DNA from: Gemmata palustris
GTDB taxonomy: Bacteria; Planctomycetota; Planctomycetia; Gemmatales; Gemmataceae
NCBI RefSeq assembly: GCF_017939745.1
Contig: NZ_JAGKQQ010000001.1
Location: forward strand, 5,456,001-5,520,000
Direction of reading: 5' to 3'
Length of the DNA stretch: 64,000 nucleotides
Part shown: positions 1 through 64,000 of the stretch, piece by piece
Numbering within the stretch: position 1 is the stretch's first letter
Layout of the letters: the number at the start of each line of letters is the position of its first letter
Notes under the pieces: model-generated
Seen by the model: the letters and a program-made list of their open reading frames with translations, nothing else
Databases searched by the model: none
What the model was told of the DNA's origin: nothing
Program-made: the position numbers and the translations under genes

Positions 1-1
1 C

Positions 2-2365
2 CACGGCCAGGGGAACTTCGGCTCGATCGCCGGTCTGCCGCCCGCCGCCCACCGGTACACCGAAGCGCGCCTCACGCCGGCCGCGGGCGAGCTCCTCGAA
101 GACCTCGAGCGCGACACCGTTGACTTCATCGACAATTACGACGGCAAGTACCGCGAACCGCTCGTGCTTCCCGGGAAGTTTCCGAACCTCCTGGTCAACG
201 GCTCGGACGGCATCGCGGTAGGCATGGCGACGCACATCCCGCCGCACAACTTGCGCGAGGTGTGTACCGCCCTCGTCAGGCTCATCGACGAGCCCGACGC
301 CACGCTCGCCGACCTCATTCAGATCGTCCCGGGGCCGGACTTCCCGACCGGCGGTATCGTGATGGGTCGGCAGGGAATTCTTGATGCGTACTCGCGGGGC
401 GCGGGGAAAATCACGCTCCGCGCCCGCGCCCAGGTGATGGAAGAGGTCAAAGGGAAGTCGCCGAGCATCCTCATCACGGAGGTACCGTTCCAGGTGACGC
501 GCAACGCGCTCACCGAGGAAATCGGGCAACTGGTGAAGGACGAGCGCATCGCCGGGATCGGCGGCATCCGCGACGAATCATCCGCGCGCAACGGCGAGCC
601 CGTCCGCCTCATCGTCGAGCTCAAGCGCGGGACCGACCCGCACCTCGTCCTGAACCAACTCTACCAGTTCACGAAGCTCCAGAAAACGGTCAGCATCATC
701 ATGCTCGCACTGGTGGACGGCCGCCCGCGCGAGCTCACGCTCAAGGAGATGCTCCAGAAGTTCCTGGACCACCGCGTGCACGTCATCCGGCGGCGCACGG
801 AGTACCTGCTGCGCGAGGCGAAGCGCCGCGGGCACGTCCTCGAGGGGCAGCTCATCGCCATTGCGGACATCGAGAACGTCATCAAGATTTGCCGCACGTC
901 GGCCAACCGCGGGGAAGCGAAAACGCGGCTGCAGGGGCTGGCGGTCCCGTCCAGCCTCATGGAGCGGGCGATCGGCGCCGCGGCCTTCACCGCACTACAG
1001 CGCGAGCTCGGCACCGTAACCGAGTACCGCATGACGGAGCAGCAAGCGGAAGCCGTCGTCCGACTCCAGCTCGGTCAGCTCGCGGCGCTCGAGAGCGACG
1101 AGATCCTGAAAGAGTACCTGCAGCTCCGCGACCTGATCCGCGGGTACGAGACGCTCCTCTCCGCCGACGCGAACATTCACGCCGTCATTCGCGAAGACCT
1201 GGACAAGATGGCCTCGAAGTACGGGGACAGCCGCCGGACCGAGATCACCGATGACGGTGGCGACCTGGAAATCGAAGACCTGATCGTGGACGAACCGAAC
1301 GTCGTCACGATCTCGCACGAGGGTTTCATCAAGCGCATGCCGCTGACCGAGTACCGCGTGCAGGGCCGAGGGGGGAAGGGCGTCCAGGGCGGGCTGCGCG
1401 ACAAGGACTTCGTGGAACACTTCTTCGTCGCGAGCACCAAAGCCTACCTCTTGTGCTTCGCGAACACCGGCCAGATGTACTGGCTGAAGGTGTACAAGAT
1501 CCCGCAGGCGGCGCGCACGAGCGCGGGCCGAAGTATCGCCAACGTGCTGTCGCTCAAGCCCGAAGAGAAGATCACGAGCATCGTGCCGGTGCGCGAGTTC
1601 GCCGAGGGGTGCCACCTGCTCATGGCCACGCGCCAGGGCACGGTGAAAAAGACCGACCTGATGGCGTACAGCAACGTGCGGGCCGGCGGCATCATCGGCA
1701 TCACGCTCGACGCGGGCGACGACCTCATTAACGTCGCGCTCACGAGACCCGGCGACGAGATCATTCTCAGCACGCAGAAGGGCATGGCGATCCGGTTCCG
1801 CGAGTCCAACGCCCGCGCGATCGGGCGCACGGCCCGCGGGGTCAAGGGCATCAAGCTCGGCAAGGACGACATTATCGTCGGCATGGTGGTCGCGGACCCA
1901 GACGGGTTGCTCCTCACGGTCTGCGAGAACGGTTACGGCAAGCGCACGCCGTTCGGCGCGAACACCCCCGCCCCGGAGGGCACCGGCGAGGGCGACGACG
2001 AGATGTCGGGCGCCGAGCCGGAAATCATTGAGGCGGAGAACGAGAACGGCGACGGCGAGAACGAGACCGACCCGTCGAACATGCGGTACCGGCTCCAGCG
2101 CCGCGGCGGTAAGGGCGTGAAGGACGTCAAGGTGACCGCCAAGAACGGCAAGGTGATCGGCATCACGAGCGTGCGCGACGGCGACGAAATCATGCTCATC
2201 ACGAAGGACGGCATGGTGACGCGGAGCAAGGTGGACGCGATCCGCATCGTCGGCCGGAACACGCAGGGCGTGAAGGTCATGAACCTGAGCGACGGCGACA
2301 AGATCGTGTCGATCGCAAAGGTCGCCCAGGAGAACGTCGGCGACGTGGGAGAGGTGAAGGAATAA
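2..2365 (+). CDS. gyrA: DNA gyrase subunit A, 5'-truncated by window edge
   Basis: This is the breakage-reunion subunit of type II topoisomerase, which supercoils DNA together with GyrB. The reading frame is open from base 2, so roughly the first 100 residues lie outside the window. The conserved GQGNFGS stretch and the catalytic tyrosine in RYTE (tyrosine codon 56-58) are present, followed by the coiled-coil gate and the six-bladed C-terminal DNA-wrapping domain. Two glycine-rich box motifs are visible: QGRGGKG (1361-1381) at the usual blade-1 place, and the canonical QRRGGKG (2096-2116) in a later blade, just after a Glu/Asp/Asn-rich insert. The gyrase box argues for GyrA over ParC, though ParC cannot be fully excluded. 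The frame is intact and ends in TAA. Confidence 0.93.
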   Translation, partial: HGQGNFGSIAGLPPAAHRYTEARLTPAAGELLEDLERDTVDFIDNYDGKYREPLVLPGKFPNLLVNGSDGIAVGMATHIPPHNLREVCTALVRLIDEPDATLADLIQIVPGPDFPTGGIVMGRQGILDAYSRGAGKITLRARAQVMEEVKGKSPSILITEVPFQVTRNALTEEIGQLVKDERIAGIGGIRDESSARNGEPVRLIVELKRGTDPHLVLNQLYQFTKLQKTVSIIMLALVDGRPRELTLKEMLQKFLDHRVHVIRRRTEYLLREAKRRGHVLEGQLIAIADIENVIKICRTSANRGEAKTRLQGLAVPSSLMERAIGAAAFTALQRELGTVTEYRMTEQQAEAVVRLQLGQLAALESDEILKEYLQLRDLIRGYETLLSADANIHAVIREDLDKMASKYGDSRRTEITDDGGDLEIEDLIVDEPNVVTISHEGFIKRMPLTEYRVQGRGGKGVQGGLRDKDFVEHFFVASTKAYLLCFANTGQMYWLKVYKIPQAARTSAGRSIANVLSLKPEEKITSIVPVREFAEGCHLLMATRQGTVKKTDLMAYSNVRAGGIIGITLDAGDDLINVALTRPGDEIILSTQKGMAIRFRESNARAIGRTARGVKGIKLGKDDIIVGMVVADPDGLLLTVCENGYGKRTPFGANTPAPEGTGEGDDEMSGAEPEIIEAENENGDGENETDPSNMRYRLQRRGGKGVKDVKVTAKNGKVIGITSVRDGDEIMLITKDGMVTRSKVDAIRIVGRNTQGVKVMNLSDGDKIVSIAKVAQENVGDVGEVKE

Positions 2366-2368
2366 GAC

Positions 2369-2517
2369 AGAAGAACGGAGCCGCGGATGAACGCAGATAG
2401 CGCGGATAAAACCCAGAGAGATTCCGTTCAGAATCGCACGGGCCGACTTTCGTGGTTTGTGCCTAATTCCTGGGTTTTATCCGCGCTATCTGCGTTCATC
2501 CGCGGCTCCGTTCTTCT
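2369..2517. repeat. Long perfect inverted repeat, 48-bp arms
   Basis: Bases 2369-2416 are the exact reverse complement of 2470-2517, with a 53-base spacer. The element fills the space between gyrA and the epimerase gene, and both genes point the same way. There is no T-run typical of an intrinsic terminator. It looks more like a mobile or dispersed palindromic repeat than a plain terminator. An upstream ATG at 2457 would place the epimerase N-terminus inside it, which is why that start was not chosen. Confidence 0.9.
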
Positions 2518-2543
2518 CCTTCATTGATTTGGAGCCTGATTCA

Positions 2544-3557
2544 ATGCGCGTGCTGATTACCGGCGGGTACGGGTTCATCGGGGCGTGGATCATTCGCAAC
2601 CTGTTATCGCGCGGCGATCAGGTGTGGGTTTTCGACCTCCGCGAAGACGCCCGCCGATTGCGGCTCGTCCTGCCCGAGAGCGAGGTCGCGAAGGTCACGT
2701 TCGTGCAGGGCGACGTGACCGACCTCAAGGCACTCTCCACCGCGATCGCGGCCCACCAGATTTCGCACATCATCCACCTCGCCGGGCTGCAAGTGCCGAC
2801 GTGCCGCACCGACCCGATGTTGGGCGCGAAGGTGAACGTGCTCGGCACGCTCGCCGTGTTCGAGGCCGTGAAAGCCGCGGGCGACCAGGTGAAGCGCCTC
2901 GTGTACGCGAGTTCCGCCGCGGTCTTCGGCGGACCGGACAAGTACCCGGCCGGTGCGCAACCGGACGAAGCGCCGCTCGTACCTAGCACGCACTACGGCG
3001 TGTTCAAGTGCTGCAACGAGGGCAACGCCCGCATCTACTTCCAGGACTCGGGTATCTCCAGCGTCGGCCTGCGGCCGTGGACCGTGTACGGCGTGGGGCG
3101 CGATCTCGGTATGACCAGCGAACCGACGAAGGCGATCAAAGCGGTGCTGCTCGGGCGCCCGTACCACATCAATTTCGGTGGGTCGAGCGACTTCCAATAC
3201 GTCGACGACGTGGCGAAGACCTTCATCTACTCGATGGACCGGCCGTACTCGGGAGCGAAAAGCTACAACCTGCGCGGCGCCGTGATCGCGATGAAGGAGT
3301 TCCACGCCGCGCTCACCGCCGTGCTGCCAGAAGCGGCGAAATTGGTCACGTTCGGCACCACGCAGATCGCCATCGCCTACGACCTCTCCGACGACGGCCT
3401 CCAGCGCGACCTCGGGCCGATGCCGAAAACAGCGCTCGAAACCGGCATTCGTGAGACGGTCGCGATCTTCAAGCAACTCCAGAGCGAAGGGCGACTCGAC
3501 ACCGCGGACCTCGAAGCGCCCAAAATGGCACCGGTCACGGTCGCCGACGAGCCGTAA
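2544..3557 (+). CDS. NAD(P)-dependent epimerase/dehydratase (extended SDR)
   Basis: This 337-aa protein starts directly with the Rossmann motif MRVLITGGYGFIG (GGYGFIG at residues 7-13). It also has the SSAAVFG strand and the STHYGVFK active-site helix, where Tyr and Lys form the catalytic YxxxK. Family members epimerise or dehydrate nucleotide-sugars in the cytoplasm; the substrate cannot be read here. An in-frame ATG 29 codons upstream was rejected because that extension lies in the inverted repeat and is not Rossmann-like. The frame is intact. No neighbouring sugar-pathway gene reveals the pathway. Confidence 0.88.
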   Translation: MRVLITGGYGFIGAWIIRNLLSRGDQVWVFDLREDARRLRLVLPESEVAKVTFVQGDVTDLKALSTAIAAHQISHIIHLAGLQVPTCRTDPMLGAKVNVLGTLAVFEAVKAAGDQVKRLVYASSAAVFGGPDKYPAGAQPDEAPLVPSTHYGVFKCCNEGNARIYFQDSGISSVGLRPWTVYGVGRDLGMTSEPTKAIKAVLLGRPYHINFGGSSDFQYVDDVAKTFIYSMDRPYSGAKSYNLRGAVIAMKEFHAALTAVLPEAAKLVTFGTTQIAIAYDLSDDGLQRDLGPMPKTALETGIRETVAIFKQLQSEGRLDTADLEAPKMAPVTVADEP

Positions 3558-3922
3558 GAGGCGATTCGCGCCCGGGCGGGTTATCGGTAATGTGGTCCGC
3601 TCACGGAACGAGCGGACTACGCGCCGAGTATCCCAAAAGTACAGGCCGAAACACTTCAAACACTCCTCCACATTTCGCCACATCTCTACCTTCACGCGCG
3701 GTTGTAATTCCGCCATTTGCGGAATGTAGACTTTCTGTGAAGTCGCAACGGTTACAACGGTCGCGAAGAAGTTGCGGCGGCTGGCACTCGGTTCCTGGAT
3801 CGCACAAACGCCTGAAAAATCCAGCACTTGGCCACTTTCTGCCGAAATTCGATTCGCTGTGGCACGCTCTCTGCATTGCATTATCTCATCGAAACGAAAC
3901 CCAACCGCAAGGAAGCATAAAG
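3558..3922. other. Intergenic leader upstream of the 61-aa gene
   Basis: This is a comparatively AT-rich gap with no credible ORF. Its only clear feature is a sigma-54-like -24/-12 element at 3860-3875. The remaining ~300 bases show no hairpin or repeat that I can support. Confidence 0.6.
3860..3875 (+). promoter_or_regulatory. Sigma-54 (RpoN) type -24/-12 promoter
   Basis: The bases TGGCACGCTCTCTGCA match the consensus TGGCACG-N4-TTGCA except for one T-to-C change. The invariant GG and GC are separated by exactly 10 bases, as sigma-54 requires. A start about 12 bases downstream would give a leader of roughly 35 nt before the ATG at 3923. Expression would then depend on an AAA+ enhancer-binding activator; none is seen in the window. 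Confidence 0.6.
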
Positions 3923-4108
3923 ATGACCCCGATCACCAGCACCGCCCGCATTACCACGACCGCCTCGACCACCACCGACGCCGAAAAGCTCCTCCGCGAC
4001 ATGGCCTACATCCTCAAACTGACCCGCCGTGTGAAAGAGGAAATGTGTGCCGATCGCGCTCAGGCCCAGGCCCCGGTCACGAATCCCGAACGGGCCCTGG
4101 TCGCATAA
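3923..4108 (+). CDS. Small hypothetical protein, 61 aa
   Basis: I do not recognise this family. The N-terminal ~18 residues are rich in Thr/Ser/Ala, followed by a probable amphipathic helix (AEKLLRDMAYILKLTRRVKEEM) and a short tail. There is no signal peptide or membrane segment. It has an AAGGA ribosome site 9 bases before the ATG, a sigma-54-like promoter 48 bases upstream, and a strong hairpin about 60 bases after the stop. It therefore looks like a stand-alone, regulated transcription unit. The helix could mediate protein contact; that is only an inference. Confidence 0.7.
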   Translation: MTPITSTARITTTASTTTDAEKLLRDMAYILKLTRRVKEEMCADRAQAQAPVTNPERALVA

Positions 4109-4409
4109 GACCGACCCATCCCCCATGCCGCTCCCTTGTCCCCTATGAAAACAGGAGGAACAAGCGAAGCGGGCGAGGGTCCCAACGGCTTAACTCCCGC
4201 CGTTCGGACCCCCGCCCGCTTCTTTCGTTTGTCGGCCACCCCTCACTTCTCGTCTACCCCATTCCCCTTATCCCCCGATCTTACCTCGGTACGAGGCATC
4301 GGATTGTTCCAATCGTGCGAACGAATCCGGATTTGTGCAAAGTTCGCGGAGCGCCGTGGCCGAAAAGTTTTCTGAAGCGAATGGTTCGTTGGATCATCGG
4401 GGGGGGGAA
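4109..4409. other. Intergenic region with terminator
   Basis: This gap holds the hairpin at 4166-4222. It then runs through AT-richer sequence to the G-run that serves as ribosome site for the gene at 4410. A 79-codon frame from 4136 passes through the terminator hairpin and is not considered coding. Confidence 0.6.
4166..4230 (+). terminator. Intrinsic terminator of the 61-aa gene
   Basis: Arms 4166-4189 and 4199-4222 pair at 22 of 24 positions around a 9-base loop and are followed by TTTCGTTT. The hairpin lies 57 bases after the stop codon. Confidence 0.75.
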
Positions 4410-5693
4410 ATGAAGCGTACCGCGACCACGTTGGTGCTATTAGCCGGGTTCGGCGGCGGGTGCGTCAGCCCCGAAGCACAAACCCAACAACAACAGATGC
4501 AGCCGGCGCCGCAGCGCACCGGCGGGTTCGGCACGGTCACCCGGGGCAAGGAAGTCGGGGGGGTGATGGGGCCGAGCGGCGAGCCGGTGATGGCCGTTCG
4601 CGGGTCCACCCCGTGGGGCGGGCCGAGCGGCGTGAAGCAGGCCGGCGGACCGACCGCACTCGTCGGCGACACCGGCATGATTCGGCCCGTGTCGGGATTC
4701 AACCCGACGCGCGTCACCTCGAACGAGGGCTGCACGAACTGCTCCGTGCCGGGCGTCGGCGGTAGCGTCATTCGTGACGCCGGTTCGAGTTACGGTCCGC
4801 CCCCGGGGTACGGGGCCGCCGGTCCTTACGGCCCGCAGGACTCGCTGCGGCACGGCATCGTTCCGGTGCCCACGATGGGGCCTCCCGGAGCCGTGGCCGC
4901 GTTCGGGGCCATCGGGGCGGGTGGCGGTGGAATGATGGGGCGCCCGGGCCTGCCGAACGGCCGATCGTCGATCAACTTCACCGGCCCGGCCGGGATGAAG
5001 GTAACCTGGCAACTGCCGGACGGCACCTTCAACGACGAGGCCAGCGCGCTGACCGCGCCGAAGGACTACAACTTCCTGCAAGGGTCAGTGTACCGGCTGC
5101 GGCTCACGAGCATCCTGCCGGACCACCCGGGCAAGTCGTTCTACCCGACGCTCGAAGTGGCCCCCGCGAACCCGAAGACGCTGGTGTTCCTGAGCCACTC
5201 CAATGTGCCGCTCACGTTCACGGCGGACGACTTCGCCCAGGCGAAGGCGGGCAACCTCGTGGTGAAGGTGGTGTACCTGCCGGACCCGATCAACCAGGAC
5301 TTTAGCACGGTCCTCGGCGCGGAAGAAGTGGTCTCCACGCGGCTCGAACCGGGTGCCGACCCGGTCGCGGAAGCCCAGCGCCGCGGAGCGATCCTGGCCA
5401 TCATCCGCATGGGTAACATTGACCTGGAGAACCGCGTCTCGCCCGCGATGACCGCCCCGCCCCCGGGCCTGATGCTCCCGCCGGGCGGCCCGGTTCCGAC
5501 CCCGCCCCCGGGTGCGATGCCGCCGAAGCCGAAGAGCTCTGTGGAACTGCCGCTCAACCCGCCGGGCACCGCGAGCGTCCGCCCCCTGGTCTCTCTGCCC
5601 GCGCTGCCGTCGGTTCCTCCGGCCGAGCTTCCGCTCGTGCCGAGCGGTCCCGTGGCCCCGGTCGGTCCCGGGCCGAAGCCGCCGACCAAGTAG
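4410..5693 (+). CDS. Exported Gly/Pro-rich hypothetical protein, paralogue of next gene
   Basis: This 427-aa protein has an N-terminal Lys-Arg plus hydrophobic stretch ending near a Cys (GGGC), which suggests a signal peptide, possibly of a lipoprotein, though the lipobox is poor. A low-complexity Gly/Pro/Gln region (about 25-190) follows. A beta-rich core (about 190-350) and a Pro-rich tail with repeated PPG motifs complete it. The core shares landmarks with the downstream gene: HPGKSFYPTLEV matches SPGKVLYPEVEV, VVKVVYLPDP matches VTKVIYLEDP, and AIIRMGNIDLE matches AIVRLGNLKPT. The start was chosen at ATG 4410 behind a G-run, because 25 upstream codons lack signal-peptide character. Function is unknown; a surface or cell-envelope role is inferred. 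Confidence 0.75.
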   Translation: MKRTATTLVLLAGFGGGCVSPEAQTQQQQMQPAPQRTGGFGTVTRGKEVGGVMGPSGEPVMAVRGSTPWGGPSGVKQAGGPTALVGDTGMIRPVSGFNPTRVTSNEGCTNCSVPGVGGSVIRDAGSSYGPPPGYGAAGPYGPQDSLRHGIVPVPTMGPPGAVAAFGAIGAGGGGMMGRPGLPNGRSSINFTGPAGMKVTWQLPDGTFNDEASALTAPKDYNFLQGSVYRLRLTSILPDHPGKSFYPTLEVAPANPKTLVFLSHSNVPLTFTADDFAQAKAGNLVVKVVYLPDPINQDFSTVLGAEEVVSTRLEPGADPVAEAQRRGAILAIIRMGNIDLENRVSPAMTAPPPGLMLPPGGPVPTPPPGAMPPKPKSSVELPLNPPGTASVRPLVSLPALPSVPPAELPLVPSGPVAPVGPGPKPPTK

Positions 5694-5697
5694 TTTT

Positions 5698-5790
5698 CAA
5701 GTTTGAAGTTCCAGAGTTCCAAGTTCCGAGTCGAAGACCGCGGGCGAACAGCTTGTGTCTTCAACTCGGGGCTTGGAACTCTGAAACTTG
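5698..5790. repeat. Imperfect inverted repeat between paralogues
   Basis: The stretch around 5698-5730 and its partner around 5765-5790 share AGAGTTCCAAG and CCGAG blocks in inverted orientation. The left arm carries a small internal duplication. It sits just after the stop at 5693 and may be a decayed member of a palindromic repeat family; a similar imperfect palindrome occurs near 14063-14155. Confidence 0.55.
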
Positions 5791-5841
5791 GGACTCCGAC
5801 ACACGGGCTTTTTGTTGAACAGGACTTCGCGAGGTTTCGCC

Positions 5842-7404
5842 ATGAAAGCGAAGACGCTCACACTGCTCGGTGCCCTGGTCGTTGGTCAGGGGCTCGCCCC
5901 GGCTCAACCGGGACCGGTTCCGACGCAGGGGCCGCCCGGCGGGGTCGCGGGGTTCGGCGCAGCGCCCCCGGGGCCGCTCGGTCCGCCGCGCGCGGTACCC
6001 GGGCAGGACGTGCTGCAACCCGGTACGGGTGCTCCGGTGCCGGCGCCGCTCGTCGCGGCCAAGTTCCTCGTGCCGAAGGACGTGCGCGTCACCGCGTTCC
6101 CCGGTTCGGCGCAGAGCCGAATGTACGACGCGCCCGTCGTGATGGGCCTACGCCCCGGCTACGTGTACCGCTTCGAGCTGAGCAACCTGCCGTACAGTCC
6201 GGGTAAGGTGCTGTACCCGGAAGTGGAAGTGCGCGGAACGCTGGTCCCGCGCCCCGGCATGAAGTACATGGATCACCCGATCCCGCTCGTGTTCTCGCAA
6301 CCCGACATCGAGCGCGTGCTCAAGGGCGCGGTGGTCACGAAGGTCATTTATCTGGAAGACCCGGAGAAGGCGCTGCCCGCGGAAGTGGCACCGAACGCCC
6401 CGGTCGAAATGCCCGACGAGACCGACGCTGCGGCCATTAAAGCCGCGCTCGCCAACGGCCGGCTCATGGCGATCGTGCGCCTGGGCAACCTGAAACCGAC
6501 CGCCGATCAACTGAAATCCTATGTGATCGATGGCACGATCCTGCTTCCGGGCGAGAAGCTGTTGAAGGCCCCGATCGCGCCCCCGCACTTCCCGTACCTC
6601 GCGTGCCCGATGTACGACCCGCTCTTGGGTCCGAAGGGGCCGAAGGAAGAGTGCTTCATCGACGGCGGCGACAAGGGCGATCCATTGGGGATCGGCCCGG
6701 GCGGGCGACTCGGTGGGCTGAACCCGACCGATGTGGGTGTGGAGTACACTATCGGCGGGCGCCGAAAGGTGACGACCTCCAACGTGGTCTGCATTTGCTC
6801 CCCGCGGTTCATGATTCGCCGCACAGAACTGCTGCCGAACGGCTTCGATCACCAGGTGCGCGCCGCGGCGCACGTGGGGGCGCTGAGCCCCGGCTCTTTC
6901 AAAGACCGGCGCGCGGCGATGGTCGATATCGCGCTGACCAAGCCGAGCGAATTTGAAGGCAAGGTGCGGCCGTCCGCGTTCGTGGGCAAGGTGGGCACTG
7001 CGTTCTTTATCAACACGAGCCGGCCGGCCGCGTTCGGTCAGGTCGCAGGTGTGAAGGTCGTTGGTGTGGTGGTCGAACCGGAACAGCTCACCGCGTTCCC
7101 GATGCTCGCCCCGCTGACGGTGACCAAGAGCGTGGACCCGCCGGGACCGAAGGAAGCAGGCGAGATAGTAACGATTACGATCAAGTACGCGAACACCGGC
7201 GCGAAAGCGGTGAGCGACATCGTGATTAGCGACAGCCTGAGCGGGCGGTTGGAGTACGTGCAGGGTTCGTCACAGTCCGACCGGCCCTCGAACTTCACCG
7301 TTGCGGAGAACGAAGTCGGCTCGACGGTGGTGCGCTGGGAACTTCCCGGCACGATCCTCCCCGGCCAGAGCGGAACGGTGCGGTTCAAAGCGAAGGTGCG
7401 GTAA
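5842..7404 (+). CDS. Secreted protein with C-terminal DUF11 repeat
   Basis: This 520-aa protein starts with a standard signal peptide (MKAKTLTLLGALVVGQGLAPAQ). A Pro/Gly-rich spacer follows, then the same beta-rich core as the preceding gene. After a Cys-containing segment (about 250-350), it ends in a DUF11-type domain (about 420-520: TKSVDPPGPKEAGEIV, ANTGAKAVSDIVISDSL, ending LPGQSGTVRFKAKVR). DUF11 is a beta-sandwich repeat of cell-surface proteins. The start is ATG 5842; 18 upstream codons have no signal-peptide features. It is co-directional with the paralogue at 4410 and closed by a strong terminator. A role in envelope architecture is an inference. Confidence 0.8.
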   Translation: MKAKTLTLLGALVVGQGLAPAQPGPVPTQGPPGGVAGFGAAPPGPLGPPRAVPGQDVLQPGTGAPVPAPLVAAKFLVPKDVRVTAFPGSAQSRMYDAPVVMGLRPGYVYRFELSNLPYSPGKVLYPEVEVRGTLVPRPGMKYMDHPIPLVFSQPDIERVLKGAVVTKVIYLEDPEKALPAEVAPNAPVEMPDETDAAAIKAALANGRLMAIVRLGNLKPTADQLKSYVIDGTILLPGEKLLKAPIAPPHFPYLACPMYDPLLGPKGPKEECFIDGGDKGDPLGIGPGGRLGGLNPTDVGVEYTIGGRRKVTTSNVVCICSPRFMIRRTELLPNGFDHQVRAAAHVGALSPGSFKDRRAAMVDIALTKPSEFEGKVRPSAFVGKVGTAFFINTSRPAAFGQVAGVKVVGVVVEPEQLTAFPMLAPLTVTKSVDPPGPKEAGEIVTITIKYANTGAKAVSDIVISDSLSGRLEYVQGSSQSDRPSNFTVAENEVGSTVVRWELPGTILPGQSGTVRFKAKVR

Positions 7405-7518
7405 CGTTCGTTGCGAGCTGGATGGAATCCGTTTGTGGAGCAGCCTGATTCGCTCGCTTGGAGGATGCAACGGACGACTCAAACGAGCCGTTTCGCTGTG
7501 ATAGTGAAGGTAAACGGT

Positions 7519-7567
7519 AGTAGAAACGCATGCGGCCGGGATGAACCCGGCCGCATGCGTTTCTACT
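7519..7567. terminator. Bidirectional terminator hairpin, 22-bp perfect stem
   Basis: Arms 7519-7540 and 7546-7567 are exact reverse complements around a 5-base loop. The hairpin lies between two convergent genes, the DUF11 protein and hflX, so it can stop transcription from both sides. Confidence 0.85.
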
Positions 7568-7577
7568 CATCGCAAGT

Positions 7578-9008
7578 TCACGCGCTTTCGCGTTCGGCGA
7601 CCTCCGTCGCGATTGATTTCTCGCGTTCTACGAAGCGCACCTTCACCGTTGGCCCGGCTATGTGGTGGAGCAAGTGCTTCGGCAGGTGGCAGCGGATCAC
7701 CACTTCGTTCGCGTCGTCGCGGAATTCCTGGCGGTAGATTTCCGCGTGCGCGTTCAGGAACGCGAGCACCCGGCCGTTCCCGGAATCGGTGACGACCTCG
7801 GCTTCCGCGAAATCTTCCGCCAGTGCCTCCATCACCGCATCCTCCAGGCGCTCAATGCCCTCACCCGTTAGCCCGCTCACCGCGACCGCCCGCGGGTGGT
7901 GGGCTTCTAGCACCGTGAGCAGCGAACGGTCTGCGAGTTTGTCGATCTTATTCAACACCAGCAGTGTCGGTTTTTGGTCGCAGTCCAGTTCCTTCAGCAC
8001 CGCGGTCACCGCGCGAATGTGGTCCTCCGCTTGCGGGCTGCTCGCGTCAACGACGTGCAGCAGCAGTTTCGCGTGCCGCGCTTCGGAGAGCGTCGCCTTG
8101 AACGACGCGACCAAGTGGTGGGGCAGGTCGCGGATGAACCCGACCGTGTCGGAGAGCAGCACGCGGCCCCAATCGCGGATGTGCCACTGGCGCGTGCGCG
8201 TGTCGAGTGTGGAGAATAGTTGGTTCTTCACGTACACGCCCGCCTTCGTCAGCGTGTTCATCAACTGCGACTTGCCCGCGTTGGTATAACCCACGAGCGA
8301 AATGGTGTGCTCCGCCGAGCGGCTCTTCACCTCGCGCTCCTTGCGCGCGAGCACCTCGTTGAGCTTGTGTTTGAGGTCACGGATGCGGTGCTGCACGAGC
8401 CGGCGGTCGCTCTCGAGCTGCGTTTCGCCAGGGCCGCGTAGCCCGATCCCGCCACCCTTCTGACGCGACAAGTGGCTCCACATCTGCTTGAGCCGCGGGA
8501 GCGAGTATTCGAGTTGAGCGAGTTCGACCTGGAGCTTCGACTCGGCCGTGCGCGCCCGGCTCGCGAAGATGTCGAGGATCAGCTCACTGCGATCGAGTAC
8601 CTTCACGCCCAGCGCCTGCTCCAGGTTCCGCGCTTGACCGGGAAAGAGATCGTTGTCGAAAATGACCACGTCCGCGTCCGCGCCCTCGACGAGTTCGTGC
8701 AACTCACCGACTTTTCCGCTACCGAGATAGGTCGCGAGCTGCACGTCGTGGCGCTTCTGGGTAAGTTGGCCCACCACGGTCGCCCCGGCCGATTCTGCCA
8801 AGCCGCGAATCTCGTCGCACGGGTCGGCCTCGTTGGGCCACGGGCGCTCCGGCAGCGACACGCTGACCAGAACTGCCTTTTCGCTCGCGACCGAGAACTC
8901 TTCCCGTTGGGTGTCGAATGCCTTGCTGATGGTCACGTCCTCCGGCGCGGGATGCGCCGCACACATTGTAAGCGAAGCCGATTGTCCACAAAAAGGGCGC
9001 AATGTCAC
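7578..9008 (-). CDS. hflX: Ribosome-associated GTPase HflX
   Basis: HflX splits stalled 70S ribosomes under stress. The 476-aa frame shows the N-terminal HflX domain (about 45-200, with KVLDRSELILDIF and GGGIGLRGPGETQLE). The GTPase domain follows, with G1 GYTNAGKS (about 240-247), G3 DTVG (about 287-290) and G4 NKID (about 353-356). The frame is intact. The true start is unsure: the first ATG (9008) gives an N-terminus not typical of HflX, and ATG 8966 or a GTG behind GGAGG near 8930 are alternatives. A complete terminator separates it from the DUF11 gene. Confidence 0.93.
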   Translation of the reverse strand: MTLRPFCGQSASLTMCAAHPAPEDVTISKAFDTQREEFSVASEKAVLVSVSLPERPWPNEADPCDEIRGLAESAGATVVGQLTQKRHDVQLATYLGSGKVGELHELVEGADADVVIFDNDLFPGQARNLEQALGVKVLDRSELILDIFASRARTAESKLQVELAQLEYSLPRLKQMWSHLSRQKGGGIGLRGPGETQLESDRRLVQHRIRDLKHKLNEVLARKEREVKSRSAEHTISLVGYTNAGKSQLMNTLTKAGVYVKNQLFSTLDTRTRQWHIRDWGRVLLSDTVGFIRDLPHHLVASFKATLSEARHAKLLLHVVDASSPQAEDHIRAVTAVLKELDCDQKPTLLVLNKIDKLADRSLLTVLEAHHPRAVAVSGLTGEGIERLEDAVMEALAEDFAEAEVVTDSGNGRVLAFLNAHAEIYRQEFRDDANEVVIRCHLPKHLLHHIAGPTVKVRFVEREKSIATEVAERESA

Positions 9009-9103
9009 AAATCGAGGGTAGAGAGCCGGGGCATCGGCTACCTACTGTATTCGTTTCGTGCCTCTTGTGCTTTTGGGGGGCGGAGTGTTTGCCGCTGTCA
9101 ACG

Positions 9104-9144
9104 CCACGGCCCGGCCGGGACTAGACATCCCGACCGGGCCGTGG
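9104..9144. terminator. Terminator hairpin downstream of the VWA gene
   Basis: Arms 9104-9120 and 9128-9144 pair with one G-T wobble around a 7-base loop. On the minus strand the hairpin follows the VWA gene, which ends at 9198, and precedes hflX. On the plus strand it is followed by a short T-rich run. Confidence 0.7.
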
Positions 9145-9197
9145 GTTCACTTTTCCTCACCCGAACAGCGCTTCTCTGCTCGGGGTGAGTGAACGGA

Positions 9198-12100
9198 TTA
9201 TTTTTCTCCTCCGGGGAGGAGTGGTACGGTGGGGAGCGCGATGGCGCGCGTGCCGGCGGCGAACACGGGCGTGACGGAGACCCGGAACGACTTGCGGTCC
9301 GGGTTCAGCTGGTACGTGGCCCGGATGTCCGCGGCCCCCGACGAGATCCCGGCCCGCGCGTCTCGGCCGGGGCCGACACCAGGGGCGCCGCGACCCCGCC
9401 CGAGCTCGTCACCGGGGCCGAAAGTGCGCTCCCCGCGGTCCCGAACCCGCCACCCAGGCCCGATTGGCCCGAACCCGCCGGGTCCCGCGCAGGTCGCTCC
9501 CGGTGCCCACCTCCTCGGCCAGGGGCACCAGGGCCGCGAGCCCCCGGCCAGCTTCACCTCGACCCCGGCCCCCACGGGCACGTCCAACAGGTCCACGGAC
9601 TCCGCGCGGTCCCCTGGAACCGGGTCACCTTGAGACGCGCGCTCCCCCAGCGGGCGCCCGAACGCCTGCTTCACGGACACCGTGTACGCACCGGTGAACG
9701 CGCGCGCAGACGTGTACACCTCGGACCGGTTGTTCCCCGGCCCCCGAGCACGTCCCCTTGAGCACGCCCCCGCCCGTCGCGCGTGTGGGTCGCCGAGCAC
9801 ACCGACCCGGTGGGCTCGCCCACCACCAGGTCCAGGTCCGCGGTCCCCTGCCACAACAGCTCGATCACCAGGTCCCGCTGGGCGCTCGGCCAGCGCCTCG
9901 CGCAGGATCGCGGTGTCCTGGCCCGCGCCCCGGAGCCGGGCCTCGAGCTTGGGCAGGCGCTCGTGCCTGCGCGTGGTAATCGATCCCGTCGCTCGCGTTC
10001 CAGTCGCGCGGAGCAGCCCGTTCGCGGCCCACAGGACCGCGTCGCTCCGCACGTCCGTGGCGAACTCCGCGCGCCATCGCGTTGGCGCATGGGGCCGGGT
10101 CCTCGGGGCTGCACTCGCTCGCGCTTGCAGAACGCCATCGCCCGCGCGTGGTTCTTCAGGTCCGCCTCGGACTTCGCGGCCCGCAGGTACGCCTTGGCAC
10201 TGGCCGGGTCCAGGTCGATCGGGGACACCGAGGCGCGCTCGACCTCGGTCGGGCTCGCCCCGGCCGCCCGCAGGCCACGGCCAGGGCCTCGTGGGCCCAG
10301 TCCTCGGTCGCGAGCCCCTGCGCAGGTTCCCTTGAGCACCTCGGCCGCGTGCGCGTACTCGTGGAACTCCATGAGGAACTCGGCGCACGCCACGATCAGA
10401 CCCGGGTCCGTCACGGTCCGGTCGATCGCGTGGCTCCACATGGTGCGCGGGTCGGTCCCGAGCTTCGGGCGGTCCCCGACCGGGTCCACCTTCGGGTTCA
10501 CCAACTGCGGTTGCACCGCCGCGACCGCGTTCCCCGGGGCGGCATTATTGCCCCGGTCCGATCACCACGGCCCCGCCCCAGGGCGCCCCCCCACCCCGGC
10601 CCCTGGGCGTTGCCGTCGCCGCCCGACTCTTGAGCTTGATCGTGGCCGCCGAGTGGTACCGCGTGGTCCCGCACGATCAGGGCCCGGGCCGGGGGTAGTA
10701 CCCGAGCGAGTTCAGCAGCTCGGCGCGCACCGTCGGGACGTCGTCCTCGCCCATCCCGGGCATGGGCTGGGTGTTGGGGATGTTGGCCCACTCGCCCTTG
10801 GCCACGGTCTCGAAGATCAGCTTCATGAGGAGCTGGCTCTGGTCCCCGCCCTGGAGCCCGAACTGGCCCCCGAGGTTCCTGAACTGCCCGAGCTGGCCCC
10901 GGTGATCCCGGTGATCCCGCCCCGCTCCCCAGGTTCCCCTGGTTCCCGAGCTGCTGGCCCGCGCCCCGAACGGCCCCCCCGCCCCCATCACGTTGAGCGG
11001 GTTCCCGCCGGCCCCGCCCGCGACCCCGCCGAACGGGTTCCCGAACTGGCCCCGATGTTCTGCAGCCCGCCCCCGAACAGGCTCGCCTGACCGAAGATCG
11101 CCAGACTCTGGTTCTGGAAGCTCTGGTTCTGGAACAGCACCTGTTGGTTAACGGATTGTGGGATGGGGATCGCGAGGTCGGCGACCGGGAACACCTGGGT
11201 CACCTTCTCCTCGAGGCGCCGCTGGAACGTGGTGACCTCGATGTAGTCCGGGGCGCACGATGAACGTGGCGTTCATGGACAGGAGCACGATGTCCAGGAA
11301 GTTCCCGAGCTTGAGCCCGCGCAACTGGGTGGCCGCGATCTTGGGCTTCTCCTCCTGATCGTGGGCTGCTGCTCGGCCTTGAAGTACTCCTCCATGACCA
11401 CGAACGACACGCTGTACCGCTTGACAGCTCCGAGAGGGAGCTCGAACAGCGGGATCTCGTTGATGTTCTTGTCCCCGAGGTCCACGCTCACGTTCTCGAT
11501 CACGCTCTTGAGCTTCTTCTGGGTCTCGCTCGCGTTCGGGCCCAGGTTCGAGTTCAGGTACGCCTCGCGCCGGAGCCCGGTCAACTCGCGCCACACCGCG
11601 GCCGGGGGAAGTGCACCGGGGCTCGTCCGGGTACGGGATGTGCGACTTCTCGGTCTGCATCATGGCCTGCAGGAACCGGTCCTCGCGGATCCGCGTGAGC
11701 TCCTTCCACTCGCGCAACTGGGTCGCCTGCTGCCCGATGATGTAGCTCGCGGTCGCGGTCGGGGGCACGGCCAGGCCCTTGCTCGTCTTCTCCTGCACCA
11801 TGAGCTGGGCCTCCTGGTACGCCAACTCGTACCGCGCGTGCTGCATGAGCTGGCGGAACTGGTCGATCCGGTTCTTGTCGCTCGCCTGCGCGTCCGCGGC
11901 CCGGTCGAACTCGTTGAGGCGCTGCTTGGTCTTGGCCAGGGCCTGGCGCTCGGCGTCGGCCTGGCGCTTGATCTCGGCCCCTTCACGAACACCTCGCGCA
12001 TGACCCCCCGAGGTCCGCGACCAGCCGGGTCGGGCCTCGGCCCCGAGCCCGTCGTACCCGAGGATCTCGTCGCGCTGGCGCTTCAGGTCCTGGTACGCGC

Positions 12101-13669
12101 CCTCGGGGTCCGTGCGCAGCACCTGGCGCGCGCGCCGGACCGTCGCGTCCGCGAGCACCCGGTACCGCTGCTCCTCGATCTGGCGCCGGGCCGCGGCCTC
12201 CTTGAGCACGTCGCCCGCGGCCCCGGGCGCCTCCCGCCGCGCCTGGGGCACGGTGTCGCTCCCCTGGGCTCCTGCAGGACGTCCCGGATCGCCTCGTTCG
12301 GGGTGATCTGCTTGGCCCGCACCTTCTCGTTGACGCGATCGAAGAGTTGGGCCTTGGTCACCTTGCCGCGCATCCGGGCCACGAGCGCGGCCCCTGGGCC
12401 GCCTCCTTGCCGGTCGGGTCCACGTTAATGGCCGCGGCGTACAGCTTCTCGGCCTCGTCGAACCGGTCCACGCTCACGGCCCACGCGGCCTGGGTCAGGA
12501 ACTCGTCCCGGTACAGCTTCACCTGGGTGCTCGCCAGGGCCAACGCCCGGTCCGACTGCAACATGGCCGGCGCGTCCTTGTGGGGCGCGTTCTTCCACTG
12601 GGCCACCATCAGGTTCAGGAAGAAGTGCTCCACGCGCGGGGCCGGGAGCCCCTGGGACAGGGTCAGCACCACGGGCTTACCGTTGACGAGCCCGTTCACG
12701 GTCGCGGTCACCGCGCTCGCCCCGGGCCGGGCCAGTTTGCCCATCACGAGGGTCGCCCGGTCGCCCCGGAGCGGGGGCAACTTGGTCGGGTACGACTCGC
12801 CCACCTCGGGCCCGAACGCCCAGTCCACGGGCTTCACCACGGGCACGTCGAGGGCCCCCGTGAGCCGGGCCGCGAACGCCTTCTGGCCCGCGGGCTGGGC
12901 CAGGTCCTCCTGGACCCGGACCACGGCCCCGCCCGTGAGGGCCGCGAGCCCGTGCAGGTTCGGGGCGTCGAGCGCAGGCCCAGGGGCACGGCGAAGAACG
13001 ACACCCCGTCCCGGTCCATGCGGTTCCCCAGGGCCAGGCGCTGGGCCTCGGTGACGCTCGAACGCGCCTCCCGTCCCCAGGTACACCACCACCTGGTGCC
13101 GCCCGCGGTCCGGGGCCAGGGTCCTGAGCCCCTTCTCGAGGCCCCCTTGAGGTCCGTGGCCCCGGCCCCGTACTCGACCTCGGTCAGGGCCCGCGCGCGG
13201 CCTCGGCCACCCTCGGCGGGCGCGGGCACGAACCCTGGGTCAGGGCCCGGGTCGCGCCCGGGGTGCTCAGGGACCACACGCTCACCCGGTCCCCGGCCCC
13301 GAGGGCCGCGGCCAGCGCGGTGACCACCTGGCGCGCCTGCTGCAACGGGCGCCCGGCCTGGCTCGCGGACGTGTCCACCATCACCAGCACGTCGCGCGGG
13401 CGCGGGGCGGGGGGACACGACCGGCTGGATCTGCCACGCGAACAGGAGCTCCCCGTCGCGGCTGGTACGTGAGCACCGGGGTCCGGCCGAACGCGGTGGC
13501 GACCAGCTCGTCGGTGACCCGCCCCCGTCGGGGCGCCCCGGCCCGGGCACCCCGGCCGGACCCGACCGGCTCGTCCGCAGGTCCCCGAACACCGTGCTCC
13601 CCAGAGCCGCGAGGGTCGCGGTCACCCCAGCAGCACCGGCACCACACGCAACCGTTTCAGTAAGGTCAT
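9198..13669 (-). CDS. Long exported VWA-domain protein (many frameshifts)
   Basis: The reconstructed product is about 1,490 aa. It starts MTLLKRLRVVPVLL plus a hydrophobic stretch, which is an N-terminal anchor or signal. A VWA domain follows at about 13.4-13.0 kb: VMVDTSAS is the DxSxS metal site, then DRVSVWSLST. Next come an Ala/Val-rich domain, a helical, charged Gln/Arg/Lys-rich region (about 12.3-11.6 kb), Gln/Asn- and Gly-rich stretches, TPR-like helices, and a C-terminal beta domain with WQGTADLDLVVGEPTGSVCS. That last motif is one I associate with large planctomycete VWA proteins. No single frame spans it; more than ten shifts occur. The ATG at 13667-13669 has a GGAG upstream, and the stop is at 9198. 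Function is unknown; surface adhesion or scaffolding is inferred. Confidence 0.6.
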
Positions 13670-14171
13670 TGCCCGTCGCTCCTACAGGTGAGGGGTTCGG
13701 TGAAGCAGCCGGACGCCCCGGACAAGTACGAACTAAGCCCAATTTTACGCCACGCCTCAGCAGTTCCGCCATGCGAAAACGGCCGAAATCGTGCAACCCG
13801 TGAGGGTTGGGGCTGCGTACTGGTGGTAAAACTTGCGACCGCAAGGCACTGCCAATTGGGACAGTCTAGCCGGTGTAACGGGACTCCCACTGCGCCGTTG
13901 GTAACTTCGCTCGATCCCAGTGCCGAAAACGAAGTTAACGGCCGTTTCGCCCCTAAAACCGGCACCACCGGCCCGGGGATTTTGATTTGACTTGCCTGTT
14001 CCGCGGCCTAGGCTCCTTGAGGCCAGACAGAAGGATAATTCCGCCGGGACAGTGGGAGGGTTCAAGCTCTCGGTTCCAGGTTCCGGGCCGATCCCATCCG
14101 AAATACGATCCAAGTAACTCGTTCTGGTTTCACGACTTGGAACCGAGAACTCGGAACTCGGACTTAACACT
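13670..14171. other. Intergenic region between divergent genes
   Basis: About 500 bases separate the VWA gene from the coiled-coil gene. A weak sigma-70-like pair, TTGACT (13987-13992) and TAGGCT (14009-14014) with 16-base spacing, points toward the coiled-coil gene. An imperfect palindrome lies at about 14063-14155. I see nothing else supportable. Confidence 0.4.
14063..14155. repeat. Imperfect palindrome upstream of coiled-coil gene
   Basis: A CTCTCGGTTCCAGG block near 14067 is mirrored by CTTGGAACCGAGAACTC near 14136. The word usage resembles the palindrome at 5698-5790, which suggests a shared, decayed dispersed repeat. Confidence 0.4.
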
Positions 14172-15169
14172 ATGGCGAACCCGAACACGCCCAACGACCA
14201 ACAAGCATCCCTTTCGGCCGCCGAACTGCGCCGCCGATTGCTCGCTTCGACCCCGCCACCCATCGCCGCGATCTCGGCTACGACCGACCCGATCGCGGAA
14301 CTGGTCGAAGCCGAAGAAGATGATATTCCGACCTACCGACTGCACTGAACTGGGGCGGCGGTACCAACGACCTCCTCGCGATTGCGGATGCCGGGCAAGT
14401 CCGGATCGGTTCAAGTCCCCACCGCGCGCTCGGCCCCCTCACCCCACCCCGGAACCGCCCCGCAATCCGATCAGCAGGCGTACCGGTCCGGGCGGCTCTG
14501 GGAGCCGATTCAACGACCCGTCGAGCGCCATTGCCGGCGCACTGAACCAGCTCGCCGATCTGTCCCCGGCGCCCGGCCGATACGACGATGCCTCGATGAA
14601 CGAGACCCAGCGCCTGGGGAAAAAAAGCTGCGCACGCTCCTCGACGAAATGAAGCACCTGCTCCAAGAGGCGAGCAACAACGAACAGCAGCTCGTCTCGA
14701 AGGAGAAGGAGTTCGAGACAGTTGTGGCCGAGAAGGACGCACAGATCGACGAGCTGAGCGCGCAACTGGGCGCCATCGAAGAACAGATCGCGAAGGGCGA
14801 ACTGGCCCCCGCCGGCCCCGAAGACCCGGAACGAACTGGAAGAGTGGGGCGACGAGCTTGAGCGGGAAAGCGCCAAACTCACCCAGGACAAGAAGAAACT
14901 GGAAGACGAGCGCCGGCAGTTGCGTGAAGACGAAGAGGCACTCGAACAGCAGATGCGGCAAATGGAAGTGTCGATGGCCCGCGAGCGCGCGATGCTCGCC
15001 CGCCAGGAGACCGAACTGAGCGCCTGAGCGCGGAGATCCAGCACGAACTCGACATCCTGCAGCGCGGCGACGCCGGGTTGCGGGAGCAGATGTCGAAGTT
15101 CCGCGCCGGGCACAGGAAGTTCTGGTCAAGCCGGGCGGCAACGGTCCGCCGCCCAACAGCCGCCGTTGA
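14172..15169 (+). CDS. Coiled-coil hypothetical protein (frameshifted)
   Basis: The start MANPNTPNDQQASLSAAELRRRLL is followed by a polar linker. A long coiled coil (about 14.6-15.1 kb) then reads in pieces: LLDEMKHLLQEASNNEQQLV, EKDAQIDELSAQLGAIEEQI, KKLEDERRQLREDEEALEQQ, RERAMLARQETELSAEIQHE. A Gly/Pro/Asn tail (VLVKPGGNGPPPNSRR) ends at a TGA at 15167-15169. At least four single-base shifts interrupt the frame. There is no signal peptide or membrane segment, so it is probably a cytoplasmic filament-like or scaffold protein. The family is not recognised. Confidence 0.55.
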
Positions 15170-15237
15170 AACCCGCGACTACTGATACAAGGCCGGCGCC
15201 CGCCGGCGTTGTGCGGCCAACTCCATAAGAGTCGGCT

Positions 15238-16365
15238 TTACCCGTTCACGTTCCACCAATCTTCGGCGATCGCGAACGACATGGTCATACCCAGCCCGCC
15301 GGGCGACGCCGATCACGCAGCCCGGTTGCGGTTCGGCCGTTACGAAGTGCTTCTCCGGGTGCTTTGCGTAGATACCGTGCCAGCGCGCTGAGATCGTCCA
15401 ATCGGGCAGGTCGGCCATCGCCCGTAACTGCTTCAGGATGAGATCGTCGATCTCGACCTTGTCGAACAAGCTGATGTCGGCGTCGTACTCGTGCGAGTCG
15501 CCGATCACCACTTCACCGCGGTCGTTCTGCGACGCCATAACGTGGATGCCGTACTTCACGTAGTCCGGCATCGTTTCGGCGATCCGGCGCTTCAGTTTGG
15601 GGCGCGGAGCACATTTCAAACGCCCGATAGTGGCAGAGCGTCAACCCGCCGGCGAGGTGCGTGCCGATCCGCCAGCCGTTCGGTTGCGGGCGCGTCTTCA
15701 TCATCTGGAGCTTGCACCGGCGGATGCCGCTCGCCGCGAAGACGTCCGGGAAGAGCGTCTCGAAGTCCGCCCCGGAGCACACGAACACGCGGTCCCGCGC
15801 CACGAGTCACCGCTCGCCGTGGTGATGCGCGGCATGGTAACGCTGGTCACCGTTTCGCCGAGCCGGAACTGCACTCCGTGCGCGTCCGCCAGGAGCGCGG
15901 GAGCCGGGCGACGGCTTCCGGCGGGTTCACTGCCAGTTCCGTCGGGCTGTGCAGCCCCCCCGCAGACCGGCCGGGTTCGCGACGGGGAACCGGTTCAGCA
16001 CCTCGGCGCGAGAAAGGTACACGCACTTCACCCCGCGCGGCGGAGCGGTTTCCGCGAACTCGCGCAGCAGATCGTCTTCGTCGTCCTCGTGCGCGGTGCA
16101 GCGAGCCACACTCGGAAACCCACAACCCGGCTCGGGCCTTCAACTCCAGCCACGGGCGCGGCTGCGCGCGCGCTCGTAGGATTCCCCGGTAGCTGGCCGA
16201 TGGGCCACACCATGCCGAGTTGCACGGACGCGCCCTGCGGCCGGTTCGTGCGATCGAATACGACAACGGAATGCCCGCGCGCGCGGCTTCCCACGCGAAC
16301 GCGAGTCCCACGATGCCCCCGCCCACTACCGCAACGTTCGCTCGGCGCTCGGTACCCACGCTCAC
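15238..16365 (-). CDS. FAD-dependent oxidoreductase (TIGR03364/HpnW-like, frameshifted)
   Basis: This belongs to the DAO-type flavoprotein fold. The dinucleotide motif VAVVGGGIVGLAFAWEAARAG is at the N-terminus. The C-terminal half reads KTRPQPNGWRIGTHLAGGLTL, then YGIHVMASQNDRGEVVIGDS, ARWHGIYAKHPEKHF, and after a shift GMTMSFAIAEDWW before TAA at 15238. This pattern resembles the proposed phosphonate-linked oxidoreductase family TIGR03364. The substrate is not proven and no phn gene is adjacent. The GTG start at 16365 overlaps the regulator's stop (GTGA), so translation is probably coupled. Several one-base shifts are present. Confidence 0.7.
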
Positions 16366-17504
16366 CCCCGTCCGCGCGCAGAGCGGTCGCACGGACCGAG
16401 CTCGCGCACAATCAAGCGCCCCGGAACGACGACTTTCAACGGGCGGCGGTCCGGGTTGTTCTTCCGCTCCCGCATCAGGCGAATCGCTTGCTCCGCCAGC
16501 CCTCGGACGGGTACGCGTAGGTCGTAATTCCGATGGCGAACTGGTCACCCATCGGCAGGTCGTCGGACCCGACCACGGCCACCTCGTCGGGGACCCGGAT
16601 GCCGCGGTTGAGGAGCTCGAAAATGAGCCCCATTGCGGTATAGTCCTGGAAGCACACCACGCCGTCGAGGTTCAGATCCCGCACCTGGTCGGCGAGGTTG
16701 GCATACGCCTCGCGCGACGACAGGTCGTGGCCCTGGTAGAGCACGACCGGTTTCGACGCAATACCCAAGTCGGGGTCGACGGTCGCCGCGTGGAGCGCGT
16801 AGAGGTAGCCGGCGATTTTGTCGTTGTGGCTGCTAGTCGGGGACGCGACGACAATTGCGCGACGCGCGCCGGCGCCCCAGGTTGAGGAGGTGTCGCGTGA
16901 GGCGCGCGGCCCCGTCCACGTCGTCCACCGCAACGAGGTCGTGTGTCAGTTCGCGGCTGTAGCCGCGCAGGTTCCGTTCGACCAAAACGATCGGCATGCC
17001 CTCGGCGCGGCACGCACCGAGGAACCGCTCGTCCAGGTGCATCTCCTCGACACTGTAACGCGACGGGATGAAGAACACACCGCCGACACCCGCGTCCTTG
17101 GCCTTCCGGACGTTGACCCGGATCTCGCCCTCGGACATGCGCGCCGCGAGCGGGACTGCGTCGGACTCAATGTGCATCGGCTCCCGGCGCGAGACAGCTT
17201 CAAAACCGATCCGCGAGAGGGAGATCGTGGCCCGCTGCCACGGCCCGGGGTGAGCGCAGCACGAGCCCCACCGCTCGGCCGATGGGGCGCGACCCGCCGA
17301 CTCCCCGAGCGTTCGACGGTCTGAATCAGCCCCTTGTCGCGCAATATTTGCAACGCGCGTGAAGCAGTCACGACGCTTACCTGGTGCGTCTCCGCGATCC
17401 CGCGGACGCTGGGCATTCTCCCCGTCCCACCTCCCTGTGCGAATTTGCAACTCCAGTGCCGTAGCAACCTCGACATATTTGGGCAATCCGTTCGATGCGC
17501 TCAT
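16362..17504 (-). CDS. GntR-HTH/LacI-sensor transcription regulator (frameshifted)
   Basis: The N-terminus ([20 protein letters not shown], then [20 protein letters not shown] and [17 protein letters not shown]) is a GntR winged helix. The rest is a LacI/periplasmic-binding-like sensor ([94 protein letters not shown]). This is the AraR-like combination. ATG 17504 has GGAG 8 bases upstream. Its stop overlaps the start of the FAD oxidoreductase, which is thus its likely regulated partner. The ligand is unknown. At least three single-base shifts are present. Confidence 0.75.
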
Positions 17505-17656
17505 GGGCAATCTCCAGCGCTTGGCAGCGTATAGCACAGTATTACGGACTGCGCTACTAAACGCGAGCCGTCACTTCCGTGAAAATGGCACTGATGCCCC
17601 AGAATTTCTCCGTATGAACTGGGTGTCCGGCTCACGCGGTACGGATCGTTGCTTCC

Positions 17657-19543
17657 TCAATCTTTCTTGATTGTGAACTGGTCGAACAGCCGCCCCTCCT
17701 GGTCGAACGCTTTGAGGTTAAACGTGCCCAGATGAACGGTCGCGTAGCAGAAGTGGAAATCGGAGCGGAACTCTTGCTTGAAGAACGCCGGGGTCGGGGC
17801 GAAATTTTCGAGCCCGCCGCCGCCGCCGCCGCTGGTAACGTATACGATGCCGTTCTTCTGATCCACTTTGCCCTCGCGGATCGGCCAGGTGCGCTCGTAG
17901 ACATGGACGTGGCCGTTGAACACCAAATCGACCTTGTGCTTCTCGTACAGCGTGACGAAGTTCCCCGCACGTCGCCGTAAGTGCTCGACCCTTCCAGGTG
18001 TTGCCGTAGTCGTCGTCGTCCGAGCAGTACGCCGGGTGGTGGTGGTAACACACCTTCCACTTCGCGGTGGACGCGGCCAGCGCCTTCTCCAGCCACTTGT
18101 ACTGCTCACCGTCCGTTTTCAGGTTCCGCTTGGAGTTGGTGTCAAGCACGAAGAATTCCGCGTTGCCATACGTGTACGAGTAGTAGTATTCCGGCTTCGG
18201 GAGCGAGAAGTATTTGTAGTAGTGGGGTGGTCCTTTTCGTGGTTCCCGATGCACGGGAACACCGTGACCCGGCTGAACAGTTCGCTACACGGTTTGAACA
18301 GGTCGCCGGTCCACTGGGCCTTTGATGCGCCGTCGTCCACCACGTCGCCACAGTGGACGACGAAGTTCGGTCGGCGCTCCCACATCAACTTCGCGACCTT
18401 ACCGGTCACGACCGGGTTCCGCTGCGTGTCACCGATAACGGCGAAGCTGAAGGCATCGTTCGCCCCGGCGCGGTCATGAAGGTCAGTGGCTTGCCCTCGA
18501 GTTTGCGGCCCTGTTCGTCCTGGCACACGACGCGGTAGAAGTATTTCGTGTTCGGTTCGAGGCCCGTGAGGACGACCTCGCCCATCGTGTCGGACTTCTC
18601 GACCTTTACCAGTTGTTTCGGCGGGAACGTGGAGCCGTACTCGAGCACCGCGGAGCACGGCCCTTCCGTTTCCCACATGACAGTGATGCCGGTGCGCGTG
18701 ACGTATTGCAGGTACGGTTCGACCACGAACCGTGGCCCTTCGGGAATGACCGATGGCACGGCGGCGAGCGCCTTGTCCGCCTCGAAGTGTGCCGTCACTT
18801 GTTCTGTGGTGATCGCGTGCGGGCAGAGCAGCACTTCCTTAAGAGCGCCGTGGAGCGGGTAGTCCTCGTTGTCGTCCTTGTAAGCGCCCGATTACAAACG
18901 GTGCGACTTTCGAGTACAGGACCGGGCCGGACTGCTCGGCGCTCGTCGAATCCAACTGTCCGTTCACGAACAACTGCATTTGTTTACCGTCGTACACGGC
19001 CGCGACGTGGTGCCACTTCCCGCGCGCGAATTCGGTCTTCGACTCCAGGTAGGTCATCTTGCCGTCCCCGTCGTCGGCGCCCTTCGTCGACAGGCCGAAG
19101 AAGAATTTCTTTTTGTTCGTGCCAACAATGAAGCCGGTTTCGGCAGGACCGTTGTCTTGAAGCACCCCAGAATGCCGGTCCATTCGGTCGGCTCGTCCAC
19201 CCGCACCCACGCGACCACCGAGAGCGCCTCTTTCGGAAGGGGCGCGGTATCGGGCGTTGCGCGGGCCACGAGCATCACACCGTCGTCCGGGCCGGTAAGA
19301 TGGAGGTGCGGCCCCGCCGCACCCTCCGCCACGACCTTCGCGCACCGAGGAGGGTGCCCGGCAACTTGCCGGCCCGGTCTGCGACAGTTTTGCGGCCACT
19401 GCGTCGGCATCGAACACCCACGCCGATGCCTTCAGGTCCGGCTTCGGCGCCGCCGATGTTACTTCGTTTCGCAGGAACGCGACCGCGAGCACGGCGAGGA
19501 CGCACCCGCTGGCCCCGCCCACCTTCGCCCACGTTTTGGCCAC
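17657..19543 (-). CDS. Exported LamG-purple-acid-phosphatase-like protein (frameshifted)
   Basis: The N-terminus MAKTWAKVGGASGCVLAVLAV is a membrane anchor or signal. A LamG/concanavalin-like domain follows (LSVVAWVRVDEPTEWTGILG, KWHHVAAVYDGKQMQLFVNG). Next comes a fibronectin-like domain (PYLQYVTRTGITVMWETEGP, GLEPNTKYFYRVV). The metallophosphatase domain has the metal motifs GDTQ, GDVVDDG, GNHE, HHHPAY and GHVHVYERTW. The stop is at 17657. The order, N-terminal domain plus metallophosphatase, matches purple acid phosphatases, which hydrolyse phosphate esters outside the cytoplasm. A carbohydrate-binding role for LamG is an inference. About five one-base shifts interrupt the frame. Confidence 0.75.
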
Positions 19544-19976
19544 AAGTCACCCGATGTTGAGGGATCTGTGCTGCACAAAATGAGATCCGCAGCTCGTTTT
19601 GTGCTACCGCGGCAGTATAGCGAGGTGTCTGTGTAGTTCGGGTGAAATTAACGAACGTGCCCAACCGCACAACTGCGCCAACATTTCGCCCGGCCAGTCG
19701 TTGAGTTCGTTGACAGTAGTAGTGTGAGGGTGATACCGTGAATCTCACGGGTTCTCGCGCCCTCAAAATGAAGACGTTCTGCTCGGGAGGGATCAGATGG
19801 GGCACCAACCCTGAATCGCTCGGGGCCTGGAAACGAGGGTGTGTCACCGCGGCGCGGCTCTTCACGCTCACTTCTGCTTCGGGTTCCCGTGAGCGTTTCG
19901 TCTGATTTTGCCGCGCCCGTTGGCCGTCGAACCTGGAGTCCGCAGGCGATTCCGCCGCACCCGGAGAACCGCAATT
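19544..19976. other. Intergenic region upstream of the pilM-type operon
   Basis: This 433-base gap lies between the divergent phosphatase and pilM genes. TTGACA occurs at 19710-19715, with only a poor -10 candidate (GATACC, 19732-19737). No hairpin or ORF of substance is seen. Confidence 0.45.
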
Positions 19977-22376
19977 ATGGCCGTCACGAAAGGCTACTGG
20001 GGCATCGACATCGGTCAGTGTGCTCTTAAGGCCTTGCGCCTGGAGATGATCGACGGGAAGCCCACGGCGACCGCGTTCGATTACGTCGAGCACGAAGATC
20101 CTTTCGCAACCCGACGCGGACCAGGACACCCTGATCCGCGAGGCGCTCGAAAAGTTCCTCTCCCGCAACAGTGTCAAGACCGACGACGTGGCCATCGGCA
20201 TCGCCGGGCAGTCGGGCCTGGCACGGTTCGTCAAGCTGCCGCCGGTCGAAGAAAAGAAGATCGCCGAGATCGTAAAATTCGAGGCGAAGCAGCAGATCCG
20301 TTCCCACTCGACGAGGTCGAATGGGACTTCCAGAAGATTGGCGGCGGTGAGGCCATCGACGGGTTCGCCCTCGAGACCGAGATCGGCCTGTTCGCCATGA
20401 AGCGGGACGTCATCTCCCGCTACCTCGGCTACTTCACGGGGAGCAAGATCGAGGTCCACCTCATCCAAATGTCGCCGCTGGCGCTGGTCAACTTCGCCAC
20501 CTACGAGTTGCTCAAGCCGAAGGCCGAGGAGGGTGCGGACGCGGAAGAAGACCCGACCCCGCGCGGCAAGAAGCGCTGCACCGTCGTGATGGACGTGGGC
20601 ACCGACGCCTCGAACCTCATCATCACCGACGGCGCGAAGATCATCTGGCAGCGCCCGATCCCGCTAGGCGGGATGAACTTCACCCCGCGCTCACGAAGGA
20701 ACTGAAACTCACGCTCGCGAAGGCCGAACACCTGAAGCGGAACGCGGCCAAGAGCCCGGACATGGCCAGCATCCTCAAGGCCATCAAGCCGGTCCTCACC
20801 GACTTCGTGGGCGAGGTCCAGCGGTCCCTCGGGTACTTCACCAACACCCACCGCGACGCACACGTCGCACACATGGTGGGTCTGGGAAGCGCGTTCAAGC
20901 TCCCCGGTCTCCAGAAGTACCTCGCGGACAAGCTCTCGCTCGAGGTGAAGAAGCCCACGAAGTTCGAGAAACTGAGCGGCGACGCGGTATTGAACGACCC
21001 GCTCTTCCAGGAGAACCTGCTGACGTTCCCGATCGCCTACGGGTTGGCCCTCCAGGGGCTGGGACAGCGCGGCTCACGACCAACCTGCTCCCACAGGGCA
21101 TCCGTATGGACCGGATCATCCGGTCCAAGAAGCCCTATGCGGCAGCAGCGGCGGCAGCCCTGCTTGTCGGCCTGGGGGATGGCGATGGGCTTCTCCGGCC
21201 CCTATGCCGCGATCACTGACAAGGACATCGACAAGGGTATCGAGATGACCAAGTCCGCGGGCACCGCGTACTCGGGTCAGGAGAGCAAGTACACCACCAA
21301 GTTGGCCGATTCCAAAAGAAGCAGGACGAGACCAAGCTCATCATCGCCGGAGCGGAAGAGCGGCTGAACTGGCCCCGGTTGACGGAAGTGTTCACCGCCA
21401 GCCTCCCGCGCCGGGGACAGCGGCAATTTGAACGAGGCCCAGGCGAAAGTGAACTCCAGCGTGGAAGTGTTCGACCAGAACAAGCTCTGGAAGGGCGAAG
21501 GCCGGGCAGGACAGGAGGCTTACGACTGGTTCCTCCGTCGCATGAGCGAGGGCGTACTGGTCGAACAGGCGATCGCGGACGCCAACTCGGACAAGCCCAA
21601 ATCACTCGCGTTCGTGAACATCGAAACCGTTCACACGCGGTGGGTAAACAATACCAGTGCGTTCCTCACGGCCGCTGACGAACAGGTGCAGACCCGGTTC
21701 AGTGTCCCGATCGCGGACTGGATGAAGGACGACGAGCGCGAACGGGACGAGGCCAAGAACCGGTGGAAGCCCAAGGCACCGGAGGGGGGCGCGTGGGTCG
21801 TCGAGATCCGCGGGTACACCGACCACAAGGGCGGACGCCGGTTCATCGAGCAGTCGCTCCTCCGCAACCTCCAGCGGACCGATACATTCGCCAAAGACGA
21901 CGCCAAAGTGGGGCGGTACATCGTCGGTGTCCCGGACCCCGTGAAGGGGAAGGTGAGCCACCCGTTCGTTTACACACGTGGGCGGTTTTCGACCCGCAAT
22001 CGAGCCAACCCCAGAACATCGCCAAATCGTACCTCGATGGCCTGCTCGGTGGCACCGGCGTCGGCGCGCAGCCCGGTTCCGGTAGCGACGGCGGGTCGGC
22101 AGGCCCCGTGCCGAGCGGCCTTTGCCCGGTTCCGGAACGCCTCCCGGCCTCCCAGGGAGCGGGGACCGCCCTCGGGAGTGGGTGGTACCGCCCCGACGCA
22201 GCGGCCCTCGCGCCCGCGTGGAGCGGCCTGGGGAGCACCGGCGGCGCCGCCGGCGCGACTCAGAGCAGGGGAAACCCGATGACGTCACCCGGACGCGGTA
22301 CGAGTTCGTCGTCATGTTCCTGTGGCGCGAACCGACCCCGTCCACGCCGCCCGCGGCGGTACCGACCACGCCCTGA
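19977..22376 (+). CDS. pilM: PilM-like type IV pilus protein with C-terminal extension (frameshifted)
   Basis: The N-terminal half is an actin-fold Pil[77 protein letters not shown]. After [20 protein letters not shown] comes [18 protein letters not shown], then an Ala/Leu membrane segment, which is PilN-like. A periplasmic-type coiled and beta region follows, and it ends [16 protein letters not shown]. PilM ties the inner-membrane PilNO platform to the cytoplasm. Its ATG has GGAGA 9 bases upstream. It is the first gene of three co-directional genes. Several one-base losses break the frame. The PilM-PilN fusion is inferred from reconstruction. Confidence 0.75.
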
Positions 22377-22492
22377 TCGGGCGCTTCTTTCATCCCGACC
22401 CGGCAACAAGGGTCAGCCGACGTACACTGTGATGCCGCGGTCCCGACCGCGGCCCTTCCGCTCAATACGTACACGCGAACCGGGTTCCAACC

Positions 22493-24536
22493 ATGAAGAG
22501 CGAAAGTCCCGCGAAAAACACCACTTCTGGATATTGCTCGGCCTCGTTCCGTTGCTCACATTGATCGGCGTGCTCATGGTGAGCGCAAAGTCGGTGGCAA
22601 AATTGACGAGCGCCAGGCCGACATTGACAAGGCAAAAAAGACATCTCGGCCAAGACGAACCCGAAACCAGACCAACTAATTGCCCAGTTAGACAAGGTCG
22701 GGACTTTGGTTGGTAAGAAGCAGGAGGATTTACACAAAGAGAACTGGGAACGCCAGAAGAACCTCTTCACATGGCCCCGTAACCCGGAGTGTTCAAGGCC
22801 CTCGAAGATAAGGGGCTGAAGTTCGGCGACCCGATCCCGGACCTTACAGCGGTCTTCGGGCCTTCCAACAGCCCGAAACTTACCAGTACGAGTTCTCAAC
22901 GATTAAGAAGGGCACCAGCGGCCCCGGCACCGGGATGGCCGACCTACTGGCCCCGACCCAATTCGCCGGGGATGGCAGCGCGTGCTCCGCTACGTCAACG
23001 ATTTCGGTCAGATGGCCGCGAGCAAGGACCAAATCTGGCTGATCCTCGAAGACATGTGGATCCAGCGGTCGCTGCTGGAGGGCTCCGCTCGGTCAACACG
23101 GACCTCGCAACTTTGAGCGGGTTAAATACGAACAGAACGGCAAAGTGATCGACGACCCCGCGAAGGGGGCCGCGGTGCAGAACAAAACGAAGCGTTTGTT
23201 CCGAAGCCGCAATTGGGAACTGGCGCTGGAGATTGTACCCGAGGGCACTAGTTACAAACTCACCGGCACGCTCACGAACATTTCCGATCGCCTGCAGATC
23301 ATGGGCATCGGTAACATGATGACGCTCAACGTGTGGCTCTCGTCGGCCCCGCGCCCAGCCGATGCTGTTTAAAATCGGCGGCGTATACCTACCCGGGAGG
23401 GGGCGCGACGAAAACCCTCAAAGACAAGGACGGCAATACAAGTAGTTCCCGCGAACGTGCTGCCCATCGAGCCGCTCGCGGATCACGCATTGCCGCCGGG
23501 CACCGACCTGGAGAAACTGGAACTGCGCGCCGAGCAGGTGTTCGACGTCCGCACCGTACCGATCAAGCGGATCGACGCCCTCGTTCTCGGCCAACTCGAC
23601 AGCCGCAACGCTGTAACGCCGACCCTGCTCCCACCACGAACGCCCCCGTTTACTAAGGAGTACGTGGGTGATCCTTCAGCCGAAACTCCGGCCGACGGAT
23701 CGGGATTGGGATCGGGATCGAAGGGCTCTCTGGGCGGAGATAGACCAGGACCGGGTAGTGGCCCTCCGGGGGGCGCCATCGGCATCGAAGGACCAGGGGA
23801 TTCCGGGCACCCCGGATTTCCGGGGGGAGGGGCGCGGCCGGGCAGAAGGCAGGCGGGGCACACTCGTCACGGTGATCGACGGGAACAAGAAGCGGTACAT
23901 CGCGGCGACCGAGCAGGTTCGCCGGATGCCAGTCGGACTCGTGGTCGTCGTCGACCAATCGTATATGCAGGACGTGCTACTCGCGCTCTCGAACTCGCCC
24001 CTGCGGTTCCAAATCACCCAGGTCACGTGGACCCGGTTCCGCAAGCCGCTCGACGGCATCGGGGCGGCAGTTCGGCCGGTGGCTCCGGCAACGACATCGA
24101 GCCCGGCATGGCAGGCAAGCTTAACTTCGGCGGCGGAGATCCCGACGAGCGCGGCCCGCGCCCGCCAGTTAACATGGGTTCCAGCGGCGGCCCACCGCGA
24201 CTGCCCGGCACGGGCGGAACGGGGTTGCCGCCGGGCTTCCCTGGTTCCGGTAGCTTCCCGGGTAGCAGTAGCGGTGGCTACCCAGGTAGCGGCTACCCGG
24301 GCGGAGGGTCGTCGGTCGTATCCGAGTCGCAGATCACCTCGGGCCTGGTCGAACTGAGCGTGTACGGCATTGTTTCGCTCTACGAGAAGTACGAAGCGCC
24401 GAAGCCGACCGACGCGGCCGGGGCACCATCAACACCCCCATCGGCACCGAACGTTCCGACCACGCCGGTGCCGATGGACCCGGCACCACCGACGAACCCG
24501 GCGCCCCGAAGATGCGCCCGGCGCCTTCGGGCCTGA
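22493..24536 (+). CDS. Membrane-anchored hypothetical protein, second gene of pilM operon (frameshifted)
   Basis: The start MKSESPAKKHHFWILLGLVP is followed by one transmembrane helix (LLGLVPLLTLIGVLMVSA). A helical region follows, then a beta-rich domain (NWELALEIVPEGTSYKLTG, LQIMGIGNMMTLNVWLS, MPVGLVVVVDQSYMQDVLLA, LRFQITQVTWTRFR). A Gly/Ser/Pro-rich linker and a short C-terminal segment (ELSVYGIVSLYEKYEAP) end it. By position and topology it could be a PilO-like platform protein, but sequence recognition fails. The exact end is uncertain: 24536 is the first stop in the followed frame, and other frames run to about 24591. Many one-base shifts are present. Confidence 0.55.
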
Positions 24537-24730
24537 GCCGGGTTCCGACCGAGATGATCCGATGTTGTTCCTTACAGCGCGGCTCCAATGATAGAGGAGC
24601 CGCGCCGCGGTAGCGGCGGTAACTGTAACGGCCGCGCTGGGCCGGAGACCGAACACCAACATCGCGGGCCGCGCGCCGTTTTACAAGTAGCGTGGCGACC
24701 CCGACAGGCACTCGAATCGAGGGACGTGCT

Positions 24731-27116
24731 GTGGCAAAAAAGCCAAGATCAAATTCGACGCGAAAGATTTCCTGCTCCGTAAGGGGAAATCCTGGTGATG
24801 GGCGCGGCCGGGTTCTGTTTGGTCGTGTTGCTCTTCTGGGGTGTGACCAAGTGGGCCAGCGCCGAAGACCCGAGCAAGATCGCGAGCGAGCTGGCGACCA
24901 AATCAAACCAGGTCAAAACGAACATCGCTACCGGTAAGGCAAGTGAAGCCGACCTGGAGGCGATCAAGCCGGCCGAATTCGTCATCAAGCCCCAGATCAA
25001 TACGCCGGCCCGGACCAGTGACTTCCCCAGTTCGGGACCGGTCTTCGACCCGGTCGCGCAACCGAACACGAAGCGCGAGAACCCCATCGTGCTCAACGTC
25101 CGGGACTACCAGATCGACCTCCTGCGCGCGCGATGCCCGCCTACGACATCATTCTCGATAACGAGGGCGATCCGCAAATCGCGGTCCTCACGACAACGGT
25201 CAAGAGTGACCTCGATAAAGACAAGTTGAAGTTAGCCGTCGCGTCGCTCAAGAGACAGGGCAAGGTGGGCCAGGACAACTTGAACAAGAACAAGGGGCGC
25301 AGCTGAAGCCCCCGCAACCGGGTGCCGGACCGCCGGGCGGCCCCAGGTGGTCCGGGCGCCCTGATGCTACCGCCGGGCATGGGCGGAAAGGGCGGCGGCA
25401 ACATGAGCGGCCCGCGGAATGGCCGGGTACGGGTCCGGGTACAACCTCAACGCCCGGCGCGCCTGGACGAGGGCAAGGTCATCAAGTACGTGTCGCTGAA
25501 GGACATCGACGACGCCGTCGCCAAGGGCAACCAGCCCGCCCTCACCGTCGTCCCGATCCGCATGGTCACCGTCCACGCTGTCGTACCTTACAAGGCACAG
25601 CTCGAGGAGATCAAGCGGGCGCGCGCCTCACGACCGACGCGGAGGCCAGAACGTGGGGCCCGAACTACCACGGGTTCGAGATCCAGCGCCGCGAATCGCG
25701 GATGCTCGCGAGCGGCAAGGAAGACGTGATCCAGGAGTGGGTCGAGCTGCCGAAGGACGTGACGAGCACCGAAGGCAACTACGATTTCGAGCAAAAGTAC
25801 ATCGAAGTGATCGACACCCGCAAGCTCGATGACCACATCGACGAGGGGTACTTCCCGTACTTCCTCAAGCCGGAGATGATGCTCTCGATGCCGCTGCCGC
25901 TGCTGGCCAAGGATCTTAACGTCGAGTACCCGAAGATCACGCTCAAGCCGATTCTCGACAACATCAAGAAGCTCGAAGAGAGGAACAACCAGCCGGTCAG
26001 TGCGTCGGATCTGGCCCAAAACTCGCCGGCCGAAAGGATGCGAAGGGTATCTACACGCCGAAAGTGAACACAGGGGCCGGCTTCGGCTACGAACGCGAGT
26101 TTCGGCGGCGGGCCGAAACTCCAGATCCCTGGCGGCGGTAAGCCGGGATCGATCGGCCCCGGCGCGATCCCCGGTGTCGGACCAATTGGTCCGAAACCGG
26201 GCGCCCCGGTGCCGGGCAACCGCGGCTGCCCGACGGTTATGAGCCCCACGGGCAAGCGCAACGTCGGACGAGGTCGACAACTACCTGCTCCGGTTCGTGG
26301 ACTGCGACGTGAAGCCCGGTCACACTTACGAGTACCGTATCCGGCTGCATGCTGAACCCGAACTACGGCCAGGACAAGCTCGTGAGCAACCCGGAGTTCG
26401 CTAAAGAAAATACAAAATTCTTTACAGCAAGTGGATGTACCTGCCGACGTCGATCTCCGTGCCGGCCGAATCGTACCTCTACGCCTACGACACGAAGGCG
26501 TACCGCGAGCAAACCACCGCGGCCCACGAGGGTCAAAAGGAACTGCTGAACCGGCTCCAGATCAAGGACAACCAAGCGGTGGTGCAGATGGCCAGTTGGA
26601 TGGAACAGGTGCGCACTGATTCCGGCACCAAACACGAACCGGTCGGGTCGTGGGTGGTTACCGAGATCCCCGTCGGGCGCGGCGAATACGTCGGCCGCAA
26701 GCAGTACGTCAAGCTCCCGCTGTGGTCCTCGGAGACCAACCTGTACCAGTTCCGAGAAGTGGCCGACAAGGTCGTGCCCCGAAGGGCGGGAAGGAGCAAC
26801 CGCAACCGAAGGGGTGGCTCGTGGATTTCTCCACCAAGTCGATCCTGGTGGACTTTGAGGGCGGCAAGATCAAGGGGCGGTCCGCGGTGAGCTTCGACGA
26901 AAAAAGGGGAACGTGGTGCCGAGGACGCGGACCTTCGAGGAAGAGGTCGCGACCGAAATGCTCATCGTCCGCCCGGACGGTAAGCTCGTGGTCCGTAGCA
27001 GTCAGGTGGACGAAGGGGACGAGCGACGCAAGGACGTGGCCTCGAAGTGGTCCGAGTGGCTGAAGATCGTCGAGTCCCACAAGGGGCCGGGCGGCACCGG
27101 GGCACCGGGGAGCTGA
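24731..27116 (+). CDS. Membrane-anchored hypothetical protein, third gene of pilM operon (frameshifted)
   Basis: A GTG start behind GAGGG gives VAKKAKIKFDAKDFLLRKGE after one restored base. One membrane helix follows (MGAAGFCLVVLLFWGVTKWA). The soluble part includes VVPIRMVTVHAVVPYKAQLE, DEGYFPYFLKPEMMLSMPLP, a Gly/Pro linker, DCDVKPGHTYEYRIRLHMLN and a final Glu/Asp-rich helix ending GTGAPGS. No family is recognised. It is co-directional with the pilM-like gene and followed by the operon terminator, so a periplasmic part of a pilus or secretion platform is plausible. Confidence 0.55.
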
Positions 27117-27151
27117 ACCGTTCGACAAGAAGTAAGCGTTTCTTTAAAACG

Positions 27152-27185
27152 CACGCCGCCGGGTGATTCCCGGCGGTGTTCTTTG
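27152..27185 (+). terminator. Terminator of the pilM-type operon
   Basis: CGCCGCCGGG (from about 27154) pairs with CCCGGCGGTG (from 27169), one G-T wobble, around a 5-base loop. TTCTTTG follows. It lies about 36 bases after the last stop. Confidence 0.75.
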
Positions 27186-27305
27186 CCACGCTGTCGTGCG
27201 TTCGTGCCCAAAATGACGTCCTCATAGAGGAACACGTTGCCACCCCGGATTGGCCTCCGCGATTCACCCGGTCGGGCTACTATCCCGCCCCTGGGAGGAG
27301 AATCG

Positions 27306-29066
27306 ATGTCCGGGCGATACCGAGATTACGCCGTCCTCGTGGCCGTGGCCGCGGCGCTGACACTGCCGAACCTCGGCGCCACGAGCCTGTGGGACGTGGA
27401 CGAGGGAGTGAACGCCGAAGCCGCCCGCGAGATGCGCGAGAACGACACGTGGGTGATCCCGACGTTCAACTACCAGTGCGCACTGCCAAGCCGGTGATGC
27501 TGTACTGGCTCCAGCGCGCCAGCTTCTCCGTCCTCGGGGTAAGTGAGTGGTCCGCGCGGCTCCCGTCGGTGCTAGCAATGTGGCTCACCGCGCTGCTCGT
27601 GTACGAACTGGCGCGCCGCATGTTCGACCGGTCCACGGGTTTGCTCGCGGGGATCGTGTTGGTTTCCGCACTGGAAGTCTGCGTTCTCGCACACGCCGCC
27701 ACGCCCGACGCGACGCTGCTCCTGTTCACCGTCCTCACCTACTACCTGTTCTGGACGCGGCACGAAGGGAACTCGCGCAGGTGGTGGACCGCAACGGCCG
27801 CCGCGTGCGGGTTGGCGGTGCTCACGAAGGGGCCGGTCGGGGTCGCGCTGCCGGGACTGGTGATCCTGCTCTATTTCGCCTGGAACCGCGAACTCGGCCG
27901 GCTACTCGACCGCAAGTTCTTTTGGGCCGCGCTGGGTGTTTCTGTTGGTCGCCGGACCGTGGTACGGGCTCGTCACGGCCGAACGCGCGCGGCGCGTGGG
28001 CAAGCGTTCTTCGGGCGTGAGAACCTTCAGCCGCTCTCGACGCCGATGGAGAACCACCGCGGGCCGTTCTTCTACCACGCGGCCGCGCTCCTGGTGCTCT
28101 TCACCCCGTGGAGCGTGTTCCTACTCGGCGCGCTCTGGTACAGCGTCCGCGCAGCCAGAGCTACCCTCCGTCCGCCCTGCCTGGGAAGGGGAGTTTGCTC
28201 CTTCGCGGTCTGCGGGCGCTGCTTCAGCCTCAGGGTTCGCGCCTGCCCCCCTTCCCTTCAGGCAGGGCGGACGGGGGGTAGGTTCTTCCTCCACCCGCGC
28301 GTTCCGGTTTCTGATCTGTTGGTTCGCCGCGTACCTCGTGTTCTTCTCGGCGGCGGCGACCAAGTTGCCGAACTACGTGCTTCCGGTGTACCCGGCGCTG
28401 GCGATCCTCACGGCCCGGTTCTTGGTGCGCTGGCAGAGCGGCGAACTCGTGCTCCCCAAGTGGCTGATGCCGCTGGCGGTCGGGGCGCTGGTGCTCACGG
28501 CGCTTGTGGTTGGCGGCGGATTGCTCGTTGCAGGTGATGCGGTGAAAGCCCTCCCGAACGGGGCGCGCGTTTCCCGGTTTGGGGCCGTGGGCGGTGGTCG
28601 GCCTCGTGCCGCTGGTTGCGGCGGGTGCGATGGCATGGGCACTCTGAGCGAACGATCGGCAGCGGTTCGTGCGTGCGATGGTGCTCGGCGCGATCGCGTT
28701 CACGGGGTTGACCGCCGCGTTCCCGGCACTTAAGGTCGATGTGTATAAGGGCGCCACGAGAGCTGGTGCGCGCGGGGTCGATGACCCGGCGCGCGAGATG
28801 CGACTCGCGCACCTCGACTGGTTCCAACCGAGTGTTGTGTTCTACGCGCACCGCGAAGTGACGGATCTGAAGTCGGTCGAACAGGCGGCGGAGTTCCTCG
28901 CGGTACCCACGCCCGGTTTTCTGTTCGTGCCTGCAAAGACGTGGGAGCAGTTCGTGGAACCGAAGGTCGCGGTCCCCACGCGAATTGTCGCCCGACACTA
29001 CGACTTTACCGGAACAGCGAGATCATCGTTGTTACCAATGAAGTGACCGCGACCGCCGAGCGGTGA
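27306..29066 (+). CDS. Dolichyl-P-mannose/ArnT-type glycosyltransferase (frameshifted)
   Basis: This is a GT-C membrane enzyme that transfers a sugar from a polyprenyl-phosphate donor. After the start MSGRYRDYAVLVAVAAALTL comes the catalytic loop WDVDEGVNAEAAREM, whose Asp-Glu is the PMT/ArnT signature. Further on are KPVMLYWLQRASFSVLGVS, LTKGPVGVALPGLVILLYF and about ten hydrophobic helices, for example YLVFFSAAATKLPNYVLPVY. The ATG follows GGGAGGAG, a strong site. A palindromic element (28161-28280) sits within the gene. Restoring one base near the end gives NSEIIVVTNEVTATAER and a stop at 29066. Several one-base losses are present. Confidence 0.8.
28161..28280. repeat. Palindromic element inside the glycosyltransferase gene
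   Basis: The left arm (28161-28191) and right arm (28246-28280) share CCGTCCGCCCTGCCTG and a GGGAAGGGG core in inverted orientation. The left arm lacks three bases present in the right. The core CTGAAGGGAAGGGG is the same as in the elements at 59272 and 60224. The reading frame changes within or next to this element. Confidence 0.75.
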
Positions 29067-29077
29067 GAAACGCATGG

Positions 29078-29170
29078 GTCACAAAGTCGTAAGGTCGCAA
29101 GTCGCAATGTCGAAGACCCCTATGATTGAGGTCTTCGACATTGCGACTTGCGACCTTACGACTTTGTGAC
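29078..29170. terminator. Perfect inverted repeat between convergent genes, 41-bp arms
   Basis: Arms 29078-29118 and 29130-29170 are exact reverse complements around an 11-base loop. They lie between the convergent glycosyltransferase and glgC genes and probably end both transcripts. The arm sequence recurs, degraded, at 34411-34450, so it is also a dispersed repeat. Confidence 0.8.
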
Positions 29171-29175
29171 TCCGC

Positions 29176-30466
29176 CTATACCACTGCGCCTTCGGGGATG
29201 ACCGCCGCGCGCGGCACGCAGATGATCCGTCGCGAATGTGGTACGACCCGTTCGGCCCGTCCGCTTCCATTTTGTTGTCCCGGTTGCAGAGCCGCGCGCG
29301 CCGCGCCCGACGCGGCAGTCCTTGTCGAGGATCGCGCGCTCGATCACGCCCCGTCGCCGATGTTCAGGTCCGGGCGCCCGACCTTGCGATTGGCGGGCGC
29401 GCGCGTCCGTCTCGAACTTGTCCGACCCGATGATGATCGTATCCCGGATGGTGCAGCTCACCCCGATGCGGCCCGAACCCCAATCAGGCTCCGCTCGATG
29501 CGCGTGTCCGAGCCGATCACGCACCCGTCGGCCACCACGCTCTCCTCCAGCGCGGCCCCGTTGATCCGGCTGGCCGGCAGGTTCCGCATCCGGGTGTAGA
29601 TCACACCATCGGGGGCGAAGAAGTCGAACGGCGGGTTCGGCCCGGCGAGCACCAGGCTCGCTTCGTGGTAGCTCTTAATGGTGCCCAGGTCTTCCCAGTA
29701 CCCGTCGAACAGGTGGGCGCTGATGATGCTTGCTTTTATAGTTCCGCGGGAACACTTCTTTGCCGAAGTCGGTCGCGAGCGGTTTGGCGGTCAGCAGGTC
29801 TAGGAGCACGTTCGTTTTGAACAGGTAGATACCCATGTTCGCGAGGTAGTGGCGACCGTTGCACGCGATCCCGCGGCGCTCGATCCAATCGGCGGAGGTG
29901 TAATACGGCTCCCGCTCCTCCGGTGTTTTGGGCTTCTCCACGAACCCCGTTACGCGGCTCTGCGCGTCCATGCTCAGGAGGCCGAACCCGGCCGTGTCCT
30001 TCTCCGGTACAGGAATCGCTGCGATGGTGATGTCGGCGCGGGTCGCGCGGTGCGTCTCGAACAGGTGGCGGAAGTCCATGCGGTAGAGTTGGTCGCCGGA
30101 GAGGATGAGCACCTCGTCGGGGCCTCGCGCTCGATGTACGAGATGTTCTGTCGCACCGCGTCGGCCGTGCCCTGATACCAGTCGGCGGCTCTCGTTCGTC
30201 TGCTGGGCGGCCAGCACCTCGACGAACCCCTTGCTGAACATGTCGAACTTGTACGTGTTGGCGATGTGCCGGTGCAAGCTGACGCTGAGGAACTGCGTGA
30301 GGACGTAAATACTGTGCAGTTCGCTGTTAATGCAGTTGGAAATTGGGATGTCAATGAGCCGGTACTTGCCCGCGACCGGGACCGCGGGTTTGGAACGGGC
30401 TTTTGTGAGCGGGAACAGCCGGGTGCCGCGGCCCCCGCCCAGAATGAGCGCCAGGACGGAACGCAT
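29176..30466 (-). CDS. glgC: Glucose-1-phosphate adenylyltransferase (frameshifted)
   Basis: GlgC makes ADP-glucose from glucose-1-phosphate and ATP for glycogen synthesis. MRSVLALILGGGRGTRLFPL and KPAVPVAGKYRLIDIPISNC form the nucleotide-binding N-terminus. LILSGDQLYRMDF, TGFVEKPKTPEE and a C-terminal left-handed beta-helix (ALEESVVADGCVIGSDTRIE) follow. The last residues after one shift are AVIPEGAVV. The start is ATG 30466; an upstream in-frame ATG at 30529 adds a non-conserved 21-residue extension. About four one-base losses are present in an otherwise normal 430-residue enzyme. Confidence 0.9.
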
Positions 30467-30813
30467 GGAAGAGCCTCGAAACGGGCCTAAAACGAGACGG
30501 GCCGGGGCGAACTGGAGAGCCGGCCGCATGTCAGGATGCTAACAGGGTGCCAGCATGGGAAAGCGCACAGGCAGAAGAAACACGGATGAAGTGAAAGCAG
30601 CACCAACACAACCCGAACAACTTAGAGAACAGAGAACGGGGATAAGAGTTCAGGGCACGGTAAGAGAAGCGTTCTTGTTTCTGCTCGGACGGGGCATTCG
30701 GTGGGAGCCGGAGGTGAAATGGGCAACGCGAGCGCCCCCCGGCGCGGCTCCAGAAACAGGACGAGTCCGGCAGAGGCGGGCGCCCACCGGACTCACTGCC
30801 CTTTGTTTTCGGC
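30467..30813. other. Intergenic region between glgC and the pseudokinase gene
   Basis: This 347-base gap has lower GC in its first half, with no supportable ORF there. The second half holds the hairpin at 30763-30794. Confidence 0.5.
30763..30794 (-). terminator. Terminator of the pseudokinase gene
   Basis: GAGTCCGG (30763-30770) pairs perfectly with CCGGACTC (30787-30794), and the interior can also pair partly. On the minus strand it follows the stop at 30814 by about 20 bases and is followed by GTCCTGTTT. Confidence 0.6.
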
Positions 30814-32809
30814 TTATTCACTATCTTTGTCACGCTTTGCGTGGGGAATATTCAGCCAGAATTCGACCTTCCCCACGCGAACGTCGTCAAGCCCGATGGA
30901 CACCAGTCCCGGCAACCAGCCTTCAGCACTTTCCCAGGGAATGTGCAGATCGAACCCGAGCCGGTGCGGTTGGCCACGCCACTGGAACGTCACCAGTGTC
31001 TTCGAGACCCCGGCGTTGGCGACCGAAACGTGGACCGCTAGTTCCGCCGCCCCCGCGACCTCGCGCGACAAGTACCCGGTCGCGATGAGTTCCGCGTCGT
31101 GCTGAAACACGCGCGACAAAAGTGCACGTTCGCGACCGCGTCCGTTGGGTGCAGGAACGTGGTGAGCCGTACCGTTTGGCCGGGGGCGCAGCGGCCGGGC
31201 CGAACACACTCACCTGGACGGCGTCGCGCGGGGCCTGCCAGAACAGCAGGTTCCGGCGCAACTTTTTCCAGACGAACGAGTTCTCGGGTGGGTGCTGCTC
31301 CTCGGTACAGGGGCCAGTCCTTCCGAATACCGGACGGTTGATCCTGCGGCACGTTGGCCGCGTGCCACTGATCTGGATTTGGTGCTGAAACGCTCGGATC
31401 GGGCGGCGGGGCCGGGCGGTCCACGGGGCCGTTCAGCGCTCCGAGTAGCCGATTCGCCATGTCCTGTTCCCCGAATGAGCGGGCGGTGGTGACGGAGCGA
31501 AAGCGGGCGAGGGCGCGTGGTCGGAACGGGTCGGGACGTTGGGCCGCGTCTCCGTCTGTTCGAGGGCACAGTGCGGCCCCGGGGTCGCATCGGGCACGGT
31601 CTCGGACACTTCCGGCAAATCGAACGTGACCGACCCGTCCGAGTCGTCGCGCGCAACGGGGCGCGAATCGCCGAACTCGGTTGTGTGCCGTGAAACCGCT
31701 CCGCTCCGGCCGCCCCATTTCTGAAGGCGCGACAGGAGCAGCGACTCCAGCGGGGGCCGTTCCACCTGTGATTGCGGGCCGGCAACCGCCAGCGCCGCGA
31801 GCGCGTCTTCTAATTCATATAGCGATGGGAACCGGTCGGCCGGAGCCGGAGCCATCATTTGATCCAGGACGGCCGCGAGTTCGCGCGGCACATCGGGGCT
31901 CACGATCGCGACCGATGGCGGCGGGCCGTTCCGCTTCGCGCGGAGTTGCTCCGCGAGTGCCGGGTGCGGGTACGGGGCAGCCCGGTGAGCGCGAAGTAGC
32001 AGACCGCGCCGAGGGCGTACTGGTCGCCCGCGGGCGTCGGATCGAGCGGCGAGACCGCCAGTTCCGGGGCCGCGAAGGTCAACACACTGGCCGAAGCGAA
32101 CGCTGCGGACATGGAATCGAACAGTGACTCGTCCGCGTCCAGGTTCTGCGCGAGCAGCGCCCGCACCGAGTTCGAGCACGCGAGGAAGCCCGTCCGCCCC
32201 GACGCTCACGCAACTCGGCGTCAGCGCGCCGTGTGCCACGCCGCGTGCGTGGTGCGCGCGAGCGCGTTGGCCAAATGGCCCAACAGCGCGATTGCTTCGC
32301 TCGGCGCTAGCGGGCCGCTGGCGTCCACGCGGTCCGCCAGTCTCGCCCTCGCTCTGCGGCCACACGAGGTAATGGAACCCGCCCGCCGTATCGACCTCGA
32401 TGAGCGGAGCGACCGAGGGATGCGTGTCCCCGGCCGCGAGCGCACGCGCGAGTTGCTTCGCTTGCCGCGCCTGCCACAAACTTCGGAGCGGCATCACCCG
32501 GACCGCGAACGCGCCGGACTTGGTTACGTGTATCGCGGAGAACAGCGGACCAAACGTCCCGCGCCCCGCGATCCCGGTGAGCCGGTACGGACCGAGTACG
32601 AGCTGAGACGCCTCACCCGCCAGCGCGTTGGGCCTGGAATGTACTTAGTGCCCCGTGCCGGACGAGGAAGTCCGCCATCGCCCCCGCGGAGCCGCCCGGG
32701 AATTCTGATAGCAGTTCTCCCAGCCGCCCCGCGTCAACGATCCGTGGCGGGCCAACTCGTCGGCGAGGGCCGCGGCGTCCACGGAATTCGCGACGAGGGA
32801 AGCGGACAT
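30814..32809 (-). CDS. Kinase-fold protein lacking catalytic residues (frameshifted)
   Basis: The N-terminus (ADFLVRHGALSTFQAQRALA, then LVLGPYRLTGIAGRGTFGP) is the planctomycete Ser/Thr-kinase lead-in. The VAIK lysine is replaced (GAFAVRVMPL). The HRD loop reads HTARLTPSCVSVGADG, and the DFG site reads ELGAGA. APELAVSPLDPTPAGDQYAL and DRFPSLYELEDALAAL show the later kinase lobes. A Pro-rich linker and a C-terminal beta domain follow (QVSVFGPAAAPGQTVRLTTF, VTFQWRGQPHRLGFDLHIPW, IGLDDVRVGKVEFWLNI). Hence it is probably a pseudokinase sensor or adaptor. About six one-base shifts are present, none in the replaced motifs as read. Confidence 0.7.
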
Positions 32810-33084
32810 GGCAACCGGCGCTAGATTCGTTCGTGTTGGATCTGAAAAACCGCGACGCGGGCGTAACCCGACCCGCTGCGGCACGATACGCACTCTACCA
32901 TAGAACACACGTTTCCCGTTGCACCGAAAGAGCCGACGCAACGGAGCCGGGCGCGAGCGCGGCTCCGGTCAAGAAGGGCATTCTGTTGCCCGAGTGTGTG
33001 ACGTAGAATGATGGCGCGAATCGCACACGCGAAGTTCGACCCGCCCGGTTTCCCCGCCCCGATCCCCGTTCTGGGAGTTCGACT

Positions 33085-34335
33085 ATGCCCCGCGTTCTCG
33101 TTGCGTTGTTGTTCCTCGGTGGCCTCGCGCTCGCCGCGCCCGCGACTGGTGCCGACGATTGGCCCATCTTCCGCGGGGCCGACCGCACCGGCGTTTCCAA
33201 GGACAAGGGGCTGCTCAAGGAGTGGCCCGCGGACGGTCCGCCGCTCGCGTGGAAGGCGACCGGGCTCGGCGTCGGGTACTCCAGCGTGTCCGTGAGCGGC
33301 GACAAGGTGTTCACGATGGGCGACGCGGACAAGGACTGCTTCCTGTTCGGGATCGACCGCAAGACCGGCAAGAAGTTGTGGGAACTGAAGGTGGGCAAGA
33401 CCGGCGGGAACTACCAGGGGCCGCGCTGCACCCCCTCGACCGACGGCGAACGGGTCTTCGCGCTCGGACAGCACGGCGACCTCGTGCGCCGCCGCGAAGG
33501 GCGGCAAAGAAGTGGCGCAAGAGCTTGTCGAAGGACTTCGGCGGGCAGTCCGGCATCTGGAACTTCACCGAATCGCCGCTGCTCGATGGCGACAATCTCA
33601 TCGTTACGCCCGGCGGTTCGACGGCCACAATGGTCGCGCTGGACAAGAAGACCGGCAAAGAGGTGTGGGCCGGCACGATCGACGGGGCGACACGGCCGGG
33701 TACTCGTCCGTGGTGATCGCGAACCTGGGCGGGGTGAAGCAGTACGTCCAACTCATGGCCAACGGTCTCGTATCGTTTGATGCGAAGACGGGCAAAATGC
33801 TGTGGCGGTACGGCACGAAGAACGACCGGTTCGGCGGGAACACCGCGAACATCCGACCCCGATCATTAGCGGCGAATTCGTGTTCGCGGCGGCCGGGTAC
33901 GGGCGCGGGGCCGCGCTCCTGAAGGTCACCAAAGACGGCGCCCAGTTCGCGGTGGAAGAGGTGTACTGGAACAAGGCGCGCTGACCAACAAACACGGCGG
34001 CGTGATCCTGGTCGGGGACAAGTTGTTCGGCGACCGCGACGACAGCGGCAACCCGTTCTGTGCGGACTTCAAAACGGGCAAGGTGCTCTGGACCCGCAAG
34101 GGCGGCGAGGGGCGAGGGTCCGCGTCGCTGACCTACGCCGACGGAAGCTCTACATCCGCTACTCCGACGGCTGGGTCGCGCTCGTGGACGCGACCGCGGA
34201 CAAGTACACCGAGATCAGCGCGTTCAAGGTGCCCAATGGGAAGAACAACACGTGGGCGCACCGGTCGTGGTCGGCGGCAAGTTCTACGTCCGCGAACTCG
34301 ACACACTCTGGTGTTACAACGTGGCGACGAAGTGA
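33085..34335 (+). CDS. Exported PQQ-like beta-propeller protein (frameshifted)
   Basis: A signal peptide (MPRVLVALLFLGGLALAAPA) precedes WPIFRGADRTGVSKDKGLLK and repeated blade motifs: FGIDRKTGKKLWELKVGKTG, VALDKKTGKEVWAGTID, SFDAKTGKMLWRYGTKNDRF, CADFKTGKVLWTRKGGEGRG. Such KTGKxLW blades mark the BamB/PQQ-propeller fold, common in planctomycete exported proteins. There is no evidence for a PQQ cofactor. After restored frames it ends GGKFYVRELDTLWCYNVATK with a stop at 34335. At least five one-base shifts are present. Confidence 0.85.
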
Positions 34336-34410
34336 CCGTGCCCGCCCCGGACTTGCGGCGCGGGCCGTGGACCCGCCGCTCGCCTATGAGATGCAGTGAA
34401 ATACAAGGAG

Positions 34411-34450
34411 CTTCGACTTTACGACTTGGGACGTTCGGACCTTACGACTT
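34411..34450. repeat. Degenerate copy of the 29078-29170 repeat arm
   Basis: The words CTTCGAC, ACGACTT and CCTTACGACTT occur here in the same order as in the right arm at 29130-29170, but diverged and without the partner arm. The stretch covers the stop codon of the minus-strand membrane protein gene. Confidence 0.5.
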
Positions 34451-35583
34451 CGCCGAATGAATGTCCCAGAACACGTCGCGGCGCGCGGGCGCATCCACAG
34501 GTAGAGCACGAACGCGAGCCCGAGGAACCCCAGCCCGAGCCACTCCGGGCGGAGGTTCTCCGCGACCCAACTTCCCGCCTGCTGGTACAGCGGGAAGCCG
34601 TCGGCCTTCTGCGATTCGTAGTCGAGCTTGAGCGACTTCAGCCCCATCGTCATGTACGGGGCCGCGAGGCTCAGCAACCCGCACGCGACCGCGAGCGTCT
34701 GCTTCGCCCTTTGATGTCCAGCGGGACCTCGGCCAGCACCTTCGTGCCCTGCCGGATCACCACACGCGCCTGGATGCGACCCAGTACCCGAGGGACGACC
34801 CAGATGGTCGCGCTGGGTGTGCCCGCGGCGTCAACGGTGATCGCGTGTCGCGGGGGTAGCAGTCACACCCCGGCAGCACGGGTTCCACCTCGACCACCGA
34901 CCCCTCTTCCACGCTGAACGTCTCGCTCACCGCCTGTTTTACTTTCTCCTTCACGATTTCCGCGATCTCCTCTTCGGAGAGGATGACGAGCAGCGGAAAC
35001 ATGCGGTCGGGGTTCATCCGCGTGTAGTAGCGCACGGTGGCCCGGCGCTCGGAACTGCGTTTTGCTGTCTCGGAGCTGCGTTTTGCTTTCGCGTGCCGGT
35101 AACGCGCTCGTCCTCAATGCCTTTCAAACCCTTTTTGACCTCAATTACTGTCTTCCCCAGCGGACGGGTGGAGCGAAAAGCACCACGGTCCGGGGTGCCA
35201 CCGCTGGAGCAGGGGCCGGAAAGGGAGCCGGGGTGCGACCGAGCCCGGGGCCGCGGATCGCGCTACCGTCCCCTCGTCCGCTGGCGACTCGGGAGCCGCG
35301 ACGTAGAGCAGATCGAGCCACAGGATGCCGTCGCGGTAGTTGGTCGCACGGAGCGTTTCGCACAGGTCGCCGATCCGCTCGGCCGGTCCGACCGGTTGAC
35401 CGTTGGCTGTGAAAGTCCAATTCCACACGTGCGGGTAACGGTCGTGAAGCGCCATCACCTGGAGAAGTTGCCTGAGCGTCGTGCTCGAGAGACGGTGACT
35501 TCGCGCTCCTCTTCCACGAAGCTGGGGGCAACGTCGCTCCGCCTGATCGCAATACGCACGGTTTGTGTCGGCGCGTCTGACAT
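34442..35583 (-). CDS. Hypothetical membrane protein downstream of nuoC (frameshifted)
   Basis: This is read as one gene with restored frames. The N-terminal part is MSDAPTQTVRIAIRRSDVAP, then DGILWLDLLYVAAPE. A Pro-rich middle follows, then KTVIEVKKGLKGIEDERVTG, YYTRMNPDRMFPLLVILSEE, EEGSVVEVEPVLPGCDCYPR, and one C-terminal membrane helix (WLGLGFLGLAFVLYLWMRPR). I do not recognise the family. It begins 64 bases after nuoC and may share its transcript. At least three shifts occur, so the join of the two halves is an inference. Confidence 0.5.
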
Positions 35584-35646
35584 CGGGTGACCTTCACCGG
35601 GAACGGGATGCCAGTTTCTTCGTTGCCCGCCCCGGATATTCGCGAT

Positions 35647-36175
35647 TCAGCGGCAGCGGATGCCGTGGTACTCGAGCGGGAACTCGTAGTCCTTGCGAAG
35701 CGGGTGCCCCACCCAGTCGTCGTTGAGCAGGATGCGGACGAGGTTCGGGTGCCCGGTGAAGAACACGCCCACGAGGTCGTACACCTCGCGCTCGTGCCAG
35801 TCGGCCGTTCTCCACACGCCGGACACACTCGGCACCTCGGGGAGCGCGCGCCGACCGCGTCGCCTTCCAGCGGGAGCACCAGTTTCAGCGTGAAGCGCGA
35901 CCGGGGAACGCGAAGCTCGACAGGTGGTAGAGCACTTCGAGGTGCGGCTCGAACCCGGCCTTCGCGACCTTCTTCGCGTCAATTTCGAGGTAATCGACGC
36001 CGGTGATGTCGTTCAGGAGCGCGAACTTCAGTCGGGGTTCGTCGCGCAGGAACCGACACACCTCGACCAACTGCGCCGGCTCGACGGTCACGAACGGATC
36101 GAGCGCGTCGAGCTTCTTGCCCGTGATCGCGGGGCCGAACCGTTCTTCGAGCGCGGCGATTTCGGTGGCTGTCAT
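35647..36175 (-). CDS. nuoC: NADH-quinone oxidoreductase subunit C (frameshifted)
   Basis: This is the peripheral-arm subunit of complex I. The first part reads [40 protein letters not shown] and [12 protein letters not shown]. The conserved block [20 protein letters not shown] followed by [20 protein letters not shown] is the classic NuoC signature. It ends EYHGIRCR. Two one-base shifts lie near 35.85-35.95 kb. It follows nuoB by 15 bases, so it is in the same operon. Confidence 0.9.
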
Positions 36176-36190
36176 GATGGTTCCTAAACG

Positions 36191-36804
36191 TCACGCTTTG
36201 ACGGGCTTGGCGCGTTCCTTGTTCTCCGCCAGGAACGCGACCGCCTTCGCGGGATCGGCCAGTTCTTCGGGCAACTGCACGCGCCCGGTGCGTGCGGGCA
36301 CGGGCAGTTCCGCCGGCTTCCCCTTCGTGAGTTCGCGCATCTTGTGGATCTTGTCCTGCACCCGCATCAAGCCTTCCAGCAGCGCTTCGGGGCGCGGCGG
36401 GCAGCCGGGCACGTACACATCGACGGGTACCACCAGATCGACGCCCTTCGCGACGTTGTAGCCGTACTTGTAATACGGCCCGCCGCCGCACGTACAGGCG
36501 CCCATCGCGATCACGAACTTCGGGTCGGGCATCTGGTTGTAGAGCCGGCGCACGCGGTCGGCCATTTTCAGGTTCACCGTGCCGGCGACGATCATGAGAT
36601 CCGCCTGACGCGGGGTCGCGCGAAACGCTCCGGCCCCGAACCGGTCGATGTCGTACGCGCGCGCGCCGGTGGCCATCATCTCGATGGCGCAGCACGCCAG
36701 GCCGAACGTCATCGGCCACAGCGACGACTCGCGCGCCCAGTTGATCGCGTGCTCCAGGCTCGTGACCATGAACCCGTCTTCGAGCGCCCTTCGAGCAGAC
36801 CCAT
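36191..36804 (-). CDS. nuoB: NADH-quinone oxidoreductase subunit B (one frameshift)
   Basis: This subunit carries the terminal N2 [4Fe-4S] cluster. The cysteines are visible in [24 protein letters not shown] and [14 protein letters not shown]. The start ATG at 36804 sits behind GGAGGGG and overlaps the nuoA stop (TGATG). Right after it, one base is missing in a G-run, which shifts [20 protein letters not shown]. The rest of the frame is clean to the C-terminal tail ending ERAKPVKA. Confidence 0.93.
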
Positions 36805-37382
36805 CACACCCCTCCGGACGAGTGGCCCACGTGAGCCGGTTGATTAGACGCAACGGCTTCGAGCGGAGGGCCGGTTCCGCCGACCGGTTCCTGGGCCGCA
36901 ACACTCCGTACCCATTCCAAGTCCCCCGCGGCGCCACAAGTACGCGAACCCGACCAGCAGCACACCGAAGAACACGAGGATGTCCGCGAACGCGATCCAC
37001 GCGAGCGACTTCGCGGCGGCCGGTTCCGGCGCGCCCGCGTCCGACGCGGCACCACGCGGTTGCAAGTTCATCGCCGATTCAACACGCACTTCCGCCGGGC
37101 GCGATTCATCCCCGCACGCACCGCACTGCCGAACACGACGGCCCACGGGAAGAAGAACGCGAGTTCCACGTCGAAGATCACGAACAGGAGCGCGACGACG
37201 TAGAACCGCAAGTCGAACTGAATCCACGCATCGCCGACCGGCTGCTCGCCGCACTCGTAGACTTCCGCTTTCTCCGCGCTCGGGAGATCGGGCCGAATCA
37301 GCCGACCCAAAACGAGATTCGCCGCGAGCAGGGTTAAACCCGCCGCGAGGAAGATCAGGATGAAGAGAACGAGCGTTGTCAT
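36804..37382 (-). CDS. nuoA: NADH-quinone oxidoreductase subunit A (frameshifted)
   Basis: This is the membrane-arm subunit with three helices. The first is [20 protein letters not shown]. The conserved loop [20 protein letters not shown] and helix [20 protein letters not shown] follow. After a linker longer than usual and one shift comes helix three ([20 protein letters not shown]). ATG 37382 was chosen because upstream codons overlap the intergenic palindrome. The stop overlaps nuoB (TGATG). Confidence 0.9.
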
Positions 37383-37392
37383 GGAAGCTCCG

Positions 37393-37457
37393 GGCGAACC
37401 CTGGCCGCAAGGCCAGCGGGTGTTGCCATCAATCCCGGCTGTGAGGCCGGGTTCGCC
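37393..37457. repeat. Compound palindrome between nuoI and nuoA
   Basis: The outer arms GCGAACCC and GGGTTCGC flank two small internal hairpins (TGGCCGCAAGGCCA and CCCGGCTGTGAGGCCGGG). It fills the 76-base gap between two genes of one cluster, so it may adjust the ratio of their transcripts rather than end them. Confidence 0.6.
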
Positions 37458-37458
37458 A

Positions 37459-38015
37459 TCACGTCGTTTGCTTCCCATCAACCGCGGGTTTCGGCAGGTC
37501 CGCGGTCTTCGTCCACACCGGCAAACTGACCCGCTTCGATTCCTGCACGGCGGTCGGGTTCAGCGTCGCTTGCCCCCACGCGACGTCCAGCGGCAGTTTT
37601 GCGTAATCGACCACGCAGCCGTCGCGGGTGTACGTGCTGATGTCGTGATTCGAGCCCATGAAGATGCAATCGACCGGGCACGGGTCCACGCACAGCGCAC
37701 AGAACATGCACTTCGTGTAGTCGATCTTGAACCCGGTGACGACGAACCCCTTCGCGGGCGGCGCGGCCTTCTCCTTGTCGATGTAGATGCAATCGACCGG
37801 GCACGCGGGCACTTGTCGCACCCGATGCACGTCGTCAGGTCGAACCGGTGGAACCCGCGGTACCGCGGGCGGATGGGCACCGGCTGCTCCGGGTACGCGA
37901 AGTGGCTCGTGAACGTGCCGCGCCGGAACGACTGCACGAAGTACCAGAGCGTGACGTACATGCCCGAGGCGAGCGTGGTCGTCGCGAGGTAAACGTTGCG
38001 GAACCAGGCACGCAT
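37459..38015 (-). CDS. nuoI: Complex I 4Fe-4S subunit NuoI-type ferredoxin (frameshifted)
   Basis: The protein begins MRAWFRNVYLATTTLASGMY with a hydrophobic stretch, then FAYPEQPVPIRPRYRGFHRF. Two CxxCxxCxxxCP clusters follow: CIGCDKC...ACPVDC, which needs one restored base, and CMFCALCVDPCPVDCI. This is NuoI, which passes electrons through N6a and N6b. The C-terminal tail includes WGQATLNPTAVQES. It is first in the I-A-B-C order, with nuoA 76 bases downstream. Confidence 0.88.
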
Positions 38016-38758
38016 GGGATGACCGTGCGGGGGAGGGGTTCGAGGAGGTGATTGTAAGGAAGGTGGACCAGAAATCGCAAGGCGCGGACTTCGCGAGCCG
38101 CTCCGGGCGTCGGGCACCGAATCGGATCGCTGGTGCCGCCGTGCGAACGACCGCGGTCAATGTGGGGTGCGGAGTTTCAAGCGTTGAACCGCCTGTACTG
38201 GCGGTAGAGCTGTTGGGACGACGATTTTGGATCTTTGGAACCCTCGGAATTAGTCTCAGAAACGCCCAATCTCCCTCACTCCAGATGCTCGACTAACATT
38301 TGCTAACATTTTCGGGTTGGGCGCCCTGCGAACACTGGCGTCACTACACCAATCGCTGATATTTCAAGATATTCAGCGTCATTTCGCCTCTCGAGGCACC
38401 CGCGCCAAATGGTAACATTGGCTAACAAAAATCGGCCCCCGACAGTGGTCCTCAACCGGCTTCAGCTTCTTGCACCTGCGCGGCTCGCCAAGCAGTAGAT
38501 AGCACCATCCAATGCACGGCTTCACACTCTCAGCGCCCTGAGCCGGAAGCCAGACATTGACCATTCGTACATTATATCACAGTCGGCGCCGACGGAGGTG
38601 TCCTTTTCGATTCCGAGCCCGCCGCGTTGGAGGAATTCGCTGCTTAAATAGCTCCCCTCCTCAACGAGCAACGGCCCGAGGGGTTTTACCCCGGGCCGTT
38701 GCTCGTTGTGACCACGTTCGTGCTGTGCTGTGCCCGCGAACGGGCAGGATCGCAGTTT
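38016..38758. other. Long intergenic region upstream of nuoI
   Basis: The 743 bases have lower GC than the surroundings. Short repeated words (CTAACATT, GCTAAC) occur around 38290-38430. A 61-codon minus frame at 38379-38564 has no recognisable product. The terminator at 38662-38708 closes the HEAT gene. No tRNA is recognised. The nuo promoter is presumably within, but I cannot place it. Confidence 0.5.
38662..38708 (-). terminator. Terminator of the HEAT-repeat gene
   Basis: Arms 38662-38678 and 38692-38708 pair over 17 bp without mismatch, and the loop holds a further small pairing. The hairpin lies about 50 bases after the stop at 38759 on the minus strand. Confidence 0.75.
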
Positions 38759-40179
38759 CTACGGTTTCTTCGGGTCTTTCGGGTCCGGCTGAGCGACCGC
38801 GGGGCTGACGGGCTTCGCGCTGTCAATGTGTTTGATCGCGGCCTCGATCAGCCTGACGACCTCCTCGACGGTCTTTCTCTCGTGCTCCCGTCCTTCTGCA
38901 TCTCCTCGGCGACCCTCAATTCCCTGTCCTTCAGTTTGAGCATCCCTCCGCGGCCTTCCGCTCCTGGTCCTTCAGCGTGTTAACGAGCTTCCCCATCTCC
39001 GTCGCGAGCTTTTTCAGGTCCGGGATCGCGGGCTTCGCCCCCGCGCCCATCGCGGCGATGGTGTTGACCGTGGTGACGGTGAGTTGGAGCGGTTGGTCCT
39101 CTCGCCGAGCAACCGGACGACGGCGTCCAGTTTCTTCGCCCCATTTCGCCCATGACGCTGATCGCCTGAAGTGCCTGGGCCTTCACGCCCACTTCGACCC
39201 CGGTCAGGTGGCGGGCGAAGGCGTCCAGGGTTTTCTTCGTTGATTTCCCGCGGGTCGAACTGCATCAGAACGAGGCGCGCCCAAATTTCGACCTGCTTGT
39301 CTTTCTCCAGGGCGGGGATCTTGGCTTTCAGATCGCCGACCCGGTGCTTCATGCGCGTGATGATGATCGCGGCCGACTTCACATCAATGGGCGGGTTCAC
39401 TTTGGCCCCGCTTTCCTCACCCCGTCCCACGGCGGACCGAGGAGCGTAAGCGACTGGAGTGCCTCCATGCGAACGGAGGCGCTCACGTCCTTCGCCAGCA
39501 CGTCGGCCAGGGCGGTCAGAGCCTTCATATTCGGGCCGGTCGTCTCGCTGAACCCGACCCGGCCCAGCGCGCTCGCGATGGCCCGGCGCGTCTCGTAAGA
39601 GACGTCCGACATCGCGACGCCGGTGAGTTTGGTGATCGTGTCGTAGGCCTTCGGCCCGAACATGGTGATCGTCAGAACGGCCTGGTACCGGGAACTGCCG
39701 CCGGTGATGCCCGTGTCCACGACCTCGGCCAACATGCGGGCGCTTCCTTGTTGTCGGCCTCGGCGTCGAACGCGATCGCCCCGACCGCGCCGAACACGGC
39801 GAACCTCACACTGGGGTCGCGCTCGGCGGCCATGCGCCGGAGCAGCAGTTTGCTCACGTCGCCCTTCTGGGCGGGCGGGCCGAAGCTCGACAGCGTGCGG
39901 GCCGCGAACTCGCGGATGGTCGGGTCCGGGTCCTCCATGTCCTTCATCACGGCCTTGATGTCCTTGCCGTTAATGTCGGTCGGCCACTTCGGTTCCGGCG
40001 GTTTGGTCGGTTCCTTCTTCTCCGGTTCCTTCTTCTCCGGCTGTGCGGCCCGGCACGGCCGGTTGCGCGCCCACCACGGCCGCGACCAAGAAAGCGAGCA
40101 GGAGCGCGAACGTGCCGCGGAGCGCAGCGCTCCCGGCCCCGCGGCTGGGAGGGGTGACGGACGGCGAGGCGGGTTGCAT
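38759..40179 (-). CDS. Exported HEAT-repeat protein (frameshifted)
   Basis: A long signal or anchor (SAALRGTFALLLAFLVAAVV) is followed by a Lys/Glu/Pro-rich linker. At least five HEAT-like helical repeats follow (PTIREFAARTLSSFGPPAQK, PSVRFAVFGAVGAIAFDAEA, SYETRRAIASALGRVGFSET, ASVRMEALQSLTLLGPPW, VKAQALQAISVMGEMGAKKL). A charged C-terminal helix ends VSPAVAQPDPKDPKKP. HEAT arrays bind proteins; the partner is unknown. The start ATG 40179 follows GAGG. Four or more one-base losses interrupt it. Confidence 0.7.
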
Positions 40180-40335
40180 GTCGGTACCTCGGTGACTCTT
40201 CCCGATACGAGCTAACGTTAAGCATACCCGCTGCGTTGGCGCGGCGGCAACGCCACATGACCGATCCATTTCGGTGGCCCGGGGCGCCCGCGGTCCGGTA
40301 ACATATCAACCATTCGCGCGCCCAGGGAACCGGAA

Positions 40336-42173
40336 ATGGCCATCGAGTTCGTCTGCCCCACGTGCAACGGTACGCTCCGCGTGGACGACGGGTCCGCGGG
40401 GCGGGTGATCCGGTGCGGCTCGTGCCTGACCACCCTGCGGGTTCCGGACGCGGCGCCCGCCCCACCCGCCCCCGAGGCGCGTCGTGCCGGTCGCTCCGCC
40501 CGCAAACACTTCCGAGCCGGACCCGCGCGACGAAACCCCCAATCCGAACGACTACCTGTTACACGACTTGACTCCGCCCGGCCCGCGGGCCGGTTCCGCG
40601 ACCCGGAACCTGGCGGCCCGCGCGGGAGCGCGATCAGGACGACCCTTACGATCGCCCCGCGACCGGGACCGCGACGAGAACCGCCCGCGCCGGCGGCGCG
40701 ACCACCGCCCCGCCCCCGGGCCGCGCGCACTCTTCTGGGTGACGGTGATCGGCGGGCTCATGGTGCTCCTGGTGTTCGGCTGTTGTGGCGGGTTGTACCT
40801 GCTGATTCCCGGCCCCAAGTGGCAGACGCACGAGTCCGCGAAGGGCGGCTTCAAGGTGGACCTGCCGGCCCCGCCGCGGAACGACCTGTCGAAACTCGCG
40901 GGGGACGCCCGACCCCGACATGCACATGGAGGGCACGATCCTGATCAGCCGCGCCGAGGAGTTCGCGGTCGTTTACGGCGACATCCCGGTCGCCGATCAG
41001 CAGTTCGGTAACGACAAGGCGCGGATGGACGAAGCGGTGAACGCGATGAAGACCGACGGCGAGGTGCGGGCGGTGCTCGGCCAGAAGGACATCATCGTGG
41101 GCGGGTTCCCGGCCCGCGAAGTCGAGTTCAGCGCCAAGAGCGGCGGGTGGTTCGTGGCCCGGGTCATCATCGCCGACGGGCGCGTGTACGTGCTCGTCGC
41201 GGGCGGGCGGTTCGCCCGGAGCGGGAACGAGAACGCGCGGGCGGTTCCTCGACTCGTTCGAGATCACCGACCCGAAGTTGAAGACCGTCGCGCAGAAACG
41301 GGAAGAGGAGGAGCGCAAACTGGCCGCGGAGCGGGCCAAACGGGAAGAGGAGGAGCGGCGCGGAGCGGGAGCGGGTACACGTGCAAAAGCAGCGGGACGC
41401 GGACGCCGCGTTCCTGCACTACGAGCACGACGGGCCGGAGCCAGGGCGCCCGATCGGCATCGCGGACGAACGGGCCGAGCAGGGGTTCGAGTGGCTCGAC
41501 CGGAACGGTGGGATCGAATTCCGTCACGGGACGCCCTTTGCCGGCCCCGGTGTGCGCGGGCCAGCCTGGTATCCGACGGACGGAACGGACCCCGGGTTCC
41601 CGCCTCTGGGGTGTCGAACCCCGATCGCTGGAACGGGAACCCCTGGACGGTCTCGGTCAATCCGAACGGGTTCTCCGTCGCCGGTTGGGCTCGCGTGCGG
41701 TACGTCCCGGTCACACCCATCTCGGTTCACGAGGCGTATGGGGCGCAGCGCCGCTCGCCGAGGTCACCGTAAACCGCACCCACGTTACGGCTCGAATTGC
41801 TGGCTCGAACGGGACGGTCGAGTTCAAACACGCCTGGGTTCACGACGAGAAGTGGCACCACGTTGCACTGACCCGGAGTCAGACCGGGGCACAACTGTAC
41901 TTCGACGGCGCCCCGTTGCGTCCAGCGACACAGGCCCCACCGCCCCCGCCTCCGTCGGCATTACCTGCGGTTGGCTGCGCTACGCCGACCCCGACTGGCC
42001 CGGTCCGCCGGGCGTTGATGGCAAGCCCGCCAAACCTTACGTGGGGCACGTCCGCGGGGCCGTGGACGAGTGCTTGGTGATCGCCCGCGTGATGCCCGGC
42101 GCGAAGTCGCGAGACTGGCCGGGCGAAAGGCGCCCCGGTGGCGCTGGCCCCGCGCCCGGTCGAGCCCGACTGA
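40336..42173 (+). CDS. Zinc-ribbon membrane protein with C-terminal LamG domain (frameshifted)
   Basis: The N-terminus MAIEFVCPTCNGTLRVDDGS, then RVIRCGSC, is a CxxC...CxxC ribbon. A Pro/Arg-rich linker leads to one membrane helix (VTVIGGLMVLLVFGCCGGLY). An external domain follows (WQTHESAKGGFKVDLPAPPR, SGGWFVARVIIADGRVYVLV). After a charged helix (QKREEEERKLAAERAKREEE) comes a LamG-like domain (NPWTVSV, HDEKWHHVALTRSQTGAQLY). The protein seems to span the membrane with the ribbon inside. Function is unknown. Its end at 42173 nearly meets the convergent gene. Confidence 0.65.
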
Positions 42174-42197
42174 TCGTGAGGCCCGGGACCGGGGTAA

Positions 42198-43379
42198 CTA
42201 CCCTTGGCGGCGATGAGCCCCGCGAGGAAGCCGACGGCGTCATTACGGGCTTTGGCGGCTTCGGCCAGTGCGGTGAAGTCGCCGGCGCCGCGCCAGTTCG
42301 CTCACACCGGGGCAGATCAAGTTGCGGTCGTCTTCCGCGAGCAGGAACTTCTTGGCGGCCCTGGAGCGCCTCATCGACCCGGTTCGCACGCAGGAGCAGG
42401 TTCACGTACACTTGTGCCGCGTAGGTCGCGCCTTCGGCCGCCTCGCGCTCGGCCTTCGCCGCGAACCGCGCCAGTCCCTCTTCGACCTTCTCCCCGAGCA
42501 CGTTCAAATAGGCCAAATAGTCGTCGTAGTTCTCTTCAAAGGGCGCATCATTGTTGCCCTGAAGGTTCGGCGCGAGCTTGCGCCCGTAGACGCAAAGCTC
42601 GCGGGCATGATTGAGTGCGGGGCCGGCGGGTAAATAGGTGCTCATCTGCACCACGCTCGACAGGTGCGACGTGTCTATGTGGTACGCATCGTCCGCGAAC
42701 AGTTCCGGGTGCGCGTTTACGAGTTGCGAAACGCTCGCGCTGTCGGGCACCGGGAGATCGCGCCCGGCGAGATCGCCCTTCAGCCGTTCGGTGAGCTGCT
42801 GCGCGTGGAGCGCGGCCGCGAGTCGGCCGACACAATACTCGCGCAACTCCGGGTTGGACCCGAGGTCCGAACCGCTAACCATCGTGATGGCCGAACAGAT
42901 GCCGTGCCGGTCGAGTACGAGATCGAAGCCCTTTTTCGGCAGCACGCCGCTCTGCCACGCGATTTCGATGATCGGGTACACGTCGTCGTCGGGACCGGGC
43001 GTGAACTTTTCGAGCGCCTCACGGACCGGCTCGGGTTCACCAAGCATCCGGTAGAAGGCCCACGCCTTCGCGTACTCGCCGCGTGCGAGGAGCAGTTCAC
43101 CGACGTGCCGACCGGCGGTGCGGATCGCCTCTTCGTAGGGCTCGTGCGTGTGCGCCGGCAGTTCGTTGGCCGGCCCCGTGGGGAAGGGGAAACACCGAGT
43201 TCGATCCGCTTCTTCATGAGGAGCGCGTAGAACAGCCCCTGAAAGTCCTCGGTCCGGCGCAATTCGGCAATGAGTTCGTCCACGGCGGCCGCCGGTCCGC
43301 GCTCCGCGAGCGCCCCCTTCAACCGGTCGAACGCGGCATCGCTGATCGCGGGCGTCTGCGGTTCAGCGGGATCGTACAT
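42198..43379 (-). CDS. Hypothetical helical-repeat protein (frameshifted)
   Basis: The protein starts MYDPAEPQTPAISDAAFDRL and is rich in paired helices that suggest TPR-like folds (ARGEYAKAWAFYRMLGEPEP, ATYAAQVYVNLLLRANRVDE). The middle includes GVLPKKGFDLVLDRHGICSA and FADDAYHIDTSHLSSVVQMS. I do not recognise a named family. The end is approximate: a TAG at 42198 follows GLIAAKG when one frame is restored. No signal or membrane segment is seen. It is divergent from the PAAR gene, 157 bases away. Confidence 0.55.
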
Positions 43380-43536
43380 CGGAGGTGCTCCGGCAAATGC
43401 TCTGGGGTGGGATGCCCTCAGTGTAGCACTGCCGCGCGCGAGCGTCGCGGGCCGTATGGCTGGGGTATTGGGGAACGGTGCAACTTCGCTGGCGGTTCTG
43501 GAGTATCATCTCGGAACTGCTCACGGGAGTTTCGTC

Positions 43537-43829
43537 ATGGGAATGCCGGCCGCACGCCTCACGGACATGCACACCTGCCCGATGGTTACGGGCATCGTCC
43601 CGCACGTCGGCGGGCCGATCAGCGGGCCGGGGCGCCCACGGTCCTCATCGCCTCGTTACCGGCCGCACACGTCGGTGACATGGCCGTGTGCGTCGGCCCG
43701 CCGGACAGTCTGGTGAAAGGCTCCGCTACGGTGCTAATCGGCGGCACCCCGGCCGTGCGCCTCGGTGACAGCACCGCGCACGGGGGCGTCGTGATACTGG
43801 GGTGTCCGACCGTGTTGATCGGGGGATAG
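43537..43829 (+). CDS. PAAR-domain spike-tip protein (one frameshift)
   Basis: This is about 97 residues after restoring one G near 43630: MGMPAARLTDMHTCPMVTGI, VPHVGGPISGPGAPTVLIAS, LPAAHVGDMAVC, GTPAVRLGDSTAHGG. The repeated PAA/AVRxGD motifs with His and Cys are those of PAAR proteins, which form the sharp tip on VgrG in type VI secretion and bind zinc. No toxin domain is attached. GGGAG lies 8 bases before ATG 43537. The T6SS ATPase gene lies convergently just beyond the palindrome. Confidence 0.88.
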
Positions 43830-43831
43830 GC

Positions 43832-43980
43832 GAACGGCCGGTGTGAGCCGGCCGGTAATTGCCTCACACAACACACCCGCCGCTCGTTAACACTCGCGGT
43901 TCGCCCGGACGCTTGGCGAACCGCGAGTGTTAACGAGCGGGTGTCTGCTTCCACCGGCCGGCTCACACCGGCAGTTCGCC
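43832..43980. repeat. Nested inverted repeat between PAAR and tssH
   Basis: An inner stem of 25 perfect bp (43881-43905 with 43915-43939, 9-base loop) lies within outer arms around GCCGGTGTGAGCCGGCCGGT (from about 43838) and its inverted partner (about 43952-43972). It separates two convergent genes and probably ends both transcripts. Confidence 0.8.
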
Positions 43981-43984
43981 CGAT

Positions 43985-46619
43985 TCACTCCACTGTCACC
44001 GTGAACTGCGACTTGGCGTCCACATCGACACTCACCTTTGTGACGGGTTTGCCTTCGGCGATGCGGGTGAGCACTTCGGCCGAGATCATCGTGAGCACGG
44101 TACCGGTGATGATGTGGTCCGCGTTGCGGGCGCCGCTGTCCACGTCCTTGCACCGCGCCGCGATCGTGTCCACCACCGCCGGCGTGCAGTTGAACGCGGC
44201 CTTGTAGTTCGTTTTGAGGCGGTCCCCGATCTGCTTCAGTTTCAGCTCGATGATCTTCTTCAGCACCGAGTCGCCGAGCGGGTAGTACGGCACCACCGTC
44301 ATGCGGCCGAGCAGCGCCGGCTTGAACGCCTTCAGGAGATCGGGCTTCAGCATTTCGGCGAGCCCTTCGGGTGAAGGCGCGGTGTCGGGGTCGGCACACG
44401 CCTTCATGATCGTGTCGGTACCGGCGTTGGACGTGAGCAGGATGATCGTGTTCTTGAAGTTCACGTCCTCGCCGTCGTCGTTCTGCAGTACGCCCTTATC
44501 GAACACCTGGTAGAAGATTTCCTGCACGCTCTCGTGGGCCTTCTCCACTTCGTCGAGAAGCACCACGCTGTACGGCCGGTTCTTGACCGCGTTCGTGAGC
44601 ACGCCGCCCTCGCCGTAGCCGACATAACCCTTGGACGTACCGACCAGCCGCGAGACCTTGTGCGATTCCTTGTACTCGCTCATGTTCACGACGACCATGT
44701 TCCGGTCGCCGCCGTAGAGCAGGTCAGCGAGCGCCATCGCGGTCTCGGTTTTGCCGACGCCGCTCGGACCGGCGAGCAGGAACACCCCTGCGGGCGCCGC
44801 GGGTCCGCGAGGTCGGCGCGGGCGGTGAATGCGCTGGGCGATCGCTTCGAGCGCGTGCTTCTGACCGACGACGCGCTCTTCGAGTTTGTCGGCCAGTTTG
44901 AGAACGGTCTGGACCGCGTCGAGGACCATTTTGCCCATCGGGATGCCGGTCAGCCCGGAGACGACCTGGGCCACCGCGCCGCCGTGAACCACCGGGTACA
45001 CGAGCGGGTTCTCGCCCTGCACCTTTGTCAGAGCCGCATTGAGTTCCGCGAGCGCGAGTTTCTCCGATTCGGGCGCATCAGCCCCGGTCTTCTCGATGGC
45101 GGCGCTTGTCGCGGATCTGCGTAACCAGTTCCTTCTCTTTCTTCAACTGCTCTTCGAGTACCGCCTTGCGGCTTTCGGCCACTTCCTTGCGGCTCGTGAG
45201 GTCCGCGACGCGCTCCGGGTTCCCGGTCGATACGCGGCCCTCGCGTTCGAGGAAGTCGATTTCCGTCTTGAGGTGCTGGAGCTCGCGGTTGGTGTCGTCG
45301 AGTGCGGGCGGGGTCGCGGACTGGCTCAGCGCGACGCGGGCGCACACGGTGTCGATCAGGCTGACCGCTTTGTCGGGAAGCTGGCGGTCCGGCATGTACC
45401 GCACCGAGCCGCACGGCGTCAACAATGGCTTCGTCGAGAATGCGGACCTTGTGGTGCTTTTCGAGCATCGGCACCAGCCCCGGAGCATCCGAATCGCCTT
45501 CTGCTCGTCGGGCTCGTCCACCTTCACCTGCTGGAACCGGCGCTTGAGGGCCGCATCGGTCTCGAAATACTTCTTGTACTCCGCGAACGTGGTGGCCGCG
45601 ATCGCGGAGCTCCCCCGCGCGCGCGCCGGTTTGAGCAGATTCGCCGCGTCATTTTGCCCGGCCTGCCCGCCGGCACCGATGAGCGTGTGGGCTTCATCAA
45701 TGAACAGGATGATCGGAACGGGCGAGCGCTTCACTTCGTCGATGACCGACTTCAGCCGGTTCTCGAACTCGCCTTTGACCCCCGCACCGGCTTGCAGCAA
45801 GCCGAGGTCGAGCGTGTGGAGTTGCACGTTGCGGAGCGGTTCCGGCACATCATCCGCCGCGATGCATGCGCGAGCCCTTCGACGACGGCCGTTTTACCGA
45901 CCCCGGCTTCGCCCGTGAGGATCGGGTTATTTTGCCGGCGCCGCGTCAAAATATCGATCACTTGCCGGATCTCGGCGTCGCGCCCGATCACCGGGTCCAT
46001 ACCCGACTTGGCCTTCGCCGTGAGATTTACCGTAAACTGATCGAGGGCGGGCGTCTTCCCGCCGGTGCGGGGAGCGCCGCCACTACTCATACCGCCCCCA
46101 GCGGCCGAGGCCACTGCGGTGGCGCTGGCTTCCTGTGCGGCCTCCTCGCTCTGCATACTCGGGAGCAGGTCGCGGATGTCGGAGGCGAGTTTCTCCTTCG
46201 AGATGCGGCCGAATTCCGCCGACGCGTTTCAGTTGCTCGCCCATGTTGTCGTCGGCGAGCATCGCGTACAGCAAATGGGCCGAGCGGACCTGTGAGGCGC
46301 CGAGCTCGAGCGAGCCGAACACCCAGGCTTCGCGGACGGCGCTGAGAATGTTGGTGGAAAGGCCCGGCGCGCTGGTGTTACCCGTTTTGAGCCGGTTGAG
46401 GGCGGCGTCGAGCTCGCGCTTGACTTTGTTCGCGTCGATCGCGTACTGGCGGAGCAGGAAGCCCACATCATTGTTCGGGTTCGATAGGGCGCCGTGAGCC
46501 AGTGCTCCAGTTCGACGTAGAAGTGCGTGCGCGTCATGCACAGCCGAATGGCTTCGTCCACGAGCGTGGTGCGACACGTCGGGCTCAGTTTCTCGATCAG
46601 CGCGCGGGGAAACGGCCAT
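43985..46619 (-). CDS. tssH: Type VI secretion ATPase TssH/ClpV (frameshifted)
   Basis: This is a Hsp100 disaggregase that takes apart contracted T6SS sheaths. The N-domain ([29 protein letters not shown]) precedes the first AAA domain ([48 protein letters not shown]). That domain is followed by a middle coiled coil and the second AAA domain ([60 protein letters not shown]). [10 protein letters not shown] and [15 protein letters not shown] are ClpV-like rather than ClpB-like. It starts MAVSPRALIEK. About four single-base losses interrupt it. Confidence 0.85.
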
Positions 46620-46907
46620 CAGCGGCTCCGGATACGGGTGGGAGTATGAGGGTTACGGAACGAGTGGCCGAATCTTTCTGGCGCGGAACAACGAATGACT
46701 CGGCGGCGGAGTCGTGGCCCCGGCCCACTGATGGCCCACCCGCTCCGCTAATTCAATCGTGAAGGCGGTAATTATTGGGTCGCGGGTCGTTTCGGAACGA
46801 CACGAGTTCGTGGCACGCGGCCCCTTTCTGTTCCGCGGTCGGTCAGTTGCTTAACGCTGCTAACCGAACCGCTGGTCACCGTGAAACTTTCGCCCCGGAG
46901 CGTAGGG

Positions 46908-47667
46908 ATGGGTGCCGACTCCGCCGACACCACGCGCGTGACGCTTCTCCACCGGCTCAACCAGGACCCGGCCGACCAGATTTCCTGGGGCGAGTTCTTC
47001 CGCCTCTACAGCCCGGCGATCCGCGGGTGGCTCATGCACTGGGGCTGCAAGAGGCGGACGCCCAGGACGTGGCGCAGAACGTACTCATGCGGCTCACGCA
47101 GAAGCTGCCGCAGTTCAAGTACGACCCGAGCCGGAGCTTCCGCGGGTGGCTGAAGACGCTCACGCACCACGCCTGGCACGATTTCGTGACCGAGGCCGGG
47201 AACCGCGTCCGCGGGAGCGGCGACACCAGCGTGTTCGACCAGCTCCAGTCGATCGAAGCGCGAGGATCTCGCGGCCCGCGTCGAAGCGACATTTGACAAG
47301 GAACTGCTCGAAATGGCCCTGCTGCGCGCGGGAGCGGGTCGCGGATAGTACCTGGATGGCGTTCAAGCTCGCGGCGCTCGACGGCGTGGCGCGCAAACGA
47401 TAGCCGACCAGCTCGGGGTGCGTGTCGCAGGTGTACCTCGCCAAGCACCGCGTCCAGAAGCTCGTGCAAGAAGAGATCAAGGCGATTGAGACCCGGGAGC
47501 AGGCGACGGGGGTGAGAACTCCGGCGCAGGGGCACGGACCGGGCGAGCGCAAGTCGGTCGAACCGTTCCCCTTGCCGCCTCACGGCCGCGCCGCCCCTCG
47601 AGTTCCGCCCGCGGTTCGACTACTCTCCTCGCAGTGCCCTCCCCTTGCCCACCGTCACGATGCCTGA
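46908..47667 (+). CDS. ECF RNA polymerase sigma factor (frameshifted)
   Basis: Region 2 reads ISWGEFFRLYSPAIRGW, then QEADAQDVAQNVLMRLTQKL and PSRSFRGWLKTLTHHAWHDF. Region 4 reads STWMAFKLAALDGVARKTIA, then QVYLAKHRVQKLVQEEIKAI. The product has a long charged tail. ATG 46908 has GGAG upstream. The stop codon overlaps the start of the next gene (ATGCCTGA at 47660-47667), so sigma factor and kinase are translationally coupled. Several one-base shifts are present; the tail (about 47.48-47.66 kb) is the least certain part. Confidence 0.8.
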
Positions 47668-50600
47668 TTGCCCAGAAGACACCGACCTGGCCGGGTTCCT
47701 GAACGACTCGCTCGGGGCCGACCGCCTCGCGCTCGTCTCCGGGCACGTGGACGGGTGCCCGCTGTGCCAGGCCCGGCTCGACCGCCTGACCGAACAGGCG
47801 AGCGGGGCCGTGGCCCGGTACAAGGAGCTCTCGTCCGGTGTGCTCCCGGACGCGCGCTCGGGCGGCGTCGCCTCGGCCCCGGAGGACGCCACGCTGATCG
47901 TGGGGGAAGCCGGCCCCTCGGGGTTCATCGGGGTACCGCGGGTGCCCGGGTTCGAGGTGGCCGGGGAGATCGGCCGGGCGGAATGGGGTCGTGTACAAGG
48001 CGCGGCACCGCCGGCTGAACCGGCTCGTCGCGCTCAAAATGATCCTGGCCGGGGCGTCGGCCGACCCGCGCGTCGTTCAGCCGCTTCCTGTTCGAGGGCG
48101 AGGTGCTCGCGCGGGTCCAGCACCCGCAAGTCGTTCAGGTGTTCGAGGTGGACACCTACGAGGGGCCGAACCGCGTACCGATCCCGTACCTCGCGATGGA
48201 ACTGCTGGAGGGCGGGTCGCTCAGCCGCAAGCTCCGGGCGGCGAACGAGGGGACCGCCCGCGCCTCACGCCGCGGGAAGCCGCCGAACTGCTCGAGGGCA
48301 TCGCGCGGGCCGTTCACGCCGCGCACATCCAGGGCGTCGTCCACCGCGACCTCAAGCCGGGCAACATTCTCTTCGCGAGCGCGGATTTCGGGACGCCGAA
48401 CCCGGACCTGAAAACGGGGACCGGGGACAAGCACACCGTCGCCGCCTCCGGCGCCCGCGCCCCACGCTGCACCCCGAACTTCGCGCTGCCCAAGGTCACC
48501 GACTTCGGCCTCGCGAAGTTCACCCAGGACTCGGGGCGGACCTGACGCAGACCGGACAAATCGTCGGCACCCCGCACTACATGGCCCCGGAGCAGGCGGC
48601 CGGGGCGCGGCAAATCGGCCCCGCGGTGGACGTGTACGCGCTGGGGGCGATCCTGTTCGAGTGCCTCGCCGGGCATGCCCCCGTTCATCGGCACCGAGCC
48701 GATGAGCGTGATGCTGAAAGTGGTGAACGAGCTCCCGCCCGACGTGCGCTCGTTCCGCCCCGAGGTGCCCCGCGACCTCGCCGCGGTCACGATGAAATGT
48801 TTGGGGAAAGACCCGGCCCGGCGGTACGTGAGTGCCGAGGCGTTGGCGGACGACCTGCGCCGTTCCTCGACGACCGGCCCACCAAGGCGCGCCCGGTCAC
48901 CAATTTCGAGCGCCTCTGGCTCTCCGTGAAGCGGAACCCGTCCGTCGCGGGGCTGTTGGCCGTGCTCGCGCTCGTGCTGTGTACCGCGTTCGTCACGTTC
49001 GGCGTGATGTGGGTGCGGGCGGAAAAAAGGCCGACGACGAGAAAGGGCTGAAGCAGTTGGCCGAGGGCGCGACCAAGCGCGCGAAGGACGCGATGGTGGA
49101 GACCCAACGGCGGGAAGCCCAACTCGTCTTCCGGCGGGCCGTGGACTGGTGCGAGGAGGGGCGCTGGACGAAGGGCTGGAACTGTTCGTGCAGGCCGCGG
49201 AACTGGCAGTAGAACTCGGGGACGAAAACCTCGAACGGGTCGTTCGGATTAACCTGGCGGCATGGGCGCGGGACCTCCCGCTGCCCGCGCGCCTCAAGCA
49301 CACCGAGCAACCGCGCTGGCCGCGTACCACCCGGACGGCAAGCACATCGTGACCGCCGGGCGCGGGCGCGAGTTGTACCTCTGGGACATCGCCACGCGGA
49401 AGCGGGTGCACCCTACAAGCCGGCGTTCCTGCTCGGGCGGAATTTGTTCGGCATCGCGCCCCGGCTCATCACGTACTGGACCGTGGCCATCAGCCCCGAC
49501 GGGCGCACGATCGCGGCCGGCGGGACCGACGCGGCCCTCACGCTCTGGGAAACGAGCCTGGACCGCCCGGTCGAAGAGGTGCCCCGATTGACACGTTTGC
49601 CGCGGACGACGCGGACGTGCGCAAACTGCAGGACAACAACGTCAGCCTGTGGACGATGGCGTTCTCCACCGACCAGGTGCTCTGGACCGGCGACGGCGCG
49701 AACGGGTTGCGGCGCTGGGACCTGACCGACCCGCGGAAGCCCGTGACCAAGCGGATCGTTCCGAAAACGGGGCCGTCCGAAGCGACGCTGCAAATCATGA
49801 CCGCGTCCCCGACGGCCGGCGGTTGTACACCGGGGACCGCGCCGGGCGGGTGCGCGGTGGGACGCCACCACGGGTGTCGAGCTGCGCAGTTGGCCCATTA
49901 AAGGGTGGATCACGGACATCGCCCTGGCGCGCCCGACGGTAAGCGCGTGGCCGCGACCGGCCCCGAGGGGTTCGTGCGCGTCATCGACCTCGTGACCAAT
50001 AGAGAAGTCCTCGAACTCAGCCTCATGGGGGCCTACGGGAACGGGGTCGCGTTCGCCCTGAAGCAGCCGTTCCTGGTCGCGTCCGACGGCGACGGGAACG
50101 TGCGGTTCTGGCACCGCGACACCGGGCAACCGATCGGCATCCCGCTCCGGTTCCACGGCGAAGTGACGCGGATGCGGTTCCGCCCGGGTTCGGACGAGTT
50201 CGCGGTCCCCGCGGGCGACTCCGTTTACCTGTGTACCGCGCCGGACCCGCCCGCCGACCTGATCTCCGCGGGCCGCGGCGTGCGCGTCCGCGGGCTGGAC
50301 TCTCGCCCGCGGGCGACCGGCTCGCGGTTGCCGACGACCGGACCCTCGACCTGTTCGACGCGCACCAGCAAGCGTCCGCTCGCGCTCAACCACGGTAGCG
50401 ACGCGCTCACGATCCGGTTCGATACGAACGCGGCCCGCTCGCGCGTGCTCCGCGGCACCCGCAACGGGTTCGACTGGTTCACCGTGCCCGACGGGACAAA
50501 GACCGAGCCCACTGCGTCGCTCGGTTTGGGCCGGGTCCACCGACTGGAACCGCTGCGCGACGGCACGGGGTCGTGGTCATGGGGTCCACGGTCGTCGCGC

Positions 50601-51179
50601 GCTACGATTCCAGTTCTCTACTCAGCGCCCCATTATCAGCCGCCCCCCCGAACCTCCCCGCGGGCGTGGACCTGAGCACGATCGCCGTTCGGCCGGACGG
50701 CGGCGAGGTGTTCGTGGCGTTCGGCGACAGCGCGCCGTTGTGATGGCGGGCGACACACTGGAACCGCTGCGCGAGTGGGCGATTGGCGACGAAATCCTTG
50801 ATGCGCGATACACCCCGAACGGGGAACGAATTTTGATCGGAATGAGGGCGAGCGTGGCCGAACTGCGCGACGCGAAGACCGGGCGCGCGTGGGGCCACAA
50901 ATGCCCCACGCGCGGGCGGTCGCGGGGTGGCGGTCAGTCCGAACGGTGCGGTCCTGGTGACCGCCAGCCGCGACGGGACCGCGCGGTTCTGGGACGGGGA
51001 CTAATCTCCCGCTGGGCACGCCGTTGCGCCACGGGGGCCGGTCACGCACGTCGCGTTCGCCCCCAACGGCGAGCACATCGCGACCGGGACCGGCACCGGT
51101 CACGTCACGCTCTGGGACGCCCCCCGCCCACTCAAGGGGACGCTCGAAGAACTGCGCGCGATTCGGCAAGAAAGAATAA
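47660..51179 (+). CDS. Ser/Thr protein kinase with WD40 propeller (frameshifted)
   Basis: The N-terminus carries HVDGCPLC, an HxxxCxxC motif like ZAS anti-sigma domains. The kinase domain has VALKMILAG (Lys), HRDLKPGNILF, KVTDFGLAKFTQD and GTPHYMAPEQAAGA, so it is catalytically complete. A membrane helix (VAGLLAVLALVLCTAFVTFG) is followed by an extracytoplasmic WD40-type propeller: AAYHPDGKHIVTAGRGREL, VAISPDGRTIAAGGTDAALT, VSPNGAVLVTASRDGTARFW, AFAPNGEHIATGTGTGHVTL. It ends FGKKE at 51179 after one restored base. It overlaps the sigma-factor gene by 8 bases, so joint signalling is likely. About ten shifts are present. Confidence 0.82.
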
Positions 51180-51464
51180 CGCAAACGAAATGGCCCCGGC
51201 TCGCACCTCTTCGCAACCGGTCGCGACGCCCTGGTCCGATCGAATCGCAGTGGGCAGCGGAACGTACCGGTTCGAGGTTCAGGCGCGGTCGAAGTGCTCC
51301 GCCAGCATCGCGTTCACGCGGTCCGCGTGCTGAATCGGCAGGCCGTGCGATGCGTCCGCGAACGCAACGAACCGCGCACCGTGTTGCTGTCAACCTTGAG
51401 GACGTTCTGTGTTCTAGATTTGCGGACAGCCCGTGTTCGGCAGCCCGAAGTTCCCACGAGAGGA

Positions 51465-52563
51465 ATGATGCGATATCCACTTCTCGATCCTCTTCGCGGG
51501 GTGGCCGCAGTCTGGGTGTTTTGCACCACCTCGTCTACACGTTCGACGATTCGGCCACGTTGCCTCTCTTGCGAATCGGGTACTTCGGCGTACCAATGTT
51601 CTTCGTCATCTCCGGGTACTGCCTGACCGCGGCCGGGAGGCGCGCGGTCAGGAACGGACCGCGCCCGAATGGTTCCTGCTCCGGCGAGCGAGCCGAATCT
51701 ACCCGCCGTTCTGGGCCGCGGTCGGGGTCGCGGTGGCCGTGTACGCCGCCCTCCCACTGGTCGGCCCACCGCTCACCGCGTTCGAGGAACACATGCGGTC
51801 TGCGTGGCGGCCAGTCGCATCGGGCGAGTGCGCGGGGGTGCTCACTCTCACCGCCGGCTTTCGCCCCACAGGGGAGTTGCCGTGGGACAAGTTCCGCGCG
51901 GTGAATCTCGCCTTCTGGACGCTGGCGATAGAGGTTCAGTTCTACGCGGTGGTGTGGGTCGCAGTTCGGGCCGGTCGGTGGTTCTATCCACTGCTCGGCG
52001 CGGTCACGGTCGCATCGCTGCCGTTCGCGGCGAGCGAAACCGCGTTTTCGAGCGGGTGGTTTCTTCCCTTCTGGCCATTCTTCGCGCTGGGGATCGGGCT
52101 ATACGCGGCACTGGAGTGCGGGGCGCTATCCGTTCCGCATCCATCCGTGCTGTTCTTGGCTCACCAGAGCCGGGTTGCTGTTCGTCGGTTGGCCACAGCC
52201 CCACTGATGCCAGACGGGAGCCAAGAGATGATCGCGAGCGAGTTCGCGTTCGCGGTCGGATTGACGACCGTACTGTGGGGTATCTGGCGTTCGACCGAAG
52301 GGGCGCTCCAGTTGGCCTGGGGGGCCGCTGTATTAGTCTACCTCGGCGCTGTGTCATACAGCGTGTACCTCCTGCACATCCCGCTGATGCTACTCGCCGG
52401 GCACGCGGTGGCGATCGCCTTTCTGCCAGGAAGTTCTGGCTTCTTGGCCGCAACGGTGACGACCGTGTGCGTTCTGGTCTACCCGTTTTACCGATATATC
52501 GAGCGGCCGTTTATGGTCAGCACTCGTCGTAGCATTCCGGAGGCGCGGCGCGGTCGGCCTTGA
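51465..52563 (+). CDS. Acyltransferase-3 family membrane protein (frameshifted)
   Basis: This is an OafA/YrhL-like integral membrane O-acyltransferase. MMRYPLLDPLRGVAAVWVFC opens the first helix and is followed by HHLVYTF. GVPMFFVISGYCLTAA and FLLRRASRIYPPFWAAVGVA are family marks, and LAFWTLAIEVQFYAVVWVAV is the WSLxxE-like loop. The final helices include AVSYSVYLLHIPLMLLAGHA and a Tyr-Arg-Tyr-Ile-Glu-Arg-Pro-Phe end. GAGAGG lies before the double ATG (51465/51468). The acyl acceptor is unknown. Two one-base losses occur near the start. Confidence 0.85.
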
Positions 52564-52627
52564 CACGGCTCGGCCCGGCAGCCGAAACTACGCATCTTAC
52601 GCTGTCGGTCCGCTACAGGACGCCCAA

Positions 52628-53905
52628 ATGCGCATCTGCCTCTTCGAGGATCGCCGCGCCGCGGACCTGCACCCACTCACGTTGACGCGGCCCGCGGCCC
52701 ATTTGCTCTGTGGATTAACGACCCTCGGCGCGAAACAGGCCCGCTATTTTGGCGCGAACGTCGTCGGGCACCTGTGCCGGCCCGTGCTCACCGAATGGCT
52801 CCGCACGCGATCGCGCGCCGGTCAACGATCCGGCCTGGCTCCGGGCCGCGCCCACCGTCCTCGTTAACGGGCGCTGGCTCGCGCGCACGCGGCACTCAAC
52901 GCGCGCCAAAATCTGCTCGCCGAAGGGCCTTTTCTCGGGACTGTGAACGCGCGGTCGCGTTCGCGGTTCTCGACGCGCGCCGGTTACAAGCGGTTTCGCC
53001 CGCCACTGTGGACGACTGCTTGCGGGACTGGGCACAGGCGCTCCCGCGCCGCGAAGTCGGCGGGGCACTGATCTCCCGGCCCTGGGAACTGATCGATCAC
53101 AACGGCGCGGAACTCGCACGACTTTGAAGTGACGTGCGACCCGGCCGCGGCCGGGTTCCACCCCACCGGTGTGGCGCTCGTCGGCCCCAGCGACCGGTTG
53201 TTCATTCACCCCACCGCGCGCATCGACCCGCACGTCGTTGCGGACACCACCGGCGGGCCGGTCGTGATCGGCGAAGGGGCCGTGGTAACCGCGTTCACGC
53301 GCCTCGAGGGGCCGTGCGGGATCGGCCCGCACGCGCACCTGCGCAACGCGCAAATCCCGCGCGGGACGAGCATCGGCCCGCACTGCCGCATCGGGGGCGA
53401 GGTCGAGGCGAGTATCGTGTTGGGATACACGGACAAGCCGCACGAGGGCTTTTTGGGGCACAGTGTCGTTGGGGAGTGGGTGACCCTCGCGGCCGGTACG
53501 AGTGCCGTCGATCAGCGGTGTGACTGTGGTCCGATTGGCGTGCTGGTGAACGGGGCGGACGTGCCCACGGGTCGCACGAAGGTGGGGAGCGTCATCGGCG
53601 ACCACGCGAAGATCGGCGCGGGCGCGTTACTCGACTGCGGCTCGTCGATCGGCGCGTTCGCCCACGTGACGGCGACCGGAGCCCTCGCACCGCGGGCGGT
53701 GCCGGCGTTCCACCGGGCGGGTCCGGGCGGGGTGCAACCGCTCGACGCGGCCCGGGTGCTCGCGGCGGCCGACGCGGTGGTGCGCGGCGGGGACGAACCG
53801 GGGCCACAACTTGCGGCTCTGTACCGCGCTCGCGGGGCGCCGGAAGCGGTGACCGAAACGCCCCTGCCCGCGCCGGTCACGCTCACGCTCCGCAAGAGCG
53901 CGTAA
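52628..53905 (+). CDS. GlmU-like sugar nucleotidyl/acetyltransferase (frameshifted)
   Basis: The N-terminus MRICLFEDRRAADLHPLTLT, then RPAAHLLCGLTTLGAK, resembles the alternative bacterial GlmU family (TIGR03991) rather than classical GlmU. A left-handed beta-helix follows (PSDRLFIHPTARIDPHVVAD, GPVVIGEGAVVTAFTRLEGP, GTSIGPHCRIGGEVEASIVL, NGADVPTGRTKVGSVIGDHA). By family it would supply UDP-GlcNAc or a related sugar nucleotide for envelope synthesis. Two one-base shifts lie near 52.8-53.1 kb. The C-terminal part is clean. Confidence 0.78.
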
Positions 53906-53943
53906 CGCCCGTGCGGGTAGCGGTAATTCGACCCGAGACGGAC

Positions 53944-54396
53944 CTACTTCTTGTCCGCCTTGGTCATGCCCGCGACCGAGGCGCGGGTGGCGCGGATGCG
54001 GTCGAGGAGGTTCTGCTTGGCGATGCTGGCCGGATCGAGGCGGGACGCCGCTCGCGGGCTGGGGCGTTTGCGCGTCCAGCGCGAGTTTCGCCGCTTCCGC
54101 CTTGTCCTCTTGGGTCTCGCCCTTCGAGAGCCGGTCCTCGGCGTCCACGTGGCCGGTCTCACCGTACATCTGCTTCAGCTCGCCGATCCCACGACGCGCT
54201 CGAGCCGGACGTAGCCGATCTCGTCGTAGGGCACGAAGAACGCGCCCCTCGTCCGTGGTGCCGCCCCGCGCCCGCGGAACACGATGTACGTCGGCTCGAA
54301 CCGGACGACCGAGTCCACCGACAGCACGAACTGGTTGCGGAGGACGAGGTTGATCTGGGGTGCGATTGTTCCGGGATTCGCTTGAACAGCTCCCAC
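53944..54396 (-). CDS. Small hypothetical protein (frameshifted)
   Basis: This is about 150 residues. NPGTIAPQINLVLRNQFVLS and VRFEPTYIVFRG suggest a small beta domain, then FVPYDEIGYVRLERVVGI. A charged helical tail (DAEDRLSKGETQEDKAEAAK, IAKQNLLDRIRATRASVAGM) ends KADKK. The start is a likely GTG at 54396. The family is not recognised. It is the last gene of the minus-strand group that includes the ECF sigma factor. Confidence 0.5.
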
Positions 54397-54434
54397 AATC
54401 TTCGCGACGCATTTGCGCTCTCGGGTTCGGGCGA

Positions 54435-54456
54435 CCGGCCGGTGGGCACCGGCCGG
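54435..54456. terminator. GC-rich hairpin after the two-helix membrane protein
   Basis: CCGGCCGGT (54435-54443) pairs with ACCGGCCGG (54448-54456) around a 4-base loop, 6 bases after the stop at 54463. There is no T-run, so it could be a terminator or an attenuating hairpin between the two small genes. Confidence 0.5.
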
Positions 54457-54462
54457 AACGGA

Positions 54463-55160
54463 TCAGTTTTTCGTGACTTCGAGGCTCACCGGCGGGCGCG
54501 TGAGCTTGCGGTAGAGCCACACCTGGGACGCGCCGGCGGCGACGCCACCGGCGGCGCACACGCGCCAGCTCATCCAGCCGAGCAGGTACTCGAGCGGGGT
54601 CTTCGGGAGCGCCTTACCGTCCGCGGCCAGGCGCGCAACGGCGCGGGCCGAGGCCATGTCCTCGAACGCGCTCAGCGTGAGCGCGAGGGCGGCCGTGGCG
54701 ACGAGCACGCCGACCAGCATCACGAGCGGGCCGCGGGCCAGGGTCCAGGGGTCGCGCTGGTACGGCCGGAGCTTGTACCCGTCGCCGAGCCGGCGCCAGA
54801 GCTTCGTGAAGCACAGGTCCGCGGCCTCGGGGCCGGCGAACACGACCGTGAGCCGGCTCGTGCCCAGGCCGTTCGCGTACTCGACGACGAGCGCGTTCGA
54901 GAGCAGGTCGAGCTTCAAGTGCTGGACCGAGATCAGTTCCACGACCACCGCGAGCGGGCCGAGCAGGTCTTCGAGGTCGCCCCGGCCCCGACCGCGGCGA
55001 GCAGTTCCGCCTTCGGCCCCCCCGGCGAGCGGGGCCACGTGGAGCCGATCGAACGTGAGGACGACCAGCGAGTGCGACTTCACTTCCGGGTGGACCCACA
55101 CGCGGCGCGCGAGGAGCCCGGGAGGGTCGTGTCGAGCGTGATCGCGTTCGCAGCGCGCAT
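54463..55160 (-). CDS. Hypothetical two-helix membrane protein (one frameshift)
   Basis: The start MRAANAITLDTTLPG is followed by one lost base, then LLARRVWVHPEVKSHSLVVL, a soluble domain (HLKLDLLSNALVVEYANGLG) and CFTKLWRRLGDGYKLRPYQR. Two helices follow (GPLVMLVGVLVATAALALTL and MSWRVCAAGGVAAGASQVWL). The family is unknown. It lies 163 bases downstream of the ECF sigma gene and may belong to its unit. One candidate role is membrane partner or anti-sigma; the sequence alone does not show this. Confidence 0.6.
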
Positions 55161-55323
55161 GGAGCGGGGAACCGGGTGTACGAACGGGATCGCGAATGAT
55201 CCCCACCCGTAATCGGTAGCACGCGGGGGGTGGGTCAAATCCGAGAGCAGGGGGAGAGTGTGAGCGGGTGAAGGGACGATAAGACAGAAGCACGAACGTG
55301 TTCCCGTCCTGCCACCCTGCTCT

Positions 55324-55959
55324 TCACTCTGCTTGCAATTCCGGGAAGACCGCGGGGGAGAGTTTGGCGGCGACGAGGTGATCGTGCAGGCGCTTTTTCG
55401 CCTGGAACTTGAGGTTCGCAATGTCTTGTTCGGTCCGCTTGAGCCGGGCAGCGACTTCGGCGTTGCCCCACCCTTTCACGTACAAGAGTTCGAGCGCCAT
55501 CACCTTCGCCCACTCGCCCTTCAGTTGGAAGTCGCGCACGAGGTCGCAGAGCGCCTGTCCGAGTGCGTCCTCCTCGCGCTCGCGCTGTTCGGCGCTGCGG
55601 GCGAGGGTGGACGCGCGCGCGCTGCCGGTCGTCGGGCGCCTGGCCCATCGCCTCGTCTTCGGTGTCGGTGCCGCTCTGGTAGCGGAGCCGGCCCATCTTC
55701 CGCAACTGGTCCGTGACCTTGTGCCGCGATGGTGAACAGCCACGTCTGGAGGTCGCGCTTGTCGTCGTAGTTCACGAGACTGTTACTGAACCCGATGAAC
55801 GTCTCCTGCACCACGTCCTCCACGGAGGCGTGGTCCTTGGAGCCGGCGGCGCACGTAAGCCGTGAGCCGGCCGCGGTACCGCTTGTCCAGTTCCGCCCAC
55901 GCGGACTGGTCGTTCTTCCGCACGCGGTTGATGAGCAGCCGATCGGATTCGGTGGTCAT
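55324..55959 (-). CDS. ECF RNA polymerase sigma factor, second locus (frameshifted)
   Basis: Region 2 reads MTTESDRLLINRVRKNDQSA, then SVEDVVQETFIGFSNSLVNY and LQTWLFTIAAHKVTDQLRKM. Region 4 reads ELLYVKGWGNAEVAARLKRT, followed by EQDIANLKFQAKKRLHDHLV. The length (about 210 aa) is normal for ECF. Its neighbours in transcription order are an upstream kinase and lipoprotein and downstream membrane proteins. A perfect 22-bp inverted repeat (56028-56118) lies in its upstream region. Two one-base shifts are present; this is the last frameshifted gene before a clean stretch to the window end. Confidence 0.85.
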
Positions 55960-56027
55960 GGTGTCCGGACGGGTAAGGTGGTGTGTGGGCGCGTTAGTCT
56001 CGTTTCGAGATCCGTGTAGCGACCGAA

Positions 56028-56118
56028 CGAGCCGCGACCGCAAGGGAGCAGGGCTTCCCGTGTGTTGAACCGTGACCACAAACGGAACGGCCTCCCGCTC
56101 CCTTGCGGTCGCGGCTCG
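56028..56118. repeat. Perfect inverted repeat upstream of ECF sigma gene, 22-bp arms
   Basis: Bases 56028-56049 are the reverse complement of 56097-56118, separated by 47 bases. The repeat lies between the lipoprotein gene and the sigma gene, both transcribed leftwards, so it could end the first transcript or separate two units. Confidence 0.8.
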
Positions 56119-56140
56119 CGACTGCGAGCCTGAAACCGGA

Positions 56141-57004
56141 CTAGACGAAGATCAGCGCCGCGGCCGCGCCGCCAGCGAGGATCGCGGCGCCCAGTGCCAG
56201 CCAGCTCGTGAGGTACCCGCGGGTCCACTCGTCCGCGCGGAGGAACATGAAGCCCGCGAGCGCGACCGCCATTAGCGCGCCGATGATGCGCACCCCGGCG
56301 CCGACGCGCTCCTGGGCGCGCAGTTCCCGCACCTGCTCCGCGGTGACTTCGACGTCGTACTCGACGTACACGAGGTTCCCGGATATGCCCTCTCGAACGA
56401 GCAACTCGGCTTCCTCCGGGTCGGGCTTGCGCGCCGTGCGGCTGTCCTTGCGGAGGAACTCGGTTCGCACTTCGTTGACGGAAACCTTGTGGCGCACGGG
56501 CGGGTCGAGTTCGCTGAGCTTCTTCTCGATTATTTCGCGGGCCTGGGTAAGTGCGTCTTCTTCCGCTTCCGCCTCGGTCGAGTACGCCACGATGCTCACG
56601 ACGCGCTCGCGGATCACGAGCGGCGGGCCGCCGGGGTGCGGCGGCGATTTCGGCGCGGGCGGCCCTTTCACGACCGGTGGTTCCGGCGGCGACGGGGGAG
56701 TGCCCCCCTTCGGAGGTACGGGCTTGGGCGGGCCGACCGCGATGCGCTTGGAATCCTCGAACGCCACCCAGCCCCCGAAAATCGATCGGTCGCGCTTCGC
56801 TGCGAGTTCGGGCATCTCTTTCGCTTGCGAAGTCGCGCCACCGTTCACACCGCTGAGCGCGAGCGCTTCGGCTTCCTTGCGGGCCTTCTCCGCTTTGCTC
56901 CCGGTCGCACCGCCGGGGACCGGACCGGATCTGGCGCACGCGCCCAGCGCGAAGCACAGCCCGACCACCGACAGTCGAAGGATGTTCCGCGCCGCGCTTT
57001 TCAT
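56141..57004 (-). CDS. Lipoprotein-like hypothetical protein with C-terminal helices
   Basis: This intact 287-aa protein starts MKSAARNILRLSVVGLCFAL followed by GAC, a good lipobox with Cys about residue 22. An Ala/Glu-rich segment (about 30-65), a Pro-rich linker (about 90-130) and a domain with VIRERVVSIVAYSTEAEAEE and PVRHKVSVNEVRTEFLRKDS follow. Two membrane helices end it (VRIIGALMAVALAGFMFLRA, LALGAAILAGGAAAALIFV). A lipoprotein with further membrane helices is unusual. It lies 74 bases after the kinase gene, so an operon and shared signalling are likely. Confidence 0.72.
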   Translation of the reverse strand: MKSAARNILRLSVVGLCFALGACARSGPVPGGATGSKAEKARKEAEALALSGVNGGATSQAKEMPELAAKRDRSIFGGWVAFEDSKRIAVGPPKPVPPKGGTPPSPPEPPVVKGPPAPKSPPHPGGPPLVIRERVVSIVAYSTEAEAEEDALTQAREIIEKKLSELDPPVRHKVSVNEVRTEFLRKDSRTARKPDPEEAELLVREGISGNLVYVEYDVEVTAEQVRELRAQERVGAGVRIIGALMAVALAGFMFLRADEWTRGYLTSWLALGAAILAGGAAAALIFV

Positions 57005-57078
57005 GCCACTCTCCTCGGTTCTGATACCCGCTACCGATCCCGTGTGTTTCGCTGGGACCGACGAAACACGGGCCGAAA

Positions 57079-58695
57079 CTACGCGCGCGCCGACTTCAAC
57101 GGGGGACCGGCCCACGGGCTCGCGACCTGGGCCGCAATGGTCGCGATCACCAGCACGGAGATGCCGAGCATCGCGGGCGTGGACTCGCTCGTCGGCCACA
57201 GGAACAGGAAGATCCCGCCCCAAAACGCGATGGCCAGGATCGGGATGAACCGCACGCGCTCGCGCCGGTTGCGGTTCGTCGTGGTCCACCACCGGGACAC
57301 CGCAACAGTGACCCCGAAGTAGACCAAATATTTCATCCCGGTCCCGAACGTGTCCTGACTCAACCGGTGGTTGAACACCACGATGTCGCGACTCGAGGCG
57401 TTCGCGTTACCGGTCGGGAGCGCCCAGCCGTCGAGCCAGAACGCCAGTGCCCCGATGCACAGCCCGACCACGAGCTGAATCGCGCGCCGGCCCCACGGGT
57501 TGTTTTCGCTCCGCTTCGGCAACCGCCCGATGGCCATGACCGACCACGCGAGCACGGTCGAGAGCAGGAACACGCGCCCGAGCAGCGACCACGGCACCGA
57601 ACCCTGGAACACGGCCCACGGCGCGGTACACGCGGCCGTAATCAGCGGCGCGAGCGCGAACCCGCCGGCCAGTTCGGTGAGCCGGTCGCGCGCGGTCTGC
57701 GTGAGCGGCCCCGCGGGGATCGGCTTTTCTTTCGTGCGGGTGTCGCGCGGAGCGGGGAACGCGACCGGGCGCACCGCGTCCGACGGGACGTCCAGTGGGG
57801 GCGCTGGTACCGGAAGCGGAGGGGGAACCGGGCGCGCACGCGGCAGCGTGGGAGTCATCGACGCCGCCGTGGACATGTCCGGGGCGCGCCGGCCGCCGGC
57901 GAACATCTCTTCGACCGCCCGCGCGAGTTCGGCCGCGGTCGCGAACCGCTTCGCCGGGTCTTTTTCGAGCGCCCGCCCGATCACCTCGCGGTACGGGACC
58001 GGCAGTTTGGAGAGGTCCGGCGTCTCGGTGATGTGCTTGATGAGCACTTCGTAAGGCGTCTCGCCGTTGAACGGCCGGAGGCCGGTAATCATCTCGTAGA
58101 GGATGATGCCGCACGCATAGATGTCGATGGACGCGGTGTAGTTCCCGTTCTTGATTTCCGGCGCCATGTAGTACGGCGTACCCACCCCGCGGCTCAGGTC
58201 GCTGCCCTCGCTACCGCTGATGCGCCGGGACAGCCCGTAGTCGCCGATCTTCAGGTGCCCGTGCTCGATGAAGATGTTGCCGGGCTTCAGGTCGCGGTGG
58301 ACGACGCCCTGGTTGTGCAGGTACCCGACCCCGCGGCACAGCGCCGCGAACCACTCGCGGATGACCTGCGTGGGCAGCCCGGTGGGGTGCTTGTTGATGA
58401 CGTGGGCGAGCGACTCGCCGAACACGTACTCCATCACGACCCACTGGTCGCCCCGAGCATCGACCCGGAGGTCGAACAGGTGAACGAGGTTGGGGTGCTT
58501 GAGGTTGATGCAGTGCGCGACGCCGCGGAGTTCGGCGTCGGTGTGGCCGCGCATGAGGAGCTTGAGCGCGACCTCTTTACCGCCGTCACTCACGGCGAAA
58601 TACACTTCGCCGAACGCGCCCTGGCCGACGCCCCGCTTGAGGGTGAACCCGTCGAGCGGGCGCTGCCCGGACCGGTATGTGAACTTCATCGCCAT
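57079..58695 (-). CDS. Membrane Ser/Thr protein kinase
   Basis: This intact 538-aa kinase has the Gly loop GVGQGAFGEV (residues about 22-31), catalytic Lys in EVALKLL (about 45), HRDLKPGN (133-140) and GDYG in place of DFG (Asp 152 kept). The activation segment has GTPYYMAPEI. The C-terminal part is Pro-rich (about 290-350) and then carries about five hydrophobic helices (APLITAACTAPWAVFQG, VFLLSTVLAWSVMAIG, FWGGIFLFLWPT). ATG 58695 sits behind AGGGG. It is upstream of the lipoprotein in the same direction. Confidence 0.9.
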   Translation of the reverse strand: MAMKFTYRSGQRPLDGFTLKRGVGQGAFGEVYFAVSDGGKEVALKLLMRGHTDAELRGVAHCINLKHPNLVHLFDLRVDARGDQWVVMEYVFGESLAHVINKHPTGLPTQVIREWFAALCRGVGYLHNQGVVHRDLKPGNIFIEHGHLKIGDYGLSRRISGSEGSDLSRGVGTPYYMAPEIKNGNYTASIDIYACGIILYEMITGLRPFNGETPYEVLIKHITETPDLSKLPVPYREVIGRALEKDPAKRFATAAELARAVEEMFAGGRRAPDMSTAASMTPTLPRARPVPPPLPVPAPPLDVPSDAVRPVAFPAPRDTRTKEKPIPAGPLTQTARDRLTELAGGFALAPLITAACTAPWAVFQGSVPWSLLGRVFLLSTVLAWSVMAIGRLPKRSENNPWGRRAIQLVVGLCIGALAFWLDGWALPTGNANASSRDIVVFNHRLSQDTFGTGMKYLVYFGVTVAVSRWWTTTNRNRRERVRFIPILAIAFWGGIFLFLWPTSESTPAMLGISVLVIATIAAQVASPWAGPPLKSARA

Positions 58696-58860
58696 CGCGA
58701 ACCCCTGCGGATCGGGCGCACGGCCCCTCTCATCTAGTTTGATTCGCCCGGCGTGGGCGGATCTTGAGGGAAAAACCGACTCCGACCGAAGTAGAGCCAT
58801 TATAACGAGTTCGCGAGCGGGCGGGGTAACGTTTCACGGCCCCACGGTTCGTGCTCGGCT

Positions 58861-61629
58861 TCACAGCCGCGGGTCGATTGGTTCGCTCTCCAGCGCCAGC
58901 ACCGCGAACACGCACTCGTGAGCTTCGCGCAGAGGCGCGCTGCGGGCGAAGCGCTCCAAGCCTTCGAGTCCGAGTCCGAATTCGCGCGCGGCGAGTCCGC
59001 GTTTCGCGCCGACCGCCCGGTGCTTCAGTCGCGAGAGGTGTTCCGCGGCGAGGTAGTCTGGCCCGTAGATGATGCGCAAATACTCGCGCCCACGGACTTT
59101 CAGCGCCGGTTGCACGAAGAATCGCCGCCCCTGCGTAAGCACTTCGAGCGGCTTTACCACCATCCCCTCGCCGCCCGCGTTCGTGAGATCGAGCCACCAC
59201 TGGGTCGCGGATTCGACTTGGGCCGCGTCCGCGAGATCGACCACGCGGAACGGCGTCGCCAGGAGGATACCGCCCCCCCCGGCCCCCCTCGCTGAAGGGA
59301 AGGGGGAGGGAGACAATTCGCAATCGACAGACATCGCATCAGGTGCAGAGGTTTCGCGCGCCGGCTCCCCCTTCCCTTCAGGGAGGGGGGATGGGGGGGT
59401 CGGTTGCCCCAACTCCGCGAGAGTGCGCATGTGCCAATCGTGGGTGCGGTCGAAGTAGAGTTTGCCCTCGGTGGCGAGCAGGAAGAACGGGGCGAATTTC
59501 AGGTCCGCGACCGAGTTCACCGGCCAACAATACTGTTGGTACGCGGTGGCGAACCGCTCCACGGCTTCCGCCTTCGCCGAGAAACGTGCGCGCAGGTCGG
59601 CGAGTTCTGGTCGCGCAGTCGAGGTTGCCAGGAGCTTGTTAACCTCAGCAAGCGCCGCGGTCGCCGCGCTGCCGGTGGCCGCGTACTGGCGCTTTAAAAG
59701 TTCCTGCGCCTTCGCGGACCACGGCATCAATTCGCCGTCGAGCGCCACCCAATCCGTACCGAACTTCGTCCACCAATCGGCGGCCGTGAGTGCGTCGCGT
59801 ACCAGCGCGAGAAACGCGCCCTCGGTCGCGGGGTCGTCGAAGAACCGCCGACCGGTTCGCGTATAGACGATACCGCTCTCGTTGCTCGCACCAAAGCGCC
59901 GGGCGGCCGCGGCTTCGTCCTTGCACACGATGACGACGGCGCGCGAACCCATGTGCTTCTGCTCGCACACCACGCGGTCCACGCCCTCCTGCTTGTAGTA
60001 CCGGAAGGCTTCCGCCGGGTGCTCCAGAAAATCGGGCAGCGCTGATGCTTCGCACGGTGACATCGTCGGCGGGAGGTAAATCAGCCAGCGCGGATCGGCC
60101 GCAAACCGGGACATCACTTCCAGCGCGGCGGCCGCGTTCTCCTCGCGGATCGTGACCTTCCCTGCGAACCGCGTTTCGATGGTGCGCCGACCGATCACGT
60201 CAGCGAGGTCGAGATCGGAGGAACCTACCCCCCCATCCCCCCTCCCTGAAGGGAAGGGGGAGCAGGCGCGCGCTGTGCTTGAGGACACACTACCTACCCC
60301 AGAGCTTTCTTTCCCCCCCTTCCCTTCAGGGAGGGGGGCCGGGGGGGTAGGTCCAGCCAGCGGGCGCTTCGGCTCCGCGTACTCTTTCTCCGCGGGCACG
60401 TTCACTAACTCTTGTTCCGGGTAGCGCAACGCGGTCAGCGCGCCGCCGAACACGCACCCCGTATCGATGCAAATGCACCGGTTCTCCCACGCGGGTGTGA
60501 GCACCGGCGTGTGGCCGTACACGACGTTCGCACGGGCACGGTAGTTCGCGGCCCAGTTCAGGCGCACGGGCAGCCCGAATTCATCGCTCTCGCCGGTCGT
60601 GTCACCGTAGATCGCGAACGCCCGCGCCTTCCCCGAGAGGCGCCCGTGCATGTCCGCGGTGAGCCCCGCGTGCGCAACGACGAGCCGCCCGCCATCGAGC
60701 ACCAAGTGCGAGGGGAGTTTCACGATGAACTCCTGCACGCGGGCGCGCAGTTCCGGCAGCTCCTTCTCGAACTGCTCCACCGACTGCGCGAGGCCGTGGT
60801 TCAGCTTCACCTTGTCGGGCGTCTTCATCCACCGGAGCAGCTTGTCTTCGTGGTTCCCGAGCACGCAGAACGCGACCCCGCGCTGGACCGCGTCCATGAC
60901 GAGGCGGTACACCCCCGGCGTGTCCGGCCCGCGGTCACACAGATCGCCCACGAAGACGAGCTTGCGCCCCTCCGGGGGCGAGACGCGCCAACCGTCTTCG
61001 CTCGGGGTGAGCGTGTAACCGAGTTTGGCGAGCAGCACGAGCAGCTCGTTCAAGCAGCCGTGAACGTCGCCGATGATGTCGAACGGTCCGCGCTCGTCGC
61101 GCCTGTTCACGGGCAGTCGGTAGCGCTCGAACGTGACCGCGGCGACCTCTTCTTCGCTGTTCAGCACGTGAACGCGGCGGAACCCCTCGTCTTCGAGCCG
61201 CGCCAGCGAGCGCCGGAGGTCTTCCGCGTGGCGCTGGGTGACGTGCGGCCCGAACGGGCGCTCGGCCGCGCGCTGCTGGTTCCGCGCGTGGCACACGTCC
61301 GCGGTGAAGTTGAACGCCACCGCGACCGGCTGAACGTGGTACTTCCGCGCCATTTCGAGGAACGGCTTGCGCGCTTCCGGTCGAACGTTGGTCGCATCGA
61401 TCACGGTGAACTTGCCGCGCGCGAGCCGCTTCGCGCAGATCAGGTGCAGCACCTCGAACGCATCGTCCGACGCGGCCTGGTTCATCTCGTCGTCGCTGAG
61501 CAACCCGCGGAAGAAGTCGGAGGAGAGGATCTCCGTCGGCTTGAAGTGCTTGCGCGCGAACGTGGACTTGCCGGAACCCGATGGGCCGACCATTAGCACG
61601 AGCGCGAACTCCGGGATGTGAATCGTCAT
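58861..61629 (-). CDS. pnkp: Polynucleotide kinase-phosphatase-ligase (Pnkp-type RNA repair)
   Basis: This intact 922-aa enzyme has the three Pnkp modules in order. The kinase has GPSGSGKS at 15-22. The metallophosphatase has GDVHG 187-191, GDLCDRG 228-234 and GNHE 258-261. The adenylyltransferase/ligase has nucleotidyl Lys 558 in KHMGSRA. Pnkp heals and seals broken RNA, normally with the methyltransferase Hen1, which is not adjacent here. Two palindromic elements are translated in frame: about 427-470 in the linker before the ligase, and about 743-788 inside the ligase. They give similar Pro/Gly/Ser-rich peptides. The start ATG 61629 has GAGGAGA about 11 bases upstream. Confidence 0.9.
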   Translation of the reverse strand: MTIHIPEFALVLMVGPSGSGKSTFARKHFKPTEILSSDFFRGLLSDDEMNQAASDDAFEVLHLICAKRLARGKFTVIDATNVRPEARKPFLEMARKYHVQPVAVAFNFTADVCHARNQQRAAERPFGPHVTQRHAEDLRRSLARLEDEGFRRVHVLNSEEEVAAVTFERYRLPVNRRDERGPFDIIGDVHGCLNELLVLLAKLGYTLTPSEDGWRVSPPEGRKLVFVGDLCDRGPDTPGVYRLVMDAVQRGVAFCVLGNHEDKLLRWMKTPDKVKLNHGLAQSVEQFEKELPELRARVQEFIVKLPSHLVLDGGRLVVAHAGLTADMHGRLSGKARAFAIYGDTTGESDEFGLPVRLNWAANYRARANVVYGHTPVLTPAWENRCICIDTGCVFGGALTALRYPEQELVNVPAEKEYAEPKRPLAGPTPPAPLPEGKGGKESSGVGSVSSSTARACSPFPSGRGDGGVGSSDLDLADVIGRRTIETRFAGKVTIREENAAAALEVMSRFAADPRWLIYLPPTMSPCEASALPDFLEHPAEAFRYYKQEGVDRVVCEQKHMGSRAVVIVCKDEAAAARRFGASNESGIVYTRTGRRFFDDPATEGAFLALVRDALTAADWWTKFGTDWVALDGELMPWSAKAQELLKRQYAATGSAATAALAEVNKLLATSTARPELADLRARFSAKAEAVERFATAYQQYCWPVNSVADLKFAPFFLLATEGKLYFDRTHDWHMRTLAELGQPTPPSPLPEGKGEPARETSAPDAMSVDCELSPSPFPSARGAGGGGILLATPFRVVDLADAAQVESATQWWLDLTNAGGEGMVVKPLEVLTQGRRFFVQPALKVRGREYLRIIYGPDYLAAEHLSRLKHRAVGAKRGLAAREFGLGLEGLERFARSAPLREAHECVFAVLALESEPIDPRL
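59272..59403. repeat. Translated palindromic element, copy within Pnkp ligase domain
   Basis: The left core GCTGAAGGGAAGGGGGAG (59291-59308) is mirrored by CTCCCCCTTCCCTTCAG (59365-59381), and G/C-rich flanks extend both arms. It is read in the minus direction as a Pro-rich stretch (PTPPSPLPEGKGE) and then a Ser/Pro/Gly-rich stretch (SPSPFPSARGAGGGG), with no shift of frame. Confidence 0.85.
60224..60351. repeat. Translated palindromic element, copy between Pnkp phosphatase and ligase
   Basis: The left arm starts CCTACCCCCCC and contains CTCCCTGAAGGGAAGGGGG. The right arm is its near-perfect inverse, ending GGGGGGGTAGG at 60351. It is read in the minus direction as PTPPAPLPEGKGG, a variable centre, then SPFPSGRGDGGVGSS. 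The frame is kept. Confidence 0.88.
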
Positions 61630-62061
61630 GAGCGAAGAAATCTCCTCGGTCCGGCCCGCGCCGGCGGCCCTCCCCAATTCAAGGCGAGGGGAAGACAGAT
61701 GGACCCGGCACCAGTTGCGCGGGTTCGCGGACGCAATTCAGGCGTAGCGCAAAAGCGCAAGCGAGAGTTCGCTCCGACCACATGAATACATTTCTTCCGC
61801 GATCGTTAACGCCACTAAACACCGCGCAAATGGCCAGAACGGTTTGTTCATAAAGCGGTACTCTCAACTCCCACCTCACATTCGCGCAAATCCTTTATTC
61901 CGAGTGTGTTATGTCGCAATCCAGTGTGTAGGCCGTGCTCGCAAGGGCGACGGCATCACGTGTGCTAATCATCACAACGCAAAGAATCGGCTCAGGCCCA
62001 ATTATCGGTGCCAACCGGTCCCCTCGACACCGGCCACCGACGCACCAGGAGTTTCACTCTA
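61630..62061. other. Intergenic region between divergent genes
   Basis: This region of 432 bases lies between the Pnkp start and the PEP-CTERM gene. AT content rises around 61790-61990. I see no ORF, hairpin or strong promoter consensus that I can support. Confidence 0.5.
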
Positions 62062-62847
62062 ATGTTGTCCCGTCCCGTTCGCCCCGTCCGATCGCTCGCA
62101 GTAGCGGTTGCGGGGCTGGTTCTGCTCGCTTCGGCCGGGTCCGCCCGTGCCGATCTCATCAGCTTCACCGGCGGGGGCTCCGCCACGCACCCCAGTTCTT
62201 ACTCGGGCTCGATCGAAGTCAAGAACCAGACGACCACCTCGGCCGTCATCGAAGTGAAGCTCACGAACACCAGCACGAACGCCTTCAATTCCAGCGCCGC
62301 GAGCGGGTTCATCACCGGGTTCGCGTTCAACAACCCGGGCACCGCGGCGAAGGGGAACATCACCGGCGTGACCTCGCTGGCGGCCTCGTACAACCCGTCC
62401 ACGGGCCAGTCGTTCCAACTGGTCAGCGCAACGCCGTCCTCGAACCTGGACCTCGGCGGCCTCTTCGGGAAGTTCGACGTCGCGGCCTCGGTCGGTTCGA
62501 CGCTGCACACCAGCGGGACCGCGTCGAACGGCCTGTCGGTCGGCGAGACCGGTACGTTCACGTTCGTGGTGAGCGGGACCAACCTGACCAACCTGACGGC
62601 CGCGAACCTGCTGTCGGAACTCAGCACGGGCGGGAGCCAGAACACGCCGTTCGTGGTCCGGTTCCGCGGGTACAACACCCCGAAGCTGCCCTACGGCGGC
62701 GACGGTGACAAGGTGCCGTTCGGCTCGGTCACGACGCCGCCCACGCCGCCGAACGGCGTGCCGGCCCCTCCGGGTCTGGTGCTCGCGGGCATGGGCTTCG
62801 GCTGCATGATGCTGGGCCGCCTCCGCCGGAAGCCGGCGCAAGCGTAA
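62062..62847 (+). CDS. PEP-CTERM exported protein
   Basis: This intact 261-aa protein has an N-terminal signal peptide (residues 1-30, SLAVAVAGLVLLASAGSARA). A Ser/Thr-rich beta-type body follows. A classic C-terminal PEP-CTERM sorting tag ends it: VPAPPGLVLAGMGFGCMMLG, then Arg/Lys. Such tags send proteins to the exosortase system and the cell envelope. ATG 62062 has AGGAG upstream; an 18-codon upstream extension lacks signal character. The body is not recognised. Confidence 0.88.
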   Translation: MLSRPVRPVRSLAVAVAGLVLLASAGSARADLISFTGGGSATHPSSYSGSIEVKNQTTTSAVIEVKLTNTSTNAFNSSAASGFITGFAFNNPGTAAKGNITGVTSLAASYNPSTGQSFQLVSATPSSNLDLGGLFGKFDVAASVGSTLHTSGTASNGLSVGETGTFTFVVSGTNLTNLTAANLLSELSTGGSQNTPFVVRFRGYNTPKLPYGGDGDKVPFGSVTTPPTPPNGVPAPPGLVLAGMGFGCMMLGRLRRKPAQA

Positions 62848-63015
62848 GCCGCGAAGCTATTTAGAACTCGGCGCCCGTCGCCCTGCGCCCGAAACCCTGC
62901 GACGCACGGATCGTGTCGCGGGGTCTTCTTGTTTTTATGCCCTTCAACTGTTCGCGTGGCCGTCCGCGCACCCGGCGCTAATAATAGCCCCAAAGAACCG
63001 GGGAGTTCGGCACTC

Positions 63016-64000
63016 ATGAGCGACACGATCAACATTGCCCTCATCGGCTGTGGTACCGTCGGTGGGGGCGTGGCGCGCGTGCTGCTCGCGCACGCGGACC
63101 GCGTGACCCAGCGGGCGGGCCGGCCGCTCGCACTGCGCCGGGTGGTCGTGCGCGATCTGGCGAAGGCGCGCGACCCGCTCATCCCGCGCGCGATCATTTC
63201 CACGGATATCGACGCGGCGATTCACGACCCGAATATTCACATTATCGTCGAATTGATCGGTGGGACGGGGCTCGCCAAGAAGGTCGTTCTCGATTCACTT
63301 GCGGCCGGCAAACACGTCGTCACCGCGAACAAGGCGCTCCTGGCCGACGCGGGCGCGGAAGTGTTCGAGGCCGCGCGCCGGGCCGACCGCACCGTGTGCT
63401 TTGAAGCGGCTGTGGCCGGCGGGGTGCCGGTCATTCGCGCGCTGGCCGAGAGCCTCGCTGCCAATCAGGTGACCGCGATCCAGGCGATTCTGAACGGCAC
63501 GTCGAACTTCATTCTGACGTCCATGACCGAGCACAACATGAGCTACGCTGCGGCCCTCGCCGAAGCGCAGCGGCTCGGCTACGCGGAGGCCGACCCGACG
63601 CTCGACGTGGACGGCAGCGACGCGGCGCACAAGCTCGCGATCCTGGCGCAAATTTCGTTCGGGGTGGCCGCGAAGCCGCACGAGATCGCCCGCCAGGGCA
63701 TCGACACCATCGACGCGATGGACATCCGGTTCGCGAACGAGCTCGGTTACACGATCAAACTCCTCGCGGAAGCATGGACCAGCGAAGAAACGCGCACCGG
63801 CGATCGCGGGGCGCGGAACAGCGGCGGGATCGACACGACCCTATCCGGGTCCGGCATCCACCCGGCCCCCGGCCCCCGGCAGACGGTCGAGAAGGCGGTC
63901 GCGCTCCACGTCGCTCCCGTGCTGCTGCGTCACACGGATTTGTTGGCGCAGGTCCGCGGGGCGTACAACGCGGTGCTGGTGTACGGTGACGTGGTGGGCG
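63016..64000 (+). CDS. hom: Homoserine dehydrogenase, 3'-truncated by window edge
   Basis: This enzyme of Thr/Met biosynthesis reduces aspartate semialdehyde to homoserine. The start MSDTINIALIGCGTVGGGVA is the NAD(P)-binding motif. AGKHVVTANKALLADAG, LNGTSNFILTSMTEHNMSYA, GYAEADPTLDVDGSDAAHKL and DIRFANELGYTIKLLAEAW are all family landmarks, including the Asp and Lys of the active site. Between TIKLLAEAW and HVAPVLLRHTDLLAQVRGAY there is an insert of about 40 residues longer than usual. The frame is open to the last base. ATG 63016 follows GGGGAG. Confidence 0.95.
   Translation, partial: MSDTINIALIGCGTVGGGVARVLLAHADRVTQRAGRPLALRRVVVRDLAKARDPLIPRAIISTDIDAAIHDPNIHIIVELIGGTGLAKKVVLDSLAAGKHVVTANKALLADAGAEVFEAARRADRTVCFEAAVAGGVPVIRALAESLAANQVTAIQAILNGTSNFILTSMTEHNMSYAAALAEAQRLGYAEADPTLDVDGSDAAHKLAILAQISFGVAAKPHEIARQGIDTIDAMDIRFANELGYTIKLLAEAWTSEETRTGDRGARNSGGIDTTLSGSGIHPAPGPRQTVEKAVALHVAPVLLRHTDLLAQVRGAYNAVLVYGDVVG

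Follow-up and report, generated by a model that had tools for sequence, protein, structure and literature searches.

In REPINs, which are mobilized by RAYTs, a spacer separates two REP-like units in inverted order. REPs are defined as mainly extragenic (PMC12306157). GTAG/CGTC-tagged intragenic REPs have been described chiefly from Opitutus terrae (PMC3733652); the REPs of that study are 20–40 bp long and lie mostly between genes, and the same 2013 paper, which lists several species, already states the linker/loop idea for the intragenic ones. Correia elements occur in a 107-bp and a 155-bp form, one length form being fused into genes and the other lying almost wholly between them, and their TIRs and target duplications have been tabulated (PMC2229807). 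Rickettsia palindromic elements (RPE) are 100–150 bp long and many are in frame in unrelated genes, at solvent-exposed places (Ogata 2000, 2002, as cited in PMC2229807, PMC10969869, and PMC3767692). A 2024 review calls a palindrome process of the Rickettsia kind "conceivable" in other prokaryotes (PMC10969869).

The elements described here, termed F1, were examined from two copies in the Pnkp gene of Gemmata palustris, within a 64,000-nucleotide stretch of its genome (the window). An earlier sequence-only reading of the window had described two palindromes read in frame through an intact Pnkp ORF, one between the phosphatase and ligase domains and one inside the ligase. Both were located where it had placed them, and their full extents, together with the other features of the window, are as follows.

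58861..61677, minus strand: Pnkp gene (kinase, phosphatase, ligase), host of both F1 elements; intact 938-aa ORF with Pfam matches
60222..60353, minus strand: F1 copy 1, 132 bp, phosphatase/ligase interdomain, read as GPTPPAPLPEGKGGKESS..ACSPFPSGRGDGGVGS
60223..60262, plus strand: F1 copy 1, outer arm
60313..60352, minus strand: F1 copy 1, inverted second arm
59268..59405, minus strand: F1 copy 2, 138 bp, loop of the ligase domain, read as QPTPPSPLPEGKGEPARE..SPFPSARGAGGGG
59269..59308, plus strand: F1 copy 2, outer arm
59365..59404, minus strand: F1 copy 2, inverted second arm
28244..28284, minus strand: lone F1 arm in a glycosyltransferase-like gene (type assigned by eye), where the best codon frame switches

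The Pnkp ORF is unbroken, with 938 aa counted from a TTG start; an ATG start 16 codons downstream gives the 922 aa reported earlier. The siting of the copies agrees with Pfam, which places AAA_33 at residues 26–160, Metallophos at 198–392, and PNKP_ligase as two stretches (best 517–758), and with the alignment to the solved chain 4drf, which has 6 residues (286–291) between the aligned blocks where copy 2 interrupts the ligase. The variable middles of the copies are flanked by arms of 40 nt (90% complementary) and 53 nt (83%). The arm core, CTGAAGGGAAGGGG, is found in the window in both arms of both Pnkp copies and in the lone arm (28248–28261); with up to 2 mismatches allowed, the window holds 5 matches vs. 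0.39 expected, and 0/100 shuffles reach 5.

When the proposed search for the core was run genome-wide, CTGAAGGGAAGGGG was found 54 times exactly, vs. 0 for a reversed control pattern. The F1 unit is about 132 bp long and consists of two inverted 41-nt arms around a drifting middle, with the ends AACCTACC..GGTAGGTT; copies are usually 132, 135, or 138 bp long, all divisible by three. By eye, each arm bears a GTAG at its outer end, separate from the small stem. F1 is present in at least 14 of the 19 genomes of the genus and sits between genes as well as in them. In our genome (G000), 50 sites were collected by core and copy searches, in which diverged copies may be missed.

At 31 of these 50 sites, F1 is read in one consistent stop-free codon frame, always with the same kind of peptide register. 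The hosts are unrelated in function; a Pfam family was assigned to 27 of the 28 host ORFs, in many cases to either side of the insert. Training of the codon model used 26 host calls from a smaller model, with the tested locus left out in the 50-site test; the G010, F2, and F4 tests, below, were run without leave-out, the tested loci lying outside the training set, some controls excepted. In the sister genome G010, F1 is read through at 22 of 33 sites (the best-scoring distinct places among the matches listed), and 18 of the 20 host ORFs scanned, out of 22, have Pfam families. A second palindrome family, F2, is read in frame at 12 of 18 sites, these being the 24 best listed places in G000 minus 6 already in F1 loci. 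Within F1 itself, the long-arm form is read in frame at 25/33 sites vs. 0/8 for the short-arm form (p 1e-4). F1 palindromes thus lie in frame in many apparently working enzymes, in which they are probably translated as floppy linkers. The share of F1 sites in genes (31/50) exceeds that of random window points (423/1000, p 0.008) but not that of spans at locus ends (203/312, p 0.75), and further in-gene controls gave 132/400 spans and 322/1000 window spans. Since these controls disagree, the data speak for F1 not avoiding genes rather than for a preference for them, and enrichment over random positions is not claimed.

The register of full-length long-arm F1, PTPPSPLPEGKGE..SPFPSGRGxGGVGS, is open on both strands, the unused strand included, in all 35 testable full-length copies (4 of 39 were skipped, as their core was not recognized). 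With shuffled middles, 12.3 both-strand-open copies are expected and 0/2000 shuffles exceed 24, a comparison that overstates the independence of the copies, since they are related. Among the 39 copies, 27 have one open frame per strand and 11 have a second on one or both strands; one (L015) has no open frame on one strand. Full-length copies are therefore read in the same register largely because the other frames have stops, and for them frame uniformity was dropped as a sign of peptide selection. Selection on the host flanks is purifying: all five hosts tested have low dN/dS to either side of the insert, and in Pnkp, compared with G010, the values are 0.09, 0.115, and 0.048 for the three parts of the gene that lie outside the inserts, as against 0.72 within the linker element. 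A search for peptide-level selection by codon position found no third-position excess (0.314/0.320/0.339, p 0.18) in 16 full-length copies, of which 13 are among the 31 in-frame sites and three (L002, L004, L013) lie outside them. In a structure model of Pnkp, built with 45 of 68 orthologues, pLDDT is below 50 at residues 440–485 (copy 1) and at 760–793 and 797–800 (copy 2), and the long stretches of low confidence in the model coincide with the inserts. The F1 peptide is thus predicted to be disordered, as judged on Pnkp only.

These results bear on whether the insert has been recruited, that is, whether selection for host function acts on linker length or on the mRNA or DNA hairpin. Such recruitment would fit the arms, which remain conserved and paired, and the host loops, which are filled again in related species. 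It is nevertheless unlikely, as codon positions are unconstrained, the hosts are of unrelated function, and the same sites are short or empty in some relatives; the comparison with relatives covered 16 of the 28 hosts, picked by hand, and among the hosts the ATP-grasp enzyme had no aligned relative in it. The sequence-only reading had offered use as a linker as one possibility, and the absence of peptide-level constraint by codon position does not support it.

Very unlikely is the view that F1 comprises ordinary extragenic repeats of the REP/REPIN type, read through by accident in stop-poor, GC-rich DNA. Two inverted short palindromes lacking target duplications (0/18 F1 copies at 3 bp or more) do resemble a REP doublet, and long overlapping ORFs are frequent in this GC-rich window. 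However, F4, another palindrome family of this genome and a mostly extragenic one, is read in frame at only 2/21 sites by the same test (Fisher p 5e-5 vs. F1; the F4 sites comprise 21 of the G000 pairs listed and 22 on contig C2 of G022), and accidental read-through would leave unexplained the Pfam families of the hosts and the low dN/dS around the inserts. Of the 14 genomes of the genus that carry F1, 13 have a Y1 transposase match (Y1_Tnp, PF01797), yet none was found in G010, which is one contig, 98% complete, and rich in F1. A role of RAYT/Y1 as the mobilizer of F1 is therefore doubtful. Our genome has three PF01797 matches, none with adjoining F1 arms, though two weak arms lie about 3 kb from one of them (L089), and three genomes (G014, G015, G022) have PF01797 matches without F1. 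An arm pair about 1.4 kb apart (L084) was considered as an autonomous parent and rejected; both arms lie in one host gene, an ORF of more than 1600 aa with FabA, ketoacyl-synthase, and acyltransferase families, with no transposase between them.

It is extremely unlikely that the element is never translated, being spliced from the mRNA or passed over by a ribosome that skips the hairpin. The predicted RNA folds of the Pnkp copies are indeed very stable, at -105 kcal/mol (z -9.3) and -90 kcal/mol (z -7.0), and hairpins of this strength could promote skipping. Skipping would require no open frame, yet of 26 long-arm sites with the same best codon frame on both sides, 25 are stop-free (the exception is L011), and the usual lengths keep to multiples of three.

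The Pnkp orthologues show what stands at the two sites elsewhere. Of 80 Pnkp loci, 69 entered the comparison and 68 passed, one of them (L211) from the same genus. The ligase loop has 49 residues here vs. 5–16 in the 68 orthologues, so the inserts are not ancient pieces of a domain. Had they been, the orthologues would be expected to keep these stretches as conserved parts of the enzyme, which they do not. The ligase-site copy is missing in close relatives and in 4drf, and both inserts are absent from other genera of the family (G027, G038, G051, G094). The linker site is filled in relatives, by copies other than the one here. For instance, the G010 linker element has the opposite orientation to ours and, among 39 copies compared, is nearest (92%) to the G010 copy in SelB; our linker copy is nearest (96%) to another copy of its own genome, and this match breaks off no more than about 4 bp from the ends of the element. 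The Pnkp of G009 is of little use here, as it falls into four ORF pieces spread over three frames. Linkers in the 68-orthologue set have 17–35 residues. The 11 loci outside the set, 10 of them Hymenobacter, were examined separately, and their eight stop-free Pnkp have ligase loops of 8–13 and linkers of 28–56 residues; 17–35 is therefore not the whole linker range. An ancient origin of the stretches within the Pnkp fold has virtually no chance of being right, even though several relatives are long at the linker, two relatives (G019, G090) have ligase loops of intermediate length, and the linkers of some Hymenobacter reach 42–56 residues, since what relatives carry differs from ours in sequence or orientation.

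F1 is thus very probably a non-autonomous mobile palindrome that is tolerated as a translated linker. An inserted, tolerated palindrome had been proposed from the sequence, and the sites that are empty or otherwise occupied in orthologues support it. F1 would be transposed in trans and would insert both into and between genes. As the register is open on both strands and the lengths are multiples of three, a right-phase insertion in a loop or interdomain linker would add about 44 soluble, disordered, Pro/Gly/Ser-rich residues, which would be tolerated and presumably translated in the cell; either orientation would yield the same kind of peptide, because the register is open on both strands. Wrong insertions would presumably be purged.

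Of the known systems, RPE are closest in mode of working, and it is for this that the likeness to Rickettsia drawn earlier holds. Like RPE, F1 is a palindrome of 132–138 bp at many sites (50 collected), apparently in frame in unrelated conserved proteins, and in Pnkp it lies in parts predicted to be unstructured. Its host, however, is a planctomycete with a 9.2-Mb genome, where it coexists with a palindrome family that is mostly extragenic and with a short-arm form that was not seen inside genes. The intragenic REPs of Opitutus terrae, from the same superphylum, are likewise short palindromes or dimers within genes of known function (PMC3733652), whereas F1 has a unit of about 132 bp, one peptide register, and most of its collected sites in genes. 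As with Correia elements (PMC2229807), length forms of F1 differ in gene occupancy; unlike for them, and unlike for a MITE of a DDE insertion sequence, no target-site duplication was found for F1 in the 18 copies examined. F1 shares with REPINs two REP-like units in inverted order, but differs in its mostly genic sites, here and in G010, in the lack of a Y1_Tnp match in G010, and in the three Y1_Tnp matches of our genome, none of which is flanked by F1. Within the open-licence literature searched, no description of such an element in this lineage was found, which agrees with the earlier suggestion that it is undescribed there.

A further reading, which we give an even chance of being right, is that long-arm F1 is a coding-adapted selfish palindrome, with one mild, soluble register open on both strands, living mainly in genes and harmless in either orientation; with F2, it would re-invade the same housekeeping-enzyme loops across the genus as a natural mobile linker, driving protein length evolution in a free-living phylum. 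This reading gains weight from the both-strand openness of every testable copy. Pro/Gly-rich stretches of the F1 kind should not be taken for domains. The extragenic family and the short-arm form in the same genome make it directly testable whether frame, length, peptide, or target is what permits life in genes, and orthologous loops with and without inserts are natural, ready-made deletion experiments. Translated palindromes are best known from Rickettsia; here, they would appear in 28 ORFs for F1 alone in a 9.2-Mb genome, a pattern repeated in a sister genome.

The sequence-only reading had placed two palindromes inside an intact Pnkp ORF, one between the phosphatase and ligase domains and the other inside the ligase, and both were located as copies of a single family, F1:

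58861-61677, minus strand: Pnkp gene, an intact ORF with kinase, phosphatase and ligase families
60222-60353 (132 bp): F1 linker copy in Pnkp, ahead of the ligase domain
59268-59405 (138 bp): F1 ligase-loop copy in Pnkp, in a loop of the ligase

In an AlphaFold2 model of Pnkp (mean pLDDT 83.7, pTM 0.52), the segments predicted with pLDDT below 50 are the two inserts plus both termini. A solved chain, 4drf, has 6 residues between two aligned blocks at the place of the ligase insert. By RNA folding, both F1 copies of the window are far more stable than shuffles. The comparison with Pnkp orthologues that the earlier reading had proposed bore out its view of inserted elements, as the ligase loop, 5-16 residues long in 68 orthologues, has 49 here (genome G000). 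The linker likewise has 49 residues, as opposed to 17-35 in the same 68 and 28-56 in eight more, all from Hymenobacter.

An F1 copy consists of two inverted arms of ~41 nt, AACCTACCCCCCCGTCCCCCCTCCCTGAAGGGAAGGGGGAG and its reverse complement, flanking a middle of ~50 bp; the arms are conserved and the middle drifts. The core 14-mer has 54 exact matches in the 9.23 Mb genome (26 forward, 28 reverse), where a control pattern has none. Among 18 copies collected with a regular expression, some of them outside the in-gene set described below, 14 measure 132 bp (nine copies), 138 bp (four) or 135 bp (one) including the terminal A and T, and the other four differ. A short-arm form also exists, with an end-to-core distance two to four bases shorter and G4 replacing G5. 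Target duplications were looked for at F1 copies and not found.

Frames were called with a codon-usage model on 180 bp each side of the element, and a site was counted as in-gene when the best frame was the same on both sides with no stop through the element. This test was passed by 31 of the 50 F1 sites collected in G000; the best frames differ between the two sides at 16, and at three (L011, L022, L064) the frame is kept but stops are present. All 31 in-gene sites encode PLPEGKG.., ..PFPSGRG.., or an equivalent that is close to these or of F2 type (F2 being a second palindrome family). They occupy 28 distinct ORFs, 27 with a Pfam family (L070 is the exception), and the hosts include RecO, RsmB, SelB, MnmE, KdtA, an E2 acyltransferase, penicillin amidase, aldehyde dehydrogenase, ABC transporters and AMP-binding enzymes. 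Several inserts are interdomain (NusB/methyltransferase, RecO_N/RecO_C, lipoyl/E3-binding, and between two UPF0261 domains). Another of the hosts, a multidomain ORF of >1600 aa (L084; FabA, ketoacyl-synthase, acyltransferase), carries two separate in-frame F1 arms ~1.4 kb apart. At 28244-28284 of the window, a lone F1 arm lies in what appears by eye to be a glycosyltransferase-like gene, and the best codon frame goes from +1 to +2 there; the cause may be an insertion that disrupted the gene, decay of the gene, or an indel introduced by assembly in a G/C run.

Gene occupancy differs between the arm forms, with 25/33 long-arm, 6/9 mixed and 0/8 short-arm sites in genes (long vs short, Fisher p 1.3e-4). 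F2, in which two different arms form a heterodimer read as NPLTPFPKKEGG..LSPSPFRGGVGEGL or the reverse, passes the in-gene test at 12 of 18 sampled sites. It has many matches in G000, G009 and G010, and its two orientations (e.g., L070:2566-2692) give two different Pro/Gly-rich peptides, both open. The arm of a third family, F4 (CTCTCCCGCAAGGGGAGAGGG), occurs 67 times in G000 and 200 times in its relative G022 (<=1 mismatch), and only 2/21 and 3/22 sampled sites, respectively, pass the same test, which shows that it can return a negative. In gene occupancy, F1 and F2 are thus unlike F4, another palindrome of the same genome. The F4 arms in G000 (e.g., L308-L327) are mostly inverted pairs ~105 bp apart, and the sampled sites are mostly extragenic. 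Random positions passed at mixed rates (spans, 132/400 and 322/1000; window points, 423/1000; locus-end spans, 203/312); therefore F1 does not avoid genes, and we claim no enrichment in genes over random positions.

The F1 arm by itself leaves two frames open per strand. Among 39 full-length long-arm copies (16 from G000 and 23 from the sister genome G010), the PLPEGKG register is the sole open frame of each strand in 27; another 11 offer an additional open frame on at least one strand, and in L015 one strand has no open frame. In all 35 copies with a placeable core, both strands can be read through in this register, as compared with a mean of 12.3 and a maximum of 24 in 2000 shuffles of the middle, in a test that was added late, treats related copies and ignores codon structure. 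The host gene alone does not explain this openness, because just one strand is usable per site.

Fourteen of the 19 genomes of the genus, G. palustris included, have F1; with a stricter cut-off, it is present in 22/95 genomes and 7/39 genera of the family. In G010, 22 of the 33 best-scoring places pass the in-gene test, each read in a register of the same kind; of their 22 host ORFs, 20 were scanned, with Pfam families (E 1e-6) in 18. Among relatives, G010, G011, G018, G020, G025, G026 and G092 have a short Pnkp ligase loop and G019 and G090 one of intermediate length, while in G015 and G022 an unrelated F4 palindrome occupies the place of the insert. At the linker site, G000 and G010 have copies in opposite orientation, and among the 39 copies compared the nearest kin of each is a copy from its own genome (96% in G000, 92% in G010). 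These may reflect two separate insertions, conversion from a different copy, or an inversion with drift. In G009, Pnkp (L092) is split among three frames into four ORF pieces, and palindromic arms lie among these breaks; either the gene is broken or the assembly has errors in G/C runs. Of 16 further hosts taken, all but one had an alignable counterpart in one or more of four relatives; in 14 of these 15, inspection by eye shows a palindrome-type peptide at the corresponding position in one or more relatives, a TPR host being the exception. In G011, the loop is often short at host insert sites, cleanly so in KdtA.

The tested hosts are under purifying selection, with G000-G010 dN/dS values of 0.09 for the kinase-phosphatase of Pnkp, 0.115 and 0.048 for the two ligase stretches that flank the loop insert, and 0.05 to 0.29 in the flanks of the KdtA, SelB, ATP-grasp and sulfatase hosts; the Pnkp linker element gives 0.72. 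Diversity at codon positions 1, 2 and 3 of 16 full-length copies read in register (13 of them within the 31) was 0.314, 0.320 and 0.339 (p 0.18), and the F1 peptide is therefore without visible constraint.

The nearest known cases are the Rickettsia palindromic elements (PMC2229807; PMC10969869; PMC3767692) and the intragenic REPs of Opitutus terrae and others (PMC3733652); REPs are defined as mainly extragenic (PMC12306157). REPs have already been proposed to sit in flexible linkers or loops (PMC3733652), in a paper whose main text does not mention Gemmata. The suggestion that F1 is undescribed in this lineage agrees with the accessible text of open-licence papers on palindromic elements in planctomycetes, Gemmata and Gemmataceae, none of which describes it. 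Mobilization by a RAYT (Y1_Tnp, PF01797) would fit its presence in 13 of the 14 F1 genomes of the genus, yet G010 carries F1 but lacks a Y1_Tnp match, and Y1_Tnp occurs in G014, G015 and G022, which have no F1, so that a RAYT is less likely but still a candidate.

The Hymenobacter (Bacteroidota) Pnkp linkers L255, L283 and L287 contain unrelated, translated exact inverted repeats of 15, 12 and 18 bp (maxima of 11, 10 and 10 bp in 200 shuffles each); the fourth examined, L259, has none. The Pnkp linker may therefore be a landing place for palindromes across phyla. We think that F1 is a selfish mobile palindrome, whose arm spacing would let either orientation read PLPEGKG first and PFPSGRG second in a register open on both strands. 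An in-phase landing in a loop would add a soluble disordered stretch and survive; all other landings would presumably be purged, an outcome that the lone arm at the frame change (28244-28284) may exemplify.
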